From Sulfolobales archaeon (GTDB lineage: Archaea; Thermoproteota; Thermoprotei_A; Sulfolobales; NBVN01), in NCBI GenBank assembly GCA_026419835.1, contig JAOAKQ010000001.1:62001-126000 (forward strand): a stretch of DNA of 64,000 nt. Direction: 5' to 3'. The position numbers and the translations under genes were made by a program. The notes under the pieces were generated by a model. It saw only the letters and a list, made by a program, of their open reading frames with translations. It was not told the DNA's origin and made no database searches. Below are positions 1-64,000 of this stretch, one piece after another. Each line of letters opens with the position of its first letter. Position 1 is the stretch's first letter.

Positions 1-9
1 GGTATCGCA

Positions 10-732
10 ATGGCTTGGTTACTCGGTAGGAGCAGAGTTGCTGAACTGAGAGTTTTCAGGGAAGGCCTCTACTTCTTTAGATACATAGTCTTCAGAGCGT
101 ATCGAGGTGGACTAGGATTCTTTACTAAGTTCGTACTAGTACTGCTGATGATTGTAACCGCTGCGACCATGCTGTACTACTCCATTGAGACTAACCCAGC
201 TCTAGTCTCGATCTATAGAGGAGATATCGTAGTAGACGGATACGCAGATACGGTGCTACTTAAAGTTTCAGCGGACGGTAGCTATAGTTACAGTGGATTT
301 GAAGTTGTGTACACGAATATCGTGCTTACGAGACTAAGTAAAATGGGTCTGCTGGTCAACCCCGATCTCTCAAATAAATACATAAACTCCACGGTTAATC
401 CGCTTGAAGAAGTAGTTAGAATACAGATAGAGGTATTTGGAAGATACGTAAGTGAAGATGTAGCGGTAGTTCTACGTATTGAAGCATCGTACGATGAAGA
501 AGGAGTACTTAGAGTAGCTAGAGGTCGTATGTACACACAGGTAGTTGAAGTAACTTCAGAACGTGGGAGTGTAGTCATCAGGAAAAGGCCCGCAATTTTC
601 GATTTCAGCATAAGCTCCGCAGGTCCATACACTGGAGAAGCTGTGGTCGTAGCTACACTTCCATCAGTAGCAGTATCTCTTCTTTCAGCATACGTAGTAT
701 CTAGGAAAGATTCCGAGCTCTCAGTTTCGTAG
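10..732 (+). CDS. Membrane-anchored protein of unknown function
   Basis: I do not recognise a family. The 240-residue product has a hydrophobic segment around residues 38-58, an extracytoplasmic-looking beta-rich middle part (about 65-205) and a second hydrophobic segment near residues 210-230, so it looks like a protein anchored at both ends with a large domain on one side of the membrane. No catalytic motif is visible. The reading frame is open to the left edge of the window (no stop in bases 1-9), so the true start could lie outside the window, although the ATG at base 10 is a reasonable start. It lies tail to tail with the next gene. The long reading frame with archaeal codon use supports a real gene; the function is unknown. 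Confidence 0.7.
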   Translation: MAWLLGRSRVAELRVFREGLYFFRYIVFRAYRGGLGFFTKFVLVLLMIVTAATMLYYSIETNPALVSIYRGDIVVDGYADTVLLKVSADGSYSYSGFEVVYTNIVLTRLSKMGLLVNPDLSNKYINSTVNPLEEVVRIQIEVFGRYVSEDVAVVLRIEASYDEEGVLRVARGRMYTQVVEVTSERGSVVIRKRPAIFDFSISSAGPYTGEAVVVATLPSVAVSLLSAYVVSRKDSELSVS

Positions 733-784
733 GTATCGAGAAGTGGCTGAGCGACTCACGCAAACTAGTCCATTAACCTCTAGT

Positions 785-1276
785 CTAACTTGAAGAATGC
801 TTACTCCACACGTACTTTAGCGCGATCTCAACTTGTTTTAAAGCTATCGGTGTTGGATTTATGAGGTCTATTTGAGTAATGTACCCACCACTCTCTTTCA
901 GCCTGTAATCACCTATATCTTTCTTTCCCTTCAGCTCCTCCAGGATCTTGAGGAGGAAATTGGCAACTACTTCATCATTCAACCTTATCCCTCCTCTAAG
1001 AACGATCTTAACCGTTCCATCAGATAATACCTCGTTGGCGATTATCTCTTCTTCAGCGTATATAACTCTAACCTTCTCTTGCTGAGCTACTTTAACTTCC
1101 TCGCTGTAAGATGTTGGGTGAACACTTTGCCGAGAACTTGAAATTGTTGATGCGAGATACCTTAGTATCTCTAGTTCTTCAGTTAACTCCTTTATTCTTC
1201 TCTCTACTTCCTTAATTCTGCTCTCTAAATACTTCACTACTCTATCCTGACTCAGCGGCACCACCCCTATTCTCAA
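785..1276 (-). CDS. Coiled-coil protein of unknown function
   Basis: Residues 10-50 are charged and helical (repeated KE/EE/RI patterns) and probably form a coiled coil. After a Ser-rich linker, residues 70-163 form a compact alpha/beta-looking domain. I do not recognise the family. The gene follows the uracil-DNA glycosylase gene on the same strand and overlaps its end by 35 bases, so the two are probably cotranscribed. The start is uncertain: TTG at 1276 or a GTG at about 1264, the latter sitting directly behind a G-rich stretch. There is no signal peptide or membrane segment, so it is probably cytoplasmic. A role with the DNA-repair partner is only a guess from the overlap. Confidence 0.65.
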   Translation of the reverse strand: MRIGVVPLSQDRVVKYLESRIKEVERRIKELTEELEILRYLASTISSSRQSVHPTSYSEEVKVAQQEKVRVIYAEEEIIANEVLSDGTVKIVLRGGIRLNDEVVANFLLKILEELKGKKDIGDYRLKESGGYITQIDLINPTPIALKQVEIALKYVWSKHSSS

Positions 1277-1889
1277 TAAACTTGAGCAACCCTTTTGAAC
1301 GGTCTTTCATATTCGAGACCTCCCTAAGTAAACTGATATCTCTCTTTAAAACTTCGTAGAGTTCTGGGTTGTAGAGAGCTGCCGCTGGATGATAGGTAGG
1401 TATCAGTAATCTCCGGGATCCTAAGATGTGCGGTCTGTAAGTTCTCCCCCTCATTTTAGATACTCCGACCCACTTGATACCGCCTTTAAGTTCAAAAAGG
1501 TAGTAACCTGCGTAATTACCAAGTGTAACGATTATGTGGGGGTTAACTAGCGAAATTATTCTATCCGTAAAGTATGAGCAGGCAGCTATTTCTTCAGGTT
1601 TAGGCTCTCTATTGTTTGGGGGTCGGCACTTAACTACGTTAGTTATGAAGAACCGCTCCCGCTTAAAACCTACCTCGCTAATGATTTTATCGAGAAGCCT
1701 GCCGGCGGCCCCTACGAATGGCCTACCTTCTTCGTCTTCAGACTTACCCGGAGCTTCTCCGAGGAACATTACGTCCGAGTACAAATTACCTTCGCCAGGA
1801 ACTACTCTAGTTCTAGATAGGGAAAGTGGGCACCTGGCGCAAGATGACATCTCAGCCCTTAATTCACTCCACTTAGACTCTCTACTCAT
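1242..1889 (-). CDS. udg: Family 4 uracil-DNA glycosylase
   Basis: It removes uracil from DNA after cytosine deamination, the first step of base-excision repair. The 215-residue length fits family 4. The first active-site motif GEAPG is at residues 44-48, followed by GRPFVG at 55-60, and the second motif HPAA is at 167-170. Four cysteines (17, 20, 88 and 104) have the spacing of the [4Fe-4S] ligands of this family. The ATG at 1889 gives the expected N-terminus just before the Cys pair. The 3' end overlaps the downstream coiled-coil gene by 35 bases. The assignment is secure; the substrate range (uracil only, or also other deaminated bases) cannot be read from the sequence. Confidence 0.93.
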   Translation of the reverse strand: MSRESKWSELRAEMSSCARCPLSLSRTRVVPGEGNLYSDVMFLGEAPGKSEDEEGRPFVGAAGRLLDKIISEVGFKRERFFITNVVKCRPPNNREPKPEEIAACSYFTDRIISLVNPHIIVTLGNYAGYYLFELKGGIKWVGVSKMRGRTYRPHILGSRRLLIPTYHPAAALYNPELYEVLKRDISLLREVSNMKDRSKGLLKFIENRGGAAESG

Positions 1890-1934
1890 CTACTTAACTA
1901 CCAACACGTATCTCTTCGGAAGAATATAGATTCG

Positions 1935-2774
1935 CTACTCAATAACTTCGAGACCGTACGCATTTGAAACACTTCTAACTACTTGTTTTACGTAAGCTGG
2001 TATCTTACCTTCTAAAACAACTCTAGCGGTTCTAGTGCTTGATTTAAGTACTGCCTGCCTTAAAACATCTTCAAGAACCTCGGGCGAGTCGCGAAGTTCT
2101 TTAACTACGTGTCTCGATATTATATGCCCGAAGCACTCACCTACGGACATAGCTCTCTCAGTGAACTGGTGAGCGTAGTGACCCCCACCTACTCCAATAG
2201 AAGGAGTGCAGTTATGAGGGAGTTCAGTAACGGCTTTGAAGACAGCTTCGGCTAGCACTTCCTGATACGGTTTATAGGACCACTCAGATGGAGAGGAACC
2301 GATTTCGGCAAATGTTAGAGGCTTACCGACCTCGGTCGGTCCGTGGTGTGTGACCTCGTAAGTTACTTCAACACCTTCCAATCTTCGGTCACTAGAGAGC
2401 TGTTTGAGGTACCTTAAAATAGATAGAGCGATAGGTGGATTAGATATAGCTAGCTCTCTAGGTCTACCACCATACTCCGCTCTATCTAGCGGATTCCCAG
2501 TGTGATGCACGGTCAGAGATTTAATTCCAGAGACAGCGCTATGTCTCGAAACAACGATGAAGTAGTCGGCATCGAACAGCTCGTCTAGAAAGCTGAAGCG
2601 GAGAACGTCTTCACTAAACCCAGCAATCGACAACTCCAGACTGCCGAGGCGGGTTGAGCAAACACCTACACTCTCAGCTTTAAACTCCCTACAGCCAGCT
2701 ATTTTAGATAACTCGAGTACCGTACCAACCCCAGCCAGATCCGCTACGCTGTAAGCTACCACTACCTTCTTCAA
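1935..2774 (-). CDS. dtdA: D-aminoacyl-tRNA deacylase, archaeal DtdA type
   Basis: It hydrolyses D-aminoacyl-tRNAs, a proofreading activity for translation. The 279-residue protein has the marks of the archaeal/plant DTD2 (GEK1) family: an N-terminal YSVADLAG stretch, an HHTGN block near residue 89, THHGPTEVG in the middle and GVGGGHYAHQFTERA in the C-terminal third, all rich in the His and Gly residues of the family. The start is TTG at 2774; a TTTAAAG box about 27 bases upstream fits a leaderless transcript. The gene stands alone, head to head with a Cys-rich gene of unknown function. No oddities were seen. Confidence 0.9.
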   Translation of the reverse strand: MKKVVVAYSVADLAGVGTVLELSKIAGCREFKAESVGVCSTRLGSLELSIAGFSEDVLRFSFLDELFDADYFIVVSRHSAVSGIKSLTVHHTGNPLDRAEYGGRPRELAISNPPIALSILRYLKQLSSDRRLEGVEVTYEVTHHGPTEVGKPLTFAEIGSSPSEWSYKPYQEVLAEAVFKAVTELPHNCTPSIGVGGGHYAHQFTERAMSVGECFGHIISRHVVKELRDSPEVLEDVLRQAVLKSSTRTARVVLEGKIPAYVKQVVRSVSNAYGLEVIE

Positions 2775-2926
2775 GCTCTTAAACCCCTAGATAGAGCTTT
2801 AAACTAGTATTTAATGAGTAGTAGCGCTAAGCTTAGTCCTACAATTCCACTATACACACTCTCGACTACTTCATACAGCTTAATTCCGTACGTAGATGTC
2901 TGTAACTGGGATTTAGCATAGCCAGC

Positions 2927-3376
2927 GTGGTGCGAGCTAGCTGCGGGTCTGGGTTAATAGCGTTTATGTACTTAGAGAGGTGTCTCGATGAATCAATACT
3001 GAAGTTGGTAAGTCGTTTGTGTAGAACTGAAGTACTTCAACTAAACTGGAAGTGTTTAATTAGTGGAGTAAAGATCTCTAGAGACCTACCCTACATAATT
3101 CAGCAAAACGGCTGTACGTACTTCGAAATATCCCAAAAGCACTACGTAGGAATACTGCCGGGCTACATCGACGCCCAGTGCGTCTTATGCGGTAGTAGCC
3201 TCAGGTGTAGGTACGGTCTTCAGAAAAGAGCGTGCTCTCCGAGTGGACGCATAGAAGTCTCTCGACATCTGGACATCGAACAAATCAAGGGGCTAGTGCT
3301 AGAACTCAGCGGTATAGGTGGGGACTGCGCATGGTGCGTCACTGAGGAGGGCAGTATACGGTACTCGTACTTGTAA
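2927..3376 (+). CDS. Cys-rich protein of unknown function
   Basis: This is a 149-residue protein with about eleven cysteines, including a CVLCG pair near residue 85 followed by further Cys at about 94 and 103, and a CAWC pair near residue 133. The paired spacing suggests zinc binding or disulfides. I do not recognise the family, and no membrane segment or catalytic motif is clear. The start is uncertain: GTG at 2927 or 2930. It is divergent from dtdA and lies about 210 bases before dnaG; the 3377-3589 gap shows no further gene. Codon use looks like that of its neighbours. It could be a lineage-specific zinc-ribbon-like protein. Confidence 0.5.
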   Translation: MVRASCGSGLIAFMYLERCLDESILKLVSRLCRTEVLQLNWKCLISGVKISRDLPYIIQQNGCTYFEISQKHYVGILPGYIDAQCVLCGSSLRCRYGLQKRACSPSGRIEVSRHLDIEQIKGLVLELSGIGGDCAWCVTEEGSIRYSYL

Positions 3377-3589
3377 TTCTTGAAATCGCCACGAACTCGT
3401 ATGCAGTAAATCCTAGCCGGGTGGTTCTGTTAGAGATTCTCAGAGACTCTAGCAAGTTCCTCACTCAACCTAAAGCTCCGAATTAACGACATGCGTAGGT
3501 TAACGAGCTCACTAGTTTGTAATGCGTTTTTAACTAAGTAAAGCAGTGTTAGTATAGTAATAGGTATCGGTAGCTATGGTGGTTGGCTA

Positions 3590-4792
3590 ATGGTAAAGTA
3601 CGTAGTGAGAGCTAGAGTAGAGGTAGAGGGAATCGTGGACAAGCACGACATTATAGGCGCTATATTCGGTCAAACGGAGGGGTTGTTCGGTTCTGAACTA
3701 GATCTTAGGGACCTGCAGGATAAGGGAAGAATTGGGAGGATCGCCGTTGAAGTTAAGCAGCAGGGTTCTAGAGTCGTTGGAGAAGTGCTCGTCCCGTCCA
3801 ATTTAGATAGAGTTGAAACAGCTCTCGTAGCGTCTATGCTTGAATTCGTAGATAAGGTAGGTCCGTTCAACGCTAGAATCAAGGTAGTCGACATTGTAGA
3901 CGTTAGGAGAGAGAAAATAAGGAAGATCGTGGAGCGAGCTAAGGAAATAATGCTAACGATGATTAAAGAAAAAGAAGTGGATATTAAGGAAGTACTGCAG
4001 GAGATAGAGTCTTCGGTAAGAGCCGCTGAGATCACGTACTACGGTCCAGAGAAGCTACCCGCGGGACCTGATGTAGATAAGTCCGATACGATAATCATAG
4101 TTGAAGGGAGAGCCGATGTTTTAAACCTTCTTAAGTATGGGTATAAGAACGTGATCGCTCTTGAAGGAGCTAAGGGTGAAATTCCGGAAACAATAGTTAA
4201 GTTATCTAACTCTAAGAAGGTAATCGCATTTCTCGATGGAGATAGGGCTGGAGACATGATTCTCAAGGAACTCATACGCGTAGCTAAAGTCAATATGGTG
4301 GCTAGAGCTCCACCAGGTCGGGAAGTTGAGGAGCTCTCTGGAAAGGAAATAGCGAAAGCTCTAAAGAATGCCGTTCCACTAGAAACGTATCTACAGCACA
4401 TCTCGAGAGAAACGGCTGAGAAAGTTGAGGAAGAGGAAGTCAAGGAAGTTTCAGTCGTTACCGTTCCAGAGGCGGAAGTCGTTAGTGAAATCGCTATCCC
4501 AGAGCCCGTCATGAAGACTGTGGAGTCTTTGAGAGGCACTCTAGAGAGTGTAGTATACGACAAGAACTGGAGCGAGGTTATGAGGGTTCCAGTTAAAGAC
4601 CTCGTCGATAAACTCATTACTGATGAGATCAAAGAAGCTTACGCTATAGTGATTGACGGAGTTATAACTCAGAGACTCCTAGATATAGCTTCAGCGAAAG
4701 GAGTTAATGTATTGATAGGTGCTAGAATAGGAGCTATCAGCAAGAAGCCAGCTAACGTCGTGATAATCACATTCGATGACATCAAGTCTTAG
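3590..4792 (+). CDS. dnaG: Archaeal DnaG (Toprim-domain primase-like protein, exosome-associated)
   Basis: Archaeal DnaG combines a Toprim catalytic domain with archaea-specific flanks. In the Sulfolobales it binds the RNA exosome and also has primase activity. Here the N-terminal domain covers about residues 1-150, and the Toprim domain follows with VEGRAD at 171-176 and DGDRAGD at 216-222, carrying the expected acidic residues. An acidic linker (residues 270-300) leads to a C-terminal domain. The 400-residue length is typical. The start ATG at 3590 shares its A with the stop of a four-codon ATG reading frame (3576-3590), and a GGTGGT stretch lies just upstream. A TTTTTAACT box near 3527-3535 is the likely promoter. 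Confidence 0.95.
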   Translation: MVKYVVRARVEVEGIVDKHDIIGAIFGQTEGLFGSELDLRDLQDKGRIGRIAVEVKQQGSRVVGEVLVPSNLDRVETALVASMLEFVDKVGPFNARIKVVDIVDVRREKIRKIVERAKEIMLTMIKEKEVDIKEVLQEIESSVRAAEITYYGPEKLPAGPDVDKSDTIIIVEGRADVLNLLKYGYKNVIALEGAKGEIPETIVKLSNSKKVIAFLDGDRAGDMILKELIRVAKVNMVARAPPGREVEELSGKEIAKALKNAVPLETYLQHISRETAEKVEEEEVKEVSVVTVPEAEVVSEIAIPEPVMKTVESLRGTLESVVYDKNWSEVMRVPVKDLVDKLITDEIKEAYAIVIDGVITQRLLDIASAKGVNVLIGARIGAISKKPANVVIITFDDIKS

Positions 4793-4822
4793 ACTCCGCA
4801 AACGTGGTGACAAGACCGCTGC

Positions 4823-5956
4823 TTAACATAATTTCCTACTTAGACCGAGAGTTTTAGCTATAGAGTTAAGTTCATCACATAGCTTTTTGTGGATAGGTAT
4901 TCCTATTCTCAGTCTGGTCATCATCGTATACCAAGCTTTTTCACCCGGAACCCATATTCTATCAGCACTAGGATGCTTCTTCAGAGACCTAATCTCATTG
5001 ACATAGTCTTCTATTCTCCGATAGAACTCATCCTTTGGCATATAGGATTCAATGTCGATAGCTGCGAATGCGTGACCTACATTAGCTGGTGCTGTATCTA
5101 CTGTGTATCTAACGTGTAAACCCCACGCAGCTCCCGATAGAACCCCCGATATAATGTCTACTATAAAAGCTAGTCCGGAACCTTTATGTCCACCAAATTC
5201 CTCCCCAAGGCCTCCTAAGGGAAGGATCGCAGCTCTACCGGACCTGATCTCCTGAAGTACTTTAGATGCGTCACCACTCAGCATTCTACCTTCGCTACCC
5301 ACAACCCAGCCTTCTGGAACGGCCTTACCGAGCTTAGCGTAGAGCTCGATCTTACCAACTGGAACTACGGATGTAGCTGAATCAAAAAGTATTGGTGGGG
5401 GCGCTCTCCTGGGGATTCCAACGGCAATAGGATTAGTTCCTAGACTCTTAGTTACCGTATTGACGTAGGCAACCAGTTTTTCTGAGTTCGTTACAGAGAT
5501 GCCGATGTACCCCTTCTCAACGGCTTTAAGAGCGTAGTAGCCAGCTATACCGTAGTGGTGGCTACTTTTAACTAGTACTAACGAGACTCCGTACTTTTCA
5601 GCTTTCTCTACGGCGATCTCCATCGCCTTTACTCCAGCTACGTGACCTAGCCCATTATCGGCGTCGAGTAGTGCCGTAGCTCCGCGATCTCTAATTACTC
5701 TCATATTGGGTCTAGGATTAACGCAGCAGTGCATTAAGCCGTCGACATACCTCTTAACTCTCTGAATCCCGTGGCTAGAGATTCCCATCAGGTCTGCGGT
5801 AACCAGTACGTCAGTAACTATTTGCGCATCTTCATCACTTAGTCCAGCCGCGGTAAAGATCTCGCAAACAAAATCTCTAATTACGGTATGATGCATTCTT
5901 ACATAGTCTTCAGGGGGTACTACTGGCTCGCGTTCGTAGAGATCTAGCTCAGACAC
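4823..5956 (-). CDS. LDH2/MDH2-family NAD(P)-dependent malate/lactate-type dehydrogenase
   Basis: This family of oxidoreductases (malate, L-lactate, ureidoglycolate and sulfolactate dehydrogenases) has a fold unrelated to classical MDH. Visible marks are SHGIQRV near residue 60, the central SSHHYGIAGYYA block, TNSEKLVAYV and SLGTNPIAVGIPR, and the C-terminal EEFGGHKGSGLA. The length of 377 residues is usual. The start is GTG at 5956. The gene lies 17 bases downstream of a small Cys-rich gene on the same strand and may be cotranscribed with it. The substrate cannot be fixed from the sequence; malate or a related 2-hydroxy acid is most likely. Confidence 0.88.
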   Translation of the reverse strand: MSELDLYEREPVVPPEDYVRMHHTVIRDFVCEIFTAAGLSDEDAQIVTDVLVTADLMGISSHGIQRVKRYVDGLMHCCVNPRPNMRVIRDRGATALLDADNGLGHVAGVKAMEIAVEKAEKYGVSLVLVKSSHHYGIAGYYALKAVEKGYIGISVTNSEKLVAYVNTVTKSLGTNPIAVGIPRRAPPPILFDSATSVVPVGKIELYAKLGKAVPEGWVVGSEGRMLSGDASKVLQEIRSGRAAILPLGGLGEEFGGHKGSGLAFIVDIISGVLSGAAWGLHVRYTVDTAPANVGHAFAAIDIESYMPKDEFYRRIEDYVNEIRSLKKHPSADRIWVPGEKAWYTMMTRLRIGIPIHKKLCDELNSIAKTLGLSRKLC

Positions 5957-5973
5957 TACGACCCCAAAATACG

Positions 5974-6396
5974 CTACTCTAGGAACATGTCCTTTTTGCT
6001 GAATTTCTTCACTAGCTTACTCCTAGACGCCAGCTCTAGTTCTTCTTTCTCGAGTTCGCTAAAGAATTCTTCACCATCTTTAAACTTAACAGTGAAAGCG
6101 CAGTTACCACTTGGTAGAAGCGCTCTCCTATCGCAGTAAGCAAACTGGCATCTGTAGCCAATACACTGGTCTCCAGTTAATCTGCACATAGCGACCTTCT
6201 GAGTGTACCCCTTTACAACCTTTGTTGAGAGCACTAGCGCGTTTCTAGCACATCTAAACAAAGGACATAGGTTGTTGCACATACTTCCCAAAGGCTTAGG
6301 TTCAGCTAGTTCTCTTTCCCTAAACTCTCGCTTTGAGTAAAATTCGTACCTGTCCGGATTCTTCGACACTGAATTCTTCCCGGTAAATCTTGCCAA
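5974..6396 (-). CDS. Conserved-looking Cys-rich protein of unknown function
   Basis: A 140-residue basic protein with nine cysteines: CNNLCPLFRC near residues 40-49, then Cys residues around 71-90 in the RLTGDQC..YRCQFAYC stretch and one near 98. This spacing suggests an Fe-S cluster or zinc site. The C-terminus is lysine-rich and helical. I do not recognise the family. The start is TTG at 6396, with an AT-rich box (ATTTAATAAG) just upstream that could drive a leaderless transcript. The stop lies 17 bases before the dehydrogenase gene, so the two probably form a short operon. Function unknown. Confidence 0.65.
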   Translation of the reverse strand: MARFTGKNSVSKNPDRYEFYSKREFRERELAEPKPLGSMCNNLCPLFRCARNALVLSTKVVKGYTQKVAMCRLTGDQCIGYRCQFAYCDRRALLPSGNCAFTVKFKDGEEFFSELEKEELELASRSKLVKKFSKKDMFLE

Positions 6397-6553
6397 TTTA
6401 ACTTATTAAATTTTATGGATAACTAAGCAACGTCCAGCCGTAGATCAAGCTCTAGGCAGGTGAACTCTGCCATCAGATATGCGGGGTTTCAAGTCCCCCC
6501 ACGTGTAAGCTACCTACAGCATATATGGCGAGAACCACTCGGACTTCTGTGGT

Positions 6554-7429
6554 GTGCGGTTGAGGAAAGCGCTAGGGTGTGTTTTAATACTTGTAGCGTG
6601 GCTCAGCATATCTTCAGCATCGGTTATGGTAGTTTTATCTAGTTCGAGTTCTCTGGTATGCGCATTTTGGAGGCTTCTGATTGCTACTATCGTAATAACA
6701 CTATACTCTCTAGCGTTCAAAGAATTTAGTAGCGTTTACCCGAAGAACTTAAGAGCGCTTCTTCTCTCTGTAATCTCGGGTACTCTACTAGCAGCTCACT
6801 TTCTAACTTGGATGGAGTCTCTATTTTACATACCCATATCGCTATCGACCACTATAGTCGTACTCTACCCTCTGGTGGCTATGCTCTACGAAACGTTCTT
6901 AAAGATGTCTAGACCTAGACCGCTCGAAATTATTGGTGTGATTACCGCTTTCAGTGGTACGGTAATCGCCGTTCGACCTTATCTCGCGAGAGAATCTCTT
7001 TACGGATCTATCTTAGCGTTCATTGGAGCTTTAACTGGAGCTGCCTACTTCACCATAGGCAGGATTTTAAGGAGGAGTGCGGTTGGTTTAGTAGAGTATG
7101 CCGTACCCTGCTATGCGACGTCAACAATAACTGTGCTTGCTTACTCCGCACTAACTAGTCAGTCCTTATGGCCGTCTAGGGCTAGTTCCTGGATCTTCCT
7201 AGTGCTTCTAGCGGTAGTTCCGATGATCGGTGGACACACGGTCATCAACTACTTAATGAAGTACATGAAGTCCTACGTAGCAACGGTCATAGGTTTTGGA
7301 GAAGCACCCGGTGCTACTATTCTAGCGTCTCTAATTCTATCGCAAAAAGTTGAGCTAAACGTTGCTATAGGAATGGTGGTGGTTTTATTGGGCGCTCTAC
7401 TAACTATAGATTTCAGAGAGTTTGAATAG
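6554..7429 (+). CDS. DMT-superfamily (EamA-type) transporter
   Basis: A 291-residue membrane protein with about ten predicted membrane segments in two internally related halves, as in EamA/drug-metabolite transporters. The second-half signature is seen as GGHTVINYLMKYMKSYVATVIGFGEAPGATILA. Substrates of this superfamily are diverse (amino acids, sugars, nucleotide sugars) and cannot be predicted here. The start is GTG at 6554. A CATATATG box at 6520-6527 lies about 30 bases upstream, so the transcript is nearly leaderless. Just upstream is a short tRNA-like hairpin region that I did not accept as a tRNA. Downstream is the broken SDR gene. Confidence 0.85.
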   Translation: MRLRKALGCVLILVAWLSISSASVMVVLSSSSSLVCAFWRLLIATIVITLYSLAFKEFSSVYPKNLRALLLSVISGTLLAAHFLTWMESLFYIPISLSTTIVVLYPLVAMLYETFLKMSRPRPLEIIGVITAFSGTVIAVRPYLARESLYGSILAFIGALTGAAYFTIGRILRRSAVGLVEYAVPCYATSTITVLAYSALTSQSLWPSRASSWIFLVLLAVVPMIGGHTVINYLMKYMKSYVATVIGFGEAPGATILASLILSQKVELNVAIGMVVVLLGALLTIDFREFE

Positions 7430-7482
7430 AACGTGTTTTAAGAACTGTAAATAAAGACCGCGAGATCCCGGTCTTGGTGAGC

Positions 7483-8197
7483 GTGCTGAACATGAGCCTC
7501 AGCGGTAGAGTAGCTCTCATAACTGGAGGTGGTGCTGGTATTGGACATGAGATTGCTCATACTCTAGCAAAACACGGTGCTGACTTAATCGTCGTCGAGA
7601 AGAAGGCTGAAGTCCTGCGCAGAGTAGTCGATGAACTCACCGGTCTCGGTAGGAGAGTACCCCCCCGCAAGCGGACGTCACAAAGAAAAATGAGGTAGAT
7701 AATGCTGTAGGTAGAGCCGTAAGTGAATTCGGTAAAATCGATATACTAGTAAATAACGTAGGAGCCTACCCGAGGCACAGCTTTCTTGAAATGAAGGAGG
7801 ATGAGTGGTTTGAGATTATGAATGTAAATTTAACGAGTATGTTCTACGAGTCCCAGGTTTAGTCCACTACGGAGCGGCGAAAGCCGGTGTAGTAGGTTTT
7901 ACTAAGTGCTTAGCAGCCGAGCTAGCTCCGTACAATATCACGGTTAACGCTATCGCTCCAGGACCGATACTCACGGAAGGCGTTAAACCTATCTGGGCTC
8001 CGGAAGACATTAAGTTACAGGAAATGGTTACGCCGTTAGGTAGGTTTGGCCTTCCATCTGACGTAGCCGGCATGGTTCTGTTCCTCGTAAGTGATTACGT
8101 TGAGTTCATTACCGGGCAGGTATTCATAGTTGATGGAGGTCTTACATTAGTTAATCCTAGACTCGTCGTTAAGAACATCCTGAAATCTGCTCGGTAG
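7483..8197 (+). pseudogene. Decayed short-chain dehydrogenase/reductase (FabG-like)
   Basis: Three pieces in different frames together make an SDR. Piece 1 (7483-7659) holds the NAD(P)-binding TGGGAGIG. Piece 2 (about 7665-7861, frame changed at a run of seven C at 7660-7666) holds ADVT and the NNVG motif, and ends in a TAG stop at 7859-7861. Piece 3 (from 7862) resumes at the catalytic Tyr/Lys block (HYGAAKAG) and runs to the normal C-terminus GQVFIVDGG. About 30 residues, including the catalytic Ser region, are missing between pieces 2 and 3, so a deletion of roughly 90 bases is inferred. The promoter (GTAAATAAAG near 7448-7457) and a GTG start are intact. The C-run shift alone could be a sequencing error; the deletion is harder to explain that way. 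Confidence 0.85.
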
Positions 8198-8273
8198 GGC
8201 GAGAGAAGTCGAGGTTCGCGTAGTTGAAATCTATCAGACAGGTCTCTACGTAGTTAAACGCTCAGTTTTTAAG

Positions 8274-8281
8274 TAATTATC
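8274..8281 (+). promoter_or_regulatory. TATA-like box for thyX
   Basis: The AT-rich TAATTATC is centred about 26 bases upstream of the in-frame CTG at 8304. That is the usual distance from an archaeal TATA box to the transcription start, so the transcript would begin at or next to that CTG. A second AT-rich stretch, TTTTTAAG at 8266-8273, is an alternative box. Confidence 0.45.
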
Positions 8282-8303
8282 TAATTAGTCTAGTGGGGTC
8301 TAC

Positions 8304-8933
8304 CTGAGAGTCACGCTAGTATCTTGGAGTTCTCCAGCTGATGCTGACCCTAGAAGACTCATTGTACTAGCTGTGAAAACTTCTCAAGGAAAGCTTTCAC
8401 ACGATACCTTACCGCATTATCTAAGAGACTACCCGGAGAAAGACGTGCGTGGCTGGATCCTTGAATCCGCAAACTTTCCGTCAGTTCTAGAGCACGTATC
8501 GTTTACATTTCTTATCGAGGGTATTTCTAGAGTTACTTCTCATCAACTAGTCAGGCATAGAATAGCCTCCTATACTCAGGAATCTCAAAGATATTCTGAA
8601 GCTGGGCGCGATTACGTAGTACCGGAGTCCGTTGTAGCGGGGGGGTTTGAAGAGAAGTTCAGAGACCTCGTCGAGAACTCCTTCAAACTCTACGCAGAGA
8701 TGGTTAAAGCGGGTATTCCGATGGAGGACGCTAGGTACATCCTACCTCAAGCTGTTACTACTAGGATACTGATGACTGTAAACCTAAGAGAACTACTACA
8801 CATAGCCTGTCTTAGACTTTCAGAGAAAGCTCAGTGGGAAATTAGAGAACTAGTCAGAGAGATGATTAACGAAGCTTCAAAAATAGTTCCTGAAATCTAC
8901 AACCTACTGACGGCTTTATGTAGTGAGAAGTAA
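8304..8933 (+). CDS. thyX: Flavin-dependent thymidylate synthase
   Basis: ThyX makes dTMP from dUMP using FAD and methylene-folate (or a methanopterin-type C1 donor). The signature RHRX7S is present as R84-H85-R86...S94 (RHRIASYTQES), followed by QRYS. The N-terminal sequence LRVTLVSWSS.. matches the beginning of ThyX proteins but lies upstream of the first GTG (8373). Between the in-frame TAG at 8286 and that GTG there is no ATG, GTG or TTG. The CTG at 8304, sitting where a leaderless start is expected, is therefore the best start and gives 209 residues. RadA follows on the same strand after about 40 bases. Confidence 0.9.
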   Translation: MRVTLVSWSSPADADPRRLIVLAVKTSQGKLSHDTLPHYLRDYPEKDVRGWILESANFPSVLEHVSFTFLIEGISRVTSHQLVRHRIASYTQESQRYSEAGRDYVVPESVVAGGFEEKFRDLVENSFKLYAEMVKAGIPMEDARYILPQAVTTRILMTVNLRELLHIACLRLSEKAQWEIRELVREMINEASKIVPEIYNLLTALCSEK

Positions 8934-8974
8934 GTGTTTAATAGCTTTCTAGCCCTTTTAGTGAGGAGGTTGAT

Positions 8975-9922
8975 ATGAGTAGTAGAAAATCTCTTGAAGA
9001 CCTAGGTCTTTCTCCAACCATTCTCACTAAGCTAAGAGAAGCTGGATACAAGACCTTGGAGTCCCTGGCTGTAGCTAATGTGAGTGAACTAGCGAACATC
9101 ACAGGGATACCTCTACCTACAGCACATAGAATAGTTTCGAAAGCTCGAGAACTTCTCGGCTTAACTCTAAAAACGGCACTAGACTTAAAGAAAGAAAAAG
9201 GTACCCTACCGAAGATAACTACCGGATCTAAGAGACTGGATGGACTTCTCGGAGGGGGAGTTGAAACCGGAACGATCACGGAGTTCTTCGGGGAGTACGG
9301 CACTGGGAAAACACAGCTGTGTCTCCAGCTCTCCGTTAACGTCCAGCTACCTAGAGATCGTGGTGGATTGGAGGCTAGAGCTATATTCATAGACGCTGAA
9401 GGCACGTTTAGATGGGAGAGAATTGAAGCGATGGCTAAGGCCGTCGGCCTGGACCCTGAGAAAGCTATGAGTAACATATACTGGATAAGAGCTATTTCAA
9501 GCGACCACCAGATGGCAGTTGTTGAGGAAGTAATGGACTTAATTCCAAAAGAGAACGTAGGACTCATAGTTGTTGACTCCGTAACCGGTCACTTCAGAGC
9601 CGAGTACCCGGGTAGGGAGAATCTGGCCGTTAGACAGCAGAAACTGAATAGACACCTCCACCAGCTAACGAGAATTGCCGATATATACGAAATAGCGGTA
9701 GTAGTAACAAACCAGGTAATGGCGAGACCGGATGTATTCTACGGAGACCCGACTCAAGCTGTTGGTGGGCACGTTCTAGCTCACGCACCTGGCGTGAGAG
9801 TGCAGTTAAGGAAGTCTAGAGGTAATAGGAGGATTGCTAGGGTAGTTGACGCTCCGCACCTACCCGAGGGAGAAGCCGTTTTCGTGATTACGGAAGAAGG
9901 TATTAAAGACATAGAAGAGTAG
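8975..9922 (+). CDS. radA: DNA repair and recombination protein RadA
   Basis: RadA is the archaeal RecA/Rad51 recombinase that forms filaments on single-stranded DNA. The N-terminal helix-hairpin-helix domain (about residues 8-60) is followed by the ATPase core with Walker A GEYGTGKT at 106-113 and a Walker B strand ending VGLIVVDS. The DNA-binding loop and the C-terminal [17 protein letters not shown] block are intact. The 315-residue length is typical. A strong GAGGAGGT site lies six bases before the ATG, as expected for an internal operon gene. thyX is upstream and a prepilin peptidase gene starts only eight bases downstream. Confidence 0.97.
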
Positions 9923-9929
9923 AGGCGTA

Positions 9930-10655
9930 TTGCTAAGTGACGTCCTAGAGAACCTGACTGTGCTGGCTATAGCTTCTACGCTCATCTACGCTTCGTATAA
10001 AGACCTAGTGAGTAGAGAAATTCCGGAACTAAGCTGGGCGCCGGCATACCTAATCGTACTTACCAGTCTCGTAGTTAGGTATCTTAGCGGAGTATCTCTA
10101 ATTAGTGCTGCTATAGCATTAACGCCACCACTAATCTATGGTGCGCTCTTCGCTCTAGGAATGATTGGTGGAGCGGATTTTCTAGCGGTACTCTTAGTTT
10201 CTCTAGGACACATAAACGAGCCTCTAGTTCCTCTACTAGTATTCGTAGCATCGTCTATAGCTCCACTACCAATAGTGCTCGTAAACCTAGTCAGGAATTT
10301 AACGATAGACAGGAAGGCCATGGCTAGTGTTACGTGTATTAAGGGTAGTAAGAAGATGTTGTACTTCGTAGGTAGGCTGACTACCGTAGCTAACTTTCTT
10401 AAGATGAAGTTCGCCTTCCTACACACCTACCCAGAAGAGGAGGGATTCGTATGCGTTAACTCGGTAAACGTTAACGTAGATTTCGAAGAGCAGAAGAGAA
10501 GTTTAGAGAATGCTGTATCTAGAGGTTTAATAAAACCGGGAGATCACGTGATCTGCTCACCAGCTCTTCCACACGTAGTGTTCATAGCTGTGTCGTACGC
10601 AGTCGCTCTACTACTAGCACAGTATTTAAGAGATTTCTTCGCATACTTAAGTTAA
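9930..10655 (+). CDS. A24-family prepilin peptidase (archaeal PibD/EppA-like)
   Basis: This integral membrane aspartic peptidase cleaves class III signal peptides of archaeal pilins and archaellins. The first catalytic Asp is D25 in SYKDLVSREIP. The second is D83 in GGAD (80-83), the archaeal variant of the GxGD motif. About six membrane segments are visible, with a soluble insert between roughly residues 125 and 205. The start is TTG at 9930, eight bases behind radA, so translation is probably coupled to it. No pilin gene is near, so its substrates lie elsewhere. The insert is larger than in minimal A24 proteins. Confidence 0.82.
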   Translation: MLSDVLENLTVLAIASTLIYASYKDLVSREIPELSWAPAYLIVLTSLVVRYLSGVSLISAAIALTPPLIYGALFALGMIGGADFLAVLLVSLGHINEPLVPLLVFVASSIAPLPIVLVNLVRNLTIDRKAMASVTCIKGSKKMLYFVGRLTTVANFLKMKFAFLHTYPEEEGFVCVNSVNVNVDFEEQKRSLENAVSRGLIKPGDHVICSPALPHVVFIAVSYAVALLLAQYLRDFFAYLS

Positions 10656-10711
10656 GCATTTTAGTGCGGGTGAGACTCTGCTCACCTATTTAGCTTTACT
10701 TAAATAGACTC

Positions 10712-11209
10712 GTGGGTAGGGTAGTGCGGGTACTGTGGGCTCCCTGGAGGATGAGCTACATAAAGAGATCTTCTGAAGTATCTGAGTGTCTCTTTTGTAA
10801 GGCATACAATTCTGAGGACTTTGAAAAATATCTAGTTCTAGTACGTACGCAGTATAGTCTAGCAATGCTTAACGCATATCCCTACAACACCGCACACGTA
10901 ATGATCGCTCCGAGAAGGCACGTTCCGAAGCTCGAAATGCTTTACGAATACGAGGTCTTGGACCTATTTAACTTAGCTAAGTTAGTTATGAAAGCTATAG
11001 ATGAGGAGTACAGACCGGAGGGCTACAACATAGGGTTGAATATCGGTAGAACGGCTGGTGCCGGTATAGAAGCTCACATACATATACACATAGTTCCTAG
11101 ATGGTCTGGAGATACGAACTTCATGCCCATAATAGCCTCTACGAAGGTAATACCTGAAGACCTAAAGACAACTCTAGCTAGACTGAAGAGCAGGTTGAAC
11201 CTCACGTAG
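10712..11209 (+). CDS. HIT-family nucleotide hydrolase/transferase
   Basis: HIT proteins act on nucleotide phosphoanhydrides such as Ap4A or aminoacyl-adenylates. The histidine triad is seen as HIHIHIVP with H122, H124 and H126; the middle His is the catalytic one. A CLFC pair (C26, C29) near the N-terminus fits the zinc site of the FHIT/Ap4A-phosphorylase-like branch. The 165-residue length is usual. The start is GTG at 10712; the ACTTAAAT and TTTAGCTTTA stretches upstream fit a leaderless transcript. The exact substrate is not deducible. Confidence 0.88.
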   Translation: MGRVVRVLWAPWRMSYIKRSSEVSECLFCKAYNSEDFEKYLVLVRTQYSLAMLNAYPYNTAHVMIAPRRHVPKLEMLYEYEVLDLFNLAKLVMKAIDEEYRPEGYNIGLNIGRTAGAGIEAHIHIHIVPRWSGDTNFMPIIASTKVIPEDLKTTLARLKSRLNLT

Positions 11210-11302
11210 ACATTGTCCGCGCTAGCTCTACTCGCAAATATTCAGCGAAATGCGTAGTGGCTTTGGAGGTGTGGTGCGTTAACGGTTAAGCTATCCGTCT
11301 TC

Positions 11303-11926
11303 GTGCTAAACCCGAAGCTGTTTTTAGAGCTCGCACCACTACTCAGGAGATATAGAGTTGAGTTCAGAGTTCCAATGGAATTAAAAGAACTCTGTTTTAG
11401 CGGCGAGGTGCTAGTTGTAGATACGGAGAGTCTAGACTTCATTAAAAGAAGCGGTGTGTCCGTAGATGCGTGCCGTGAAGTCATCGTCGCTGATAGTGTT
11501 GAAGAAGTGCGCAGCACGGTGTTGAGCAGAGTTTTTAAAGGTCGCGGTCCCATATCTATAGGAATAGACTTAGGGAAGAGGATCGCGTACGCCGTTCTAG
11601 CTGGTGGAGACGTGCTCTCATATGGATACATAGATAGTTTAAAGAGCGTACTAGAGGTAGTTAAAAGATTGGGTGTTACTGAACCTAAGATAGTTCTAGT
11701 GGGTATAGGGGCCGAATACCTTAGAGATGTGCCCAGTGAAATATACGACCTAGTTGAGAGCGAAAAAGTAACCGCAACGTACATTATTGAAGAAGAGAGA
11801 ACTAATGAAGCACTCCTTCCGAAACTAGCTGAAGAAATCGAGAACTTACCTAAAGACTTCAGAGCGGCTATCGCTATAGCTATTAAAGTATACGAGAAGT
11901 ACCTACTATCACGCGAAAGACTTTAA
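11303..11926 (+). CDS. Protein of unknown function with RNase-H-fold-like segment
   Basis: The middle of this 207-residue protein contains ISIGIDLGKRIAYAVL followed by a strand ending GYI, a pattern seen at the start of RNase-H-like (RuvX/ASKHA-type) folds. This is a resemblance, not a family assignment. The start is doubtful. GTG at 11303 is the first canonical codon, but the frame is open from 11258, the product upstream reads LTVKLSVF, and a GGAGGT site lies at 11265-11270, too far from 11303. A non-canonical start or a frame error near 11276 is possible. A CAAATATTC stretch near 11235 could be the promoter. Archaeal codon use supports a real gene. Confidence 0.6.
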   Translation: MLNPKLFLELAPLLRRYRVEFRVPMELKELCFSGEVLVVDTESLDFIKRSGVSVDACREVIVADSVEEVRSTVLSRVFKGRGPISIGIDLGKRIAYAVLAGGDVLSYGYIDSLKSVLEVVKRLGVTEPKIVLVGIGAEYLRDVPSEIYDLVESEKVTATYIIEEERTNEALLPKLAEEIENLPKDFRAAIAIAIKVYEKYLLSRERL

Positions 11927-12076
11927 TAAAGAGCTCGCAAGCTTAGGATATCGATCGAGATACTTTCCAGAGCCGTTCCCTACGATTGCGCGCTTCAAGC
12001 GTAGCTCGCTCGATTTAATTTCATAAACTACTTCACGTAGCTACTTCACAAACGCGTTCACTCTACTTGAGAGCGA

Positions 12077-12147
12077 GCCAGCATGCCAACCCCCGGCATC
12101 GTGAAGAGAGGAATGCCGTTAGCTCTATATGAATGCTAGCTAGTACA
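12077..12147 (+). ncRNA. Candidate small RNA with K-loop hairpin (H/ACA-like)
   Basis: In the gap 11927-12199 a six-base-pair stem, CGGCAT (12094-12099) with ATGCCG (12113-12118), encloses CGT-GA-AGAGAG-GA. That is a three-base bulge followed by tandem GA/GA, the exact layout of an L7Ae-binding kink-loop. An outer stem AGCAT (12080-12084) with ATGCT (12133-12137) leaves internal single strands, and an ACA is at 12145-12147. This resembles an archaeal H/ACA guide RNA, but the distance from the upper stem to ACA is about 26 bases rather than the usual 14-16, so the class is uncertain. Confidence 0.35.
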
Positions 12148-12199
12148 CAACCGCAGTATCTTAGAAGAAGGAAGCATTAAGCAAGTATTTCCGTAGTGA

Positions 12200-13429
12200 C
12201 TACTTGGTAATTACTCTAATATCTTTAGATATCTGATTCACGATCTTCTCTAGAATAGCTCTAGGTATTTCTCCATCTGGTTGCTCAAACACTATCTCTA
12301 CTAGTGCGTAGCCTGAGGGTATTTCCAGGCCTATTCTTTCGTGTCTTACTTCCAGCACATTGCATCTATGCTTGGCTAGTACTTCAAGAACTCTATAGAG
12401 AGAGCCGGGAACGTCCTCTAGAAATAGAGATAGCTTCGCTACGCGGTTCTCAACGCTTAGCCCCTTCAGTATGACTCTGTATATTGTTGTTAAGTCAGCA
12501 TTACCTCCACTTACAACGACTACTACGTTTCTTCCTCTACCAGCGAGATAACCGCTCAGCACAGCCGCTAGTGGTAGAGCTCCAGCACCTTCAGCAACTA
12601 GCTTCGCTCTCTCCATAAGTAAGAACATCGCTCTAGCAATGGAGTCTTCATCAACTAAAACTACGTCATCTACGTACTCACTCATCAATCTATACGTCAG
12701 CTCCCCCACGGACTTCGTTACAACTCCATCGGCTAGACTCGGTGTTACCGGTACCTGCTGAGGTCTTCCATAAGTTCGAGCTTGGTATAGCTTAGGAGCG
12801 TTCTTCGGCTCCACGGCTACGACCTTAACTCCACTACCGAGAATCTTCTTAATGGCTATAGCTATACCCGATATAAGTCCTCCACCGCCGACGGGAACCA
12901 AGACGTAGTCTACGTTCTTCAAATTAGTCGCGATCTCCACTCCGATAGTTCCTTGACCGGCAATTACGTGAGGGTCATCGAATGGGTGAATGAAGATGGC
13001 GTTGGTTTCTCTAGATATTTCAATGGCTTTTTCGTATGATTCATCGTATACGCGGCCGTACAGCACGACCTTCGCTCCGTAGGACCTGGTAGCACTAATT
13101 TTATACGGAGGAGCAGTCTCGGGCATTACTATAGTTGCCGCAATACCTAGCTCGGAGGCTGAGTAGGCGACACCTTGAGCGTGGTTACCTGAAGATGCTG
13201 CAACAACACCGAATTTTCTACAGCTATCTAATTCCGAGTACATCTTGAAGTACGCGCCTCTAACTTTAAAAGCACCGGTTTTCTGAAGATTTTCAAGTTT
13301 TAGGAAGATGTTGTTACCCGACATCTTCGAGAAGAAAGTTGAGTGAATTAGTGGAGTTCTATGAACTACTTCTTCAATAACATCGTTAGCGCGCTTAATC
13401 AGACCCCAGATTCTATCCGCTTCATTCAC
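12200..13429 (-). CDS. ilvA: Threonine ammonia-lyase with C-terminal ACT-like domain
   Basis: This PLP enzyme deaminates L-threonine (or serine) to 2-oxobutyrate, feeding isoleucine synthesis or threonine breakdown. The PLP lysine is K55 in KTGAFKVRGA, the Ser/Asn block is SSGNHAQGVA, and the phosphate-binding loop is GGGGLISG. Residues from about 330 form an ACT-like regulatory domain (VAKLSLFLEDVPGSLYRVLEVLA), so allosteric control is likely. The 409-residue length matches the single-ACT type (TdcB/IlvA-like). The start ATG at 13429 is divergent from the GlcNAc-1-P transferase-like gene. No other branched-chain synthesis gene is nearby. Confidence 0.93.
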   Translation of the reverse strand: MNEADRIWGLIKRANDVIEEVVHRTPLIHSTFFSKMSGNNIFLKLENLQKTGAFKVRGAYFKMYSELDSCRKFGVVAASSGNHAQGVAYSASELGIAATIVMPETAPPYKISATRSYGAKVVLYGRVYDESYEKAIEISRETNAIFIHPFDDPHVIAGQGTIGVEIATNLKNVDYVLVPVGGGGLISGIAIAIKKILGSGVKVVAVEPKNAPKLYQARTYGRPQQVPVTPSLADGVVTKSVGELTYRLMSEYVDDVVLVDEDSIARAMFLLMERAKLVAEGAGALPLAAVLSGYLAGRGRNVVVVVSGGNADLTTIYRVILKGLSVENRVAKLSLFLEDVPGSLYRVLEVLAKHRCNVLEVRHERIGLEIPSGYALVEIVFEQPDGEIPRAILEKIVNQISKDIRVITK

Positions 13430-13491
13430 AACTCTACACCACGTACCATCTAAGCTTATAACTTAATAGATAGCGTAGCACTAGGTAACGA

Positions 13492-14481
13492 ATGCTGGAA
13501 CTAGTGCTACTAGCCGTACTGATAGCGGTAACTAGCTACGTGCTGTCAGAAATAGTCTACAGACTAGAAATGAAGTTCAGTTTTACTACAATTGACATTC
13601 ATAAACCGGATAGAAGGCACGTCGCTCGGTCTGGGGGTATCGCCTTGATGTGCTCATTGGTTACTAGTGTGGTGTACCTAAGCCTTACCAGCAGGTTGAG
13701 CAGCTTGGTAGCGGCTTATATTGCTTCAGCTTTAGTTGCCGGACTCATAGGGCTTATCGACGACCTCACACGCTTAAGCGTTAAACTAAAACTCCTCCTA
13801 TTCTGCCTACCGGCACTACTTCCGGTAACACTCCAACTCTACGACCCCTACCCGTACGTTCCCGGTGCAGGGTACTTACGGCTGACTATGCTATACCCGC
13901 TTGCCGTCATAGCTCTATTCAACGTTATGGCGAATGCATTCAATATGAGTGACACGCACAACGGTATTATTGTGTCGGTATTCCTAATCTTCGCTTTTTT
14001 GCTAATCCTATCTACAAACTTACCCGGCCCGAAGCCTCTCGATGGCTACGACACCCTACTAGCGGTATCTACAGCATCTCTACTAGGCTACCTACCCCTA
14101 AACTTCTACCCAGCAAGAATGCTTAATGGGAACTCCGGTTCCCACTTAATCGGAAGCCTAGTCGCAGCTCTAATAGTTACATCTCGAAGGGAGTTCCTAG
14201 CTATAATGCTTCTAATACCGCAGATTCTCAATGGATACCTAATTCTACTCACTGCCGGACTCAAAAGCAAGGAGCGTATAGAGAGACCTACAAAAATTAC
14301 GGAAGACGGTGTCATACGTCCTAACTGCAGTCCTAGAGCTTCAATAACTTTCGTGAGACTGCTCGTTCTCGAAGAAGGACTTAGGGAACGTGAGCTCATT
14401 AAGGAGTACCTAGTTCTTCAAGTAATTAGTAGTGCCGTATCTCTAGTCCTGTACCAGGCTATGTGTATGATTAGAATCTAG
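13492..14481 (+). CDS. Polyprenyl-phosphate GlcNAc-1-P transferase-like (GT4/AglH-DPAGT1 family)
   Basis: These membrane enzymes start lipid-linked oligosaccharide assembly by moving a sugar-1-phosphate to dolichyl phosphate. About ten membrane segments are seen. D90-D91 in GLIDDL and the N148/N151/D154 block (NAFNMSDTHNG) match the family. At the position of the conserved GD loop, the protein has N214 (LNGNSGS), so one usual Asp is replaced by Asn. Activity on the standard substrate is therefore open. The ATG start at 13492 is about 30 bases behind a CTTAATAGA box. Its end overlaps the mptG-like gene on the opposite strand by 11 bases. Confidence 0.78.
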   Translation: MLELVLLAVLIAVTSYVLSEIVYRLEMKFSFTTIDIHKPDRRHVARSGGIALMCSLVTSVVYLSLTSRLSSLVAAYIASALVAGLIGLIDDLTRLSVKLKLLLFCLPALLPVTLQLYDPYPYVPGAGYLRLTMLYPLAVIALFNVMANAFNMSDTHNGIIVSVFLIFAFLLILSTNLPGPKPLDGYDTLLAVSTASLLGYLPLNFYPARMLNGNSGSHLIGSLVAALIVTSRREFLAIMLLIPQILNGYLILLTAGLKSKERIERPTKITEDGVIRPNCSPRASITFVRLLVLEEGLRERELIKEYLVLQVISSAVSLVLYQAMCMIRI

Positions 14482-15436
14482 TGGTTGAGACTTGAAGCGT
14501 GTACCCTACTTCAGAGACTTTACTAACCCATATGTCGCAGCTAACTCCTACCCTACTTAAACTACTTAGAACGGCTTTACGCGCGATTTCAGCTACCACA
14601 TAGCTATCCGTAAATCCGTAAATCGCCGGTCCCCAGCTACTCTGACCTATTCCTCTTAAGCCACTCTCAGCCATAGCTCTAGCTACTAGGTCTCCGTACG
14701 GACTACTGAAGAACCCTCCCTGTGCTTGCGAGAAGTACCTACCGGCCACTTTCTGCAGAGTTTCAACTCCGCGCGTAAACATATCTATGTTCTCCAGTTT
14801 AACTCCCGTGATCAACTCTACTAGAGCTCTATACAACTCCTTCTGTTCTTCAGCGGGAATCGGGCTGTCCATGTACTTTGCTTCTTCACTCTCCTTTAGA
14901 CCTCTACCCTCCGGTATTGCGAGCACTACGAACCAAGACCTAGGAAATCCCGATAGAACTAGAGGTTTCGGGATTTCATTACTGGCGATCTTAAGTCCAG
15001 AATCTACAACGAGTCCTCCGTATACTAGCGTGTAGTATCCAACGCAGCTATATTTACAGCGGCCGAATCTAACCAGTAACTCCTCTAAATTTAGATCACT
15101 TCTCCTTAGAGCTAGCGCTGAAGCCATTGCCGTAGCTAAGTAAATCCTAGTGAGAGAGCCGAGGCCGACGTGGTGCCTCACGTAACCAGTTAGCTCGAAA
15201 ACGCCACTGGTAAGACCTACACTACCGGTAACTCTAGCAATGGCGTCCCTAGCTTCTTCCGTTGGTGCTCGAATATCTAGCTTTCTATCGTAGCTAGTGG
15301 CTGAGTAGTGTAGCTCGAAGTGAGGTTCCTCTAGAGCTATACCAACGGACCCGTAAGCTACGCCAGCATCTACGTATCTGTAGAAACCTAGGTGAAGCCT
15401 ATACCCAGCTCTTACAGCTATCCTCGAGACACTCAA
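14471..15436 (-). CDS. mptG: Beta-ribofuranosylaminobenzene 5'-phosphate synthase-like (methanopterin biosynthesis)
   Basis: Beta-RFAP synthase joins 4-hydroxybenzoate (or 4-aminobenzoate) with PRPP in tetrahydromethanopterin synthesis. It belongs to the GHMP-kinase fold: the Gly-rich loop is HVGLGSLTR (90-97), where many family members have GLGSGT. The C-terminal RGIGQSSWGPAIYGF block is highly characteristic of the family. The length of 321 residues fits. The start is TTG at 15436, overlapping the MptE-like gene by 38 bases, and a DUF447 gene is upstream; the three form one operon. It implies a methanopterin-type C1 carrier in this organism. Confidence 0.85.
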   Translation of the reverse strand: MSVSRIAVRAGYRLHLGFYRYVDAGVAYGSVGIALEEPHFELHYSATSYDRKLDIRAPTEEARDAIARVTGSVGLTSGVFELTGYVRHHVGLGSLTRIYLATAMASALALRRSDLNLEELLVRFGRCKYSCVGYYTLVYGGLVVDSGLKIASNEIPKPLVLSGFPRSWFVVLAIPEGRGLKESEEAKYMDSPIPAEEQKELYRALVELITGVKLENIDMFTRGVETLQKVAGRYFSQAQGGFFSSPYGDLVARAMAESGLRGIGQSSWGPAIYGFTDSYVVAEIARKAVLSSLSRVGVSCDIWVSKVSEVGYTLQVSTTRF

Positions 15437-16109
15437 CTTCGTACCCAGTATTCTTGAGTAGTGAAAGTAAAAGTCTTGCCCAAGCTAGCTTAGCCATCTT
15501 AACGCTAGCATTAACGCGCACACCAGAAGGCTTCAACCACCTACCGATAGAACTAAAGTCGAAACCCTGTAGATAGACTTTCTTAGCACCATAGTAGTAA
15601 GCTAGAAATACCGCTCTATCTCCATCCGTAAAACCTCCGAGTACTTCAACCCTGGGGGAGCACTTAAATTGCGCCGTTCCTATGAGGAGACCTCCAATTT
15701 CGGGTAGTAGCCTTCTTACGTAATCAACGTTATCTCCGTGAGCGTGAACTACGAATAGCGTATCTCTGAATCTGAGAGATTCCGCAGTAACGCCATCTAA
15801 GTCCGTAGTTACGATATCTGGAACAACCCCTTCCTCTAGGCACTTCTCGAAAGAAGCATCTGCCGCAATTAAAACCTCTCCACCCAGCTTACGGCACCGA
15901 GAATTCGGTGAGTCCCCTACTACCAGTACAGCTCTTCCATCTACGAGCTCAGCAACATATCTTAGAGATTCTATTACCACACTTACTCTAGTAGAGAGCA
16001 GCACATCTAGAACTCGGCACGAGTGGTAGTCATCGTCTCTACTAAACCCTAGGCTAGTTAGTATGATGTCGTACATTATTTCCCAGAATAGAGGGTCTTT
16101 AAAGTTCAA
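15399..16109 (-). CDS. mptE: MptE-like 6-hydroxymethyl-dihydropterin diphosphokinase (DUF115)
   Basis: MptE activates 6-hydroxymethyl-7,8-dihydropterin with ATP on the way to methanopterin or folate. The 236-residue protein shows the DUF115 pattern: VVGDSPNS (63-70), AADAS (82-86), VPDIVTTDLDG (96-106), HAHGDN (122-127) and FTDGDRAVFLA, then the C-terminal YLQGFDFSSIG. It overlaps the downstream mptG-like gene by 38 bases and the upstream DUF447 gene by 11 bases, so the three genes are tightly coupled. The operon context strengthens the functional call. Confidence 0.87.
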   Translation of the reverse strand: MNFKDPLFWEIMYDIILTSLGFSRDDDYHSCRVLDVLLSTRVSVVIESLRYVAELVDGRAVLVVGDSPNSRCRKLGGEVLIAADASFEKCLEEGVVPDIVTTDLDGVTAESLRFRDTLFVVHAHGDNVDYVRRLLPEIGGLLIGTAQFKCSPRVEVLGGFTDGDRAVFLAYYYGAKKVYLQGFDFSSIGRWLKPSGVRVNASVKMAKLAWARLLLSLLKNTGYEVECLEDSCKSWV

Positions 16110-16737
16110 TGCGCATCCCCAACTTCTTCAATTCTTCGTAGATACGCTCAACACACTTAACGAGTTCCTCAGAGCCTAATCTTCTAACTATTGACGCACT
16201 GTACTCTAGGAATTCAAACCACTTAGAAACACTCCCACCGCGAGAAAGACTCGTAAAGCCGTGCGCTCGGATTTTAGTGAAGTAGACTAGAGCTTCAATA
16301 AGCATTGAGTTCGCTCGACTGTATGAAAAGTAGCTACCGCTACCTTCATATACGTCCAGGACTCGCGTAAATACGGATGCCACTCTATTCCTAATTTCAA
16401 TATCTCTAGGCGTGGCTTCGATGTAGAAATCCACGTCGGCATCTAGTAAGTAAATACCGTCAGTCTTTCCACGCTTGAACTTAAGTCTAGGTGAGCCCGT
16501 AACCACATCGCAGAAAATTAGCGAGTTGTGGGTAAGAGCTAGGGAAACGAGAGAACCTCTTCGAATATTTCTGAACGTTCTCGTATCTACGTAGGGGTAG
16601 AGAACTACGTCTTCTCCAACTGTTCTGACACCCATAGCCGCAGCGTGGGGACTTCCATCTTCATTAACTGTGACCGCTATAGCCTCATGATGTCCGTATC
16701 TCAATACCTTCCTAAGAGTTTCAACTACTACACTCAT
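16099..16737 (-). CDS. DUF447-family flavoprotein-like, methanopterin operon
   Basis: Residues 15-60 (HEAIAVTVNEDGSPHAAAMGV) have the start of a flavin-reductase-like split barrel, and the whole 212 residues fit DUF447, whose members are predicted to bind FMN. It is the first gene of a three-gene operon with the MptE-like and MptG-like enzymes, overlapping the former by 11 bases. From this context a reductive or maturation step in methanopterin synthesis, such as dihydromethanopterin reduction, is a reasonable but unproven guess. The start ATG/GTG at 16737 places the conserved block at the usual distance. Confidence 0.78.
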   Translation of the reverse strand: MSVVVETLRKVLRYGHHEAIAVTVNEDGSPHAAAMGVRTVGEDVVLYPYVDTRTFRNIRRGSLVSLALTHNSLIFCDVVTGSPRLKFKRGKTDGIYLLDADVDFYIEATPRDIEIRNRVASVFTRVLDVYEGSGSYFSYSRANSMLIEALVYFTKIRAHGFTSLSRGGSVSKWFEFLEYSASIVRRLGSEELVKCVERIYEELKKLGMRIEL

Positions 16738-16887
16738 AGCTTAACACCGCTATCTACTGCTCAACTAATAACTTAGCTAACGTACGTATCCACTGAAATG
16801 TAAGAGACGCTCTAACCGTACGAAGAAGCGGCTGTCGTACATACCAAATTCAAATACCTATAGGCACAGATAGCAGTGGAATGACGT

Positions 16888-17289
16888 ATGAAGAGGTTCG
16901 TAGTGGTTGACTCTAATAGATGTGTCGGGTGCCACCTCTGCGTCTACGCCTGCACTAACAGATTCGGCTACGTCGGTATGGGTAAGTCGGCCATACACGT
17001 CAGGTCGGCTGGTGGTGTTGAAAGAGGTTTCGTAGTGGTGGTTTGTAGAGCTTGTAAAGACCCGCCGTGCGCTAGAGCGTGTCCAGTTAACGCTCTAGTC
17101 CTTAGGCAGGGCGGTGGCGTGATTCTAAATACAGCTAAGTGCATAGGTTGCGGGTACTGCGTTAACGCTTGCGATATAGGTGCTGTAATGTGGGATTCGG
17201 AGTTCATGAAGCCGGTTATATGTACTCACTGCGGTTACTGCGTTGGCTTCTGTCCTCACGGTGTGATAGCTTTAGAGGAGGTGAGGTAG
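16888..17289 (+). CDS. Four-cluster ferredoxin-type iron-sulfur protein
   Basis: This is a 133-residue electron carrier with sixteen Cys in four groups: C12/15/18/22, C53/56/61/65, C85/88/91/95 and C112/115/118/122. It resembles HycB/YdhY-type subunits that pass electrons to or from a molybdenum or tungsten enzyme. It ends one base before the aldehyde ferredoxin oxidoreductase gene, which strongly suggests that it is that enzyme's electron partner. The ATG at 16888 begins the first Cys group at the usual distance; an AATTCAAATACC stretch near 16846 could be the promoter. Confidence 0.9.
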   Translation: MKRFVVVDSNRCVGCHLCVYACTNRFGYVGMGKSAIHVRSAGGVERGFVVVVCRACKDPPCARACPVNALVLRQGGGVILNTAKCIGCGYCVNACDIGAVMWDSEFMKPVICTHCGYCVGFCPHGVIALEEVR

Positions 17290-17290
17290 C

Positions 17291-19099
17291 GTGAGTAGCT
17301 GGGTAAAGACCCTTTCTAGAGTGCTCTACATAGATCTTAGTAGAAAGCAGTTCTGGGTTGAAGACAGAGAAGACCTCTTCAGTAAGTGGCTCGGAGGTAC
17401 GGGTGTCGCAATACAGCTGTACAAGGAGGAGGTACCGAGAAGAGCTGATCCTCTAGGACCTGAGAACGTGGCGGTCTTCGCTATAGGGCCTCTCACGGGA
17501 GTCTTTCCAATGGCTTCTAAGGTCGTGTCGATCTTCAAGTCGCCTCTCAATGGCTATGTAGCTGAATCCCACGCAGGTGGGAGAGCGGCTACGGCAATTA
17601 GGTACGCCGGCTACGGAGCTATAGTCGTTAAAGGTTCGAGCGATATACCGATCTACGCAATCGTAGATGAAGAAAAGGTGAGATTTAGAGACGCTGGAGC
17701 GCTGTGGGGTATGAGAAGTTCGGAGACTGTAGGTAGGGTACTGAGAGAAGCTCTACCCGGTGCTGGGTTTAGAACGATTATGAGAATAGGTAGGGCTGGT
17801 GAAAGACTTGTTAGGTACTCCAACCTAGCTGTTGAAACGTACAGACACTTCGGGAGGATGGGGCTTGGTGCCGTGTTTGGCTCTAAGAAGCTGAAAGCTC
17901 TTATTGTAATGGGTAGAAGAGGGTTTAAACTTCCCGACCCGAAGACCTATAGAGAAGTCTATAAGGAAATATTCGAACTAACGAAAGGACCCGCTACTAG
18001 GAAGTACCACGACTTGGGCACCGCTGCGAATATAATGGTTCTCGATAAGCTGGGAGCGCTACCGACCAGAAACCTCTCTAGTGGGAGATTTGAGGGTGCT
18101 AGAGAGATTAGTGGTGAGAAACTCGCAGAAGAAAATCTATCGAGGAGATTGGCGTGCACCGCGTGCCCGGTTGCCTGTATCCACCTAGCGGCTATAAGGG
18201 AAGAATACGAAGACGAGAAGTACTTCTACAAGATCGAGTTCGTTCCATACGATCACGAACCTATATACGCTCTTGGATGCAACCTGGGGATTAGCGATAG
18301 GTACGGACTACTGAAGCTAATTAAAGTTGTAGAAGATGAGGGGGTGGACTCCATATCCACGGGGGTAGTTCTAGCGTGGGCTACTGAAGCTCTTGAAAGA
18401 GGTATTATCACCTTGAAGGATACTCTAGTCGAGCTTAGGTGGGGTAACTGGAGAAACTACGTTAAAGCCGTTAGCTACATAGTCCTGCAGCCGAACGATT
18501 TCTACAGGACCCTAGCACTAGGAGTTGAGGAGGCCGCAGCTAAGTACGGTGGCCTAGACTTCGCTCTAGCTTATAATAGAGTAGAGCCTGCTGGCTACCA
18601 CACAGGACCTCTGTACCACTCGTCACTAGCTATAGGATTCAGGCACTCCCACCTAGATGGAGGAGCTTACTCCATGGACCAGAACTTAGTTGCGTCTGGA
18701 GGTCCTACTCCCAGCCCAGAAGAGGCCGCTAAGATGATTATTGAGGAAGAGTCGTGGAGGCAGATACTTAACTCCATGGTAATATGTCTCTTCGCTCGCG
18801 GTGTATACGGTAGGAGTGCTGTAGAGAAAGCTTTGAGGAGCCTAGGTTACAGTATCGATGCGTCTAAGTTGGTAGAGCTAGGAAAGCAGATATACCTAGA
18901 GAAGCACGCAGTTAAGATTTTAGAAGGATTCGAACCTGAGAAAATGAGAATACCGAGAAGAGCTCTTGAAACACCAACACCGCTAGGAAACGTTTCAGAA
19001 GAGTACGTAAGGAAGATCGTGGAGCACTACGCGAAACTAGTGAAAGAGTATGCTAAGAAAATAGAAAGCGGAAATCCGGAGAAGTGTGTTTCGTGCTAG
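17291..19099 (+). CDS. Aldehyde ferredoxin oxidoreductase-family tungstoenzyme
   Basis: AOR-family enzymes carry a tungstopterin and a [4Fe-4S] cluster and oxidise aldehydes with ferredoxin as acceptor. The cluster ligands are C289, C292 and C296 (CTACPVAC) and C499 (VICLFARG), which match the spacing of the characterised Pyrococcus enzyme. The N-terminal pterin-binding block (GPLTGVFPMASKV) is intact. The 602-residue length is typical. The GTG start at 17291 follows a GAGGAGGTGAG site and sits one base behind the ferredoxin gene. Which aldehyde is used is not visible; a closer match to the YdhV-like branch is suggested by the polyferredoxin partner. Confidence 0.92.
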   Translation: MSSWVKTLSRVLYIDLSRKQFWVEDREDLFSKWLGGTGVAIQLYKEEVPRRADPLGPENVAVFAIGPLTGVFPMASKVVSIFKSPLNGYVAESHAGGRAATAIRYAGYGAIVVKGSSDIPIYAIVDEEKVRFRDAGALWGMRSSETVGRVLREALPGAGFRTIMRIGRAGERLVRYSNLAVETYRHFGRMGLGAVFGSKKLKALIVMGRRGFKLPDPKTYREVYKEIFELTKGPATRKYHDLGTAANIMVLDKLGALPTRNLSSGRFEGAREISGEKLAEENLSRRLACTACPVACIHLAAIREEYEDEKYFYKIEFVPYDHEPIYALGCNLGISDRYGLLKLIKVVEDEGVDSISTGVVLAWATEALERGIITLKDTLVELRWGNWRNYVKAVSYIVLQPNDFYRTLALGVEEAAAKYGGLDFALAYNRVEPAGYHTGPLYHSSLAIGFRHSHLDGGAYSMDQNLVASGGPTPSPEEAAKMIIEEESWRQILNSMVICLFARGVYGRSAVEKALRSLGYSIDASKLVELGKQIYLEKHAVKILEGFEPEKMRIPRRALETPTPLGNVSEEYVRKIVEHYAKLVKEYAKKIESGNPEKCVSC

Positions 19100-19104
19100 C
19101 ACAC

Positions 19105-20517
19105 TTAGAATACTTCTAGCTTAACAACTCTTCTAAGAACCGCTAAGAGCTCCAAAGACTTACTTGCTTTAACGTAGTTAAATACATCATCTAAGTTCTT
19201 TAAGACCGTGAAGACTTGAAGCCCATTTTCTTCTAACTTAAGTGACTTAGCGTATTCTTCTAAAACCTGGTGGGCGTGTACGTACTTCCTCTTTCTCAAA
19301 GTAAATATGCGTCCAGAGGGAGTTACGTAAGGACCGTAGCCTCTACTCGTGCCGTAGTACTTTGAAATAAAGGAGTTGATATCGTTTACTCTCCCCAGTG
19401 GAGGTCCTAAATGAACTTCGTACTGGGGGAGCTCTCTGGGTATTACGGTTACTACAACTACTGCTTCAGAAATTTCGTCACTCCAACTTGAGTAACTTAC
19501 TACTACAAACCCAGCCTTCTCTAAGAAGTTAACTAGCGACCTCGCAGTTGACTTCAGCTTACCCCATAGAACGTCTGGCGCGATCTTACTAGATATCTTA
19601 AACACCATACCCACAATCTCACGCTCAGTCTCGGTCGCTAGTTGACGCAGGTTCTCTATATCGATATATTCGGGACGCTTAACTCCGGATAGGAGCATTT
19701 CCTTAGATGGTTTTTGAAGAAAGATCGACGAAGCTAGTACAACCCTAGCTAGAGATTCTGCGGATACCGCAGAAGCGGCGTTTCTTTTAGCATCCACTGG
19801 GTCCGGAACGATTAGCGGAGCTTTAAATACCTTCCTTAAGTAACTATAGCTTAATTTAACGGATTCTTCATCAACAATAACTACCTCGCCGAGATACCAT
19901 TTGGTAATATTTCTTAGTGTACTGAAGAAATTCCCGTATTTAATGATTAGCAACTCCGTGAGGTAGCCCGAGAATCCCTCGAACTTTATCTCCGCTCCGT
20001 AAACTCCGACGCTCTTAAAGAAAGCTTTAAGTAGTCTAACCTCATCTTTCATTCTCTCGGATAGCTTGTTCAGCACGTACCTAGTGTGAAATGGTGTTCT
20101 ATCGACAGCCGTTCTTATTTCCGAGATATCCCGGGCCCAGTAGGCTGGGACTATGTCTACTTCGTACTTACCTAGCTGAAGATGTATGTATGGGTGTGTA
20201 GAGTACCTTAGCCTAGCACTTTCGTAGAGATTTTCTAAGACTTTTAGAAGAGGTACAACAACATTCTTCTCAAGCCACTCCCTACTGATATCACTGTACT
20301 TTATGAGTAGAAATACGTCTAAGTCCACCATACCTCTTAATTCAGTGCCCTTAGCAACGGACCCGTGCAGCTCTACGGTAAATTCGTAGGGTATTCTCAG
20401 AGATTCCTCCACGATTTTCCTAACTTCCTCATATATTCTAAGAGCTTCGTCTCTCTCTTCTTCGCGAGGTTTAAGTTCGTAGAGAGATTCCTCCAGTATT
20501 CTCTCAATATCACCCAT
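19105..20517 (-). CDS. cca: CCA-adding enzyme, archaeal class I
   Basis: This tRNA nucleotidyltransferase adds or repairs the 3'-terminal CCA of tRNAs. The nucleotidyltransferase motif is HGSVAKGTELRG.. with G52-S53 and the catalytic D65/D67 (VDLDVF). The middle and C-terminal parts (FSGYLTELLIIKYG, and the RNA-binding tail) fit the archaeal family, and 470 residues is usual. It overlaps thpR by 8 bases; this cca-thpR order is common in archaea. Its start at 20517 (ATG) is secure. At least one tRNA in the window (initiator Met) already encodes its CCA. Confidence 0.95.
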   Translation of the reverse strand: MGDIERILEESLYELKPREEERDEALRIYEEVRKIVEESLRIPYEFTVELHGSVAKGTELRGMVDLDVFLLIKYSDISREWLEKNVVVPLLKVLENLYESARLRYSTHPYIHLQLGKYEVDIVPAYWARDISEIRTAVDRTPFHTRYVLNKLSERMKDEVRLLKAFFKSVGVYGAEIKFEGFSGYLTELLIIKYGNFFSTLRNITKWYLGEVVIVDEESVKLSYSYLRKVFKAPLIVPDPVDAKRNAASAVSAESLARVVLASSIFLQKPSKEMLLSGVKRPEYIDIENLRQLATETEREIVGMVFKISSKIAPDVLWGKLKSTARSLVNFLEKAGFVVVSYSSWSDEISEAVVVVTVIPRELPQYEVHLGPPLGRVNDINSFISKYYGTSRGYGPYVTPSGRIFTLRKRKYVHAHQVLEEYAKSLKLEENGLQVFTVLKNLDDVFNYVKASKSLELLAVLRRVVKLEVF

Positions 20518-21082
20518 CGTTCTTCAGCCTAAATACAGCTACGTCGCTATATATCGGTCCCTTTGGAGTCAGCTGACTTTTCTTAAGTTTAACTTGTGTT
20601 ACGGGACTTACTCCAAAGTCTACTAGCTCGTACTTCCTGATGTAGGTTAATAAACACTCGTGCCTGTACCTACCCTTGATTCTGGCGACGGTGATGTGTG
20701 GAACGAACTCTTCGCGGTCTTCTTCAGCTAGAGTCTTCAAGCAGTTTTCGAAGGAGTTTCTCACTATTCTCAGTTCTTCAGCACCTTCTCTAACACCTAC
20801 CCACACAACTCTAGGTCTCGCTACGCTGGGAAAAGCACCTACTCCGCGCAGACTTAAACTGAATTTCTTGAAGTTCCTAACAACGTTTAAGCACTCGATT
20901 ATTCTAGGTACGTGGATCTCGGGAACTTCACCTATGAACCTCAGCGTGAGGTGGATATTCTCGTCTTCTACAGGCTTAATACCTCCGTCAATAGAGCAGG
21001 AAGCTACAACATCCCTAAACTCCAAGATCTTTCTCCAAGTATCGGCATTCTCCAACTCTACAGCAACGAATAGCCTAACCAC
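20510..21082 (-). CDS. thpR: RNA 2',3'-cyclic phosphodiesterase (ThpR/LigT)
   Basis: 2H-phosphoesterase family enzymes act on 2',3'-cyclic ends of RNA and may ligate tRNA halves via 2'-5' bonds in vitro. The two HxT motifs are H44-L-T46 (NIHLTLRFIGE) and H129-I-T131 (VPHITVARIK). The 190-residue length is normal. It is upstream of and overlaps cca by 8 bases on the same strand, which fits a tRNA processing unit. The intergenic 21083-21295 region upstream contains a TATTTATAC box near 21149 that may be its promoter but no further gene. Confidence 0.92.
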   Translation of the reverse strand: MVRLFVAVELENADTWRKILEFRDVVASCSIDGGIKPVEDENIHLTLRFIGEVPEIHVPRIIECLNVVRNFKKFSLSLRGVGAFPSVARPRVVWVGVREGAEELRIVRNSFENCLKTLAEEDREEFVPHITVARIKGRYRHECLLTYIRKYELVDFGVSPVTQVKLKKSQLTPKGPIYSDVAVFRLKNDG

Positions 21083-21295
21083 GTTCCCACCACCACGTAC
21101 ACCTGCGGATGGGGTTCGCGTCCTACCGTAATCACTATAACTACGCGTATTTATACCGTACTCACCACTCCTAGTTCAAAGCACGGTTAGCAATGCTGGA
21201 GATGACTATACTAAGATGCCAGGTTTGCGAGTAGCTAGCAAAACGACCTACTCTACATGAAGATAGAGCGCACGATATTTCCAAACTTTCAGCAC

Positions 21296-21991
21296 CTACA
21301 GCTTTGGAGAACTGATCTGCTTTAGCACGCCCTCAAATAGATTCATAGACCTATCAACGTATTCGAGTAATCTGGCATCGTGAGTTACTATTATAACCGT
21401 CGTGCTGAAGTCTTTCTTTATGTCTAAAAATAGCTCAGCTACTTTAATAGCATTAGACCAATCTAAGTTCGCAGTAGGTTCGTCAGCCAGTAGAACTGAG
21501 GGAGTCGTAACTAGAGCTCTACCTATAGCTACCCTCTGCTTTTCCCCCCCTGAAAGCTTCCCAACTTTTACACTAGCTTTTTCCTCAAGCCCTACGTACT
21601 CGAGTACCTCCATCACCTTCTTTCTTCTAACACCAGCATCAACACCTGCGAGAAGTAGTGGTATCTCAACGTTCTCGTAAACCGTCATACTATCGACTAC
21701 AGCGAAGTCTTGAGGTATGTAGCTGCACACGTTATTTCTATACAGTGCTAGCCCGTACTCATCTAGCATGTTCAAGTTGTATCCATCTACAATTACTTCA
21801 CCTTTATCAGGTCTCTCGAGTCCGGCAATGATCTTTAGTAGAGTAGTTTTACCCGAGCCGCTGGGACCGTGAATACCTACGACCTCGCCCCTATACGCAA
21901 TCATGTTTATACCTCTCAGTATGCTAATACTCGACCCTAGGTACTTATACGACTTCCACACATCTCTCAACAGCACGACTACATCAGCCAT
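21296..21991 (-). CDS. ABC transporter ATP-binding protein (LolD/MacB-like)
   Basis: The 231-residue ATPase has Walker A GPSGSGKT at 42-49, a Q-loop around YIPQDF, the signature LSGGEKQ at 146-152, Walker B ending in LLADEPTANLD (169-177) and the H-loop in IIVTHDAR. The sequence is closest in style to the LolD/MacB group, which usually works with FtsX-type permeases. No such permease is adjacent; instead a small four-segment membrane protein gene is upstream (9-base gap). The start ATG at 21991 is secure. The substrate cannot be predicted. Confidence 0.9.
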   Translation of the reverse strand: MADVVVLLRDVWKSYKYLGSSISILRGINMIAYRGEVVGIHGPSGSGKTTLLKIIAGLERPDKGEVIVDGYNLNMLDEYGLALYRNNVCSYIPQDFAVVDSMTVYENVEIPLLLAGVDAGVRRKKVMEVLEYVGLEEKASVKVGKLSGGEKQRVAIGRALVTTPSVLLADEPTANLDWSNAIKVAELFLDIKKDFSTTVIIVTHDARLLEYVDRSMNLFEGVLKQISSPKL

Positions 21992-22000
21992 GCCGCTACC

Positions 22001-22426
22001 TCAGACTATAGTTACGCTACCACTTTCTTTAACTTTTCTCATATAGTACGTGAGGAGAACCACGCATAGAAGCGCAGAGAGAAGTAGTGTAGATAGGGCG
22101 GTGCTCAATCTTCCCGAGGTAGCTGTAGCTAGAGATAGGGGTAGTGCTATTAGAAGTGAAATAGCGATCTTAAGCGAGTTGAATTGTCTTGGAATGGCTC
22201 CACTAATAAGCATTAGGTAGAAGAGTTGCATGTAGGATAGCTTCCCGTACTCTACCGTAGTTAAACTAGCTATTGACGCCAGTATCGGAATGAGGTTAGC
22301 GGCACCAGAATTCCGAGTAAAATACGCAAGAAAAGAAAGTGGTAGAGAAGCTGAAAGCAGCACTACATGAGAGGATGTTGTTGTAAGCAATCTCCCAGCC
22401 ATATCGAGAATTTCGATAGCTCTCAC
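22001..22426 (-). CDS. Small membrane protein, probable partner of ABC ATPase
   Basis: A 141-residue protein with about four hydrophobic segments and no recognised motif. It lies directly upstream of the ABC ATPase gene (9-base spacing, same strand), so it is probably cotranscribed and could be a reduced membrane component. It lacks the length and the extracytoplasmic domain of FtsX permeases, so it might instead be a remnant of one or an accessory protein. The start ATG or GTG at 22426 sits close to a perfect inverted repeat further upstream (22465-22484). Confidence 0.6.
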   Translation of the reverse strand: MRAIEILDMAGRLLTTTSSHVVLLSASLPLSFLAYFTRNSGAANLIPILASIASLTTVEYGKLSYMQLFYLMLISGAIPRQFNSLKIAISLLIALPLSLATATSGRLSTALSTLLLSALLCVVLLTYYMRKVKESGSVTIV

Positions 22427-22464
22427 AACGCCTACCCCGTTCGAGTATAGCTCGCAGGTTTTTA

Positions 22465-22484
22465 GTGACGAAGTAAATCGTCAC
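22465..22484. repeat. Perfect inverted repeat, 7-base arms
   Basis: GTGACGA (22465-22471) and TCGTCAC (22478-22484) flank a six-base loop. The element lies 38 bases upstream of the start of the small membrane-protein gene on the minus strand, in its probable promoter region, so it could be an operator or an RNA hairpin. Confidence 0.5.
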
Positions 22485-22516
22485 GACATCTGAATTCAAG
22501 CGGAGCTGTGGGAGTG

Positions 22517-22568
22517 TTTAGTAGGTCGATCGCCCTTCAATACCGCCGCTTCCTCCGCGACTACTAAA
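22517..22568. repeat. Longer inverted repeat in divergent intergenic region
   Basis: TTTAGTAG (22517-22524) and CTACTAAA (22561-22568) are perfect arms. The pairing continues as GTCG with CGA if one base bulges. The enclosed part is about 36 bases and pyrimidine-rich. It lies between the divergent small membrane-protein and aglB genes. It may be a structured RNA or a spaced operator; no gene is visible. Confidence 0.4.
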
Positions 22569-22664
22569 ATAGCTCACCAAGTACTAAAGGCTTCAGTGGA
22601 TTTCTCCATCGAGTAACCTCAAAGCGCGTCTCAACGTCTCATCTCGGTAGGTTAGGAAGATAGG

Positions 22665-22675
22665 TAATTATAAAA
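22665..22675 (+). promoter_or_regulatory. TATA box of aglB
   Basis: TAATTATAAAA is centred about 24 bases upstream of the TTG start at 22694, as expected for a leaderless archaeal transcript. It is one of the clearest boxes in the window. Confidence 0.6.
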
Positions 22676-22693
22676 CTTTCTAGGAGTAGATTC

Positions 22694-25069
22694 TTGGAGT
22701 TTAAATTGGGTAAGAGCGTGCTGAAGAGATCCAGCAAGCGCGGAATTAGGAACGCGCTGCTAAACGTAGTAACGAGTGGGAGATTCTTCTCAGCGCTTGG
22801 GCTAGTTTTACTCACTCTATCGATTACGTACGGATGCTACCTCAGATTACAGATTGTTCAAAATTCGATTAAGTACGGCTACGGCCCGACATTCTACGAG
22901 CTCGACCCCTTTCAAGAATACTTTATTGCGAGCGTGCTTCTCGAGCGCGGCTTGGACTACCTCACGTACTTAAATCGCTATAATAACCTTACGCGAATAT
23001 TCTGGTACCCGTGGGGTAGGGACTTTACGCACAGTGCCTACATAGGTCTTCCGTTCTTTTCTATTGGGACATACTACGTAGCTAGATTGTTCAATCCAAG
23101 CCTAACTCTATACGAATGGATGGTCTACTTACCGCCACTTCTCTTTATAGTCTCTGTTGTTGGAGTGTATCTAACCATACGCGAGATATCTTCGGACCTA
23201 CCTGCCGGGATATCTTCTCTAGCTTACTCGCTGATGTTCAATAGCAGGCAGCTAGCTGGCTTCACAGTCAAGTACTCTATAGGTCTGGCTTTTCTCTCCA
23301 TCGCTATATTTCTACACATACGAGCGTGGAAGAAGAGAGACTTCCTCACAGCTTCACTCGCGGGAACTATGATCGGTCTATCAGCCTTAGGATGGGCTGG
23401 ATTTAACCTAGTGTTCGCAGCTATGGTTGCCCACGTAGTGCTCATACCTTTAATAAGGAGGCCAAGCGTTAAAGACATCCTACTCTGGGTAGTGGAGTAC
23501 TCTCCACTACTGATACTTCAGCTCTCAGCTCCGACCTACGGTATTAGGTATGTTACTAGGTCGGTCGGAATTCTAGGACCTATATCGGTACTAATACTGG
23601 CGCTAGGCTATCTCATATACAGCGCCAAGAAGTCGAGACTTTCCGAGTACCTGGGAATAATATCTGAGAAACCGAGACTTACGTACCTAGCGATTCTCGC
23701 GCTAGTCGGTTTGGGAGGTGTATACCTGGTCATCGGCGGAAAACTAGCTCTAGCTGGCAAGGCTCTAGCCGCTGTCGGTCTCGGAACGCTAACGCACGTA
23801 ATTGTTGAAACAGTTGCTGAGTACCAGCCTGGAGGTACTCAGGAGGTTTTAATGAGTTTAGGTACGGTTGCGGTATACTCAGCTCTTTCCGTGGTGTACG
23901 TAGTTCTAAGTAGCTTGTTCAAGAAGAGGGACTTGAAGTATGGGTGGTACGCCCTCCTAGTTGCGATAGCTTTAATAATTGCTTCACTTATCTACGGAAG
24001 GCAGGAGACGCAGATTTCGAGATTCGTAGTATCAGCCGCTATAGCTGCTGGTCTCATACTAATGGCGATAGGCTCGAGGTTAGATGACGAACTACTCTTT
24101 CTCACAACATTCTTCGCTTTCTCTATCGTCGGAACCATCAATATCTCATACTTCATATACCTACTTGCAGCAGCTTCAACGATCCTAGCTGGGTACTTGG
24201 TGTACGTACTAATATCTAACGCTCTAAACCGAAGGTCGGGAGTTCTAAGTAAGTTGGTATCGGTAGTGCTGATCTCTATGTACGTAATTTCAGTAGTTTT
24301 TCAAGGCTCTACTACGTGGGTTAGAGCGTACAGCGCTCAGCTACCTACAATTGTAGAAGCATCTCTAGGTCTTAACGTAGAAGCACCGGTGTGGGTAGAT
24401 GGGCTTAGGTGGATTAGAGAAAACACACCTAAAGACGCTGTTGTAGTATCGTGGTGGGACTATGGCTACTGGATAAGTGTGGTTGGTCAGAGAGCCTCCG
24501 TAGCTGATGGAGCTACGATTAACGTAACTCAGATAGAGCTTCTAGCTGACGCATTAACTAGTACTGAGGAGAAGGCTCTAGATGTATTCGTTAAAAGCTT
24601 CAGGATAAGACCGGATAGACTCTATGTCGCCGCGTACGAAGTCTTCATGGTTGACGCAGCAATGTACTCCTTCTACCCAGGCCCACTGATACTGGGCAAC
24701 ACCATTCTCGGGGCTGACGCAGCTAAGGGTATTGCGGCTATATACAAAATAGCCGGTAAATCTGCTCCGGTGTACGTATATAGCGATCCGAGAACTGGTG
24801 TAGCGGCCGGCCTACCGGACTGGACTTCCGAGAATCTGACTTCCACACTACTATACAAGATACTCGTAGACGCAGCTTACAGAGTTTGGGGGCTCGGCGG
24901 TCTTAGAGGCGCGTTTCTCTATAGGAACATTCAGCAGCCCCCTGAAATACCTAGACCGACACTATCACTCTTCGAACCAGCTTACATATCGACATCACTG
25001 CTGTATTCTCAAGGTCAGTACTCGATCTACGTGCTGCTAGCTATCTACAAGGTGAAAATAGCTTCATGA
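22694..25069 (+). CDS. aglB: Oligosaccharyltransferase AglB/STT3
   Basis: AglB moves the lipid-linked glycan to asparagines in N-glycosylation sequons outside the cytoplasmic membrane. The catalytic WWDYG motif is at residues 587-591, at the start of the soluble C-terminal domain. The N-terminal two thirds hold about 12-13 membrane segments, with the acidic first loop (YGPTFYELDPFQEY) containing the expected DPF-like catalytic Asp region. The length of 791 residues suits the short archaeal type. The start is TTG at 22694 behind a clear TATA box. The stop overlaps the ATG of the MtaD-like gene (ATGA). Confidence 0.94.
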   Translation: MEFKLGKSVLKRSSKRGIRNALLNVVTSGRFFSALGLVLLTLSITYGCYLRLQIVQNSIKYGYGPTFYELDPFQEYFIASVLLERGLDYLTYLNRYNNLTRIFWYPWGRDFTHSAYIGLPFFSIGTYYVARLFNPSLTLYEWMVYLPPLLFIVSVVGVYLTIREISSDLPAGISSLAYSLMFNSRQLAGFTVKYSIGLAFLSIAIFLHIRAWKKRDFLTASLAGTMIGLSALGWAGFNLVFAAMVAHVVLIPLIRRPSVKDILLWVVEYSPLLILQLSAPTYGIRYVTRSVGILGPISVLILALGYLIYSAKKSRLSEYLGIISEKPRLTYLAILALVGLGGVYLVIGGKLALAGKALAAVGLGTLTHVIVETVAEYQPGGTQEVLMSLGTVAVYSALSVVYVVLSSLFKKRDLKYGWYALLVAIALIIASLIYGRQETQISRFVVSAAIAAGLILMAIGSRLDDELLFLTTFFAFSIVGTINISYFIYLLAAASTILAGYLVYVLISNALNRRSGVLSKLVSVVLISMYVISVVFQGSTTWVRAYSAQLPTIVEASLGLNVEAPVWVDGLRWIRENTPKDAVVVSWWDYGYWISVVGQRASVADGATINVTQIELLADALTSTEEKALDVFVKSFRIRPDRLYVAAYEVFMVDAAMYSFYPGPLILGNTILGADAAKGIAAIYKIAGKSAPVYVYSDPRTGVAAGLPDWTSENLTSTLLYKILVDAAYRVWGLGGLRGAFLYRNIQQPPEIPRPTLSLFEPAYISTSLLYSQGQYSIYVLLAIYKVKIAS

Positions 25070-26289
25070 AGAAATTATGCGGTAGGTACGTTCTAGTATC
25101 AGCTTACGAAGTAATTGAAAACGCTTGCGTAGTTTTCGACGAGAAGATCGTCGCAGTAGAGAAAGGTGATAACATCTCGGAAGACACCGTCGTAACGCAT
25201 GGATTCGCGAGTATACATACCCACCTAGGTCTATACCCTATTAGAACGACGCTAGATAGTTATCTAAGACTCGACGAATGGGTTCGTAAGTGTGTGTGGC
25301 CCTGGGAGAGGTACCTACGTCAAGAACCTGAGCTAAGCTACGCATCCGCCGTACTAGCTCTCTCTAAGCTCGTTTTAAGTGGGGTAACGGCTGTCGCAGA
25401 TATGCACTTTAACGAAGATCTTGTAGCTGAGGCATTTCTAAGGATCGGGGTTAGAGGTGACCTGAGCGTTGCGATCATGTCGAAAGGTGTTTACGAATCT
25501 CTAGACGAAGCTCTGCGAGATAATCTAGAGCTAGCTAGAAAGCTAAGAAGTTCGGACTTGTTGAAGGTTAGACTGGGACCTACTACACCTAGATTGCTAA
25601 CACCGGAGGAGTTTAAGAAAGTTGTTGAAGTTGCGGGTGAAATCGGTGTAGGCATCCATACTCACATTGCGGAAGTTCCCGATGACGCTGAGTACCTCAA
25701 GAGGGAGCGTGGAATGAGTTTAAAGGACTTCATAGAGTACGTAGACTTACGGAGGGTAAGCACTATAGTAGCTCACGGAGTTTGGTTAGATTCCGACTCG
25801 CTTAGCGCACTGGCACATCCAAACGTTGCAATAGCTCACTGCCCTTCATCAAATACTCTACTGAGAGACGGTGCAGCACCCGTGAGAAACTATCTCGAAA
25901 AGAATGTTAGAGTAGGTCTAGGGGTAGACGTGTCTCCAACCTATAGTATGCTAGATGAGATCAGAGCGGCGCTACCGCTTCATCTAGGTAGAGGCGACCT
26001 AGGGTTTAGAGAACTCTTCAACGCCGCAACCTCTACCGGCTATAGAGCTCTAGGTATAGGTAGTGGTCTCATTGAGATTGGTGAGACGGCCGATATCGTG
26101 CTGTGGCGCTTAAGCGAACCTACTCCAGACCCCGTTACCGGGGTTGTGGCTTTTGCTAATGTTAGCGAGGTTTACGTAATGGGAAGGAAGATAGTCGAGG
26201 GAGGACAGCTAGTTGGAGTACCGAGTAGTGAAATAAGAGAGTTCGAGAAGAATGTGGTGAGGCATCGCAGAAAATGCCTCTCCACGTAG
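25066..26289 (+). CDS. Amidohydrolase, MtaD/SsnA-like (5'-methylthioadenosine/SAH deaminase family)
   Basis: This metal-dependent deaminase family hydrolyses amino groups of purine derivatives or related compounds. Metal ligands are visible as H51-T-H53 (SIHTHLG), a later His in HTHIAEV, the HCPSSN block and the Asp of GVDVSP. The 407-residue length is typical. It overlaps the end of aglB by four bases (ATGA), so it is translationally coupled to a functionally unrelated gene. The exact substrate (methylthioadenosine, adenosylhomocysteine or another purine) cannot be read from the motifs. Confidence 0.83.
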   Translation: MKKLCGRYVLVSAYEVIENACVVFDEKIVAVEKGDNISEDTVVTHGFASIHTHLGLYPIRTTLDSYLRLDEWVRKCVWPWERYLRQEPELSYASAVLALSKLVLSGVTAVADMHFNEDLVAEAFLRIGVRGDLSVAIMSKGVYESLDEALRDNLELARKLRSSDLLKVRLGPTTPRLLTPEEFKKVVEVAGEIGVGIHTHIAEVPDDAEYLKRERGMSLKDFIEYVDLRRVSTIVAHGVWLDSDSLSALAHPNVAIAHCPSSNTLLRDGAAPVRNYLEKNVRVGLGVDVSPTYSMLDEIRAALPLHLGRGDLGFRELFNAATSTGYRALGIGSGLIEIGETADIVLWRLSEPTPDPVTGVVAFANVSEVYVMGRKIVEGGQLVGVPSSEIREFEKNVVRHRRKCLST

Positions 26290-26495
26290 CTCTGCGAGTA
26301 GTTTCCCTCATAACGGTTGTAGTTACTCAAGCACCTACTAGAGATTACGGACATCGGGTGGAGTTAAGTTACGCGGTGGTTATAATTCTCGGCATAGCCT
26401 TAGCTTTAGCTGGACTGCTTCTAGGAAAAAGAAGGTCTTACAGTAGTCGAACCTTAGCACCTAGTTTCTCTACCTCTAAATACAGCACTAAGTAA
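26274..26495 (+). CDS. Small membrane protein of unknown function
   Basis: A 73-residue reading frame with two hydrophobic stretches (about residues 6-18 and 32-50), followed by a basic KRR and a Ser-rich tail. It starts at an ATG overlapping the end of the amidohydrolase gene by 16 bases and stops about 30 bases before the M28 peptidase gene, so it fits into one operon. I recognise no family, and it could be a spurious reading frame. The hydrophobic pattern and placement favour a real gene. Confidence 0.45.
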   Translation: MPLHVALRVVSLITVVVTQAPTRDYGHRVELSYAVVIILGIALALAGLLLGKRRSYSSRTLAPSFSTSKYSTK

Positions 26496-26524
26496 GCACT
26501 TTACGTAGCTAGACATAGTGTTAA

Positions 26525-27919
26525 GTGGGGAGTGTGAGCGCTCTCGATATTCCCGCCGGTTCGACTACTGAGAAAACACTAATTAGAAGTCTTGCGGAAT
26601 ACTTTACAACTAGGGGCCTATCGATTAAGGTAATTCCAGTAGAGGTAGTTGAGTGGAGTGAAGTAGAGTGCTGGGTAAACGATTCTAGCTGCACAGCTCA
26701 GCCACCAGTTGAAAGTGCTGAAATCTCTGGAATGCTGGGTAAGGATATCGTAGTATCGTCTACAACTAGAGATCCCGACAATATCTGGGTAGAGTACTGG
26801 CTAGGTGTCGAGAAGAGGGCTCCAGCTATAGTGTTCTACGACGAGTATCGAAATGTAAGTAAGAGAAGAATAGTAGTTAACGAGCTTCCAAGCTATAGCC
26901 TCAAGACTAGGATGAGAGCTAGAACGCCAGCTGTTCACGTACCGCAGACTACTCTAGCTAACCTAGAGAAGTCTGGGAAGGTAGACATCTCAGTTAAGAC
27001 TTTGAAGAAGGTTTCCCAGGGATATACCATAGAAGCCTACGTAGGTAGCGGGGAGCCTAGAGTTCTCATCGCAACACATCACGATAGGTGGCTGGCTGGT
27101 TTTAGAGATAACGGCGTGGGGGTTTTAATCGTTATGAAGATTGCGGAGCTACTAGGTAGGTCGAACGTACCTGCGAAAATCGTAAGTTTCACTGCTGAGG
27201 AATTCGGAGATCCTTCAGAAAGTTCTTTCTACTGGGCATACGGATCTCGAGCGTATGTAGAGCAAGTAATTGCTGAAGACATAGACCTAGCTATAGTTAT
27301 CGATACAGCTCATATAGAACCCGTAGAGGTAGATGCCGCTGGAGTTGGAGGTCTAGAACGCGCTCTCAGCCTTATTAGAACGCGTAAAGCATTCGTAGGC
27401 GTAGGCTATACGGACGCCGTCTCTCTAGTATCTAGAGGAGTTCCCTCACTCGTACTGCACAACCTAGCTGAGACCAAGCCGGTGTACCACACAGACGTCG
27501 ATAGATACCCGGGCAAGTCGGTGGAAGCTACGGTCATGAAAATAGCTAGGTCTATCGTGAACGTAGTTAGAGAATTTGAAGAAGGCGATTCAAGGCAATT
27601 CCATAGAATGTACGTGGAAGAGGTAGGCAGAACTCTACCATCAGAACTCGGAAGCTACTTGAAGTTCACTCCGGATTACGTTAGACTAAGCAAGTGTCTC
27701 GTAGAGCACTACACGGCGCTGGTGATTGAAGGAACTTACAGAGATTATAACACCGAAATAAAGCTGCTCACGTATTCCGATATGCTAAGAGGCGTTGAAG
27801 CTGGTGCTAAGTACACAATGCTCTACGAAGATCTCGAGATTCGTTCATCTGATTCGGATTTCGTGAGGAAGCTCGCTAGAGCAAAGCTAGAGGAAGTAAT
27901 TCTGTGCTACAAGAAGTAG
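26525..27919 (+). CDS. M28-family zinc metallopeptidase
   Basis: M28 peptidases are two-zinc aminopeptidases or carboxypeptidases. Ligand-like residues are H185/H186 in THHDRW, the Asp of DNGVG (about 195-199), E225/E226 in TAEEFG, the Asp in VIDTAH, and the His of the C-terminal YHTDVD. The N-terminal 170 residues include a PA-type inserted domain and two Cys (C49, C56). No signal peptide is seen, so it is probably cytoplasmic. GTG at 26525 is the chosen start; a GTG four codons later is an alternative. It is the last gene of the run starting with aglB. Confidence 0.85.
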   Translation: MGSVSALDIPAGSTTEKTLIRSLAEYFTTRGLSIKVIPVEVVEWSEVECWVNDSSCTAQPPVESAEISGMLGKDIVVSSTTRDPDNIWVEYWLGVEKRAPAIVFYDEYRNVSKRRIVVNELPSYSLKTRMRARTPAVHVPQTTLANLEKSGKVDISVKTLKKVSQGYTIEAYVGSGEPRVLIATHHDRWLAGFRDNGVGVLIVMKIAELLGRSNVPAKIVSFTAEEFGDPSESSFYWAYGSRAYVEQVIAEDIDLAIVIDTAHIEPVEVDAAGVGGLERALSLIRTRKAFVGVGYTDAVSLVSRGVPSLVLHNLAETKPVYHTDVDRYPGKSVEATVMKIARSIVNVVREFEEGDSRQFHRMYVEEVGRTLPSELGSYLKFTPDYVRLSKCLVEHYTALVIEGTYRDYNTEIKLLTYSDMLRGVEAGAKYTMLYEDLEIRSSDSDFVRKLARAKLEEVILCYKK

Positions 27920-27948
27920 ACCGTAAGCACTGCGCATAGCTTTCCTAA

Positions 27949-28701
27949 TCAAGTTACTTTAACAACGCTAGTCTTTCCGTACTTCGATATTACCTCAGTT
28001 AGTCTATCCACACTATCTGTGTATATACGAAAGAGAACTTCAACACCTCCCTCACTCTTTACGAAATCAAGAAACTTTCGCGATGGACATACCCTCACCA
28101 CATATCCCTGAACCGGGAACTTAACTGCGAATCCTGGCTTACCGATGATACCGGTGTTATATACCTCTACACTTCTCAGAACGTTAACGTACTTCTTGAC
28201 CAGTCTACGGCTAGCAATTTGAGTCAATAGAGATGTTGCCACAGGTACTTCGTAGAGAATTAGTAACTCTAATACTCGCTCGGAGATACCACCGCTGTCT
28301 ACAGTAAAGTACGGCTGAACTAAGTTTGGATATACCAGAAAGAACCACACCATTACCACCACCATAGAGAGTAGGGATACGCCTGAAGCCTTGAGAAGGG
28401 GCTTCAACTCCTTAACTAGCTCAAGGTCTTTAGACTGAATTTGAACTACCTCCTCCTGCTTTACGACCAAGATCTTCCTACCAGACACAATGTCTTTAGC
28501 GTCACCACCCAGCTTCTGATGCCTCATAGACATCAGCATAAATAAAGACATAAAGATCACGAAATAAAGTGCCGTCACTACTCCATGATACTCCGGCGGT
28601 ACGAAGATGTTGATCACTATAAAGAGCGCTATTACTCCTTGACTAATCGCCGCTGAGCGCATCATAGCCTTCTTCGTCATGTAGTACGACAGCCTACCCA
28701 C
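27949..28701 (-). CDS. Membrane protein of unknown function (possibly DUF2208-like)
   Basis: A 250-residue protein with membrane segments near residues 17-37, 43-60, about 107-127 and about 145-165, and a soluble C-terminal part of about 80 residues. It resembles archaeal membrane proteins of the DUF2208 type, but I am not sure of this. No active-site motif is visible. It stands alone, convergent with the M28 peptidase and divergent from a winged-helix regulator whose gene starts 80 bases away; the two might be linked in regulation. Confidence 0.7.
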   Translation of the reverse strand: MGRLSYYMTKKAMMRSAAISQGVIALFIVINIFVPPEYHGVVTALYFVIFMSLFMLMSMRHQKLGGDAKDIVSGRKILVVKQEEVVQIQSKDLELVKELKPLLKASGVSLLSMVVVMVWFFLVYPNLVQPYFTVDSGGISERVLELLILYEVPVATSLLTQIASRRLVKKYVNVLRSVEVYNTGIIGKPGFAVKFPVQGYVVRVCPSRKFLDFVKSEGGVEVLFRIYTDSVDRLTEVISKYGKTSVVKVT

Positions 28702-28781
28702 ACCCCCAATACGTCAATATACGGCTATTTAAAGCAAAGACGCACAAAGTTTAAAAGTATACCAAGCTGAGAGCTCTAAAG

Positions 28782-29114
28782 GTGATGGAGCTAGAGATGC
28801 TCTCAGAACTAGACATTCTGAGAGTAATAGCCAGACGTAGATTAATTAAAGGTACAATAAACCTGCACAACCTAGTTCGGGAACTGCAGGAGAAAGGCGT
28901 ACTAAAGACAAAATTTAGATTCGTTAAATACGGGTTTGGATACTATAGCAAGGACTTAGAGGAGGCTCTCAACTCCCTAGGAAACCTAGGCTTAGTTAAG
29001 GTATCTAGAGGAAGCGATGGTATTGACGTTTACGAAATTACGGATAAGGGTTTGGCTATCTTGGAATCCCTTCTTCAGATTCGGAACCGGGGTCCTGAAG
29101 CTTCATCTAGGTGA
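28782..29114 (+). CDS. Winged-helix DNA-binding protein
   Basis: A 110-residue protein with a winged-helix fold pattern: helices in residues 5-35, a recognition-type helix around 55-70 (YYSKDLEEALNSLGNLGLV), then a wing strand (VKVSRGSDGIDVYEITDKG). The style is PadR/MarR-like. It probably acts as a small transcription regulator; the divergent membrane-protein gene is a candidate target. The start is GTG at 28782 with an ATG one codon later; the TTTAAAAGT box near 28750-28758 lies 28 bases upstream, so the transcript is leaderless. Confidence 0.75.
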   Translation: MMELEMLSELDILRVIARRRLIKGTINLHNLVRELQEKGVLKTKFRFVKYGFGYYSKDLEEALNSLGNLGLVKVSRGSDGIDVYEITDKGLAILESLLQIRNRGPEASSR

Positions 29115-29141
29115 AGAAGGAGCTTACCCGAAGCATCGCTA

Positions 29142-29876
29142 CTATATGGAATAGGAGCAAGATCTTTCCCAATGATTTCTACGAGCGCTCAATCTAGCTC
29201 TGAGGGAGTGCAGGGTCCTGCTTCTTATCGAGCTTAGAGACTTAAGAAAATCTAGTGCCGCACTGTAGCGAGGTTCCACTCTAGATTTTCTAATACCTTC
29301 AACAACACTCTCGGCATCGAATTTTCCAATCTCTACGAGGGTGTACGCAGAACCGATCATCTCAGGTACGTGTGCATCGCTTCCAGCGATCCTACATTTC
29401 TTGCTATTAGCTACGTATGCCGTATAAAAGTTTGTTACTATATCTGAGGAGGAGTTATGTACTTCTACGCAATCTAAGTGCCTTAATTCAAACAACCTAC
29501 CGCAACCTTCTCTAGATACAGCATATGGGTGAGCAGCTACTGTAACGCAGTTCTCTGTAGCGGCTAGTTCCACCACCGACAGGAACTCTACGTACTTCGT
29601 AACCCTACTTCCCGATTTAAGCTTAAGTACTGAAGCTAGCGGTATTCTACTGCACAGCAGCAACACATCACCGAACTCCGTTCTAAACTCAGCGCCCGGC
29701 ACGAGAATTACTCCTTCTTCGGCCCCCCTCTTCATGGCTATGTACGACCCGAGAAAGGTGTTGTGGTCTGTTATCGAGATAGCGGACAGACCTCTCTTCT
29801 TAGCTACTCTAACTACATCCTGAGGACTCATCGCTCCATCGCTTACGTAGCTATGGATGTGTAAGTCAGCTTTAAT
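29142..29876 (-). CDS. PHP-domain phosphoesterase
   Basis: PHP proteins are metal-dependent phosphoesterases, of the YciV/TrpH type when standing alone. The first metal motif DLHIHS and the following SDG are present but encoded upstream of the first ATG (29831). No ATG, GTG or TTG lies before them in frame. ATT at 29876, sharing one base with the stop of the upstream gene (ATTAA), would give IKADLHIHSYVSDG, the exact expected N-terminus; CTG at 29900 is another option. TDHNTF and GSDAHVPE complete the metal site. The length would be 244 residues. It is cotranscribed with the acyl-CoA synthetase gene. Confidence 0.85.
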   Translation of the reverse strand: MKADLHIHSYVSDGAMSPQDVVRVAKKRGLSAISITDHNTFLGSYIAMKRGAEEGVILVPGAEFRTEFGDVLLLCSRIPLASVLKLKSGSRVTKYVEFLSVVELAATENCVTVAAHPYAVSREGCGRLFELRHLDCVEVHNSSSDIVTNFYTAYVANSKKCRIAGSDAHVPEMIGSAYTLVEIGKFDAESVVEGIRKSRVEPRYSAALDFLKSLSSIRSRTLHSLRARLSARRNHWERSCSYSI

Positions 29877-31290
29877 CCAGCTTACTGTAGGTCCCCCCAG
29901 CGTACTTCTCGTACCATTCTCCAGCTAGCTTGAGAACTCTAACCGCTTCCTCCGGAGACTTGAAGCACGGAACTCTGAGTTCTCTCTCAATAATCTTTGC
30001 GTACTTTATCGTGTACCCACCTCCAGGAGCTACTAGAACTATGGGCTTCAAGGACTGGCTGCGCACATCTCTCACTAGTTCGATAAACTTGAGCGGATCG
30101 AATGCCGGTGACTGCATTAAAGTTATGACCAGCACTAGGTCGACCTCACTATCGCTAAGAGCTATCTCCATAGCCGCTCTATATCTCTCTGGAGGTGCGT
30201 CTCCCAGGATATCGATCGGGTTGTTGGGGGATGCCGCTGGTGGCAAGGTCTTTTTCAATTTCTCGATGGACTCAGCTGAGAGAGGTGCTAGCGCCATTCC
30301 CTTGCTCTCAACTTCGTCGGCCGCTAAAACACCCATTCCACCACCATTAGTTACCACGGCAACCTTCCTACCTCTTGGAGGCCCCGACCACTCCAATACT
30401 TTTAGTAATCCAACGAACTCACTAAGATTTTCAACTACGATCGCGCCAGCCTGTTTTACGGCGGATATGAAAACATCTGAGCTAGTTGTTAGAGCTCCAG
30501 TATGCGATGTAACTGCTCTAACTCCAGACTGAGTTCTACCTCCTTTAAGTACTACGACTGGTTTCCCAGCCGCTATAGCTTTTCTTAGGCTACCCACAAA
30601 CCTTCTTCCATCCTCAACCCCCTCTACGTATAGAGCTATTACCTTAGTTTGAGGATCTTCAACGAGGTACTCCACCAACTCCCACTCCTTAATATCCGCA
30701 GCGTTGCCGTAGCTTACGAACTTACTCATCCCAATTTCCGACTCAGCTAGCCAGTCTAGTATGGCAGCTCCCAGGGCTCCTGATTGAGAGAGGAGAGCTA
30801 TCGTGCCCGGACCCGGCTTGGACTGCCTATCTCCAGGATTGAATATAGTGTCCACTCCACTCCACGCATCGTATATCCCCAGGCAGTTAGGTCCTAGAAT
30901 CCTCATTCCACAAGACCTAGCGGCACTAACTAACTCGGACTCCAGTTTCGCGCCCTCGGCGCCCACCTCCTTAAATCCAGCGCTAACTACTATAGAAACC
31001 CTCACACCTATTTCACACAATCCCCTGGCAAGTTCCGGAGTACTTCGGGCCGGTACAGCAACAACAGCTAGGTCAGGTGTTTTCGGTAGTTCTCTCACAG
31101 ACTTGTAGCACTTTAAACCAAAAACCAGGTCGTACTTCTGGTTTACTGGGTATATATCGCCTTTAAAGGAATTAAGAAGATTCTCGATTACCGCTCTACC
31201 AACGGTACCAGGCTTTTCCGAAGCACCTATTACAGCTATTGAACGAGGTTTGAACATGACCTCCAAACTCGGGCACTTCAGTTCCCGCAC
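29872..31290 (-). CDS. acdA: ADP-forming acyl-CoA synthetase, alpha subunit (CoA-binding)
   Basis: NDP-forming acyl-CoA synthetases couple acyl-CoA breakdown to ADP phosphorylation in archaea. The CoA-binding fold begins with VIGAS (20-24). The ligase blocks GPNCLG (133-138) and SQSGALG (168-174) follow, and the phosphorylated His is H263 (TSHTGAL). At 472 residues it is an alpha chain only; the ATP-grasp beta chain is not in the neighbourhood and must be encoded elsewhere. The start is GTG at 31290 with a GATATATGG box about 30 bases upstream. Its stop overlaps the probable ATT start of the PHP gene. Confidence 0.9.
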   Translation of the reverse strand: MRELKCPSLEVMFKPRSIAVIGASEKPGTVGRAVIENLLNSFKGDIYPVNQKYDLVFGLKCYKSVRELPKTPDLAVVAVPARSTPELARGLCEIGVRVSIVVSAGFKEVGAEGAKLESELVSAARSCGMRILGPNCLGIYDAWSGVDTIFNPGDRQSKPGPGTIALLSQSGALGAAILDWLAESEIGMSKFVSYGNAADIKEWELVEYLVEDPQTKVIALYVEGVEDGRRFVGSLRKAIAAGKPVVVLKGGRTQSGVRAVTSHTGALTTSSDVFISAVKQAGAIVVENLSEFVGLLKVLEWSGPPRGRKVAVVTNGGGMGVLAADEVESKGMALAPLSAESIEKLKKTLPPAASPNNPIDILGDAPPERYRAAMEIALSDSEVDLVLVITLMQSPAFDPLKFIELVRDVRSQSLKPIVLVAPGGGYTIKYAKIIERELRVPCFKSPEEAVRVLKLAGEWYEKYAGGTYSKLD

Positions 31291-31363
31291 CCTAGAAATA
31301 GCGACCTACACCATATATCTGAAGCTAGTGAGCACCTTCGAGAGCGGGTTAAGGGTATTCAGC

Positions 31364-32107
31364 TTAGTGTTCAAGCGATAGGTAGTTGAAGATCTTGTAC
31401 TTGCGTAAACCAAGATTTTCAATCGTCTTCTTCCAGTTCTTTCCTACGGCAAAGACAGCTACTAAAGCTATTGGCTGAGCTCCACTCTTTTTAACTATTG
31501 TGAACGCGGCTTCTAGTAGGTCCTTGTTGTTTAGGACTAGTGTTGCTAGAACGACCCTTCCCTTCTTCGGAATGCAGCCCCTACTAACCGCTAGCATATT
31601 TAACTCCATAGAGTTGTCCTTATAGTACTCTATGAGAGCTTCACCTAGGGAAACGGTCTTAGTAGTTACGCAGACATCTCCTCTAATCCAGTGAGCTATT
31701 ACAGCGCCCAGTACACCGGATTCTTCTGGAAACGCCAGCACTCCATCAATATCTTCCCCATTTAGAAGCTCCAGGGTCTCGAATGCTACGAGGTCTAGAA
31801 ATCCGATGTTTTTAACGACGGTCCATATATCACTCAAGTTTTTAACTATCGCGAAGTTCTTCTCGAAGGTGCTCTCTACGAGTCTCCTCTCCCTAATTGT
31901 CTGTATAAGCTTCTTAGCCGTTCCCTCTTCAGGAGTCGTCAGGAAGTTGGTGTACCTCCATAGAGTTTGGTACGATACGCCCAGAATCTCCTCTAATTCT
32001 TTAAACGTATAGAAATCCTTCAACGCGGAGAGTAGCTTCATAGTAAGTACTTTAACATCCCGCCTCAGCGGTTGAATAAGTTCGCTTGACTCACTCATCT
32101 TAACCAT
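31364..32107 (-). CDS. HTH-phosphoribosyltransferase-like regulator (GfcR/PyrE-like)
   Basis: The N-terminal part (residues 15-65) has a helix-turn-helix (FKELEEILGVSYQTLWRYTNFL). The rest resembles a type I phosphoribosyltransferase, with GVLAFPEESGVLGAVIA and VVLATLVLNNKDLLEAA at the place of the PRPP loop. Key acidic PRPP residues of real enzymes appear to be replaced, so this is probably a sensor and regulator, as in the archaeal GfcR type of HTH-PRTase. The ATG at 32107 has a TTTTTAAGG box about 27 bases upstream. Its target genes are not evident. Confidence 0.8.
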   Translation of the reverse strand: MVKMSESSELIQPLRRDVKVLTMKLLSALKDFYTFKELEEILGVSYQTLWRYTNFLTTPEEGTAKKLIQTIRERRLVESTFEKNFAIVKNLSDIWTVVKNIGFLDLVAFETLELLNGEDIDGVLAFPEESGVLGAVIAHWIRGDVCVTTKTVSLGEALIEYYKDNSMELNMLAVSRGCIPKKGRVVLATLVLNNKDLLEAAFTIVKKSGAQPIALVAVFAVGKNWKKTIENLGLRKYKIFNYLSLEH

Positions 32108-32292
32108 CTCAGTACTTAATCCAACCCTTAAAAATCTGGACGCGCTCTGACCTAGACTTCGCGCTCTACGTAGTTAGATAGCGGTAGCAAGTCCGACTTC
32201 TGGTTTCTGTATCATACTGTTGGATACCAATTCAATAACGTAGTGCGCTAATGTTAGTACACCACAGCACTGGCTCAGTAAGTGGTGGAGGG

Positions 32293-32387
32293 TGGTAGCG
32301 GGGGGTGGATTTGAACCACCGACCTCGGGGTCTCACAGGTATTTCACCATATGAGCCCCGCGGGCTACCAGGCTACCCCACCCCGCT
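32293..32387 (-). tRNA. tRNA-iMet (CAT) with an 18-base intron
   Basis: Read on the minus strand, AGCGGGG pairs with CCCCGCT as the acceptor stem, the discriminator A and the CCA (32296-32293) are encoded, and the T arm is GGTGG-TTCAAAT-CCACC. The anticodon stem CGGGG/CCCCG holds the loop CTCATAA after removal of an intron at 32332-32349, between positions 37 and 38. CTCA in the exon pairs with TGAG in the intron as the central helix of a relaxed bulge-helix-bulge. The three G-C pairs in the anticodon stem mark the initiator type. Confidence 0.93.
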
Positions 32388-32902
32388 GCCTTGACCCTCC
32401 ATTAGCTCTACTACCAATTCGCAGCTTATAAGCTCATGTTTAGTATACAAACTTAGCTAAAGTACAATTAGCTAGCTATCCTATTGAGCTAAGTTCTCAA
32501 GAGTCCCACATACTGCGTGCGAGTACGTTGTTTTCGGTACGGTGCACAAACACCCTACTTTCGTACTCATCGCCACCTCTTAGATTCCTCAGAGCCGTTA
32601 CTGCCTTGGTTCAGTGCTGTAGAGTTCTAAGTGAATATCCGGCACCGCCGCGCAACGTAGAAGAGGAGGAAGCTTATTACGTATAAACACGAGAACGCTT
32701 AATACTCGCTAAGTACGATAGCTCAGTATGCTTAGCGGTCCGCCAATCGGTATTTTTACCTAATCACGCGGCACCGTCAGCTTTCTGAACGTATTAAGTG
32801 GATATAGCTAGCTCTAGTTCCTATTAGGCTAACTACAATCAGCTCGCGCAGCGTTCTTCGTGTAATACTCGACCGCGGTCGGCGTACGCCTTGACTTAAT
32901 CG
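32388..32902. other. Long region without a recognisable gene
   Basis: About 515 bases between the initiator tRNA and the polB promoter. I see no reading frame with archaeal codon use, no second tRNA, and no C/D boxes (no RTGATGA/CTGA pair). A run GGTATTTTTACC near 32749 could be a short terminator-like stretch. The right end holds palindromes listed separately. This is the longest gene-free stretch of the window. Confidence 0.5.
32870..32890. repeat. Two abutting palindromes upstream of polB
   Basis: CGACCGCGGTCG (12-base perfect palindrome, 32870-32881) is directly joined to GGCGTACGCC (10-base perfect palindrome, 32881-32890), sharing one G. They sit 13 bases before the polB TATA-like box. 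Such a placement is typical for an activator or repressor site, but no regulator is known. Confidence 0.55.
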
Positions 32903-32911
32903 TTTAATATA
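32903..32911 (+). promoter_or_regulatory. TATA-like box of polB
   Basis: TTTAATATA predicts a transcription start near 32933, which would leave a leader of about 20-26 bases before the GTG/ATG start of polB, enough for the GGGTGGTG ribosome-binding stretch seen at 32951. Confidence 0.5.
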
Positions 32912-32924
32912 CCGCACTAGACTA

Positions 32925-32940
32925 ATACACAGGTGTGTAT
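32925..32940. repeat. Inverted repeat at predicted polB transcription start
   Basis: ATACAC (32925-32930) and GTGTAT (32935-32940) flank AGGT. The repeat covers the transcription start predicted from the TATA-like box, a classical place for a repressor operator, or a small hairpin in the leader. Confidence 0.5.
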
Positions 32941-32952
32941 CAGTAGAGCCGG

Positions 32953-35664
32953 GTGGTGATGGTAGGTAGGAACGTGAGGGTGAACTTACAGCAAGCTATA
33001 AAAAATACGCGGAGCGTAGGTAGTCTTGAAGCTTACGCTGTAAAGAACTTAGTTAAAGATCTCGGGAACCTTATTGTAAAGGTGAGGATTAGTCGAAAAG
33101 GCAGAGTCGACTACCAGAAAAACGGCTCGGCGACATATGAAGTCACTAATACAGTAGATGGAGCGTACCTACTCGGAGTATACTACTCCGGAGAACTCAA
33201 CAAGGCCTACATGAAGTTCTATTCAAAAGAAAATAACAAGGTTTACATAGTGTACGACCCCGTCGGTCATAAACCTTACTTCCTTACCGAGACTCCTCCG
33301 GAGGAGCTCTCTAATAATAAAAAACTAGTTAGACACCAGTCTTTCGAAGCTTTCGAGTTAGTAGAGAAGCTCGACCTGCTTAGAATGAGACGCGTAAAGC
33401 TAACGAAAGTAATCACCAAGGACCCTCTAGCAGTGAGAGAACTTAGAGGGTGCGTAGGTAAAGCCTATGAAGCTAAGATAAAGTACCACCACAACTACGT
33501 ATACGACCTACAGCTCATACCGGGAATGAAGTACTCGATTTCAAACGGTAGGATAGTTAGGAATAAGACTAAGATTAGTGAGGAAAGTGCGGCCCTCCTA
33601 TCCAAACTTACTGAAGGATACGCACCCGAGAAGAAGTCCTACTTCATTGAGTTCGCGGAATTATTCGAAGAAAAACCCCCGAAACTCAAGGTTCTAGCGG
33701 TTGACATAGAAGTATACACACCGATAGAAACCCGCGTTCCAAATCCTGAAGAAGCGTACTACCCGATAATAAGTGTAGCTCTAGTAAGCTCAGACGATCT
33801 CAAGAAAGTCCTGGTCCTATCTAGACAAGCCGAACTCGGAGATCTAGCTACCATCCCGAAAGACTGCGTAATAGAGTTCTTCGATGACGAGAGGTCTCTA
33901 ATAGCGGAGCTCTTTAGAATCATGGAGTCTTACCACGTTGTTGTAACTTTCAACGGAGACTACTTTGACTTACTGTACGTAATTAACAGAGCTCTCACTC
34001 TCGGAATAGATAGGTCTGAAATTCCGCTCAATGTCGTTGACGATTACGTAACTCTAAGACACGGTTTTCACATAGACCTATACAGGTTTTTCGCCATAGA
34101 AGCTGTTCAGAACTACGCATTCGGTTCTGCGTATAAGGAGAAGACTCTAGATGCGGTATCTAGAGCTTTGCTGGGTGAATCTAAGTTAGAGATAGAGGTG
34201 GGAGTCCCGTCACTGCCGGTATGTGATTTAATAAGGTACAATTTAAGAGATGCTGAACTCACTCTAAAGCTTCTAACCTACAACAACATGCTCGTCTGGA
34301 AGCTCATAATTCTAATGATGCGCATATCTAAAATGGGTATAGAGGAAGTCACTCGAAAAGCTGTATCTGCCTGGATTAAGAGCCTGCTCTTCTGGGAGCA
34401 TAGAAGAAGAGGGTATCTAATACCTGAAAGCTCCGATATTCTGGCCTTAAAAGGTGAAGTTAAAACAACGTCAAAGCTAGGAAAGAAATTCGCCGGGGCT
34501 ATCGTTATAGACCCAATACCGGGGGTATACTTCGATGTAACAGTCCTAGATTTCGCCTCGCTGTATCCGTCTATAATGGTCGTTTGGAATCTAAGCTACG
34601 AAACCATCGACCCACCGCAGGGTCTGTGCAGAAAACTCGCCGACGTCAAAGACGAGTCCGGGCGCGTAATCCACCGCGTGTGTATGGATTACGAGGGAAT
34701 AACGTCTCAAACGATATCGATATTAAGAGAGTTCAGAGTTAAAGTATACAAAAAATTAGCGAAAGACAAGAACCTCCCCGAGGAGTTGAGAAGCTGGTAC
34801 GACGTAGTTCAGTCAGCTATGAAGGTCTTCATAAACGCTAGCTACGGGGTATTCGGCCACCGCGAGTTCCCGTTCTTTACTCCAGCTCTCGCCGAGTCCG
34901 TAACCGCTATTGGAAGGCACGTAATTACGTCCACGATAGAGTTGGCGTCGAAGCACGGTCTTAAAGTACTCTACGGGGATACGGATTCTCTATTTATATG
35001 GAATCCGGAGCGCGGCGCTCTTGAGAACTTAGTGAAGGAGGTCTTAAAGGAGTTCAAGCTCGAGATAGAGGTCGATAAGACGTACAAGTACGTGGTTTTC
35101 GCTCTAAAAAAGAACTACATAGGGGTTAAGGAAGACGGAAGTGCTGACGTAAAGGGATTCGTGGGAAAGAAGAGAAATACTCCAGAAATAGTTAAGAACG
35201 TGTTTAACTACGTAGTTGAAGCTATGAAGACTATAGAACCCGACATAGACTCTATCGAGGAGCTAAAGGAAAAAGTGAGAGAGCTAGTCAGATCTCTGTA
35301 CATTAAGCTCAAGAACAGAGACCTTTCTCTAGAAGATGTCGCATATAGTGTCGAACTCGGCAAGAATCTCGATGAGTACGATACTGAAGGAGCTCACGTA
35401 AAAGCCGCAAAGATGCTGCTCGCGTACAGCAGGGAGGTAAGACCTGGAGACGTGATATACTTAGTTAAAGTTGCGAGCAGAGAGAAGGTCAAGCCAATCC
35501 AGCTCGCTAAGGTGGATGAGATAGATGTAGGCGAGTACATGAACGTAGCCAAGTCGACCTTGGAGCAGCTTCTAACACCTCTCGGTGTCTCCTGGGATGA
35601 GGTCACTGGGTCGGCGTCTCAGGATCTCCACGCTTATACTAGGGGTGTTCGCGGTAGTTCTTAA
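32953..35664 (+). CDS. polB: Family B DNA-directed DNA polymerase
   Basis: This replicative or repair polymerase has a proofreading exonuclease domain. The exonuclease motif I Asp/Glu is D251-I-E253 (AVDIEVY), motif II is TFNGDYFD and motif III is YNLRDAEL. The polymerase motif A is DFASLYPS (533-540), motif B is VFINASYGVFG and motif C is YGDTDS (674-679). All catalytic carboxylates are present, so it looks active. At 903 residues it resembles crenarchaeal PolB1-type enzymes. The start is GTG at 32953 or ATG at 32959. Palindromes upstream suggest regulation. Its 3' end overlaps the next gene by about 20 bases. Confidence 0.96.
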   Translation: MVMVGRNVRVNLQQAIKNTRSVGSLEAYAVKNLVKDLGNLIVKVRISRKGRVDYQKNGSATYEVTNTVDGAYLLGVYYSGELNKAYMKFYSKENNKVYIVYDPVGHKPYFLTETPPEELSNNKKLVRHQSFEAFELVEKLDLLRMRRVKLTKVITKDPLAVRELRGCVGKAYEAKIKYHHNYVYDLQLIPGMKYSISNGRIVRNKTKISEESAALLSKLTEGYAPEKKSYFIEFAELFEEKPPKLKVLAVDIEVYTPIETRVPNPEEAYYPIISVALVSSDDLKKVLVLSRQAELGDLATIPKDCVIEFFDDERSLIAELFRIMESYHVVVTFNGDYFDLLYVINRALTLGIDRSEIPLNVVDDYVTLRHGFHIDLYRFFAIEAVQNYAFGSAYKEKTLDAVSRALLGESKLEIEVGVPSLPVCDLIRYNLRDAELTLKLLTYNNMLVWKLIILMMRISKMGIEEVTRKAVSAWIKSLLFWEHRRRGYLIPESSDILALKGEVKTTSKLGKKFAGAIVIDPIPGVYFDVTVLDFASLYPSIMVVWNLSYETIDPPQGLCRKLADVKDESGRVIHRVCMDYEGITSQTISILREFRVKVYKKLAKDKNLPEELRSWYDVVQSAMKVFINASYGVFGHREFPFFTPALAESVTAIGRHVITSTIELASKHGLKVLYGDTDSLFIWNPERGALENLVKEVLKEFKLEIEVDKTYKYVVFALKKNYIGVKEDGSADVKGFVGKKRNTPEIVKNVFNYVVEAMKTIEPDIDSIEELKEKVRELVRSLYIKLKNRDLSLEDVAYSVELGKNLDEYDTEGAHVKAAKMLLAYSREVRPGDVIYLVKVASREKVKPIQLAKVDEIDVGEYMNVAKSTLEQLLTPLGVSWDEVTGSASQDLHAYTRGVRGSS

Positions 35665-37075
35665 AAAACTCTGCGCAGATTTTCACACCGCTAGAGCTGT
35701 AGTTTACGTCTTAACGGCACTGTTGTACCTAGTGTCAGTGAATACTTTGCTCATCACCAACTACCACTTTACGGTACTAGCATTCGCCGACTCTATTGTT
35801 GCTGGAAGCACTAGAATATCTCCAGAAAGCTACTATAAGCACTTTCAAGCGGTCGTCGACGTTATTTTTACGAGCGAAGGCTTCGTAGCGGCTCACTCCG
35901 CTGGCTACGTGTTTTGGGCTACGCTCTCAGTTCTAATTTCGAAGCTCCCAATTCTAAGTGAGGATGGTGCCTTCCTTAACGCTTTTAGAGCTATGAACTA
36001 CGTTTCAGCATTTATGGGCATACTATCAGTAACGTTCGTAGAGAAAATCGCGAAGCTGTATCTCAACGCCCGAAGATCTCTTCTAGTAGCTATACTCTAC
36101 GCTCTAGGCTCTATTGCGTGGGTGTATTCTACCGTGTCGTACACTCAGAGTTTTTCGGCACCTTTCGTTACTATCGGTCTCTACTACCTATTCTCATATG
36201 TTAGGTGGAGAAGCCCTACTCACCTAGTTATCTCATTTCTCTTATTCTCAATAGCATCAGCTGCAGACCACTCCCTAGTTGTACTAGGCATTGGCTCCCT
36301 CCTACTTGTGTGCTACGTAGACCGCGCTAAGTTGAAGAACTTAGTCGTATCAGCTGCGCCCTACTCTACGTTTCTCGTACTAGCACTACTGTACTACACC
36401 TGGATCCTAGGTAGGCCGCAGCCCGCTCAGTCTATCTACGCAGCGCAGTTTAGATACGCTCCGCTGGACATCACTAGAGTTACTGGAGAGCTGTCTCTGC
36501 TTAAGATGCTGCTTGGCTATAGAAAAGGCTTGCTCGCAGTATCGCCAGCTATGCTTCTAGCACTGCTTACCTCGCCCCTAGCACTCCTGAAGAGAAGGCC
36601 GCAAATAAGAGCGGAAGTCTTCTACTTACTCGCAGTATTCCTCTCCACCGCGACCGCGCATGCGGCATGGTACGATTGGCACGGCGGGGTGAGCTACGGA
36701 CCGCGCCTACTGTACAGCACACTTCCGTTACTAGCCGCACTCACAGCGGTGACTCTAAGTAGTTACTGGAAACTCTCCTACGCATACGTGTCTCTAGGTC
36801 TCCTAGGAGCTATTCTCAATGCTATAGTGGTAGCAACCAATCCACTATCGTGCTCATACCAAGACCTACTTGAAGCAAGTCTACCGCAGCCGCTAGCATG
36901 CAACGCACCCCTGCTAAGTTCTAGCCGCGGAAGTCCTACGCTCCTAGGAGAGCTCGGGATTTCCAGCCTTACCACCGCACTTGTCTTAGCACTCATAGCG
37001 ATAGCAATTAAAGGTATCTTGGTGGTTAGCCTATGGAGAGTGCGACGAGTGAACCCCAGTTCTACCTTAGAGTAG
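35645..37075 (+). CDS. GT-C-type membrane glycosyltransferase (PMT-like)
   Basis: A membrane protein of about 476 residues with some eleven membrane segments. The C-terminal half has a YDWHGGVSYGPRLL block, characteristic of PMT-like GT-C glycosyltransferases, so it may use lipid-linked sugar donors. In frame, GTG at 35645 is the best start; an earlier GTG at 35585 would overlap polB by 80 bases and encode a non-hydrophobic extension. A basic stretch and hydrophobic segment begin shortly after. The downstream HEPN-like gene overlaps its end by 43 bases. The acceptor is unknown. Confidence 0.78.
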   Translation: MFAVVLKKLCADFHTARAVVYVLTALLYLVSVNTLLITNYHFTVLAFADSIVAGSTRISPESYYKHFQAVVDVIFTSEGFVAAHSAGYVFWATLSVLISKLPILSEDGAFLNAFRAMNYVSAFMGILSVTFVEKIAKLYLNARRSLLVAILYALGSIAWVYSTVSYTQSFSAPFVTIGLYYLFSYVRWRSPTHLVISFLLFSIASAADHSLVVLGIGSLLLVCYVDRAKLKNLVVSAAPYSTFLVLALLYYTWILGRPQPAQSIYAAQFRYAPLDITRVTGELSLLKMLLGYRKGLLAVSPAMLLALLTSPLALLKRRPQIRAEVFYLLAVFLSTATAHAAWYDWHGGVSYGPRLLYSTLPLLAALTAVTLSSYWKLSYAYVSLGLLGAILNAIVVATNPLSCSYQDLLEASLPQPLACNAPLLSSSRGSPTLLGELGISSLTTALVLALIAIAIKGILVVSLWRVRRVNPSSTLE

Positions 37076-37479
37076 CAAGGGATTTCCTGAACCAGGCGGA
37101 GAGGGCGCTTACTTCAGAGATATTTTCCTTAGCTGCGCTCGGTTTAGTACTGGCAGTAGAGAACTCGATTCTATCCGTAATATCGTGCTTCAAGTCACCG
37201 TCTACAATAGGGGACCCAGTGCTAGAGCTTAAGTTCGTTGTTGGGGAGCGTAGTGAAGTATTTGAAGACGCTATATCTAGCCTAGATAAGCTAATCGAGG
37301 TCTCTCAGTACGTTACATACACATACAGAGACATGCTAATGCGCGGTAATTACGCAGATGGTAAAACCCCATCAGAAATTCTATCACTAGAGGAGCTGCG
37401 CGAGCTCAGGGCTAGCGTAGAGAAAGCCATAGACATAGCCAGCTCACTGGTGGAGAAGTGCCAAGTACCCACTCTATGA
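37033..37479 (+). CDS. HEPN-like helical protein
   Basis: A 148-residue helical protein. The arrangement FYLRVARDFLNQAERAL..EIFSLAALGLVLAVENSILSVI resembles the HEPN family, and acidic helical segments follow. The RNase motif RX4-6H of HEPN toxins is not evident, so if it is HEPN it may be a non-catalytic member. No nucleotidyltransferase antitoxin gene is adjacent. It overlaps the end of the GT-C gene by 43 bases, and a MoxR gene follows after a 250-base gap (37480-37732) in which I see nothing but AT-rich promoter-like stretches. Confidence 0.5.
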   Translation: MESATSEPQFYLRVARDFLNQAERALTSEIFSLAALGLVLAVENSILSVISCFKSPSTIGDPVLELKFVVGERSEVFEDAISSLDKLIEVSQYVTYTYRDMLMRGNYADGKTPSEILSLEELRELRASVEKAIDIASSLVEKCQVPTL

Positions 37480-37732
37480 ACAGCTAGTAGAACTTACTGT
37501 TTATAGATACGGTGGTACCTCACTTCGTAAACTGGGCTTCGCTCGGCATTAAGTAGCTACCGCCAAGAAATCGTGCTTAGCTCTACTCATGCCCACGCCA
37601 CTCGATCTTAAGGTAGCTATTTACTGAATACGACTAAAGCTTCCGGTATTGTAGGTTTTTCTGAATATAAGGTTGTACGAGCTATACTCTTGGGTGCGGT
37701 AAATAGCTACAGCAACTAAGCTATCGATTCTA

Positions 37733-38857
37733 ATGAGCAAGTTGGTGGAGCCGTTTACCGGTCGAGATGAGGAAGGTAAGGTAATCATCTTAACTCTTCT
37801 ATCCAGAGAGCACGCCGTTTTAATAGGTGAGCCGGGTACGGCCAAGTCGGCTATGATTAGGAGAGTCAGCGAATTACTTAATGCTAAATTCTTCTCCTAC
37901 TTACTGACTAGGTTTACGGAGCCCTCGGAGCTCTTCGGGCCGATCGATATAAAAGCCCTGGAAGAGGGGAGGTACGTTAGAATGATATCTGGAAAGCTTC
38001 CTTCGGCGGAAATAGCTTTTCTAGACGAGATCTTTAAAGCTAACTCAGCTATCTTAAACGCTCTCAATACTCTACTTCAAGAAAGAGTACTCTACGACGG
38101 GTACTGCGAGATAGCCGTACCACTCTGGTCTCTTTTTGGAGCTAGTAACGAGGTTCCCGAAGAAACGGAGCTACTAGCTTTTTACGATAGGTTCCTTGTT
38201 AAGCACTTCTTAAAGCCTGTACCTGAGAATCTGTGGAAGGACCTATTAGATAAGGCTTGGGCACTAGAGAAGGGCCTATACTACAACGAAGCAAGAAGAT
38301 CTGAGATAGTTATGGATATGAAGGAGCTGAGAAAGCTGCACGAGGCTGTACTTGAAGTAGACTTAGAGCCAGTAAAACACAAACTCACTAAGCTCTTCGC
38401 AGCGTTTGAAAGCCGAGGAATTCACATAAGTGATAGAAGAAAGGGGAAGACACTAAAGGTCGTGGCGTCTAACGCCGTCCTTGAGGGTAGGAGTAAAGCT
38501 CAGGAGCAGGACCTCCTAGTCTTAAAGTACGTAGTCCCGAAAGATTGGGACGAGCTGGAGAAAGTAAATACCGTGCTCTCCGAAGAGCTAAAGACACCCT
38601 ACAAGTATCTTAAAGAACTGAATGAAATTAAGACTAACTTACAGGAACTCCTTAACTACGTAGTTAGTCTTCAGCCAGTGGAGTCTAAGTACGTTGACTA
38701 CAGATTTAAGCAGTTTATGAAGGACTTGGAGATCACTAGAGAAAGAGTCGCGTCAATAGCCGTAGAAACTCAGGACAGGGCCGTTCAGAGAGTTGTTGAA
38801 GAAGTTCTAAACTTAATAGAGCAGATATCTTCCATAATTAAGAAGAGGCTTCCATAA
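37733..38857 (+). CDS. MoxR-type AAA+ ATPase (RavA-like)
   Basis: MoxR ATPases act as chaperones that load cofactors or remodel partner complexes together with VWA proteins. Walker A GEPGTAKS is at 32-39, Walker B FLDEIF at 96-101 and sensor 1 at GASNE (136-140). The C-terminal half is helical with coiled-coil tendency (residues 250-370). The ATG at 37733 is the chosen start. The gene is followed two bases later by a VWA-domain gene, the typical partner. The client of the pair is unknown. Confidence 0.88.
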   Translation: MSKLVEPFTGRDEEGKVIILTLLSREHAVLIGEPGTAKSAMIRRVSELLNAKFFSYLLTRFTEPSELFGPIDIKALEEGRYVRMISGKLPSAEIAFLDEIFKANSAILNALNTLLQERVLYDGYCEIAVPLWSLFGASNEVPEETELLAFYDRFLVKHFLKPVPENLWKDLLDKAWALEKGLYYNEARRSEIVMDMKELRKLHEAVLEVDLEPVKHKLTKLFAAFESRGIHISDRRKGKTLKVVASNAVLEGRSKAQEQDLLVLKYVVPKDWDELEKVNTVLSEELKTPYKYLKELNEIKTNLQELLNYVVSLQPVESKYVDYRFKQFMKDLEITRERVASIAVETQDRAVQRVVEEVLNLIEQISSIIKKRLP

Positions 38858-38859
38858 AT

Positions 38860-40137
38860 ATGCCTAGTGTTTTGAGAGGTGTAGACCACAAGGACCCCGT
38901 AGCCATCTATAGGGGGGAGAAAGTTCTACAGATCGCTAAAAAGATATTCGGTAAGATTAGGAACGTAGACCAGGCGTTCGCTATAGACAGCTACTATACG
39001 CTCTACCTACCATACCCTCTTCTTAAAGACATCAACGACGTCCCTAAGGAACTCGCGAAGAACTACGTATTCTTTAAAACGCTCTTGGAATCCGAAGACT
39101 TCGCGAGAATTAGGTACAGTACTATAGGAGATTCTTCTCTAAGTGTCTTAGTTGCGTCGCTGATAACTACAGAACTCGAGAAATCTATCGAACAGCTACA
39201 GCAACTTGCTGGAAGTGGTTCAGAGCGGAGAGATCTTAGCGAAGAAGAAGTGAAGGATATAGCTGAATCTATAAGCAGGAAGATTTCTGAAACTGCCGAT
39301 ACGGTAAAGTCTATAAAGAAGCTCATGAACTTCGGGTCCGAGCCGGGAACCGGCTCGGTTTTCGATCTTGAAGAAGAAGGTGAAGAAGTTATAAAGCTTG
39401 CGCAGCTAGCGGATATTAGAGCCATCCTGGAGATACTCAGTAAGATACCAGACGTGTCCGGAAAACTCCTGAGACCATACGAGAGGTATAGCAAAGGCGA
39501 GATAAGAGGATTTGAAATCGGAGGAGATCTAGAGAGAGTGCATCCCTCCGAAATTGCTATGCCTAAGATGCTCTTCAGACTGAAGCTTGCTGAAGACAAG
39601 CTCCTACTCTACGATAAGGTATTACCGAAAACTCTCGGACCTATATACGTACTCGTAGATAAATCCGGGAGCATGGAGGGTGAGAAGATAGTTTGGGCTA
39701 AAGCAACTCTTCTAGCGCTTCTCATGAAGAGCAGGAAGGATGGGCGGGAGTTCTACCTGAGGTTTTTCAATGGAATGCCCCATCAGCTCAATAAGATAGG
39801 TAAGAGGATGAGGTCCAGCGAGTTCATTGAGCTCATGAAGTACCTCGCTAGAGTGAAGAGTGGGGGTGGAACCGACATAACTAAGGCAATAATCTCCGCG
39901 TGTGATGACATATCGAGTGGAGCTACTAGAGAGGTATCGGATATAGTGCTAATAACGGATGGGGAAGATAAGATAGCTTCATCAGCTCTAAGTAAAAGAC
40001 TCAAAGACGTTAATTGCCGCCTACACACAGTCATGATAATGGGTGATAATAAGGACCTTAGGAAAATAAGCTACAGATATCTGAGAGCTGGTAGACTATC
40101 TTACAAAGAGATAATTCAGGTAACGGACTTTAGTTAA
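38860..40137 (+). CDS. VWA-domain protein, MoxR partner
   Basis: A 425-residue protein with an N-terminal helical part (about 1-250) and a C-terminal von Willebrand A domain. The metal-ion site DxSxS is D267-K-S269-G-S271, followed by the Thr/Asp-type blocks GGGTDITKA and VLITDGED. Together with the MoxR gene two bases upstream, it forms the MoxR-VWA (CoxE/ViaA-like) pair. It is cytoplasmic by appearance. The gene ends shortly before the convergent anmK. Confidence 0.88.
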   Translation: MPSVLRGVDHKDPVAIYRGEKVLQIAKKIFGKIRNVDQAFAIDSYYTLYLPYPLLKDINDVPKELAKNYVFFKTLLESEDFARIRYSTIGDSSLSVLVASLITTELEKSIEQLQQLAGSGSERRDLSEEEVKDIAESISRKISETADTVKSIKKLMNFGSEPGTGSVFDLEEEGEEVIKLAQLADIRAILEILSKIPDVSGKLLRPYERYSKGEIRGFEIGGDLERVHPSEIAMPKMLFRLKLAEDKLLLYDKVLPKTLGPIYVLVDKSGSMEGEKIVWAKATLLALLMKSRKDGREFYLRFFNGMPHQLNKIGKRMRSSEFIELMKYLARVKSGGGTDITKAIISACDDISSGATREVSDIVLITDGEDKIASSALSKRLKDVNCRLHTVMIMGDNKDLRKISYRYLRAGRLSYKEIIQVTDFS

Positions 40138-40193
40138 ACTCTATCCCCAAGCTGCGCGACAGTTCAACGTAGTACTCCGCTACAGTGCTTTCT

Positions 40194-41405
40194 CTACGTA
40201 GCTATTAGACCCATAACTACCCGCTTCCGAGCTCCAGTAGCTCTCGGAACGTTGTTCGGTATACCACTTAGAGCTTCGTGCGCTAGCACCGCCATTCCAA
40301 GAGCTTCCTTATACTTAGAGTCTATTCCAAGTTCTTCGTGAAAGATCAGTCTCAGTCCTCTCTTTCTAAGTTCTTTCTCTAGTTCGCGAACCAGGAACCT
40401 ATTTCTAGTACCCCCACCGCCAAGAACTACTTCCGAGAACTTCTTTCCCGTATTTTTAAGTACGTACATATCGTAGTTATACACTATACTCTTGACTGTG
40501 AACATGGAGACCGTGGCTACGATATCCTTCTTCGAGAGTCCTAGGCTTAGTCCCCTCTTGATTACGTACTCAGCAAATCGGTGACCGAACTCTCTCCTAC
40601 CAGCCGTTTTAGGTGGAGGCGCGCGCACGAATTCGTTCGCCATCAGCTCGCTCAGCAGCTCTAAACTAACGTCTCCTTCCGCAGCTTCGGAACCATCTAA
40701 ATCGAACTCAACTCCGTAGAGAGCTCTCATAACTTCATCAATTACCATGTTACCAGGTCCGGTATCGAAAGCATGGACTTCGGATACGTCAGCGTTTGGA
40801 GGTAGGACAGTTACGTTAGCAATTCCACCTATGTTCTGAATAAGTCTACCAGTAGCACTAGAGGTAAGAAGAGCCCAGTCAACGTAAGCTATGATCGGGG
40901 CTCCATGGCCTCCAGCGGCAACATCCCTACTTCTAAAGTCTCCAACGGTGACTATACCGGTGTCCTCAGCTATGACCGATAGATTACCTATTTGAAGAGT
41001 GCACCTCGTCACCACGTCACCGACTCTAACGTACTCAGGCATGTGGTAAACTGTCTGTCCGTGAGAGCCTATAGCATCAACTTCTGAGGAGCTAATACCG
41101 CTACTCTCTAAGGTACCAACGATAGCTTTCGCAAAGAGTAGGCCAATGACGTAGTTTAAGACGCAGACATCCTCCACGCTACCGACCTCAGAACTAAGAA
41201 GTACCTTCTTCTTTACATCGGGATGGTACGGAACGACGTTTTTAGAGACGAGCCTCCACTTAATACTCCTACCGTGGTTCTCTACATCGACTACTGCGAT
41301 ATCAACACCATCCGCGCTCGTACCGGAAATAGCACCTACGATGAGTCTCCTATCCCTACTCGCAATTTGAGAAAGCCTTTCAATAGGGTTCGTATGGTCC
41401 CTCAG
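40194..41405 (-). CDS. anmK: Anhydro-N-acetylmuramic acid kinase-like (AnmK)
   Basis: AnmK is a sugar kinase of the actin-like fold. The conserved N-terminal ATP motif is encoded as VGAISGTSADGVDIAVVD, followed by GSHGQTVYH and NIGGIANVT. These N-terminal residues lie upstream of the first canonical start (GTG at 41177). In the open frame there is no ATG, GTG or TTG down from the TAG near 41436. CTG at 41405 is the most likely start and gives 403 residues; a TTTATTTAA box lies about 22-25 bases upstream. Archaea lack murein, so the substrate is unclear. The convergent neighbour is the VWA gene. Confidence 0.85.
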   Translation of the reverse strand: MRDHTNPIERLSQIASRDRRLIVGAISGTSADGVDIAVVDVENHGRSIKWRLVSKNVVPYHPDVKKKVLLSSEVGSVEDVCVLNYVIGLLFAKAIVGTLESSGISSSEVDAIGSHGQTVYHMPEYVRVGDVVTRCTLQIGNLSVIAEDTGIVTVGDFRSRDVAAGGHGAPIIAYVDWALLTSSATGRLIQNIGGIANVTVLPPNADVSEVHAFDTGPGNMVIDEVMRALYGVEFDLDGSEAAEGDVSLELLSELMANEFVRAPPPKTAGRREFGHRFAEYVIKRGLSLGLSKKDIVATVSMFTVKSIVYNYDMYVLKNTGKKFSEVVLGGGGTRNRFLVRELEKELRKRGLRLIFHEELGIDSKYKEALGMAVLAHEALSGIPNNVPRATGARKRVVMGLIAT

Positions 41406-41422
41406 ACCTATCCAGCGGTGGA

Positions 41423-41431
41423 TTAAATAAA
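41423..41431 (-). promoter_or_regulatory. TATA-like box of anmK
   Basis: TTTATTTAA on the minus strand is centred about 22-25 bases upstream of the in-frame CTG at 41405, consistent with a leaderless transcript. It partly abuts the end of the nitroreductase gene. Confidence 0.45.
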
Positions 41432-41432
41432 T

Positions 41433-42056
41433 CTAAAGTACTTTAAACACCTCCTCCAACGGTTTTCTACGTCTTGGACTCGGTGTTTCTAGGGGGTATC
41501 CCAGTGCTAAGATCCCCATAAGCTTGTACTCTCTCGGCATATCTAGAAGCATGCGGAACTCTTCCTCCAGGAGTAGTGGAGCTCCTAACCAAACGGAACC
41601 TATCCCTAAACTCCAGCTAGTTAGTATAGCATTCTCCATAGCCGCAGCGGCACTCTGAACTTCCATTATAAACTCTGAGTTAAAGACGTCAGCTTCCCCC
41701 GCGCTCGTGAGCCTACTCATATCTATGTAGACGGCTATGTATAGAGGAGCGAGATACATTCCCTCCTCCATGAGCTTCCTCCACTTCTCAATTCTTTCCG
41801 AAGGCATCTTAGCTATATCTCTAGCGTACCTTATGTGTGAATCTATGATTAGTCTGTGAATCTTCGCCCTCATCTCACTACTCTTTACTACTACGAAAAA
41901 CCAGTTCTCCCGCCCACCAGCGGTAGGAGCTCTAACTGCCGACCATAGAATTTTCTTTAAGACCTCGTCCGGTATAGGGTCCTGCCTAAACCTGCGGACC
42001 GAGGCTCTAGTTTCTACAACTCTCATAAGTTCTCTCTCACTAGCCATAGGCATCAC
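41433..42056 (-). CDS. Nitroreductase-family flavoprotein
   Basis: A 207-residue FMN-binding oxidoreductase. The start has the family motif ETRASVRRFRQDPI and RAPTAGGRENW, and the C-terminal GIGSVWLGAPLL and MGILALGYPLE blocks match FMN-binding nitroreductases. The physiological substrate is not known for most members. Start ATG at 42056 (two further ATG codons follow within four residues). It is upstream of anmK on the same strand, so readthrough is possible, but anmK has its own promoter box inside the end of this gene. Confidence 0.85.
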   Translation of the reverse strand: MMPMASERELMRVVETRASVRRFRQDPIPDEVLKKILWSAVRAPTAGGRENWFFVVVKSSEMRAKIHRLIIDSHIRYARDIAKMPSERIEKWRKLMEEGMYLAPLYIAVYIDMSRLTSAGEADVFNSEFIMEVQSAAAAMENAILTSWSLGIGSVWLGAPLLLEEEFRMLLDMPREYKLMGILALGYPLETPSPRRRKPLEEVFKVL

Positions 42057-42120
42057 GAATAGCTTCTTCAGATGGTTTAAAAGTTCTAGAGAACCACGTT
42101 CTCTGCGTAGTAGCCACTCA

Positions 42121-43149
42121 CTATCCGCTATTTTTAACTAACAGTTCAGAAGCGCTCATAACTCCCAGGTCTTCCGGGAGTGGGTATCTTATAGTGCTAG
42201 CTGACTCTACCTCAAGAAGCACCCACTCTCTGATTAAGTCTCTAGACTCGAGGATTCCTATGAAGTCTACTACTTTAGGAACGAGGCCTACCGGTAGGGT
42301 AGATACGGTGTACGACATGCCCTCTCTAGTGCTTAAGTGTGCTTCAGTAAATCCCGGTATTGCCGTAATAGCTCTAACTCCCTTCAGTAGGGAATTCGAT
42401 ACGCCGTGAAGCACCAGAAGCTTCCTTACCGCCGTAGACACGCGGTCTACGTAGTTCTCGATGGTCGGTCTAATCCCTACAACAACGCCTCTCTCGAGTA
42501 TGTGCTTTCTGAAGTGATTTAAAACTGTTTGATAACTACATACCGTTACACCACTTTTCAAATCACCATGAACTTCTTTCAATTTGACTAGAGCGTTTTC
42601 TTCAAGTTTGTTTACTAGAACTACATCTATCGGATCTACGCGACTAACTACCGGTCTCTTCTCTATAGGTTGCGATATGGAAGCTACGGTCATGAGCTCT
42701 CTCAAGTATAGTCTATCTAAGGTACTTCGAGTTAGGTGGGATAGCATATACTTCGGAGAAATCACCGCGTCGAGAACGTAGATCTCTGATGGTTCTTGCC
42801 CTAAACTCGCCACGACGTAATTTACCGTCGTCTCTACTTCATGAACTCTAGTTACGTACTTTAAGAAGGTCGCCCCCTCTAGAGTTCTGATGAAGGACCT
42901 CAGAAGCATTCTAGGAACTCTACTTAATGGTATCCTAGCTTTATAGACCAGCAGGACCTCCGTAAGACCTAGTCTACCTAGGTCTACCACAGCCTTGAAC
43001 TCTATACCCATCTTCTTTAAGTTATTTAAGATTCTCCACACAGTTGATGGACTTAAACCTACGGCACTCCCTACTTCTGCGATTGAAGGAATATGGCTTA
43101 CGCTGTTTAAGTAATCGATTACTTTAGCTACGTGAGGGCTCAACCTCAT
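42121..43149 (-). CDS. Winged-helix transcriptional regulator of unknown target
   Basis: The first 55 residues form a winged helix (HIPSIAEVGSAVGLSPSTVWRILNNLKKMGIEF) of the Lrp/AsnC style; the remaining 290 residues contain two repeated-looking alpha/beta parts (for instance around 60-150 and 195-300) of unknown type. It could be a ligand-responsive repressor. The start ATG at 43149 lies within 20 bases of the first possible start codon of the divergent glycosylase gene. No target gene is evident. Confidence 0.75.
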   Translation of the reverse strand: MRLSPHVAKVIDYLNSVSHIPSIAEVGSAVGLSPSTVWRILNNLKKMGIEFKAVVDLGRLGLTEVLLVYKARIPLSRVPRMLLRSFIRTLEGATFLKYVTRVHEVETTVNYVVASLGQEPSEIYVLDAVISPKYMLSHLTRSTLDRLYLRELMTVASISQPIEKRPVVSRVDPIDVVLVNKLEENALVKLKEVHGDLKSGVTVCSYQTVLNHFRKHILERGVVVGIRPTIENYVDRVSTAVRKLLVLHGVSNSLLKGVRAITAIPGFTEAHLSTREGMSYTVSTLPVGLVPKVVDFIGILESRDLIREWVLLEVESASTIRYPLPEDLGVMSASELLVKNSG

Positions 43150-44166
43150 ATTCTAGTACCCTATAGCCACCAGCTTTCAAGTAACTCTAGTACGAGTGAG
43201 CTCATATACTGTAGCTACAGCTTTAAATACGGTGCCACGCCTATTCGCAGAGAGATCGACCTAGATATCACGCTGTACGCTAGCTTCTCCCTACCTATGT
43301 ACAGAAAAGACGAGGATTGCTGGATTAAGGTTTTTGGTTACGGAAGAGGCAGTAAGATATGTGTAGAAGGTAGTTTAAAGTGCTACGGACCGCCGTGCTC
43401 CGACGAACTCTTTATAAAGTACGCAACCGGTCTCTGGATCGACGTAGAGAAAAATCTTGAGGACCTAGGTGGTGAGGCTAGGCAAGTAGCTGAAGACGTG
43501 CTTGAGAAATTCTACTGCCTAAGCATATCCGCATCACCTTGGGATAAACTCGAAGTACTCGCGGCGGCCTTTCTATCTAGGAATACGGACTATCACGTAA
43601 ATACGGTTAGGTGGACTAGAACCCTACTGCACGAGATATCCTCTTTGAACTCAAGAAATGCGAATTCCGTTAGGAAAGCCGTTCTACTAACGTACGGTAA
43701 GTATAGGTCTTACCAAATACTTCAGCTCTCTGAAGTTATTGGTGAAGTACTTAGCGCTCTTCAAGCTGATTCCGCGAAGGATGTAGAAAACACTAGAAAG
43801 CTACTAATCAAAATCAAGTACTTAGGTCCTAAGGTAGTTGATTCCTTCATACTCCACAGCGGTCTCGACTCAGCTCGCGCTCCTATTGACGTACACTATA
43901 TGAGGTTTCTAAAGAAGTACGGTCTTCTCAAGTACGAGGCCGCGTATCCGCAAAAGAGCTACTGCGCTAGATACTACTGCACCACCTGTCCGAGAGCTCA
44001 GAGATGTATCTATGCGTATGCAGCTAGAACCTTTAAGGGTTTGAATGGCCTTATTCAAACCGCTTCCTACGTCTCCGATAAGCTCAAGGTGGAAAGCTGT
44101 AGAGATCTGGATAAGTTCGGTATTAAGCTACTTCTTAAGAAGATTACGGCTGGATTCCGCATTTAA
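43132..44166 (+). CDS. HhH-GPD DNA glycosylase with Fe-S cluster, OGG-like
   Basis: The helix-hairpin-helix (IKYLGPKVVDSFILHSG), the catalytic Asp block (PIDVHYMRFL) and a C-terminal CARYYCTTCPRAQRC cluster (C-x4-C-x2-C-x5-C) identify an Nth/OGG-type glycosylase. The N-terminal IDLDITLYASFSLP is like the OGG N-domain. The start is uncertain: GTG at 43132 overlaps the divergent regulator gene by 18 bases and lies upstream of a clear TATA-like box (CTTTAAATA, 43221-43229), so translation may begin nearer 43243-43300. The first ATG, at 43300, would cut the N-domain. A non-canonical ATT at 43243 or ATC at 43255 is possible. Confidence 0.78.
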   Translation: MRAQPHILVPYSHQLSSNSSTSELIYCSYSFKYGATPIRREIDLDITLYASFSLPMYRKDEDCWIKVFGYGRGSKICVEGSLKCYGPPCSDELFIKYATGLWIDVEKNLEDLGGEARQVAEDVLEKFYCLSISASPWDKLEVLAAAFLSRNTDYHVNTVRWTRTLLHEISSLNSRNANSVRKAVLLTYGKYRSYQILQLSEVIGEVLSALQADSAKDVENTRKLLIKIKYLGPKVVDSFILHSGLDSARAPIDVHYMRFLKKYGLLKYEAAYPQKSYCARYYCTTCPRAQRCIYAYAARTFKGLNGLIQTASYVSDKLKVESCRDLDKFGIKLLLKKITAGFRI

Positions 44167-44685
44167 TCACCACCGCGGTAGGACGACTCCTCTTTGACCC
44201 TGGTACTTACCTCTGTAGGTACTAGTAGCTGGAGTAGCTACTTTAGCGAATACAACGTGCAGGAACCTAGTTCCAACGGCTATTTTGACTGGGTATGGAG
44301 GGGTTAGAACTTCAATAGTGAGCTGACCTTCGAATCCAGCATCAACTATTGTTGGAGGCATTATGAATCCCAATCTAGCGAATGTAGACCTCAGCTCTAC
44401 AAATCCCATGAGTTCCGGCGGCATTCTTAGATACTCGATTGTGTGCAGTAAGTAGTGAGTAGAGGACTCTAGTCTCAGATATTCTTCAGCACGGCCGCAG
44501 GTGAAGTACTCTTCAACACTATCTACACCAACACTTAGTTCTCTCGATGAGGTATTAATGCGGCAGAAGCCCTCTCCAATTCTAAGGTCTAATCCGTTTT
44601 CCCTAATGATCTCTTCAGAGAAAGGCTCTACTCGAAGTCTCCTACTCGTAAGATACGCTCTGAGATCGAAATCTGAGAGTATCAT
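44167..44685 (-). CDS. dcd: dCTP deaminase / dUTPase family protein
   Basis: It converts dCTP to dUTP or dUMP for dTMP synthesis. The motifs are FVELRSTFARLG (95-106), VDAGFEGQLTIE (114-125) and YRGKYQGQRG near the C-terminus. At 172 residues it is of dCTP-deaminase length; a bifunctional deaminase/diphosphatase is possible. The ATG start (44685-44683) lies inside a 19-base perfect palindrome. ThyX elsewhere in the window would use its product. The stop codons of this gene and the convergent OGG-like gene are directly adjacent. Confidence 0.9.
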   Translation of the reverse strand: MILSDFDLRAYLTSRRLRVEPFSEEIIRENGLDLRIGEGFCRINTSSRELSVGVDSVEEYFTCGRAEEYLRLESSTHYLLHTIEYLRMPPELMGFVELRSTFARLGFIMPPTIVDAGFEGQLTIEVLTPPYPVKIAVGTRFLHVVFAKVATPATSTYRGKYQGQRGVVLPRW

Positions 44686-44692
44686 ACTCTCA
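44674..44692. repeat. 19-base palindrome over the dcd start codon
   Basis: TGAGAGTAT (44674-44682), a central C, then ATACTCTCA (44684-44692), a perfect inverted repeat with nine-base arms. The central part is the ATG of dcd on the minus strand (44685-44683). A protein binding here would block initiation of a leaderless transcript. Confidence 0.65.
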
Positions 44693-44818
44693 CAGTACTT
44701 TCTTAGACGAAAACCTTAAAACCAGCGGTGAGGACTTCGGTCCGGGAGTGAGCTGCTATTGAGTTAACACTCTGAGAAATACTTATTAGGATACTTCAGT
44801 AAATCAACACGTGAAAGC

Positions 44819-45547
44819 ATGTTGGGTAAGCCTATCCACATGACCATATCTCCTGAAACTGTCGCTAGGAGAGCTATCGTAGCTGGAGATCCAGCTAGAG
44901 TTGAGCAAGTTAAGGAGCTACTGGAAGACCCGAAACTAGTCAATACTCGAAGAGCTTTCACGACCTATACCGGAACGTATAGGGGGGTACCGATAACCAT
45001 AGCGGCCCACGGCGTCGGATTTCCTTCCTCAGCAATAGTCTTCGAAGAGTTATCGATGGTTGGAGCTAAACTCATAGTAAGACTAGGTACCTGCGGTGCT
45101 ATGATCCCGGGTGTGAGAATAGGGGACGTGGTCATACCAACTGGTGCAGCGTACTATCCCGGCGGAGCGTACTATCAGTACTTCCGCGAGTGGGCGTGCT
45201 GCCCTACAGTACCATCTTTTGATGTTGTTAGAGCTATAGTCGAAGAATTCGAGAAGGCTGGGATAAAGCACTACATCGGTCCAGTGATAAGTAGTGATGC
45301 TTTCTATGCTGAAGACCCCGAGTTCGTTAAGAAGTGGACATCGAGAGGAGTTATCGCTGTAGAAATGGAGTGCGCTGGACTCTTCGCACTAGGTTTAGCT
45401 AGAAACGTTAAGACAGGTGCGGTGCTACTTGTTAGCGACTCACTAGTAGAACACCTAGGATTCGCAAAAGCGGAAGAACTGAGAGAGTACGTAATGAGAG
45501 CTGCGAGAACTCTACTGGAAGCAGTAGTTAAAGTAAAGCTAGATTAG
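44819..45547 (+). CDS. Nucleoside phosphorylase (PNP/UDP family)
   Basis: A 242-residue phosphorylase of purine or uridine nucleosides, in style like archaeal methylthioadenosine or purine nucleoside phosphorylases. The phosphate-binding N-terminus AIVAGDPARVEQVKELL, the LGTCGAMIPGVRIGDVV block and the EMECAGLFALG motif are intact, and the Asp of VSDSLVE completes the base site. The start ATG at 44819 is preceded by a CTTATTAGG stretch. No operon partner. Whether it prefers purines, methylthioadenosine or uridine is not decidable here. Confidence 0.88.
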   Translation: MLGKPIHMTISPETVARRAIVAGDPARVEQVKELLEDPKLVNTRRAFTTYTGTYRGVPITIAAHGVGFPSSAIVFEELSMVGAKLIVRLGTCGAMIPGVRIGDVVIPTGAAYYPGGAYYQYFREWACCPTVPSFDVVRAIVEEFEKAGIKHYIGPVISSDAFYAEDPEFVKKWTSRGVIAVEMECAGLFALGLARNVKTGAVLLVSDSLVEHLGFAKAEELREYVMRAARTLLEAVVKVKLD

Positions 45548-45581
45548 AACTAGCTCGGCGAGTGTGGGAGCTTTAATTAAG

Positions 45582-46250
45582 TTAGCTCGATACGTAGCAA
45601 GGATTTCTTAAAGCAACTATTTTAAGTTCTTCAATATAGTACCTAATATTTCCTACGAAGTCCTTGAAGTAGTATATCGGTACAACCCCCACGCCCTCTA
45701 TAGAGCCTCTAGTAGACTCACTCAAAGTAACAACAAATCCGATGAACTCGCTCACTCTTCTTAGCGTAGGGTAGTTCATTAAATCATACCCACACCACTC
45801 TAGAAGCTTCCTGAGTTTTTCGAGATGTGTGTAAGCTACTTCCCTAATCTTATTGATACTGAAGTACTTAGGTGACCAGTGCTTACAGTCGACAGCTACT
45901 CCAAGTGATGCTGGCACGTTGGCAGCCACCACATCGAGTTCCCACTTCTTCGTACCGAACTTGAAATTTCTGTAGACTTCGTAACCGCTTTCCTCCAGAG
46001 CTTCAGCAACGAATAGCTCAAAATCTCTCCAGCTAAGATATGCCGAAACCTTCTTTGGATCGGAACCTCGTTTTACCGCCGCTATAGCTAGCTGAGCGAT
46101 CGACTTAACGCAGAACTCCCCAGAAACGCCCCGATACGCTAAGTCCAGGTCCGAAAGCTCTCTAACTACGGCACTATCAAGTTCTTCCTCCTTAACACAC
46201 CGCTTATCGGAAAAAAGACGCAGTAAACTATAGTAATCAGTCGGTTGCAT
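45582..46250 (-). CDS. PD-(D/E)XK nuclease-like protein
   Basis: Residues 75-120 (FELFVAEALEESGYEVYRNFKFGTKKWELDVVAAN..AVDCKHWSP) show the arrangement E...D...(D/E)xK-like (VDCKH) of restriction-endonuclease-like folds in which the core Lys is preceded by Cys. The N-terminal half is helical. It could be a DNA repair or restriction-type nuclease of the Mrr kind; the exact function is unknown. No methylase or other restriction component is adjacent. Start ATG at 46250, divergent from a DUF47 gene with 120 bases between them. Confidence 0.7.
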   Translation of the reverse strand: MQPTDYYSLLRLFSDKRCVKEEELDSAVVRELSDLDLAYRGVSGEFCVKSIAQLAIAAVKRGSDPKKVSAYLSWRDFELFVAEALEESGYEVYRNFKFGTKKWELDVVAANVPASLGVAVDCKHWSPKYFSINKIREVAYTHLEKLRKLLEWCGYDLMNYPTLRRVSEFIGFVVTLSESTRGSIEGVGVVPIYYFKDFVGNIRYYIEELKIVALRNPCYVSS

Positions 46251-46372
46251 CCTTCTTCACCAAGTCTGAGATCACCTCCCTCATCACGACACTCGCTAAA
46301 CTCTAGGTTGAGGTAGTTAAACACGTTAATAAGCGAACTAGCAGTGCTGAAAACGCAGTTATAAGGTGTGAA

Positions 46373-47071
46373 GTGAGTTTGAATTACGGCTCCGCGATGC
46401 TTAAGAAGCTTTTCAGAAGTGGTGAAAAGGAGCTGGTGGAGTCTCTGAGGAAGCACGTAGCTCTATCAAGAGAAGCCACAAGCTACTCTCTAATAATGCT
46501 GACGGATCCTCTAAAACTCACCGACTCGGAGATAGTAGACTTTAGAGCTAAGATAGTAGACCTTGAAAAAAGAGGAGATAAGATATACGATACAATGACA
46601 TCCTACGTCCTGAGGGGAGCGCTCCCACTATCACTCGTTGCTGACCTCGGGGTACTACTAGACGACTTCGACGATATCCTAGACTTAATATACTTTCTCG
46701 GGATTGAACTAACCCGCGGAATTAAAGTTGGATTAACTAGGAATCCTATAGTAAGAGATGTTTACAGATTTTGTGGAGGTATCTTAGAGAAAGCTATAGA
46801 GTCACTTTCTCTACTGGACGCAGTCTTAACCTACGTACTTAAAGACATAGCTAAAGCTGGTGCGGACTGCTCTCGCATAGACTACATAGAGGATGTGGTG
46901 GATGAGCTAAAGAACGCAGCACTTGAAGAGATCTACATGAAATCCGATAAGCTAAACGTGCTTGAGTTCACACATCTAGTAGAGATCGTTAAAACTATAG
47001 ATACAATTGTGGATAGAGTTCAAGATGCATCTCAAGGACTAATCAAGATTTTCTCAGCGGTTCTCTTCTAG
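46373..47071 (+). CDS. DUF47/PhoU-like regulator of phosphate transport
   Basis: A 232-residue helical protein with the PhoU/DUF47 pattern (VDLEKRGDKIYDTMTSYVL; DLGVLLDDFDDILDLIYF; LVEIVKTIDTIVDRVQDAS). Members are usually cotranscribed with PiT-type transporters and regulate them. The next gene, 11 bases on, is a divergent PiT homologue, which agrees. The start GTG at 46373 or ATG at 46397 lies close to a CAGTTATAAGG box. Confidence 0.87.
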   Translation: MSLNYGSAMLKKLFRSGEKELVESLRKHVALSREATSYSLIMLTDPLKLTDSEIVDFRAKIVDLEKRGDKIYDTMTSYVLRGALPLSLVADLGVLLDDFDDILDLIYFLGIELTRGIKVGLTRNPIVRDVYRFCGGILEKAIESLSLLDAVLTYVLKDIAKAGADCSRIDYIEDVVDELKNAALEEIYMKSDKLNVLEFTHLVEIVKTIDTIVDRVQDASQGLIKIFSAVLF

Positions 47072-47082
47072 AGTGCTTAGTC

Positions 47083-47976
47083 ATGCTCTATGAAGTTCTC
47101 CTATTCGTTAACGTCTTCCTAGCTGTGCTGAACAGCATGGGGTTAATTCTCTACTCCTCCTACTGGCTTAGATCAGAAAACAGAAACTACATCACCATAC
47201 TATCGGCCGCTGGTTGGATTCTTGGCTACCTGGTAGAGAGCCCGAACTTCGATTTACCGCTCACTCCGCATACGTGGATATACGTAGTTCCGCTACTGGT
47301 GCTCCTGGTTCTAACGGTTCTGAACTACACTACCTCTATTACACAGCTCTACGTATTCGCTCTACTCGGGTATTCTCTAGCCACTAACTGCACTCAGGGA
47401 GTGTCTACCACGGTTGCGATAGTCTACTCGTGGATTCTGTCATTCATTGCCGGCATCTTCATGTCCGCAGCTATTCAAAAAACACTGGCGAGAATAGCTA
47501 GACCGATAAATTTAGCTAGAACTTTATCGATAGCAAGACTACTCTCATCTCTCTACGTATTTCTACTGTCCTATATTTTTGGAGGAAACGTTCTCGGGTC
47601 TATCACGTCCTTAATGGGGTTTGAGAGTGGTTTAAGAAGTACTCTAGTACTTACGTTAGCAATAGTAGCTTCTATCTACATATCTACGAGAGTTGGTGCT
47701 GTGCTCGGATTGATTAAAGCGCTTTTCCCAGTGAAGTACCTCACGTCCCTAATTCCATATACAGTCGCTATAGTTGTAACTCAAGTAGCTAATAAACTAG
47801 GGCTACCTGTGGTGGTTTCACTAGTTGTATTTTCTTCGGTTCTAGGAATAGGAGTGAGCTCCAGACTAAGAATACTGTACGGTAGGAACGTCATTAGGTA
47901 CCTAGCAACTTCCTATGTAGGACCTCCTCTACTAACCTCCTTCCTAAGCTACATCATAACGAAAATCTGCGTCTAA
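47083..47976 (+). CDS. Divergent PiT-family phosphate transporter
   Basis: A 297-residue membrane protein with about nine to ten membrane segments. The first part (NVFLAVLNSMGLILYSSYWLRS..TILSAAGWILGYL) resembles the first repeat of PiT permeases, in which the Asn-rich GxNDxxN signature is degraded. Its DUF47 neighbour supports a phosphate or anion transport role. The length is shorter than typical PiT proteins (about 330-400). Start ATG at 47083. It could alternatively be another anion permease. Confidence 0.6.
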   Translation: MLYEVLLFVNVFLAVLNSMGLILYSSYWLRSENRNYITILSAAGWILGYLVESPNFDLPLTPHTWIYVVPLLVLLVLTVLNYTTSITQLYVFALLGYSLATNCTQGVSTTVAIVYSWILSFIAGIFMSAAIQKTLARIARPINLARTLSIARLLSSLYVFLLSYIFGGNVLGSITSLMGFESGLRSTLVLTLAIVASIYISTRVGAVLGLIKALFPVKYLTSLIPYTVAIVVTQVANKLGLPVVVSLVVFSSVLGIGVSSRLRILYGRNVIRYLATSYVGPPLLTSFLSYIITKICV

Positions 47977-48025
47977 TAGTACTGAAGTTACGGAATTCTG
48001 AGCGCACGTAGAGTTCGGGGAAGCT

Positions 48026-48574
48026 TTAGTATGGAACTTCCTTCAACTTAGCTAAGTACGCTACGTAATTAGCTATTGGATGTAGTACTAGAGCTAGTGT
48101 GATCGCCACCACTAGTTCAATTAAACCAAGCTCTACACCTACGCGAAGGTCTACTTTAAGCAGCTTTACGAGTAGTAGAGATACTAGTATGAAAGACGTC
48201 TGGTCGAGAACTGGTAGAAGGCTCCCGGGCTTTAGTCCAAGCCTTCTCTTTAGAAAGGAGTTCGCTAAGTCGCCAAGCATCGAGCCAACTCCCTGAACTA
48301 ACCCAGCAATAGCTAAATCATGGAGGGAGCTATGGTAGAAGGCTAGTAGAGCTACTCCAGATAGCATGCCTACGAGAACTCCAGCGAGCAGACCTTCCCA
48401 ACTTTTACTATCACCAAAAACTCTCCTGCCGTCTAAGAAGTTTCTACCAAAATCGACTGGATGAACTCTTTTCAGAAATTTTCGTACTATGAGGGGAGAA
48501 GTATTCGATAGGTACGATGGTACTAGAAGTACTAGCTTACTCGCCAGCTCTACGTAGCTATTCAAACTCAACAC
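48026..48574 (-). CDS. carS: CDP-archaeol synthase
   Basis: CarS activates 2,3-bis-geranylgeranyl-glycerol phosphate with CTP for archaeal phospholipid synthesis. Motifs: GDSKSWEG (about 54-61), and the C-terminal GDLANSFLKRRLGLKPGSLLPVLDQ block, carrying the acidic residues of the family. About five membrane segments are present. The 182-residue length is usual. Its start overlaps the end of the RadB-like gene by 17 bases. Confidence 0.94.
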   Translation of the reverse strand: MLSLNSYVELASKLVLLVPSYLSNTSPLIVRKFLKRVHPVDFGRNFLDGRRVFGDSKSWEGLLAGVLVGMLSGVALLAFYHSSLHDLAIAGLVQGVGSMLGDLANSFLKRRLGLKPGSLLPVLDQTSFILVSLLLVKLLKVDLRVGVELGLIELVVAITLALVLHPIANYVAYLAKLKEVPY

Positions 48575-49145
48575 CTCGGTCAGTAATCGAGAACCTTATC
48601 TTACGAGCTCTAAGCTCGCTGGGCTTGATGAACTCGACTTCCCTTCTAATTTCTTTCTTCTTTACTTCAGCAACTATATCAGACCAGAACTCGAGAATTT
48701 CGTAACCGCTGGGAACTACCTCACCCTCCTCTTCTCTGACTTGAGCTATGAGTAAGACCCTAGAACCATAGATACTGGCAGTATGCGAGAGAAGAGCTAG
48801 CGAAGTATTAAGTAGTTTATTGGCTGTAGGTTTCTCGATAACTTCGTATCTATAGTGTGCGTTAATAGAATCTACACACACATTCTTAAACTTCTTCAAT
48901 AATCCCTCTACGAACATCTCAGTAAGTAGGATTGATAGGTCCTCCACGCTGAAGACCTCCCTAAAGTAGAACTCTTTATCGAGCAGGGAGTACCTCTCTA
49001 GGAGAGATGCCGGTAGAGAACCCTCAGTACTTAAGTACAAAGACTGCTCAGCACTTCTCGATACGGTCCAGAGGCAGAGATTAGTTTTACCGACACCAGC
49101 ACTACCGTATAGTAAGCTCACCCTACCATCAGTAACTTCAACCAG
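48558..49145 (-). CDS. RadB/RadC-like RecA-family ATPase
   Basis: A RecA-fold ATPase without the HhH domain, like archaeal RadB/aRadC recombination mediators. Walker A GSAGVGKT is at residues 14-21 in the chosen frame, and Walker B ends in NVCVDSI. The first canonical start (GTG, 49121) would begin only four residues before the Walker A strand and delete the core strand. The in-frame CTG at 49145 gives LVEVTDGRVSLLYGSAG, the proper beginning, and lies 27 bases downstream of a TTTATA box at 49170-49175, so it is a likely leaderless start. Another in-frame CTG is at 49157. The downstream carS overlaps by 17 bases. Confidence 0.82.
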   Translation of the reverse strand: MVEVTDGRVSLLYGSAGVGKTNLCLWTVSRSAEQSLYLSTEGSLPASLLERYSLLDKEFYFREVFSVEDLSILLTEMFVEGLLKKFKNVCVDSINAHYRYEVIEKPTANKLLNTSLALLSHTASIYGSRVLLIAQVREEEGEVVPSGYEILEFWSDIVAEVKKKEIRREVEFIKPSELRARKIRFSITDRGVEFE

Positions 49146-49169
49146 CCACCTACCCAGATGCCGCCCTAG

Positions 49170-49175
49170 TATAAA
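49170..49175 (-). promoter_or_regulatory. TATA-like box of the radB-like gene
   Basis: TTTATA on the minus strand, centred 27 bases upstream of the in-frame CTG at 49145. This places the transcription start at that codon. Confidence 0.5.
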
Positions 49176-49393
49176 CTACTACCCGCACTTTAATTACATC
49201 GGTATCGAGTAACACCCTACTTCGGTAGGACGTCCTCGCTCGCAGTAACACAGAACATCGAACATAGAACCAATGATGGGGTTTCGCAGCTAAGCTCGCA
49301 ACTGGATAAAGCTACGTAATTAATCTACTAAACAAATTAAGGCGCCTACATATAAGTATTCGGCTGTAAGCTATACGTAGATATAGGTGGGGG

Positions 49394-50815
49394 GTGTCTA
49401 TGCTGAACTACATCAAGAACATTATACTAAGAACGGCTTTTCTAATCTCATTTCTTACGATTTTCAGTCTCTGCGTGTGGAGTGCGTGGAACTGGTACGA
49501 TGTGAATATATTCGAAAACTGGTTTAGAGCTTCGAGATACACAAGTCTCTACAAGATCTATGAAGTTCCCCTAGCGCTGGGTAATATTAGCTATAGAATA
49601 GTGTACCCGCCCATTCCACCCCTCATCTACATAGGAACTCGCTGGTTAGTGGACGCCGCGGTCAACGCCATAGCTACTTTAAGTGGAGTGGCACCCGCGA
49701 TCGGGCATATTCTACTAACAACTACCAACCACATCTTCAGAGTGATTATAAAGCTACCTCTCCTAGTATTCACTGTAGCTCTAGCGGTAGTACTCTGGAG
49801 GAGGTTTGGTTCTAGAGCTTCCCACTGGATCGTGGCTGGAGTTCCCACGCTGGTAACCATAGCTACGTACCAGTTCGACCCTCTGGTCGCCTTCTTTCTC
49901 TACCTATCTATAACTACGCTGAGTCTACCGCGCTTAGCCCCGTTCCTAAGCTCTATATCAACAGCGCTTACGATTTTAACGAAACCTCTGGTCGCCGTCT
50001 CGTTTCTCCCCCTTGTATACTACGTACACAGAAGAATGGGGAAAAGAGGTCTAGTACGCTACGTAGCTACGACCATGGCCGTAGTTCTCGTAATCGCTCT
50101 ACCGTTCTTTCTAGCTAATCCATACGCATTCATATACAACATACTTCTATTCCACAGCGAGAGGCCTCCTCAGTACGTCTCGATCTGGAACGTACCGGTT
50201 CTACTATCAAATAGAGATCCGGAAGTTGTAAAAATCGTAAATACCGTATGGCTACCAGTAATGCTATCTATTCTCGGAGGAGTCTTTCTCTTACTGAAAA
50301 AGAAGCTTCTACTTGAAGATAGAGATAGCGTGATTTCAGCTACACTAATTCTTCTACTACTAACGCTAGTTTTCAATAAGGTTGTGAATCCAAACTACCT
50401 CCTATGGGCCTACCCCCTAATAATTCACTTAACGTACAGCTGTAAGCACGCACTAAAACCTAGAAGAACTCTAATAAAGTACAACATAGCTGCGGCACTA
50501 GCGGCTCTCTGGGCCGGTCTTTACGCACTGATACCAGCTTTAGTAAATAACGTTGTAGTTATAGAAGAGACGGGTGAGCTTATTCCAGCTAGAAGTATGA
50601 TATATAAGTCTCTCGATACTCCTCTAAATGAAACAATAACAAACTTAATCAACTTAAGCGAGAAGTACCTAGACTATGCTAAGATAGTGGAGTCCTATAC
50701 AAATCTTCTCGGAGCCGCACTGGTAATTGCTTACAGCTCAGTAATGCTGACGTTAGCTTGGAATATAGCTAGAGAATGCGAGTGCTTTAGGTCGGAGTCT
50801 TCGAGAAAGCTGTAG
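49394..50815 (+). CDS. GT87-like (GT-C) membrane mannosyltransferase family protein
   Basis: A 473-residue protein with about twelve membrane segments. The first loop (NWYDVNIFENWFRAS.. and YPPIPPLIYIG) and the later KPLVAVSFLPL are typical of GT87/DUF2029 polyprenol-phosphate-mannose-dependent mannosyltransferases. The start is GTG at 49394 or ATG at 49400, with a G-rich stretch just upstream. The 49173-49393 gap before it holds AT-rich promoter-like boxes but no gene. It could serve glycoprotein or glycolipid assembly together with AglB. Its 3' end overlaps the next convergent gene by 29 bases. Confidence 0.8.
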   Translation: MSMLNYIKNIILRTAFLISFLTIFSLCVWSAWNWYDVNIFENWFRASRYTSLYKIYEVPLALGNISYRIVYPPIPPLIYIGTRWLVDAAVNAIATLSGVAPAIGHILLTTTNHIFRVIIKLPLLVFTVALAVVLWRRFGSRASHWIVAGVPTLVTIATYQFDPLVAFFLYLSITTLSLPRLAPFLSSISTALTILTKPLVAVSFLPLVYYVHRRMGKRGLVRYVATTMAVVLVIALPFFLANPYAFIYNILLFHSERPPQYVSIWNVPVLLSNRDPEVVKIVNTVWLPVMLSILGGVFLLLKKKLLLEDRDSVISATLILLLLTLVFNKVVNPNYLLWAYPLIIHLTYSCKHALKPRRTLIKYNIAAALAALWAGLYALIPALVNNVVVIEETGELIPARSMIYKSLDTPLNETITNLINLSEKYLDYAKIVESYTNLLGAALVIAYSSVMLTLAWNIARECECFRSESSRKL

Positions 50816-51323
50816 ATTCCACGAAGTCCTTAAAATATCCCCTACCTACTTCGAGAATTTTAGATAGTAGAATGCACGTATTTCCAGTTGACGATATTCT
50901 GCAGAAGCTAGACGATAGGTCGAAGTAGTCTCTAGTAACTACGAGTCTTACGTTAGGCATATTGATATTGTCTCCCTGTATTACAATGTAGAGAGACCCT
51001 GAGGGGACAGCCTTACTTATAGAAATAGACTTCACGGAAGAGTGATACCCCTCCAACACTTCGAGAATCTCGGAGAAACCTACTTCTCCTAATACACTCA
51101 ACAACCTACCTTCTACGTACATCTCTACAACGGCTGAACTAACCCTTAGATCGAGTAGTACATCGCTATCTAGCTGAATAGCTAGGTAAACAGTTAAGTT
51201 AGAAGAAGAGAAAATAACTTTAGAACCCGAGATCCTACTCGATATCCGCGTAAAGGCTTCTCTTACATTCTCTAAATTAACGGGTAGTCCTTTAAATGCA
51301 TCTCTCAGAGGTCGCACCCGCAC
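50787..51323 (-). CDS. Protein of unknown function
   Basis: A 178-residue soluble protein with alternating helix and strand predictions; no known motif is seen. It has a GTG start at 51323 with a TTTATAGTT box about 28 bases upstream, supporting a leaderless transcript and thus a real gene. It overlaps the end of the GT87-like gene by 29 bases in a convergent arrangement. Function unknown. Confidence 0.6.
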   Translation of the reverse strand: MRVRPLRDAFKGLPVNLENVREAFTRISSRISGSKVIFSSSNLTVYLAIQLDSDVLLDLRVSSAVVEMYVEGRLLSVLGEVGFSEILEVLEGYHSSVKSISISKAVPSGSLYIVIQGDNINMPNVRLVVTRDYFDLSSSFCRISSTGNTCILLSKILEVGRGYFKDFVESTAFSKTPT

Positions 51324-51424
51324 ACATCTTTATATCCACAAACTATAAATACTCAATACGAAGACAAACGACCTCTAGCTGAGACCTCGATCGATAACCT
51401 AGCTCTGGGAAATGATCGGCGTCG

Positions 51425-51628
51425 CTAGCTATGCCTTCTCTCTATAACTACTATTACGCGGTAATCTTCTTCGCGCGCATCGACAACTGACAGTCTCTGC
51501 CGCACAGCTTCGTCCACCGTGAACTCTAGAACGTCCTCCGAGACTTCCAAAACCGCGGATTCGCCGATTCTCAACCTTCTCCTTAATTCTTCCAGAGTTT
51601 TACGAACCTCGTCTTCACTTTTCAACAC
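51425..51628 (-). CDS. Small protein of unknown function
   Basis: A 67-residue acidic and basic helix-rich protein (DEVRKTLEELRRRLRIGES at the N-terminus, then ETTVDEAVRQ-like segments and a closing strand RVIVVIERR). The composition is that of a small cytoplasmic protein; I do not recognise the family. It lies alone between two longer genes. ATG/TTG start at 51628. It could be a spurious frame, but codon use is in keeping with the neighbours. Confidence 0.5.
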   Translation of the reverse strand: MLKSEDEVRKTLEELRRRLRIGESAVLEVSEDVLEFTVDEAVRQRLSVVDAREEDYRVIVVIERRHS

Positions 51629-51756
51629 TACTAACTCCTCGAATTAATGAGTCGGCAGTTAATAACTACCTCCACTTACCACATCGAAGAGGATCTGCAG
51701 CTCTCGGAGGTCCGTCTCCACCTTCAGTATGTAGATTAGCTCGGTAGTGCGCAGCC

Positions 51757-52344
51757 TTAATCCGAAGTGAAGGTGAGGTTGAGAACGTTGCTAACCACTT
51801 CTTCGCTACTTAGCCAGTCCACGTACACTCTACACTCTCCGACCCCGGAAATTATATCGATGACCTCTCTAGCTACTTCATCTACACTCTTACCGCTTAC
51901 ATCAACTTCACATACTTTATCTACCGGGTGCTCTGAGAGAGCGTTGCCGGTGCACACACCTATAAGCTCAGCTTCAATGTTTTCTCGTATTTTCTCCACA
52001 GACCACCCCTTCTGAGCGAGTCTTCTAGCCAGCTCTACTGGGTTTATTCTTAGAACGACTATTTTATCTAGAATATCGTCATCTACGATTTCGCTGTAGT
52101 GCCCTACGACTACGAGTCTACCCTTTTCAAGTGCTAGTTTTCTTACGTACTCTTTTACCCTAAGCTCGTCAATGATAAAACTCATTCTCTTGTTGTCGTA
52201 ATCTACGTAGAGCTCTTTTTCAAGCACCAAGTCGCTCAGTTCCACTATGTCTACACCTAGTAGTCTAGCTATAGCTAACCCTACACTCGACTTACCCGTG
52301 CCAGGGGTACCACTTATAGCTATAACCCTCCCACCAACACCCAC
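51757..52344 (-). CDS. AK6/Fap7-type adenylate kinase
   Basis: Archaeal homologues of Fap7/AK6 have adenylate kinase activity and, in eukaryotes and some archaea, act in small-ribosomal-subunit maturation. The P-loop GTPGTGKS is at residues 12-19, followed by the AK6-type NMP block (ELSDLVLEKELYVDYD), GHYSEI in the middle and the LID-like ARRLAQKGW part. The 195-residue length is normal. ATG/GTG start at 52344, divergent from a radical SAM gene. Confidence 0.9.
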   Translation of the reverse strand: MGVGGRVIAISGTPGTGKSSVGLAIARLLGVDIVELSDLVLEKELYVDYDNKRMSFIIDELRVKEYVRKLALEKGRLVVVGHYSEIVDDDILDKIVVLRINPVELARRLAQKGWSVEKIRENIEAELIGVCTGNALSEHPVDKVCEVDVSGKSVDEVAREVIDIISGVGECRVYVDWLSSEEVVSNVLNLTFTSD

Positions 52345-52409
52345 TTCAGTCCCAGGAGTGTAGAGTGGGAGGAGCTAATTTCAGCTAGCGTGAGTACCTT
52401 ATTAGCTAC

Positions 52410-53579
52410 GTGGAAGTCTTTGCTGTGGTGCTATCACTGGGTTTCTGCGAGTTGTGTGGAGGTATCTCTAGAACCACGAGTAGTGCTATAGGAGTCTGCT
52501 CCAGATGTCTTAGAAACTATGGTGAGAAGTCTCTAGAGATAGCACGTAGAGCCCACAGAAGCTATAGAGAGAGTCTAGGACTACCGCTGGCGGTGCCAAA
52601 ACAGGAAGGAACTACGTGTAGGATCTGCGTAAATGAGTGTTCTATATCTGAAGATTCACCCGGGTTCTGCGGGTTCTGGATCAAGAAGAACGGAGTTCTA
52701 AACCCCATTACGTCAGATCCCAGCGTAGGTCTCGTACTGTGGTACTACGACCCCCACCCAACGAACTGCGTTGCTGGACCCGTCTGCCCAGCAAATACTT
52801 CCAGAGGCTACCCACACTACACTAGGTTTAGAGGAGTTGAAGTAGGATACTACAACCTAGCCGTTTTCTATATCGCGTGCAACTTGAATTGCCTATTCTG
52901 CCAGAACTGGGAGCACAAGACTATCCTATCTGAAGACAGACTTAGAGCTAGATACAGGAAGACGGTTGACGAGCTCGTTAAGGAAGCTCTGAATAGGAGA
53001 GTTACCTGCGTTTGCTACTTCGGTGGGGATCCAACACCTCAGATAGCCCACGCTCTCGCAGCTTCCAGGAAGATCCTAGCTAAGAAAGACCCCGGTGAAG
53101 TAAAGAGAATATGCTGGGAAACTAACGGACTCGAGAACCCGGTAATTATGAAGCAAATGGCTGAGCTGAGTCTAGTCTCGGGAGGTATAGTTAAGATCGA
53201 CTGGAAAGCTTGGAGTCCGGAAATATACGAAGCACTAACGGGTGTAGATGGTCGGAAAGCGGTTGAGAGACTTAAGACTAACGTTAAGCTAGTAGCGGAC
53301 TTAGCTAAAGAGCGGGGCGAGCCTCCTCCACTAGTTGTCAGCACACTTCTAGTACCTGGATACGTAGACGAGTACGAAGTAAGTAGAATAGCTGAGTACG
53401 TGGCTTCAGTAGATAGCAAAACACCACTCGTGCTCCTCGCATTCCACCCAGACAACGTACTGCGGGACCTACCGCCAACAAGTAAGAAGCACGCTGAAGC
53501 CGCTCGAAGAGAGGCTCTGAGAGCCGGTCTTAGAGAGGTCTACGTAGGTAATGTGTGGCTTCTAGGAAACTACTACTAG
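52410..53579 (+). CDS. Radical SAM protein, PflA-like activase family
   Basis: The radical SAM cluster motif CNLNCLFC has C157, C161 and C164, and an N-terminal Cys-rich region (CELCGG, CSRCL, CRICVNEC, and CPANTSRG) suggests additional metal sites. The family includes glycyl-radical enzyme activases and AmmeMemoRadiSam proteins. No glycyl-radical enzyme gene is near, so its partner is unknown. GTG start at 52410, divergent from the adenylate kinase gene. The 389-residue length is usual for this subgroup. Confidence 0.88.
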   Translation: MEVFAVVLSLGFCELCGGISRTTSSAIGVCSRCLRNYGEKSLEIARRAHRSYRESLGLPLAVPKQEGTTCRICVNECSISEDSPGFCGFWIKKNGVLNPITSDPSVGLVLWYYDPHPTNCVAGPVCPANTSRGYPHYTRFRGVEVGYYNLAVFYIACNLNCLFCQNWEHKTILSEDRLRARYRKTVDELVKEALNRRVTCVCYFGGDPTPQIAHALAASRKILAKKDPGEVKRICWETNGLENPVIMKQMAELSLVSGGIVKIDWKAWSPEIYEALTGVDGRKAVERLKTNVKLVADLAKERGEPPPLVVSTLLVPGYVDEYEVSRIAEYVASVDSKTPLVLLAFHPDNVLRDLPPTSKKHAEAARREALRAGLREVYVGNVWLLGNYY

Positions 53580-53586
53580 CTTCAAC

Positions 53587-54297
53587 CTAGCTCCGCTTCT
53601 TTCTACCTGATCTCTCTAGCTCTCTCTGAACGACATCCTCCACAGATTCTGAAGGCTCTAGAACTATCTTAAGGAACAGCCCGGTTCTACCTATACTGTC
53701 TCTCCTACTCAAGACTTTAACTCTCTCTAGGACCGTATCTACGCTAATCCCCAAGAGCTTAGCTACGTAGTGCTCGTAACCTACTACCGGGGCTTCTCTA
53801 TGTCCCTTCTCGGTGGGAACTACTAGAACTAGAGATTTGGTTACTCCAGGCACTCTAACATTTCTAACTAGCTCATCGTAAGATATCCCACCTCCGAACT
53901 TGTAGAATTCGAGTTCTCTGGGACTCAGCTTCTCTAAGGGGATGGAAACCACTACATCTCCGTTAGAGCTAAGTTCGTAAACAACCCTCATGGTTGATAT
54001 GGGTGTGGCCCTCACGATAATTTTTCTATAGACTTTCAGCCCCCACCTATCTACACACGCCTCGAAAACGGCTGGAGATGTAGTGTGTAGTAGCGCTATA
54101 TCTACATCACTATCGCGATCCACATCACCCCTAGCTACTGAACCGTGTAGAACGGGTAGGTATCCGCACTGAACTAGTGCCTTCATCAAGCTAGCCGCTG
54201 CATCCCTCAGCCTCCTTAGAAGGGTCCACCTATAGTTATCGTACTCTACTTCTCTAAATTCCGGTACTCTCAGTACCTTATGCTTAGGATTCTTCAT
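53587..54297 (-). CDS. Nucleotidyltransferase-domain protein
   Basis: The N-terminal half carries the minimal nucleotidyltransferase pattern HGSVARGD..SDVDIAL, with the catalytic DxD. The C-terminal half (DELVRNVRVPGVTKSLVLVVPTEKGHREAPVVGYEH) is like archaeal predicted nucleotidyltransferases. The substrate is unknown. It is the last gene on the minus strand behind the molybdenum hydroxylase operon, 87 bases after mocA; a common role is not evident. ATG start at 54297. Confidence 0.75.
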   Translation of the reverse strand: MKNPKHKVLRVPEFREVEYDNYRWTLLRRLRDAAASLMKALVQCGYLPVLHGSVARGDVDRDSDVDIALLHTTSPAVFEACVDRWGLKVYRKIIVRATPISTMRVVYELSSNGDVVVSIPLEKLSPRELEFYKFGGGISYDELVRNVRVPGVTKSLVLVVPTEKGHREAPVVGYEHYVAKLLGISVDTVLERVKVLSRRDSIGRTGLFLKIVLEPSESVEDVVQRELERSGRKKRS

Positions 54298-54384
54298 GCA
54301 CCTCTATCTAGCACTACTTTAGTAAAATTAAAGAGTTGATGGCGTAGAGAAGTTGCGAGCCGGCCTAACCACCATACGCGCTTT

Positions 54385-55023
54385 TCACGCACTACCTCTA
54401 GTGAAGTTAGAAGAAACTGGAAGAACCGCCCGCTGTAGGTCTTCCGGTGTATCTATATCGAAAACTACTCCCGGGTCATCAACCTCTAGATAGCGTACGA
54501 GTTCCCTATTCTTGGAAATCAAGCCTTTAAGTCCTCGCTCTCGCTCACTTATCTCCAGCACTTCCCTAACTACGTTCCCTAGGATAATTAGTGGGTGACC
54601 TCCCTTACTGCGGTACCTAGGAATTACAATGCAGTCGCCACTGCATAGCGAGCTTACCGAAGTCGCTAGGTACCTGAGAGTTTCAGTTTTCACGAACGGG
54701 ACGTCGGATGGGTGAATCGCTACTAGCTCAGAGTGCTTAAGCACTCTCCTCACACCAGCAATAACCGATGTTGACATCCCTAGAGTGAAGTCGGGGTTGA
54801 AAACGAACTTAACATCGAGGTCGGCGAGAGCCTCAACTACCTTTCCATACTCGTATCCTACGACGACGACTACCTCGTCGAAGACCGATGAACTTAGAAA
54901 CTTTCTCGCAGCAACTCTAACCATGAGGTCCTCCCCCAACTCTTCATCGAGAACTTTGTAGAGCATTTTGTTGCTACCAAACCGTCTCGACTCACCAGCA
55001 GCTAGGAGTATGGCAGACTTCAA
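54385..55023 (-). CDS. mocA: MobA/MocA-like molybdenum cofactor nucleotidyltransferase
   Basis: The N-terminal LLAAGESRRFGSNKML is the nucleotide-binding loop of MobA/MocA-like enzymes, and the later HPSDVPFV and KGGHPLII blocks agree. MocA adds CMP to molybdopterin, giving the cytosine dinucleotide used by xanthine-dehydrogenase-family enzymes. The gene follows the three subunit genes of such an enzyme on the same strand at 64 bases distance, which makes the cytidylyltransferase role likely. ATG start at 55023; 212 residues. Confidence 0.85.
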   Translation of the reverse strand: MKSAILLAAGESRRFGSNKMLYKVLDEELGEDLMVRVAARKFLSSSVFDEVVVVVGYEYGKVVEALADLDVKFVFNPDFTLGMSTSVIAGVRRVLKHSELVAIHPSDVPFVKTETLRYLATSVSSLCSGDCIVIPRYRSKGGHPLIILGNVVREVLEISERERGLKGLISKNRELVRYLEVDDPGVVFDIDTPEDLQRAVLPVSSNFTRGSA

Positions 55024-55086
55024 AACTTAGACCTATACGATCAGCGACTCTAGAGCTTATATCAGTCTCAAGCTAGGTACTAGCCC

Positions 55087-55578
55087 TTAGATTTGGGGTG
55101 CGGCTTTAGCTCTTCTCTCAAGAACTTTCTCGATAGACCTCACAACCCTAGGGTAGGTACCGCAGCGACATAGATTTCCTTCAATAGCTCTAACTATGTC
55201 TTCTCTAGAGGGTTTCACAGAGTTCTCCAGGACTTTCTTGATGAACGCGTACGAGGTTAGTATCATAGCTGGACTGCAGTAGCCGCACTGAACGGCGAAG
55301 TTCTTGCCGAACTCGGAGGCTAGCTCCATGAATAGGCTATCGGACTGCAGGCCCTCTACGGTAGTTACGCTACTTCCATTGATTTGAACTGTTAGAAGTA
55401 GGCATGAAACTACCGGCGCGTCGTTCACTAGAACTGTGCAGGCACCGCACTCACCTCTCTCACAACCCCTCTTAACACTCTTAACCCCTAGTTTGAGCCT
55501 TAGAGTATCTAGAAGTATCTCGCTAGGTTCTACGTCTACCTCAACAACGCGCCCATTTAAGGTGAAGACTACGCGCAT
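55087..55578 (-). CDS. Molybdenum hydroxylase, [2Fe-2S] subunit
   Basis: The 163-residue small subunit has two clusters: a plant-ferredoxin-like CERGECGAC..C in the N-terminal half and the helical CGYCSPAM..CRCGTYPR motif in the C-terminal half. It passes electrons from the molybdenum site to FAD. Its ATG/GTG overlaps the last base of the FAD-subunit gene; together with the large-subunit gene they form the usual large-medium-small operon in transcription order L-M-S. MocA follows. Confidence 0.94.
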   Translation of the reverse strand: MRVVFTLNGRVVEVDVEPSEILLDTLRLKLGVKSVKRGCERGECGACTVLVNDAPVVSCLLLTVQINGSSVTTVEGLQSDSLFMELASEFGKNFAVQCGYCSPAMILTSYAFIKKVLENSVKPSREDIVRAIEGNLCRCGTYPRVVRSIEKVLERRAKAAPQI

Positions 55579-56441
55579 TACTCAACACCCAGAGCTCTAG
55601 ATAGAGTCTCTAGAGCTAGTCTATAGCTCATCTCTCTCCTGTACCAAGACGTAGACCTGACGTCATCTATAGGTGAGACTTCGCTAGCGACAACTCTAGC
55701 CGCTTCTTCAACTAACTCCTTCCCAATTCTCCTGCCTCTTAAGAGCTCCTCAGCTCTGTAAGCTCTAATAGGTGTTGGAGCTACTGAGTTCAGCGCTATT
55801 CTAACGTCTTCAACTACGCTACTAGATACCCTAGCTAAAACTGCTGCGGCAACTACCGATAGGGTGAAACCTCCTCTTCTACCCAACTTCTCGTAGGACC
55901 ACCCGGTCCAGCCGGACTTCCTAATCAGTACCTCTTTAAGTATCTCTCCGCGATTAACGGTGGTCTTCCTGTACCCAGTAAAGAACTTAGATATAGGTAC
56001 AACTCTGAGTCCGCTTAGTCCAGCAATAACGAGTTCTGCGTCGTATGCTAGTAGTGGTGGTGCGGTATCCGCCGCAGGTGACGCGGTGCACAGATTACCA
56101 CCTACGGTAGCCAGGTTCCTAATCTGCCAAGAACCCATAGACTTAACGGCGGCTTTTAGTAGAGGTAGGTGCTCGGAGACTATGCGCGACTCCAGTATTT
56201 CTTGAAGTTTCGTAGCGGCCCCTATTCTAATGAACTCCCCGCCGTCCTCTATTCCTCTAAGTTCCGCTACGGAGTTTATGTCTACTAGCACTCGAGCTCT
56301 AACTCTAGAAGTCTTCATATCTACTAAGAGGTCCGTTCCTCCAGCAATAACCTTACTGTCTTCGACCTTCGCTAGAATTTCCAGCGCTTCACTAAGAGTT
56401 TTAGGGCGGTAGTACTCTATCTTCGGAATACTGTAGTACAC
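55578..56441 (-). CDS. Molybdenum hydroxylase, FAD-binding subunit
   Basis: Residues 30-45 carry the FAD-binding AGGTDLLVDMK, and TVGGNLCTASPAADTAPPLLAYDAE is the second FAD block of CoxM/xanthine dehydrogenase medium chains. The 287-residue length is normal. It overlaps the small-subunit gene by one base and follows the large-subunit gene at six bases, so the operon is tightly packed. ATG start at 56441. Confidence 0.94.
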   Translation of the reverse strand: MYYSIPKIEYYRPKTLSEALEILAKVEDSKVIAGGTDLLVDMKTSRVRARVLVDINSVAELRGIEDGGEFIRIGAATKLQEILESRIVSEHLPLLKAAVKSMGSWQIRNLATVGGNLCTASPAADTAPPLLAYDAELVIAGLSGLRVVPISKFFTGYRKTTVNRGEILKEVLIRKSGWTGWSYEKLGRRGGFTLSVVAAAVLARVSSSVVEDVRIALNSVAPTPIRAYRAEELLRGRRIGKELVEEAARVVASEVSPIDDVRSTSWYRREMSYRLALETLSRALGVE

Positions 56442-56447
56442 GGCCGA

Positions 56448-58790
56448 TCACCCAACAACTTGCTTTACTAGGGAGTATACCTTCTCTATAGTTAGAGGTA
56501 GTTCCGTAATTCCAACACCTAGTGCGTGACTTATAGCGTTAGCTATAGCTGCTGGCATAGGTATGAAAGCCATTTCACCAACTCCTTTAGCTCCGAAGGG
56601 CCCGTACTCCCACAAATCTTCAACGAAAACCGCTTCTCTAATTGCCGGAGTTTCGTGAGCTGTCGGTATGACGTAGTCCGTTAGGTTATCGTTAACTACT
56701 CTCCCATATTCTGAAATAGCGAGCTTCTCCATTAACACGTACCCAAGTCCCTGTATTATAGCTCCTTCAACTTGAGTCTTAACGGCTTCCGGATTAATCA
56801 CTTTACCTACAGCTAGAGCTGGATGTACCTCCAGTACTCTAACCCTACCCGTGTAGGTATCGACTTCAACCTCAGCTACTACGGCAATATAGCTAAACAC
56901 TGGGTACGCAAAGCCCTGACCTACTTCGTCATTAAATGAGCCCTTCGGTAGGAAGAAGTAGCCCGTAGCTGAGAGGTCCACACCCTTACTGTACGCTAGC
57001 GCTACGAGCTCCTCCCACCTCATCCTAACTCTATCGCCTACTACGACATCACCACCGGATATTCTAATATCCTCTCGCTGAACGTTGAAGTACTCTGCGA
57101 GGAAACTCTCTAACCTACTCCTAATTCTACCAGCCGCTACTACTATCCCTATGGCACCAACGCTAGTACCTCTCGAAGCGTGAGTAGCTCCCGTATCTGG
57201 AGCGTCAGTAGTTCCGAAGATCACGTTGATTTTCTCTATCGGGCAGCCCAGGATTTCAGCTACGAGCTGTCTGTGGGAACTTGATGGAGAACCCTGACCT
57301 ACTTCCACTATACCTGTGTAGACGCTCACGGAGCCATCTCGAGATATGTGTATGTAGGAGTTGGACCAGTCCGGTACGGCTCTACTAGTGCTATTACCAT
57401 GCCAGCCAACGGCTACGCCGATCCCTCTTCTAAACCGCCCCTCCCTACTCTCACTATACATTCTTCTCTTGATTCTCCAGTCGCTCTCAACTGCTAGCTT
57501 CTTCAAGGCTTCGTGTATACCCACAGACGACGGCAGTACTTGACCCGTTATAGTCTCACTACCCGGTCTAAGCATGTTCATTAATCTGAAGTCTACTGGG
57601 TCCAGCCCCAGCTTCTCAGCGAGCCGGTCCATCTGAGCCTCCGCTGCGAACTGAACTGGCGGGTTCCCGAATCCTCTGAAAGACCCCTGCGGAACTTTGT
57701 TGGTATAAACGCAGTATCCATCAACCTTAGCGTTGGGTACGTGGTATGGACCTGAAGAGTGCATCGTAGCTCTCCAAAGTATGAAGGGACCTCTATTAGC
57801 GTAAGCACCGGTATCGTGCACTATAGTTACCTCGATCGCAGTGAGCCTTCCATCTCGCGAGGCTCCCGATTTGTACTTTACTACAGCAGCTTCTCGCTTA
57901 GGGTGCGTCTGTATGGAGTCTTCTCTAGTGTAGTAGAGTAGTACGGGTCTTCTAAGATGGTATGCCGCTAGAGCGGCTCTAGCAGCTACTAGAGGTCCCT
58001 CGTCATCCTTCCCGCCGAATCCTCCTCCTACGTACGGAGCGACTATCTTTACGTAGCTCGATGGAATTCCGAGAACTCTAGCTACTATTCTCTGACCTAG
58101 GTGCGGGTACTGGATAGTAGCAATCACGGTGATCCTGTTCTCCAGGTCTGGTACTGCGAGAGCTGCCTCCGGTTCTAAGTACGCGTGCTCCTGGTGGTGG
58201 GTTCTGTACGTATTCTCCACTACGACGTCAGCTTTACTGAACCCTAGCTCTACGTCACCCTTCCTTACCTTAGTTCTAAAAGCAATATTACTTCCCAAGG
58301 CTTCGTGAACGAGGACGTCTCTTCTCTCCATAGCTTCTAGAGGGTCGTAGAGAACTGGTAGGGGATCCGCTTCAAGAACCACATCATCTACAGCATTGTT
58401 AACTGAGTCCGGGTCTTCACCAACTACTACAGCAATAGGCTCTCCGTAGTACCTCACCTTTCCTTCAGCTAGAAGTGGCTGGTCCGGTATGGCGTAGCCG
58501 ACCTGGTTCTCACCCGGAATATCGCGGTGCGTGAGAACTCGGTATATCCTGGGGTTCTCCAGTGCGCGGTCGTAGACCATCCTTCTAATCCTAGCGTGAG
58601 GAACTTTAGCTAAAACAATCCTGGCAACAAGAAATCCTTCCTCGAAGAAGTCTTCAACAAATCTAGCTCTACCAAGCACCTTCTCCATAGAGTCAGCTCT
58701 TTCGAGACTTCTTCCCACAGTAATAAATGACTCAGCAGTAAGCCATCTCTTAATAATAGCTCTCGGATCTTCAACCACTTTAATTACCAA
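56448..58790 (-). CDS. Molybdenum hydroxylase, molybdopterin-binding large subunit
   Basis: The 780-residue chain has the aldehyde-oxidase/xanthine-dehydrogenase large-subunit blocks: VGGGFGGKDDEG, QGSFRGFGNPPVQFAAE, and the C-terminal GVGEMAFIPMPAAIANA with the catalytic Glu. At the loop where carbon-monoxide dehydrogenase has AYXCSFR, this protein has QGSFRG, so it is not a CO dehydrogenase; an aldehyde, purine or related N-heterocycle is a likelier substrate. The start is TTG at 58790, about 24 bases from a TATA-like box shared with the divergent uspA gene. Confidence 0.94.
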   Translation of the reverse strand: MVIKVVEDPRAIIKRWLTAESFITVGRSLERADSMEKVLGRARFVEDFFEEGFLVARIVLAKVPHARIRRMVYDRALENPRIYRVLTHRDIPGENQVGYAIPDQPLLAEGKVRYYGEPIAVVVGEDPDSVNNAVDDVVLEADPLPVLYDPLEAMERRDVLVHEALGSNIAFRTKVRKGDVELGFSKADVVVENTYRTHHQEHAYLEPEAALAVPDLENRITVIATIQYPHLGQRIVARVLGIPSSYVKIVAPYVGGGFGGKDDEGPLVAARAALAAYHLRRPVLLYYTREDSIQTHPKREAAVVKYKSGASRDGRLTAIEVTIVHDTGAYANRGPFILWRATMHSSGPYHVPNAKVDGYCVYTNKVPQGSFRGFGNPPVQFAAEAQMDRLAEKLGLDPVDFRLMNMLRPGSETITGQVLPSSVGIHEALKKLAVESDWRIKRRMYSESREGRFRRGIGVAVGWHGNSTSRAVPDWSNSYIHISRDGSVSVYTGIVEVGQGSPSSSHRQLVAEILGCPIEKINVIFGTTDAPDTGATHASRGTSVGAIGIVVAAGRIRSRLESFLAEYFNVQREDIRISGGDVVVGDRVRMRWEELVALAYSKGVDLSATGYFFLPKGSFNDEVGQGFAYPVFSYIAVVAEVEVDTYTGRVRVLEVHPALAVGKVINPEAVKTQVEGAIIQGLGYVLMEKLAISEYGRVVNDNLTDYVIPTAHETPAIREAVFVEDLWEYGPFGAKGVGEMAFIPMPAAIANAISHALGVGITELPLTIEKVYSLVKQVVG

Positions 58791-58810
58791 CCGTACACTA
58801 ACTTCTTACC

Positions 58811-58817
58811 TATATAT
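58811..58817. promoter_or_regulatory. Symmetric TATA box between the Mo-hydroxylase operon and uspA
   Basis: TATATAT is its own complement apart from one end base. It lies 26 bases upstream of the GTG start of the UspA gene (58840, plus) and 24 bases upstream of the TTG start of the large-subunit gene (58790, minus), so a single box could serve two leaderless transcripts in opposite directions. Confidence 0.5.
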
Positions 58818-58839
58818 CCACTACCCCAACTCTATAGCG

Positions 58840-59268
58840 GTGTGGTCTGTGTACGTTCGAGAACCTACGTATGAAGTAAGCTATATGTTTAAGAGGATTC
58901 TAGTTCCTATGGATGGTTCATCACACAGCATTAGAGCTCTAAACGTAGCTCTAGACTTCGCAAAGAGGTACGGCTCTATAATAGTGGCCTTCATAGTAGA
59001 TGACGGAAATGCGGGACCCGTAGATAAGGTTTATGAACTAGTAGAGTCTACTGCTAGAAGAGCTGGGGCAAGCGTCGAATTTAAAGTTGCTAAGCTAGAC
59101 CCAACTACCTCAACTTCAACACTAATTATTGAAGAAATTTCAAGAGGAAGTTACGACTTAGTTATCATATCAGCTAGAGGAAGAACTGTGTACCCGGACT
59201 TGATCATAGGGTCGGTAGCTCTTTCAGTAGTAGTAAATGCACCTGTCTCAGTTTTCGTAATTAGATAG
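58840..59268 (+). CDS. Universal stress protein A-like protein
   Basis: The C-terminal ATP-binding part SARGRTVYPDLIIGSVALSVV (GxxGRT-like with a G-x9-G(S) loop) and the ILVPMDGSSHSIRALNVALDFAKRYG start match the UspA domain. The GTG at 58840, 26 bases behind TATATAT, fits a leaderless start and gives 142 residues; the usual family start is an ATG in FKRILVPMDGS at 58885. The first 15 residues may therefore be untranslated or an extension. It is divergent from the molybdenum hydroxylase operon and may be coregulated with it. Confidence 0.85.
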   Translation: MWSVYVREPTYEVSYMFKRILVPMDGSSHSIRALNVALDFAKRYGSIIVAFIVDDGNAGPVDKVYELVESTARRAGASVEFKVAKLDPTTSTSTLIIEEISRGSYDLVIISARGRTVYPDLIIGSVALSVVVNAPVSVFVIR

Positions 59269-59329
59269 ATTAAGCTATAGTACCCTATCGAGCGAGTGGC
59301 TAATCTACCTACGCAAAGCAGTAATAAAG

Positions 59330-60079
59330 TTGGAGCTTAGACTACTCGCGGTGCTGAAGCTGAAGGTGCTTCCGGGGTACTTTCTATACGTAGCGAAGTC
59401 CGGCAGAGGTATTTCTAACTTAGTAAAAACGATCTATAAGTGCGGAGAAAGCAGTAAAGCCATATTTATAGTAAAACCATCTATAGTACCAGTTTGGCTA
59501 CGTAGTGAACGACCGGTATACGTATCAATTCCACCATCATCCGTAGTCGTGGACCCCAGTATCCTGGAAACATGTGAAGTAGAGAAGTTCGACTACAAAG
59601 TAGCTGGTGAAGTCCGGGTCGATGGGAAACCATTTCCATTAGTCAGAGACTTAGCTAGAAGGGGGGTGGATTGTCTACTAGCGGACGCTCTCGAAGAAGT
59701 ATTTGGTAACTTGAGTAGGAATGGGCGGTGCTACGTAGTTTGTGAGTGTAAAGCACGCGAAATTATTAAAATCCTCTTAAATCCCATGGTCTCTGATTTA
59801 AGCACGATTAAAGACGTAGATAAAGTGAGAGTGGAGGGTCTCGTAAGTACTCTCTGGTCTGCGCACCCGGTACTCTACGGCGTAAAACTAGGCGGTAAGA
59901 TAGGTCTCGAGATCGCTAATGTAGATGGTACACCTCTAAAGCACTACGTAAAGACTCTAGCATTCTTAGACCGCTACGCGCTTCTCTACGAAGTTCCCTA
60001 CTCTAGCTCGATACTGTTTACCGGGTTCAGCGAAGATCTGAGTGAAGTAGCTACTCGAGCCGTTCTGTATACGTGCTAG
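59330..60079 (+). CDS. Protein of unknown function
   Basis: A 249-residue, presumably cytoplasmic protein. It has an alternating hydrophobic pattern consistent with an alpha/beta domain, with Cys residues near 37, 86, 120, 135, 139 and at the C-terminus, but no motif that I recognise. The start is TTG at 59330. Its TAG stop and the stop of the convergent L35Ae gene share one CTAG. Codon use is like its neighbours, so it is probably a real gene. Confidence 0.6.
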   Translation: MELRLLAVLKLKVLPGYFLYVAKSGRGISNLVKTIYKCGESSKAIFIVKPSIVPVWLRSERPVYVSIPPSSVVVDPSILETCEVEKFDYKVAGEVRVDGKPFPLVRDLARRGVDCLLADALEEVFGNLSRNGRCYVVCECKAREIIKILLNPMVSDLSTIKDVDKVRVEGLVSTLWSAHPVLYGVKLGGKIGLEIANVDGTPLKHYVKTLAFLDRYALLYEVPYSSSILFTGFSEDLSEVATRAVLYTC

Positions 60080-60369
60080 AATATGATTGCTTCAGCTCCT
60101 ATTAGCTGTCCCGGTATATTTCTATTAAATACCGCTATGACCACACCATTCTTACCAGATCCATGCACTCTAACTATCTTTCCTAGGTAAACGTTTCCAT
60201 ATCCATCCGCAAGCCTTACCTTACGACCGATGAGTGAGTGAGTAGGTGTTGTAGAAGCCAGTAGCACCTTTATGTAGACTTGATCTACGTACTGCCTACT
60301 AGAACCTCTTCTATATCCCAGCACGATCCCGAGCGCCTTCAGTTCAGTTACGTCGCTCACTGAAAGCAC
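60076..60369 (-). CDS. rpl35ae: Ribosomal protein L35Ae
   Basis: The KALGIVLGYRRGS..QVYIKV start, the IGRKVRLADG middle and the C-terminal GKIVRVHGSGKNGVVIAVFNRNIPGQLIGAEAIIF form a complete L35Ae. GTG at 60369 gives 97 residues, the usual length, and sits about 25 bases behind AAATATA on the minus strand (60391-60397), so it is a good leaderless start. A more distant GTG at 60417 would add a non-conserved 16-residue extension and lies upstream of that box. Convergent with a gene of unknown function. Confidence 0.9.
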   Translation of the reverse strand: MLSVSDVTELKALGIVLGYRRGSSRQYVDQVYIKVLLASTTPTHSLIGRKVRLADGYGNVYLGKIVRVHGSGKNGVVIAVFNRNIPGQLIGAEAIIF

Positions 60370-60390
60370 CTCTAGATAAGAAGACCTCGA

Positions 60391-60397
60391 AAATATA
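60391..60397 (-). promoter_or_regulatory. TATA-like box of rpl35ae
   Basis: TATATTT on the minus strand is centred 25 bases upstream of the GTG at 60369 and so decides between that start and the GTG at 60417. Confidence 0.5.
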
Positions 60398-60524
60398 AGA
60401 CTTTGTCGGGGGTTCACCCTGCCCGAAGCTACCCACGGGTTTGCGTATGGAAGATATGTCTAGGTAGCGTACTGTGATTAAGGCTTTGTTATAAATTCTT
60501 TTAATTAAACTACTGGGGGTAACA

Positions 60525-61235
60525 TTGAGCGTAGTAAAAGTAAAAACTCAGGATATCCCCGGCTACCTATACTATACGTCACTAGCTGGTCGAAAACCTT
60601 CCGCAGTAGTTCTCCACGCTTTTAATCAAAAACCTGAAGACGTTGAGCGCTACTCTAGAGAGTTCGCCGCTTTAGGAATGATAGCGCTCGCTCCTCGATA
60701 CACAGATGCTAGTGATGGTGTTTCAGTAGCTCTGAGAGCTCTAAAGAAACTTAAAACTTTGAGTGGTCTAGACCCTGAGAAACTAGGGCTTTTTGGAGTA
60801 TCTCTAGGTGGAACGGTGAGCTTACTAGCATCAACACAGGAAAGAGTTAGATTTGTCGTAAGTATCGGTGGGTGGGTAGATCTAGCGGACCTCTACAAGT
60901 TCCTCTCTAAGTTTCCTCACGGAACTCCCCAGAAGTACATAGCGGACTTAGTTAGGTCTACTCTGGGAGATCCCGAGGAAAACAAAGAGATCTACGAACT
61001 AGCTAGTCCAATAACTTACGTAGATAAAGTATCTGGAAGCGTACTGCTGATTCACGGTTCGGAGGACTCCATGGTGCCGGCCTCCCAGTCGGAAGCTATG
61101 TATAGGAAACTGAGAGAGCTAGGGCGCGACGTGGAGTACCGAGTAGTTGAAGGCGGAGGTCACGCTCTACTAGGTAGGGAGAGCGTGGTAATCGATCTTA
61201 CGCTGAAGTTTCTGAAAGATAGAGGAATATTGTAA
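60525..61235 (+). CDS. Dienelactone-hydrolase-like alpha/beta hydrolase
   Basis: The nucleophile elbow is GLFGVSLGG (Ser in GVSLG), the acidic residue lies in LIHGSEDSMVP and the His in EGGGHALLG, giving a full Ser-Asp-His triad in a 236-residue alpha/beta fold. This kind of serine hydrolase acts on esters or lactones. The start is TTG at 60525, behind a TTTAATTAAA box about 22 bases upstream and a GGGGGT stretch. The exact substrate is unknown. Confidence 0.85.
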   Translation: MSVVKVKTQDIPGYLYYTSLAGRKPSAVVLHAFNQKPEDVERYSREFAALGMIALAPRYTDASDGVSVALRALKKLKTLSGLDPEKLGLFGVSLGGTVSLLASTQERVRFVVSIGGWVDLADLYKFLSKFPHGTPQKYIADLVRSTLGDPEENKEIYELASPITYVDKVSGSVLLIHGSEDSMVPASQSEAMYRKLRELGRDVEYRVVEGGGHALLGRESVVIDLTLKFLKDRGIL

Positions 61236-61306
61236 TTAGCTGAGATTATCATTTGTTGAACCCCGGTTTTTAACTGCTTTCAGCGCTAGGAGTTTGGGTA
61301 ACTCAT

Positions 61307-62701
61307 ATGAGACCCCAGCTAGTTCAAGCAATACTCGTAGTTCTTATTGTAGTATCTGGTGTAGCCGGCTATTTTATCGGTCAAGCAGTGACGCCGCCGA
61401 GAGTTGAAATTACGAGGTATACCACGGTCATCTCTAGAGAAACAATTAGAGAGACGGTAACTCTCCCTACAACAATCACCGTAACGACGGTTCAAACAAC
61501 ACCCATAACACCAACTCCAGTTACTACACCTCGATTCGTAGGCACCGTTAAAGTCGGCGCTCTCCTACCGCTCAATCTACCCATAGGGCGGATGATGCTG
61601 GCTGCGATACAGCTAGCAGTAGAAGAAATCAATGCGGCCGGTGGAGTTCTAAACCGCAGAGTTGAGCTCGTATACTACGATACTCAGTGGAGTGCTGATA
61701 AGGCTGTTGAGGGATACAAGAAGTTAGCTGAAGAAGGAGTTAAAGTAGTCTTCGGAGTTTTCGCATCGCACGAAGCACTAGCAATAATGGACCTACTCCC
61801 ACTATACGAGGTCTTAGTCATAGCTTCTGGTGCTGTTAGTGATGCTATAGATGCTAAGGTACTGGAGAAATACGAAGACTACAAGTACTGGTTTAGAGCC
61901 TATGTCAACGCTACATCTCAAGCGACAGCAACCTGGGATCTGCTAGCATACATATCGAGAAGATTTGGTTGGACTAAGCTTGCCTGGGTCTACGAAGACC
62001 TACCGTGGGTTATTCCACACGCACTATACGGACAGAGAAGGTCAGCGCAGGAAGGTATCGAGGTTGTAACGGCTATAGGCGTACCCATAGACATAGCTTC
62101 GTTTACTGATGTCTTCGCTAGAATACTCACCTCCGGAGCTCAGTACATCACCTGGCAGTTCTCCGGTACTGAAGACTACGTATTCGCTAGAGACTACTAC
62201 CTAGGTCAAGTCTCTCTACTAGCTGTAGGTGGTGGTACTTACGCCATGCTCGACATATTCTACAACCAGACGATGGGTGCTGCCGAAGGACTTATATGCA
62301 TTTCCTGGGGCTTCCCAACGGCAATTACGCCTAAGACTATGGAGTTCTACGAGAAGTACAAGAAGCTAGTGGGCGCAGAACCCATATTCACGACCTGGTA
62401 TGCTTACGATTCTGTATACATATGGGCTGAAGCGGTTAGAAAAGCTGAGTCCTTCGATACTGATAAGGTAATTAAGGCCCTAGAGACATCGACCTTCGTT
62501 GGGACTGCTGGAATCTACGAATTTACTAGAAGTCACACAGCTAAACTAGCTCCGGAGAGAATATACCCGGTATACTTCCAGTGGCAGAGAGGGAGGAGAG
62601 TAGTTATCTGGCCCTTCAAAGCGGTAGAGTACGGAACTAAGCTGCTATTCCCAAGATTAGTTGATGGTAGAAGAGTGTGGATAGAAATTCCTTGGCCTTA
62701 G
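61307..62701 (+). CDS. Branched-chain amino acid-type ABC transporter, substrate-binding protein
   Basis: A LivK-like periplasmic-binding fold anchored by an N-terminal hydrophobic segment (about residues 5-25), followed by a Ser/Thr/Pro-rich linker to residue 75, which is common for archaeal binding proteins. The domain begins VGTVKVGALLPLN and includes the AVEEINAAGGVLNRRVELVYYDTQ motif of the family. No lipobox Cys is seen, so it is probably held by a membrane anchor. ATG start at 61307. The permease gene follows 10 bases later; the ligand cannot be read from the sequence. Confidence 0.9.
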   Translation: MRPQLVQAILVVLIVVSGVAGYFIGQAVTPPRVEITRYTTVISRETIRETVTLPTTITVTTVQTTPITPTPVTTPRFVGTVKVGALLPLNLPIGRMMLAAIQLAVEEINAAGGVLNRRVELVYYDTQWSADKAVEGYKKLAEEGVKVVFGVFASHEALAIMDLLPLYEVLVIASGAVSDAIDAKVLEKYEDYKYWFRAYVNATSQATATWDLLAYISRRFGWTKLAWVYEDLPWVIPHALYGQRRSAQEGIEVVTAIGVPIDIASFTDVFARILTSGAQYITWQFSGTEDYVFARDYYLGQVSLLAVGGGTYAMLDIFYNQTMGAAEGLICISWGFPTAITPKTMEFYEKYKKLVGAEPIFTTWYAYDSVYIWAEAVRKAESFDTDKVIKALETSTFVGTAGIYEFTRSHTAKLAPERIYPVYFQWQRGRRVVIWPFKAVEYGTKLLFPRLVDGRRVWIEIPWP

Positions 62702-62711
62702 GGAGACCGTA

Positions 62712-63566
62712 TTGGAGGAGTTTAAGTATATACTTATTTTTGGCCTACTTCACTCACTAACATACCTAGTTTTCTCTCTCGGTTTCTCACTTATTTTTGG
62801 TGTCGCTCGGCTACCCAATCTCTCGTACGGAGCTCTGTACGTTTTCGCGGGATACGCAACCTACATTTTTCTCACTCAACTAGGTCTAGACTTCAGCTTA
62901 GCAGTAATTGCTTCAACACTACTTACCGCTACCACTAGTTTCGCAGTTGGAGAGTTCACCATTAAGCCGGCTATGAAGTTCCCTGTGAGTGTCTTTATAA
63001 CTACGATGGCTGTTGCCTACATTTTTGAAGAATTCTTCAGAATTCAGATGGGTTTGAGACCGGTTACGCTCCCACTCTACTCTGGAACGACTACGGTAAT
63101 GGGGGTTCCAGTAAGTAATCACTGGCTTCTCGTAGGATTGGTTAGCTTGCTTATGGTACTAGCCCTACTCCTATTTCTATTTAAAACAAGTATAGGGAGG
63201 GCTGTAAGAGCCGTTGCTGAGAGCTGGGAGGAGTCTATGAGGCTCGGAATAAACCCGCTGAAAGTTCTGAGAGTTACCTTCCTGCTATCCGGAGTCTACG
63301 CAGCTTTAACCGGTATCCTGCTAACACCACTTAAAGCCCTAACACCAGGTAGTGGATGGACACCCCTATTCACAGCTTTTGCTGTAGTAGTTATGGGAGG
63401 TATAGGTAATGTTCTAGGAACGGTTATCGCATCACTTATATACGGCTTCACGGAGCAGCTCGTTACCTACATGCTGGGAGGAGGTATAGCTAGAGTTGTT
63501 CCACTAGTTCTAATAGTGCTAGTTCTCGTCTTCAGACCCCACGGACTTTTCGGTAGAGGTGAGTAA
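62712..63566 (+). CDS. livH: Branched-chain amino acid-type ABC permease LivH
   Basis: A 284-residue inner membrane permease with about eight membrane segments and the ABC permease loop MRLGINPLKVLRVTFLLSGVYAALTGILL with the EAA-like coupling helix. It ends with the family's PHGLFG motif. It sits between the binding protein gene and a LivM gene. The start is TTG at 62712. Confidence 0.92.
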   Translation: MEEFKYILIFGLLHSLTYLVFSLGFSLIFGVARLPNLSYGALYVFAGYATYIFLTQLGLDFSLAVIASTLLTATTSFAVGEFTIKPAMKFPVSVFITTMAVAYIFEEFFRIQMGLRPVTLPLYSGTTTVMGVPVSNHWLLVGLVSLLMVLALLLFLFKTSIGRAVRAVAESWEESMRLGINPLKVLRVTFLLSGVYAALTGILLTPLKALTPGSGWTPLFTAFAVVVMGGIGNVLGTVIASLIYGFTEQLVTYMLGGGIARVVPLVLIVLVLVFRPHGLFGRGE

Positions 63567-64000
63567 GCTGGTTTTCGCGAAACCTTCGAAAATCAAGAAA
63601 GTGAGGAAACTACTACCATCTCTTGCGGTAGTTGCTATCTACCTCGCACTACCGATCATGGGCTTGAGCGGGTTCTGGATTGACGTTCTAACTAGAGTAA
63701 ACATTTTTTTACTGATAACTCTCTCCCTAGACCTATATTCGGGGACGACTCTCTACTTAAATCTCGGAGTACCGTTTACTGTAGGAGCTTCAGCCTACGC
63801 TATAGCCCTTCTAAATAGGTACCTAGGTATTCCAGTTGAGTACGCTATTCTACCATCAGCTGCGATCTCAGCGGTCTTAAGCTTCGCTATCTTCATCCCG
63901 AGCTTGAGGGTAAGGGGTGCCTACTTCTCGATACTATCACTACTTCTACCGATAATCCTAGCTGGGCTAGTTACGTCACAACCATTCTCGCTATACCTGG
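63559..64000 (+). CDS. livM: Branched-chain amino acid-type ABC permease LivM, truncated by window edge
   Basis: The open frame continues to the right edge. It starts with GTG at 63559, overlapping the livH end by 8 bases. The translation runs VSKLVFAKPSKIKKVRK, then a hydrophobic segment, LTLSLDLYSG-like and LNLGVPFTVGASAYAIAL, and VRGAYFSILSLLLPII at the edge, all as in LivM. The rest of the operon, with the ATPase genes, lies outside. Confidence 0.88.
   Translation, partial: MSKLVFAKPSKIKKVRKLLPSLAVVAIYLALPIMGLSGFWIDVLTRVNIFLLITLSLDLYSGTTLYLNLGVPFTVGASAYAIALLNRYLGIPVEYAILPSAAISAVLSFAIFIPSLRVRGAYFSILSLLLPIILAGLVTSQPFSLYL

Follow-up and report, generated by a model that had tools for sequence, protein, structure and literature searches.

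A CTG codon as the probable thyX start in a Sulfolobales archaeon, and Shine-Dalgarno-backed near-cognate start candidates in its relatives

The thyX locus and its reading frame

The window analysed here, a stretch of 64,000 nucleotides, corresponds to positions 62001-126000 of contig C19 of genome G000, a MAG of 1.42 Mb that is 84% complete and consists of 107 contigs. The nearest named relatives of G000 are Sulfolobales/Desulfurococcales MAGs, and Zestosphaera tikiterensis appears to be a member of its family, the thyX locus of that species (L017) matching genome G007. G000 and the relatives compared with it are all MAGs, and all support given below is derived from sequence.

The thyX coding sequence extends from position 8304 to 8933 on the forward strand and comprises 209 codons plus TAA. 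The identity of the product is indicated by PF02511 (E=6e-56, 189.7 bits against a cut-off of 24.8) and by the curated model TIGR02170 (152.6 bits against a cut-off of 87.9). In addition, the translation contains RHRIASYTQES, in agreement with RHRx7S, which we take to be the ThyX motif. Direct reading of the sequence places a TAG stop codon in the same frame at positions 8286-8288, which is followed by the codons TCT AGT GGG GTC TAC CTG AGA GTC ACG CTA, the CTG occupying positions 8304-8306. It also confirmed the original prediction that no ATG, GTG or TTG is present in frame between this TAG and the GTG at positions 8373-8375, the first canonical codon of the frame.

Upstream, thyX is adjoined by an SDR/FabG-like gene (positions 7430-8198, forward strand), which is broken and represents a pseudogene: its N-terminal half stops at about position 7860, its C-terminal half can be read in a different frame, and the middle segment is missing. 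At the corresponding position genome G001 contains a remnant that is further decayed than in G000.

As the original prediction had proposed, thyX was compared with its sister genes. The codon in the column of position 8304 is CTG in both G000 and its closest sister G001, TTG in G002, G005 and G006, and ATG in G004; G003 has ACG in this column and an in-frame GTG three codons upstream with a G-rich motif of its own. The conservation of the ThyX N-terminus upstream of GTG 8373, likewise predicted, was borne out by this comparison and reaches residue 1. Of codons 2-23, 10 are identical between G000 and G001, 10 differ synonymously and 2 non-synonymously, and upstream of the CTG single-base indels break the frame; therefore the conserved frame begins at or beside CTG 8304. 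Apart from the start codon, thyX is intact and evolves under purifying selection. In G001 an in-frame GTG is located four codons upstream of the thyX CTG. It was ruled out as the start by the TATA spacing and by its Shine-Dalgarno (SD) matrix score (p=0.51, reached by 51% of random positions, versus p=0.016 and 1.6% for the CTG), and thus the CTG is the better start in G001 as well.

Promoter and Shine-Dalgarno signals upstream of thyX

Alignments of up to eight genomes served to define a set of confident canonical starts. The sampled DNA comprised 340 kb of G000, 486 kb of G001, 432 kb of G005, 425 kb of G004, 400 kb of G022 and 240 kb of G026 as well as parts of G002 and G006, the survey covering approximately 15-37% of each main genome. 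Confident starts with intergenic sequence upstream revealed an AT peak (TATA) at about -36 to -33 and a G-rich peak (SD) at -12 to -7. Moreover, GGTG was present within -15 to -5 in 37-62% of the genes, as compared with 2-5% by chance, and the 16S rRNA of relatives ends with GGATCACCTCC at the 3′-terminus. Judging from these signals, the genes of the lineage to which thyX belongs are short-leader and SD-bearing, not leaderless.

The region upstream of thyX is in line with this layout. The TATA-like element TTTTTAAG (positions 8266-8273, forward strand) is located at -38 to -31 from CTG 8304, has its counterpart in TTTTAAAG of G001 at identical spacing, and is resembled by AT-rich boxes in G002, G004, G005 and G006. 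The SD-like sequence GTGGGGT (positions 8293-8299, forward strand) is located at -11 to -5, and its core GGGGT can pair with CACCUCC at the 16S rRNA 3′-end, including one G-U pair. At CTG 8304 the SD matrix score corresponds to p=0.0087, a value reached by 0.9% of random positions. The duplex with the anti-SD sequence amounts to -6.4 kcal/mol; the median is -5.8 at real starts and -2.6 at random sites, and 8% of the latter form a duplex as strong as that of thyX. By these measures we consider the thyX SD signal good, not extreme. With TATA and SD elements at the usual distances, the thyX mRNA would possess a leader of approximately 7-13 nt that carries the SD sequence.

The original prediction had placed thyX on a leaderless transcript. 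On this reading transcription, driven by TAATTATC, begins at or next to position 8304, and the 5′-terminal CUG is read directly. TAATTATC (positions 8274-8281) does precede the CTG as predicted, though by 22 nt and not by 26, and it is partly kept in G001; its spacing would allow a 5′-end at 8304. However, TTTTTAAG is better placed, and from its spacing the 5′-end would lie upstream of 8304. Moreover, thyX has both elements that characterize the genes of its lineage, and the G-rich motif at the position of GTGGGGT recurs across the genus. A leaderless start is thus not supported, and we regard it as unlikely.

Initiation at GTG 8373, which would imply a shorter gene or an N-terminal truncation with incidental conservation upstream, is very improbable. 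Although this GTG is the sole canonical codon at hand, its SD score is background-like (p=0.25), most changes within the conserved codons 2-23 are synonymous, and a start at this site would drop 23 residues that are kept in all relatives.

We consider it just as improbable that the CTG reflects an error of sequencing or assembly, or a start codon that was recently broken. The fragmentation of the MAG and the SDR pseudogene directly upstream would be compatible with such an event, but the CTG recurs at this column in G001, which was assembled independently, the rest of thyX is intact and under purifying selection, and further CTG and ACG cases are common to independent assemblies, as described below for the nusA-like, hypF and DNA ligase genes. 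The claim that the missing canonical start is not a single sequencing error is thereby supported.

Near-cognate start candidates in other genes

The original prediction named three other genes of the window, anmK (PF03702), a KaiC/RadB-like ATPase (weak PF06745 match) and a PHP-domain protein (PF02811), as showing the same pattern. In all three, a canonical start is indeed absent before the conserved region, but the pattern is not of equal strength. The PHP gene (29142-29912, reverse strand) has an ACG at 29912-29910, opposite an ATG in G001, with an SD that is weak by the matrix (p=0.19). The CTG candidate of the KaiC/RadB-like gene (48558-49157, reverse strand), located at 49157-49155, is shared with G001 and G005 at the corresponding column, again with a weak SD (p=0.17). 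In anmK (40194-41405, reverse strand), 72 conserved codons precede the first canonical codon; its CTG candidate at 41405-41403 is also found in G001, where it is followed by a GTG, and the SD is poor in both species. From these signals we are less sure that the near-cognate mechanism applies to the three genes, above all to anmK.

To look beyond the window, we compiled a survey set of 74 genes in 57 ortholog groups whose conserved coding sequence begins 6 or more codons before the first canonical codon, with no other gene there. A plain listing of ORFs conserved upstream of the first canonical codon had been dominated by shadow ORFs, and non-overlapping best genes were used instead. In-frame codons near the conserved border were then scored for a well-placed SD (matrix p<=0.015), a test that is independent of the start codons of relatives. 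Such an SD preceded 14 of 38 CTG codons, 3 of 17 ACG, 3 of 32 ATA, 2 of 16 ATC and 1 of 14 ATT, and about 30 of the 864 codons of all other kinds. The enrichment is strong for CTG (Fisher p=1.1e-9 versus other codons, 4% of which have such an SD), and it is also seen for ACG (p=0.02) and for ATA, ATC and ATT combined (p=0.03). The same threshold is passed by 32-39% of canonical starts and by 1.8% of internal CTG codons (53 of 2883), the survey rate being 20 times the latter (p=1.7e-14); counted once per ortholog group, 26 groups contain a CTG, and in 12 of these it has an SD. Hence, with an SD rate equal to that of canonical starts and far above that of internal CTGs, the CTG codons of the survey set behave like real starts. 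A few of the 14 may nevertheless be internal, for example in the membrane protein G001_1579/G005_899. A leave-one-out count of codons that deviate from the consensus in start columns is confounded by start shifts and was replaced by the SD-based test; CTG was the commonest outlier in it (8 of 37), which is suggestive.

The individual cases include hypF, livF, nusA-like, rpoB, rpsC, rpsS, metG, lig and aIF1A, names that we read off the translations and that are accordingly presumptive. For hypF, CTG is present in G000 and G001 and TTG in G002. The CTG of the livF-like ABC ATPase (L126, 1316-1318; C19:127316 of G000; forward strand) directly follows an in-frame TAG and has the SD GGGGTG; in its place G001 has an ATC behind TAA, likewise with an SD, and G005 a GTG. 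CTG is shared by the nusA-like genes of G001, G004 and G005, and it is found in rpsC of G005, where other genomes have GTG or TTG. The rpoB gene of G026 (L202, about 5323 on contig C1, reverse strand) has a CTG, its congener G022 an ATG, and 101 conserved codons precede the first canonical codon in G026. In G004, a candidate CTG start of aIF1A is located behind GGTGGTGA (L107, about 10594 on contig C12, forward strand). ACG is found for rpsS in G001 and G005, for metG in G000 (L131, about 819-821; C19:226821; reverse strand) and for DNA ligase in G022 (L184, about 16845 on contig C1, forward strand) and G026, four other genomes having GTG or ATG for the ligase. The ACG codons of metG and of the G022/G026 ligases are preceded by a near-identical leader, GGGTGTGAAGT(A) or GGGTGTGATGC. 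Several of these cases are universal essential genes and must therefore be translated.

A conserved pair, G026_817 and G022_645, displays apparent ATA starts (GAGCTTTAATATCG and GAACTCTGATATCG, respectively) with GGTG at -11 in both.

C-to-U editing of the mRNA, which would present the ribosome with UUG and AUG in place of CTG and ACG, fits the observation that the two commonest non-canonical codons are exactly those made canonical by one such change, but it could mend neither the ATC of livF in G001 nor the ATA of G026_817, both with an SD, and TTG and ATG are commonly altered by T-to-C mutation, so that the pattern is expected without editing; no archaeal enzyme that edits mRNA in this way is known to us, and this is the least probable of the alternatives.

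Proposed initiation mechanism and relation to known systems

Taken together, the start-column alignment, the conservation limit and the TATA/SD spacing support initiation at CTG 8304. Including the enrichment statistics and the normal initiator tRNA, they make it highly probable that thyX is translated from this CTG on a short-leader transcript, and that SD-assisted near-cognate starts are used in approximately 1-3% of the genes of the genus of G000 and of its sister genus. We infer the transcript start, initiation at CUG and the N-terminal methionine as follows. TBP would bind to TTTTTAAG, and transcription would begin approximately 7-13 nt before thyX. The GTGGGGT segment would then pair with the 3′-end of the 16S rRNA and bring the CUG into the P site, to be accepted there by the ordinary initiator Met-tRNA (CAU) despite the mismatch at the first position. 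ThyX would consequently begin with methionine. Other near-cognate codons, mostly CUG, some ACG and possibly AUA or AUC, would be used likewise, also in essential genes.

The window encodes the initiator tRNA-Met(CAU) at positions 32293-32387 on the reverse strand (ARAGORN; Rfam tRNA match), with an intron after the anticodon. It is of the A1-U72 type, and the same normal type is present in G001, G004 and G005; a second, special initiator tRNA was not found in the sampled DNA. Loss of aIF1 was ruled out as the cause, since 56 of 60 relatives, G000 among them, carry SUI1. We conclude that SD-assisted near-cognate initiation by the ordinary initiator tRNA is probably a recurrent trait of the family of G000. 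A wider reading, which we hold only tentatively and rate slightly below an even chance, is that start recognition is relaxed throughout this uncultured Sulfolobales/Desulfurococcales family, CUG and ACG, accompanied to a smaller extent by AUA and AUC, serving as regular starts of essential genes (RNA polymerase B, ribosomal proteins S3 and S19, MetRS, DNA ligase and aIF1A). If so, an altered fidelity of aIF1, aIF1A, aIF2 or the ribosome would be implied, and regulation via start-codon strength would be possible, as aIF1A itself appears to be CTG-started in one species. In bacteria, infC, encoding IF3, starts with AUU and is autoregulated. This start is likewise outside AUG, GUG and UUG, in an essential gene and with an SD, but it concerns a single autoregulated gene, whereas many genes are concerned here. 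The aIF1A CTG of G004 invites comparison with the IF3 case, as a lead only.

The crenarchaeal surveys of start codons retrieved in our search list ATG, GTG and TTG only (PMC5911459, PMC5556600). Aeropyrum pernix has UUG-dominated starts preceded by an SD (PMC5911459, citing Yamazaki 2006 and Torarinsson 2005). Like the lineage of G000, it is a crenarchaeon with an SD at about -15 to -4 and heavy use of non-AUG starts; in contrast to that lineage, only ATG, GTG and TTG are reported for A. pernix, and no CTG or ACG (PMC5911459). Across 36 prokaryotic groups, Belinky et al. 2017 found that, of about 69,000 ancestral starts, only 4 had switched to CUG (PMC5622118). Their study likewise describes canonical codons and CUG replacing one another among related genomes, and stronger SD sequences that compensate weak start codons, but CUG was rare, in counts from annotations made largely without CTG (PMC5622118). 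In Methanosarcina mazei, Ribo-seq assigned CTG starts to 5% of the unannotated small ORFs (PMC11456600). This is likewise archaeal CUG initiation, experimental there and deduced from sequence here; the genes concerned are small ORFs of unknown importance there and conserved essential genes in the lineage of G000 (PMC11456600). CTG starts are thus already known as rarities. Our literature search, conducted mostly outside subscription papers, returned no account of crenarchaea in which CTG or ACG starts recur, and as far as the literature searched shows, recurrent, conserved and SD-backed CTG/ACG starts such as those proposed for essential genes of one archaeal family are new. Prodigal leaves CTG, ATA and ATT outside the starts it considers (PMC2848648), and the annotated frequency of near-cognate starts is therefore a lower bound. 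Gene callers that skip these codons silently truncate or lose such archaeal genes; RpoB of G026 would lose approximately 100 residues under standard gene calling. CUG and ACG starts in essential archaeal genes would provide a natural test bed for the start-codon stringency of aIF1, aIF1A and aIF2, a question shared with eukaryotic near-cognate initiation.

As a control, G035, from another family of the order, was examined. Among its 110 genes with orthologues, 5 needed an upstream start; this control is small and yielded one CTG candidate, and specificity to the family of G000 is therefore not established. The candidate, a Dph6-like ATPase (L232, contig C1 of G035, ORF from 27390, reverse strand), lacks a canonical codon for approximately 47 codons and has its CTG opposite a TTG in G000, so that near-cognate starts may reach beyond this family.
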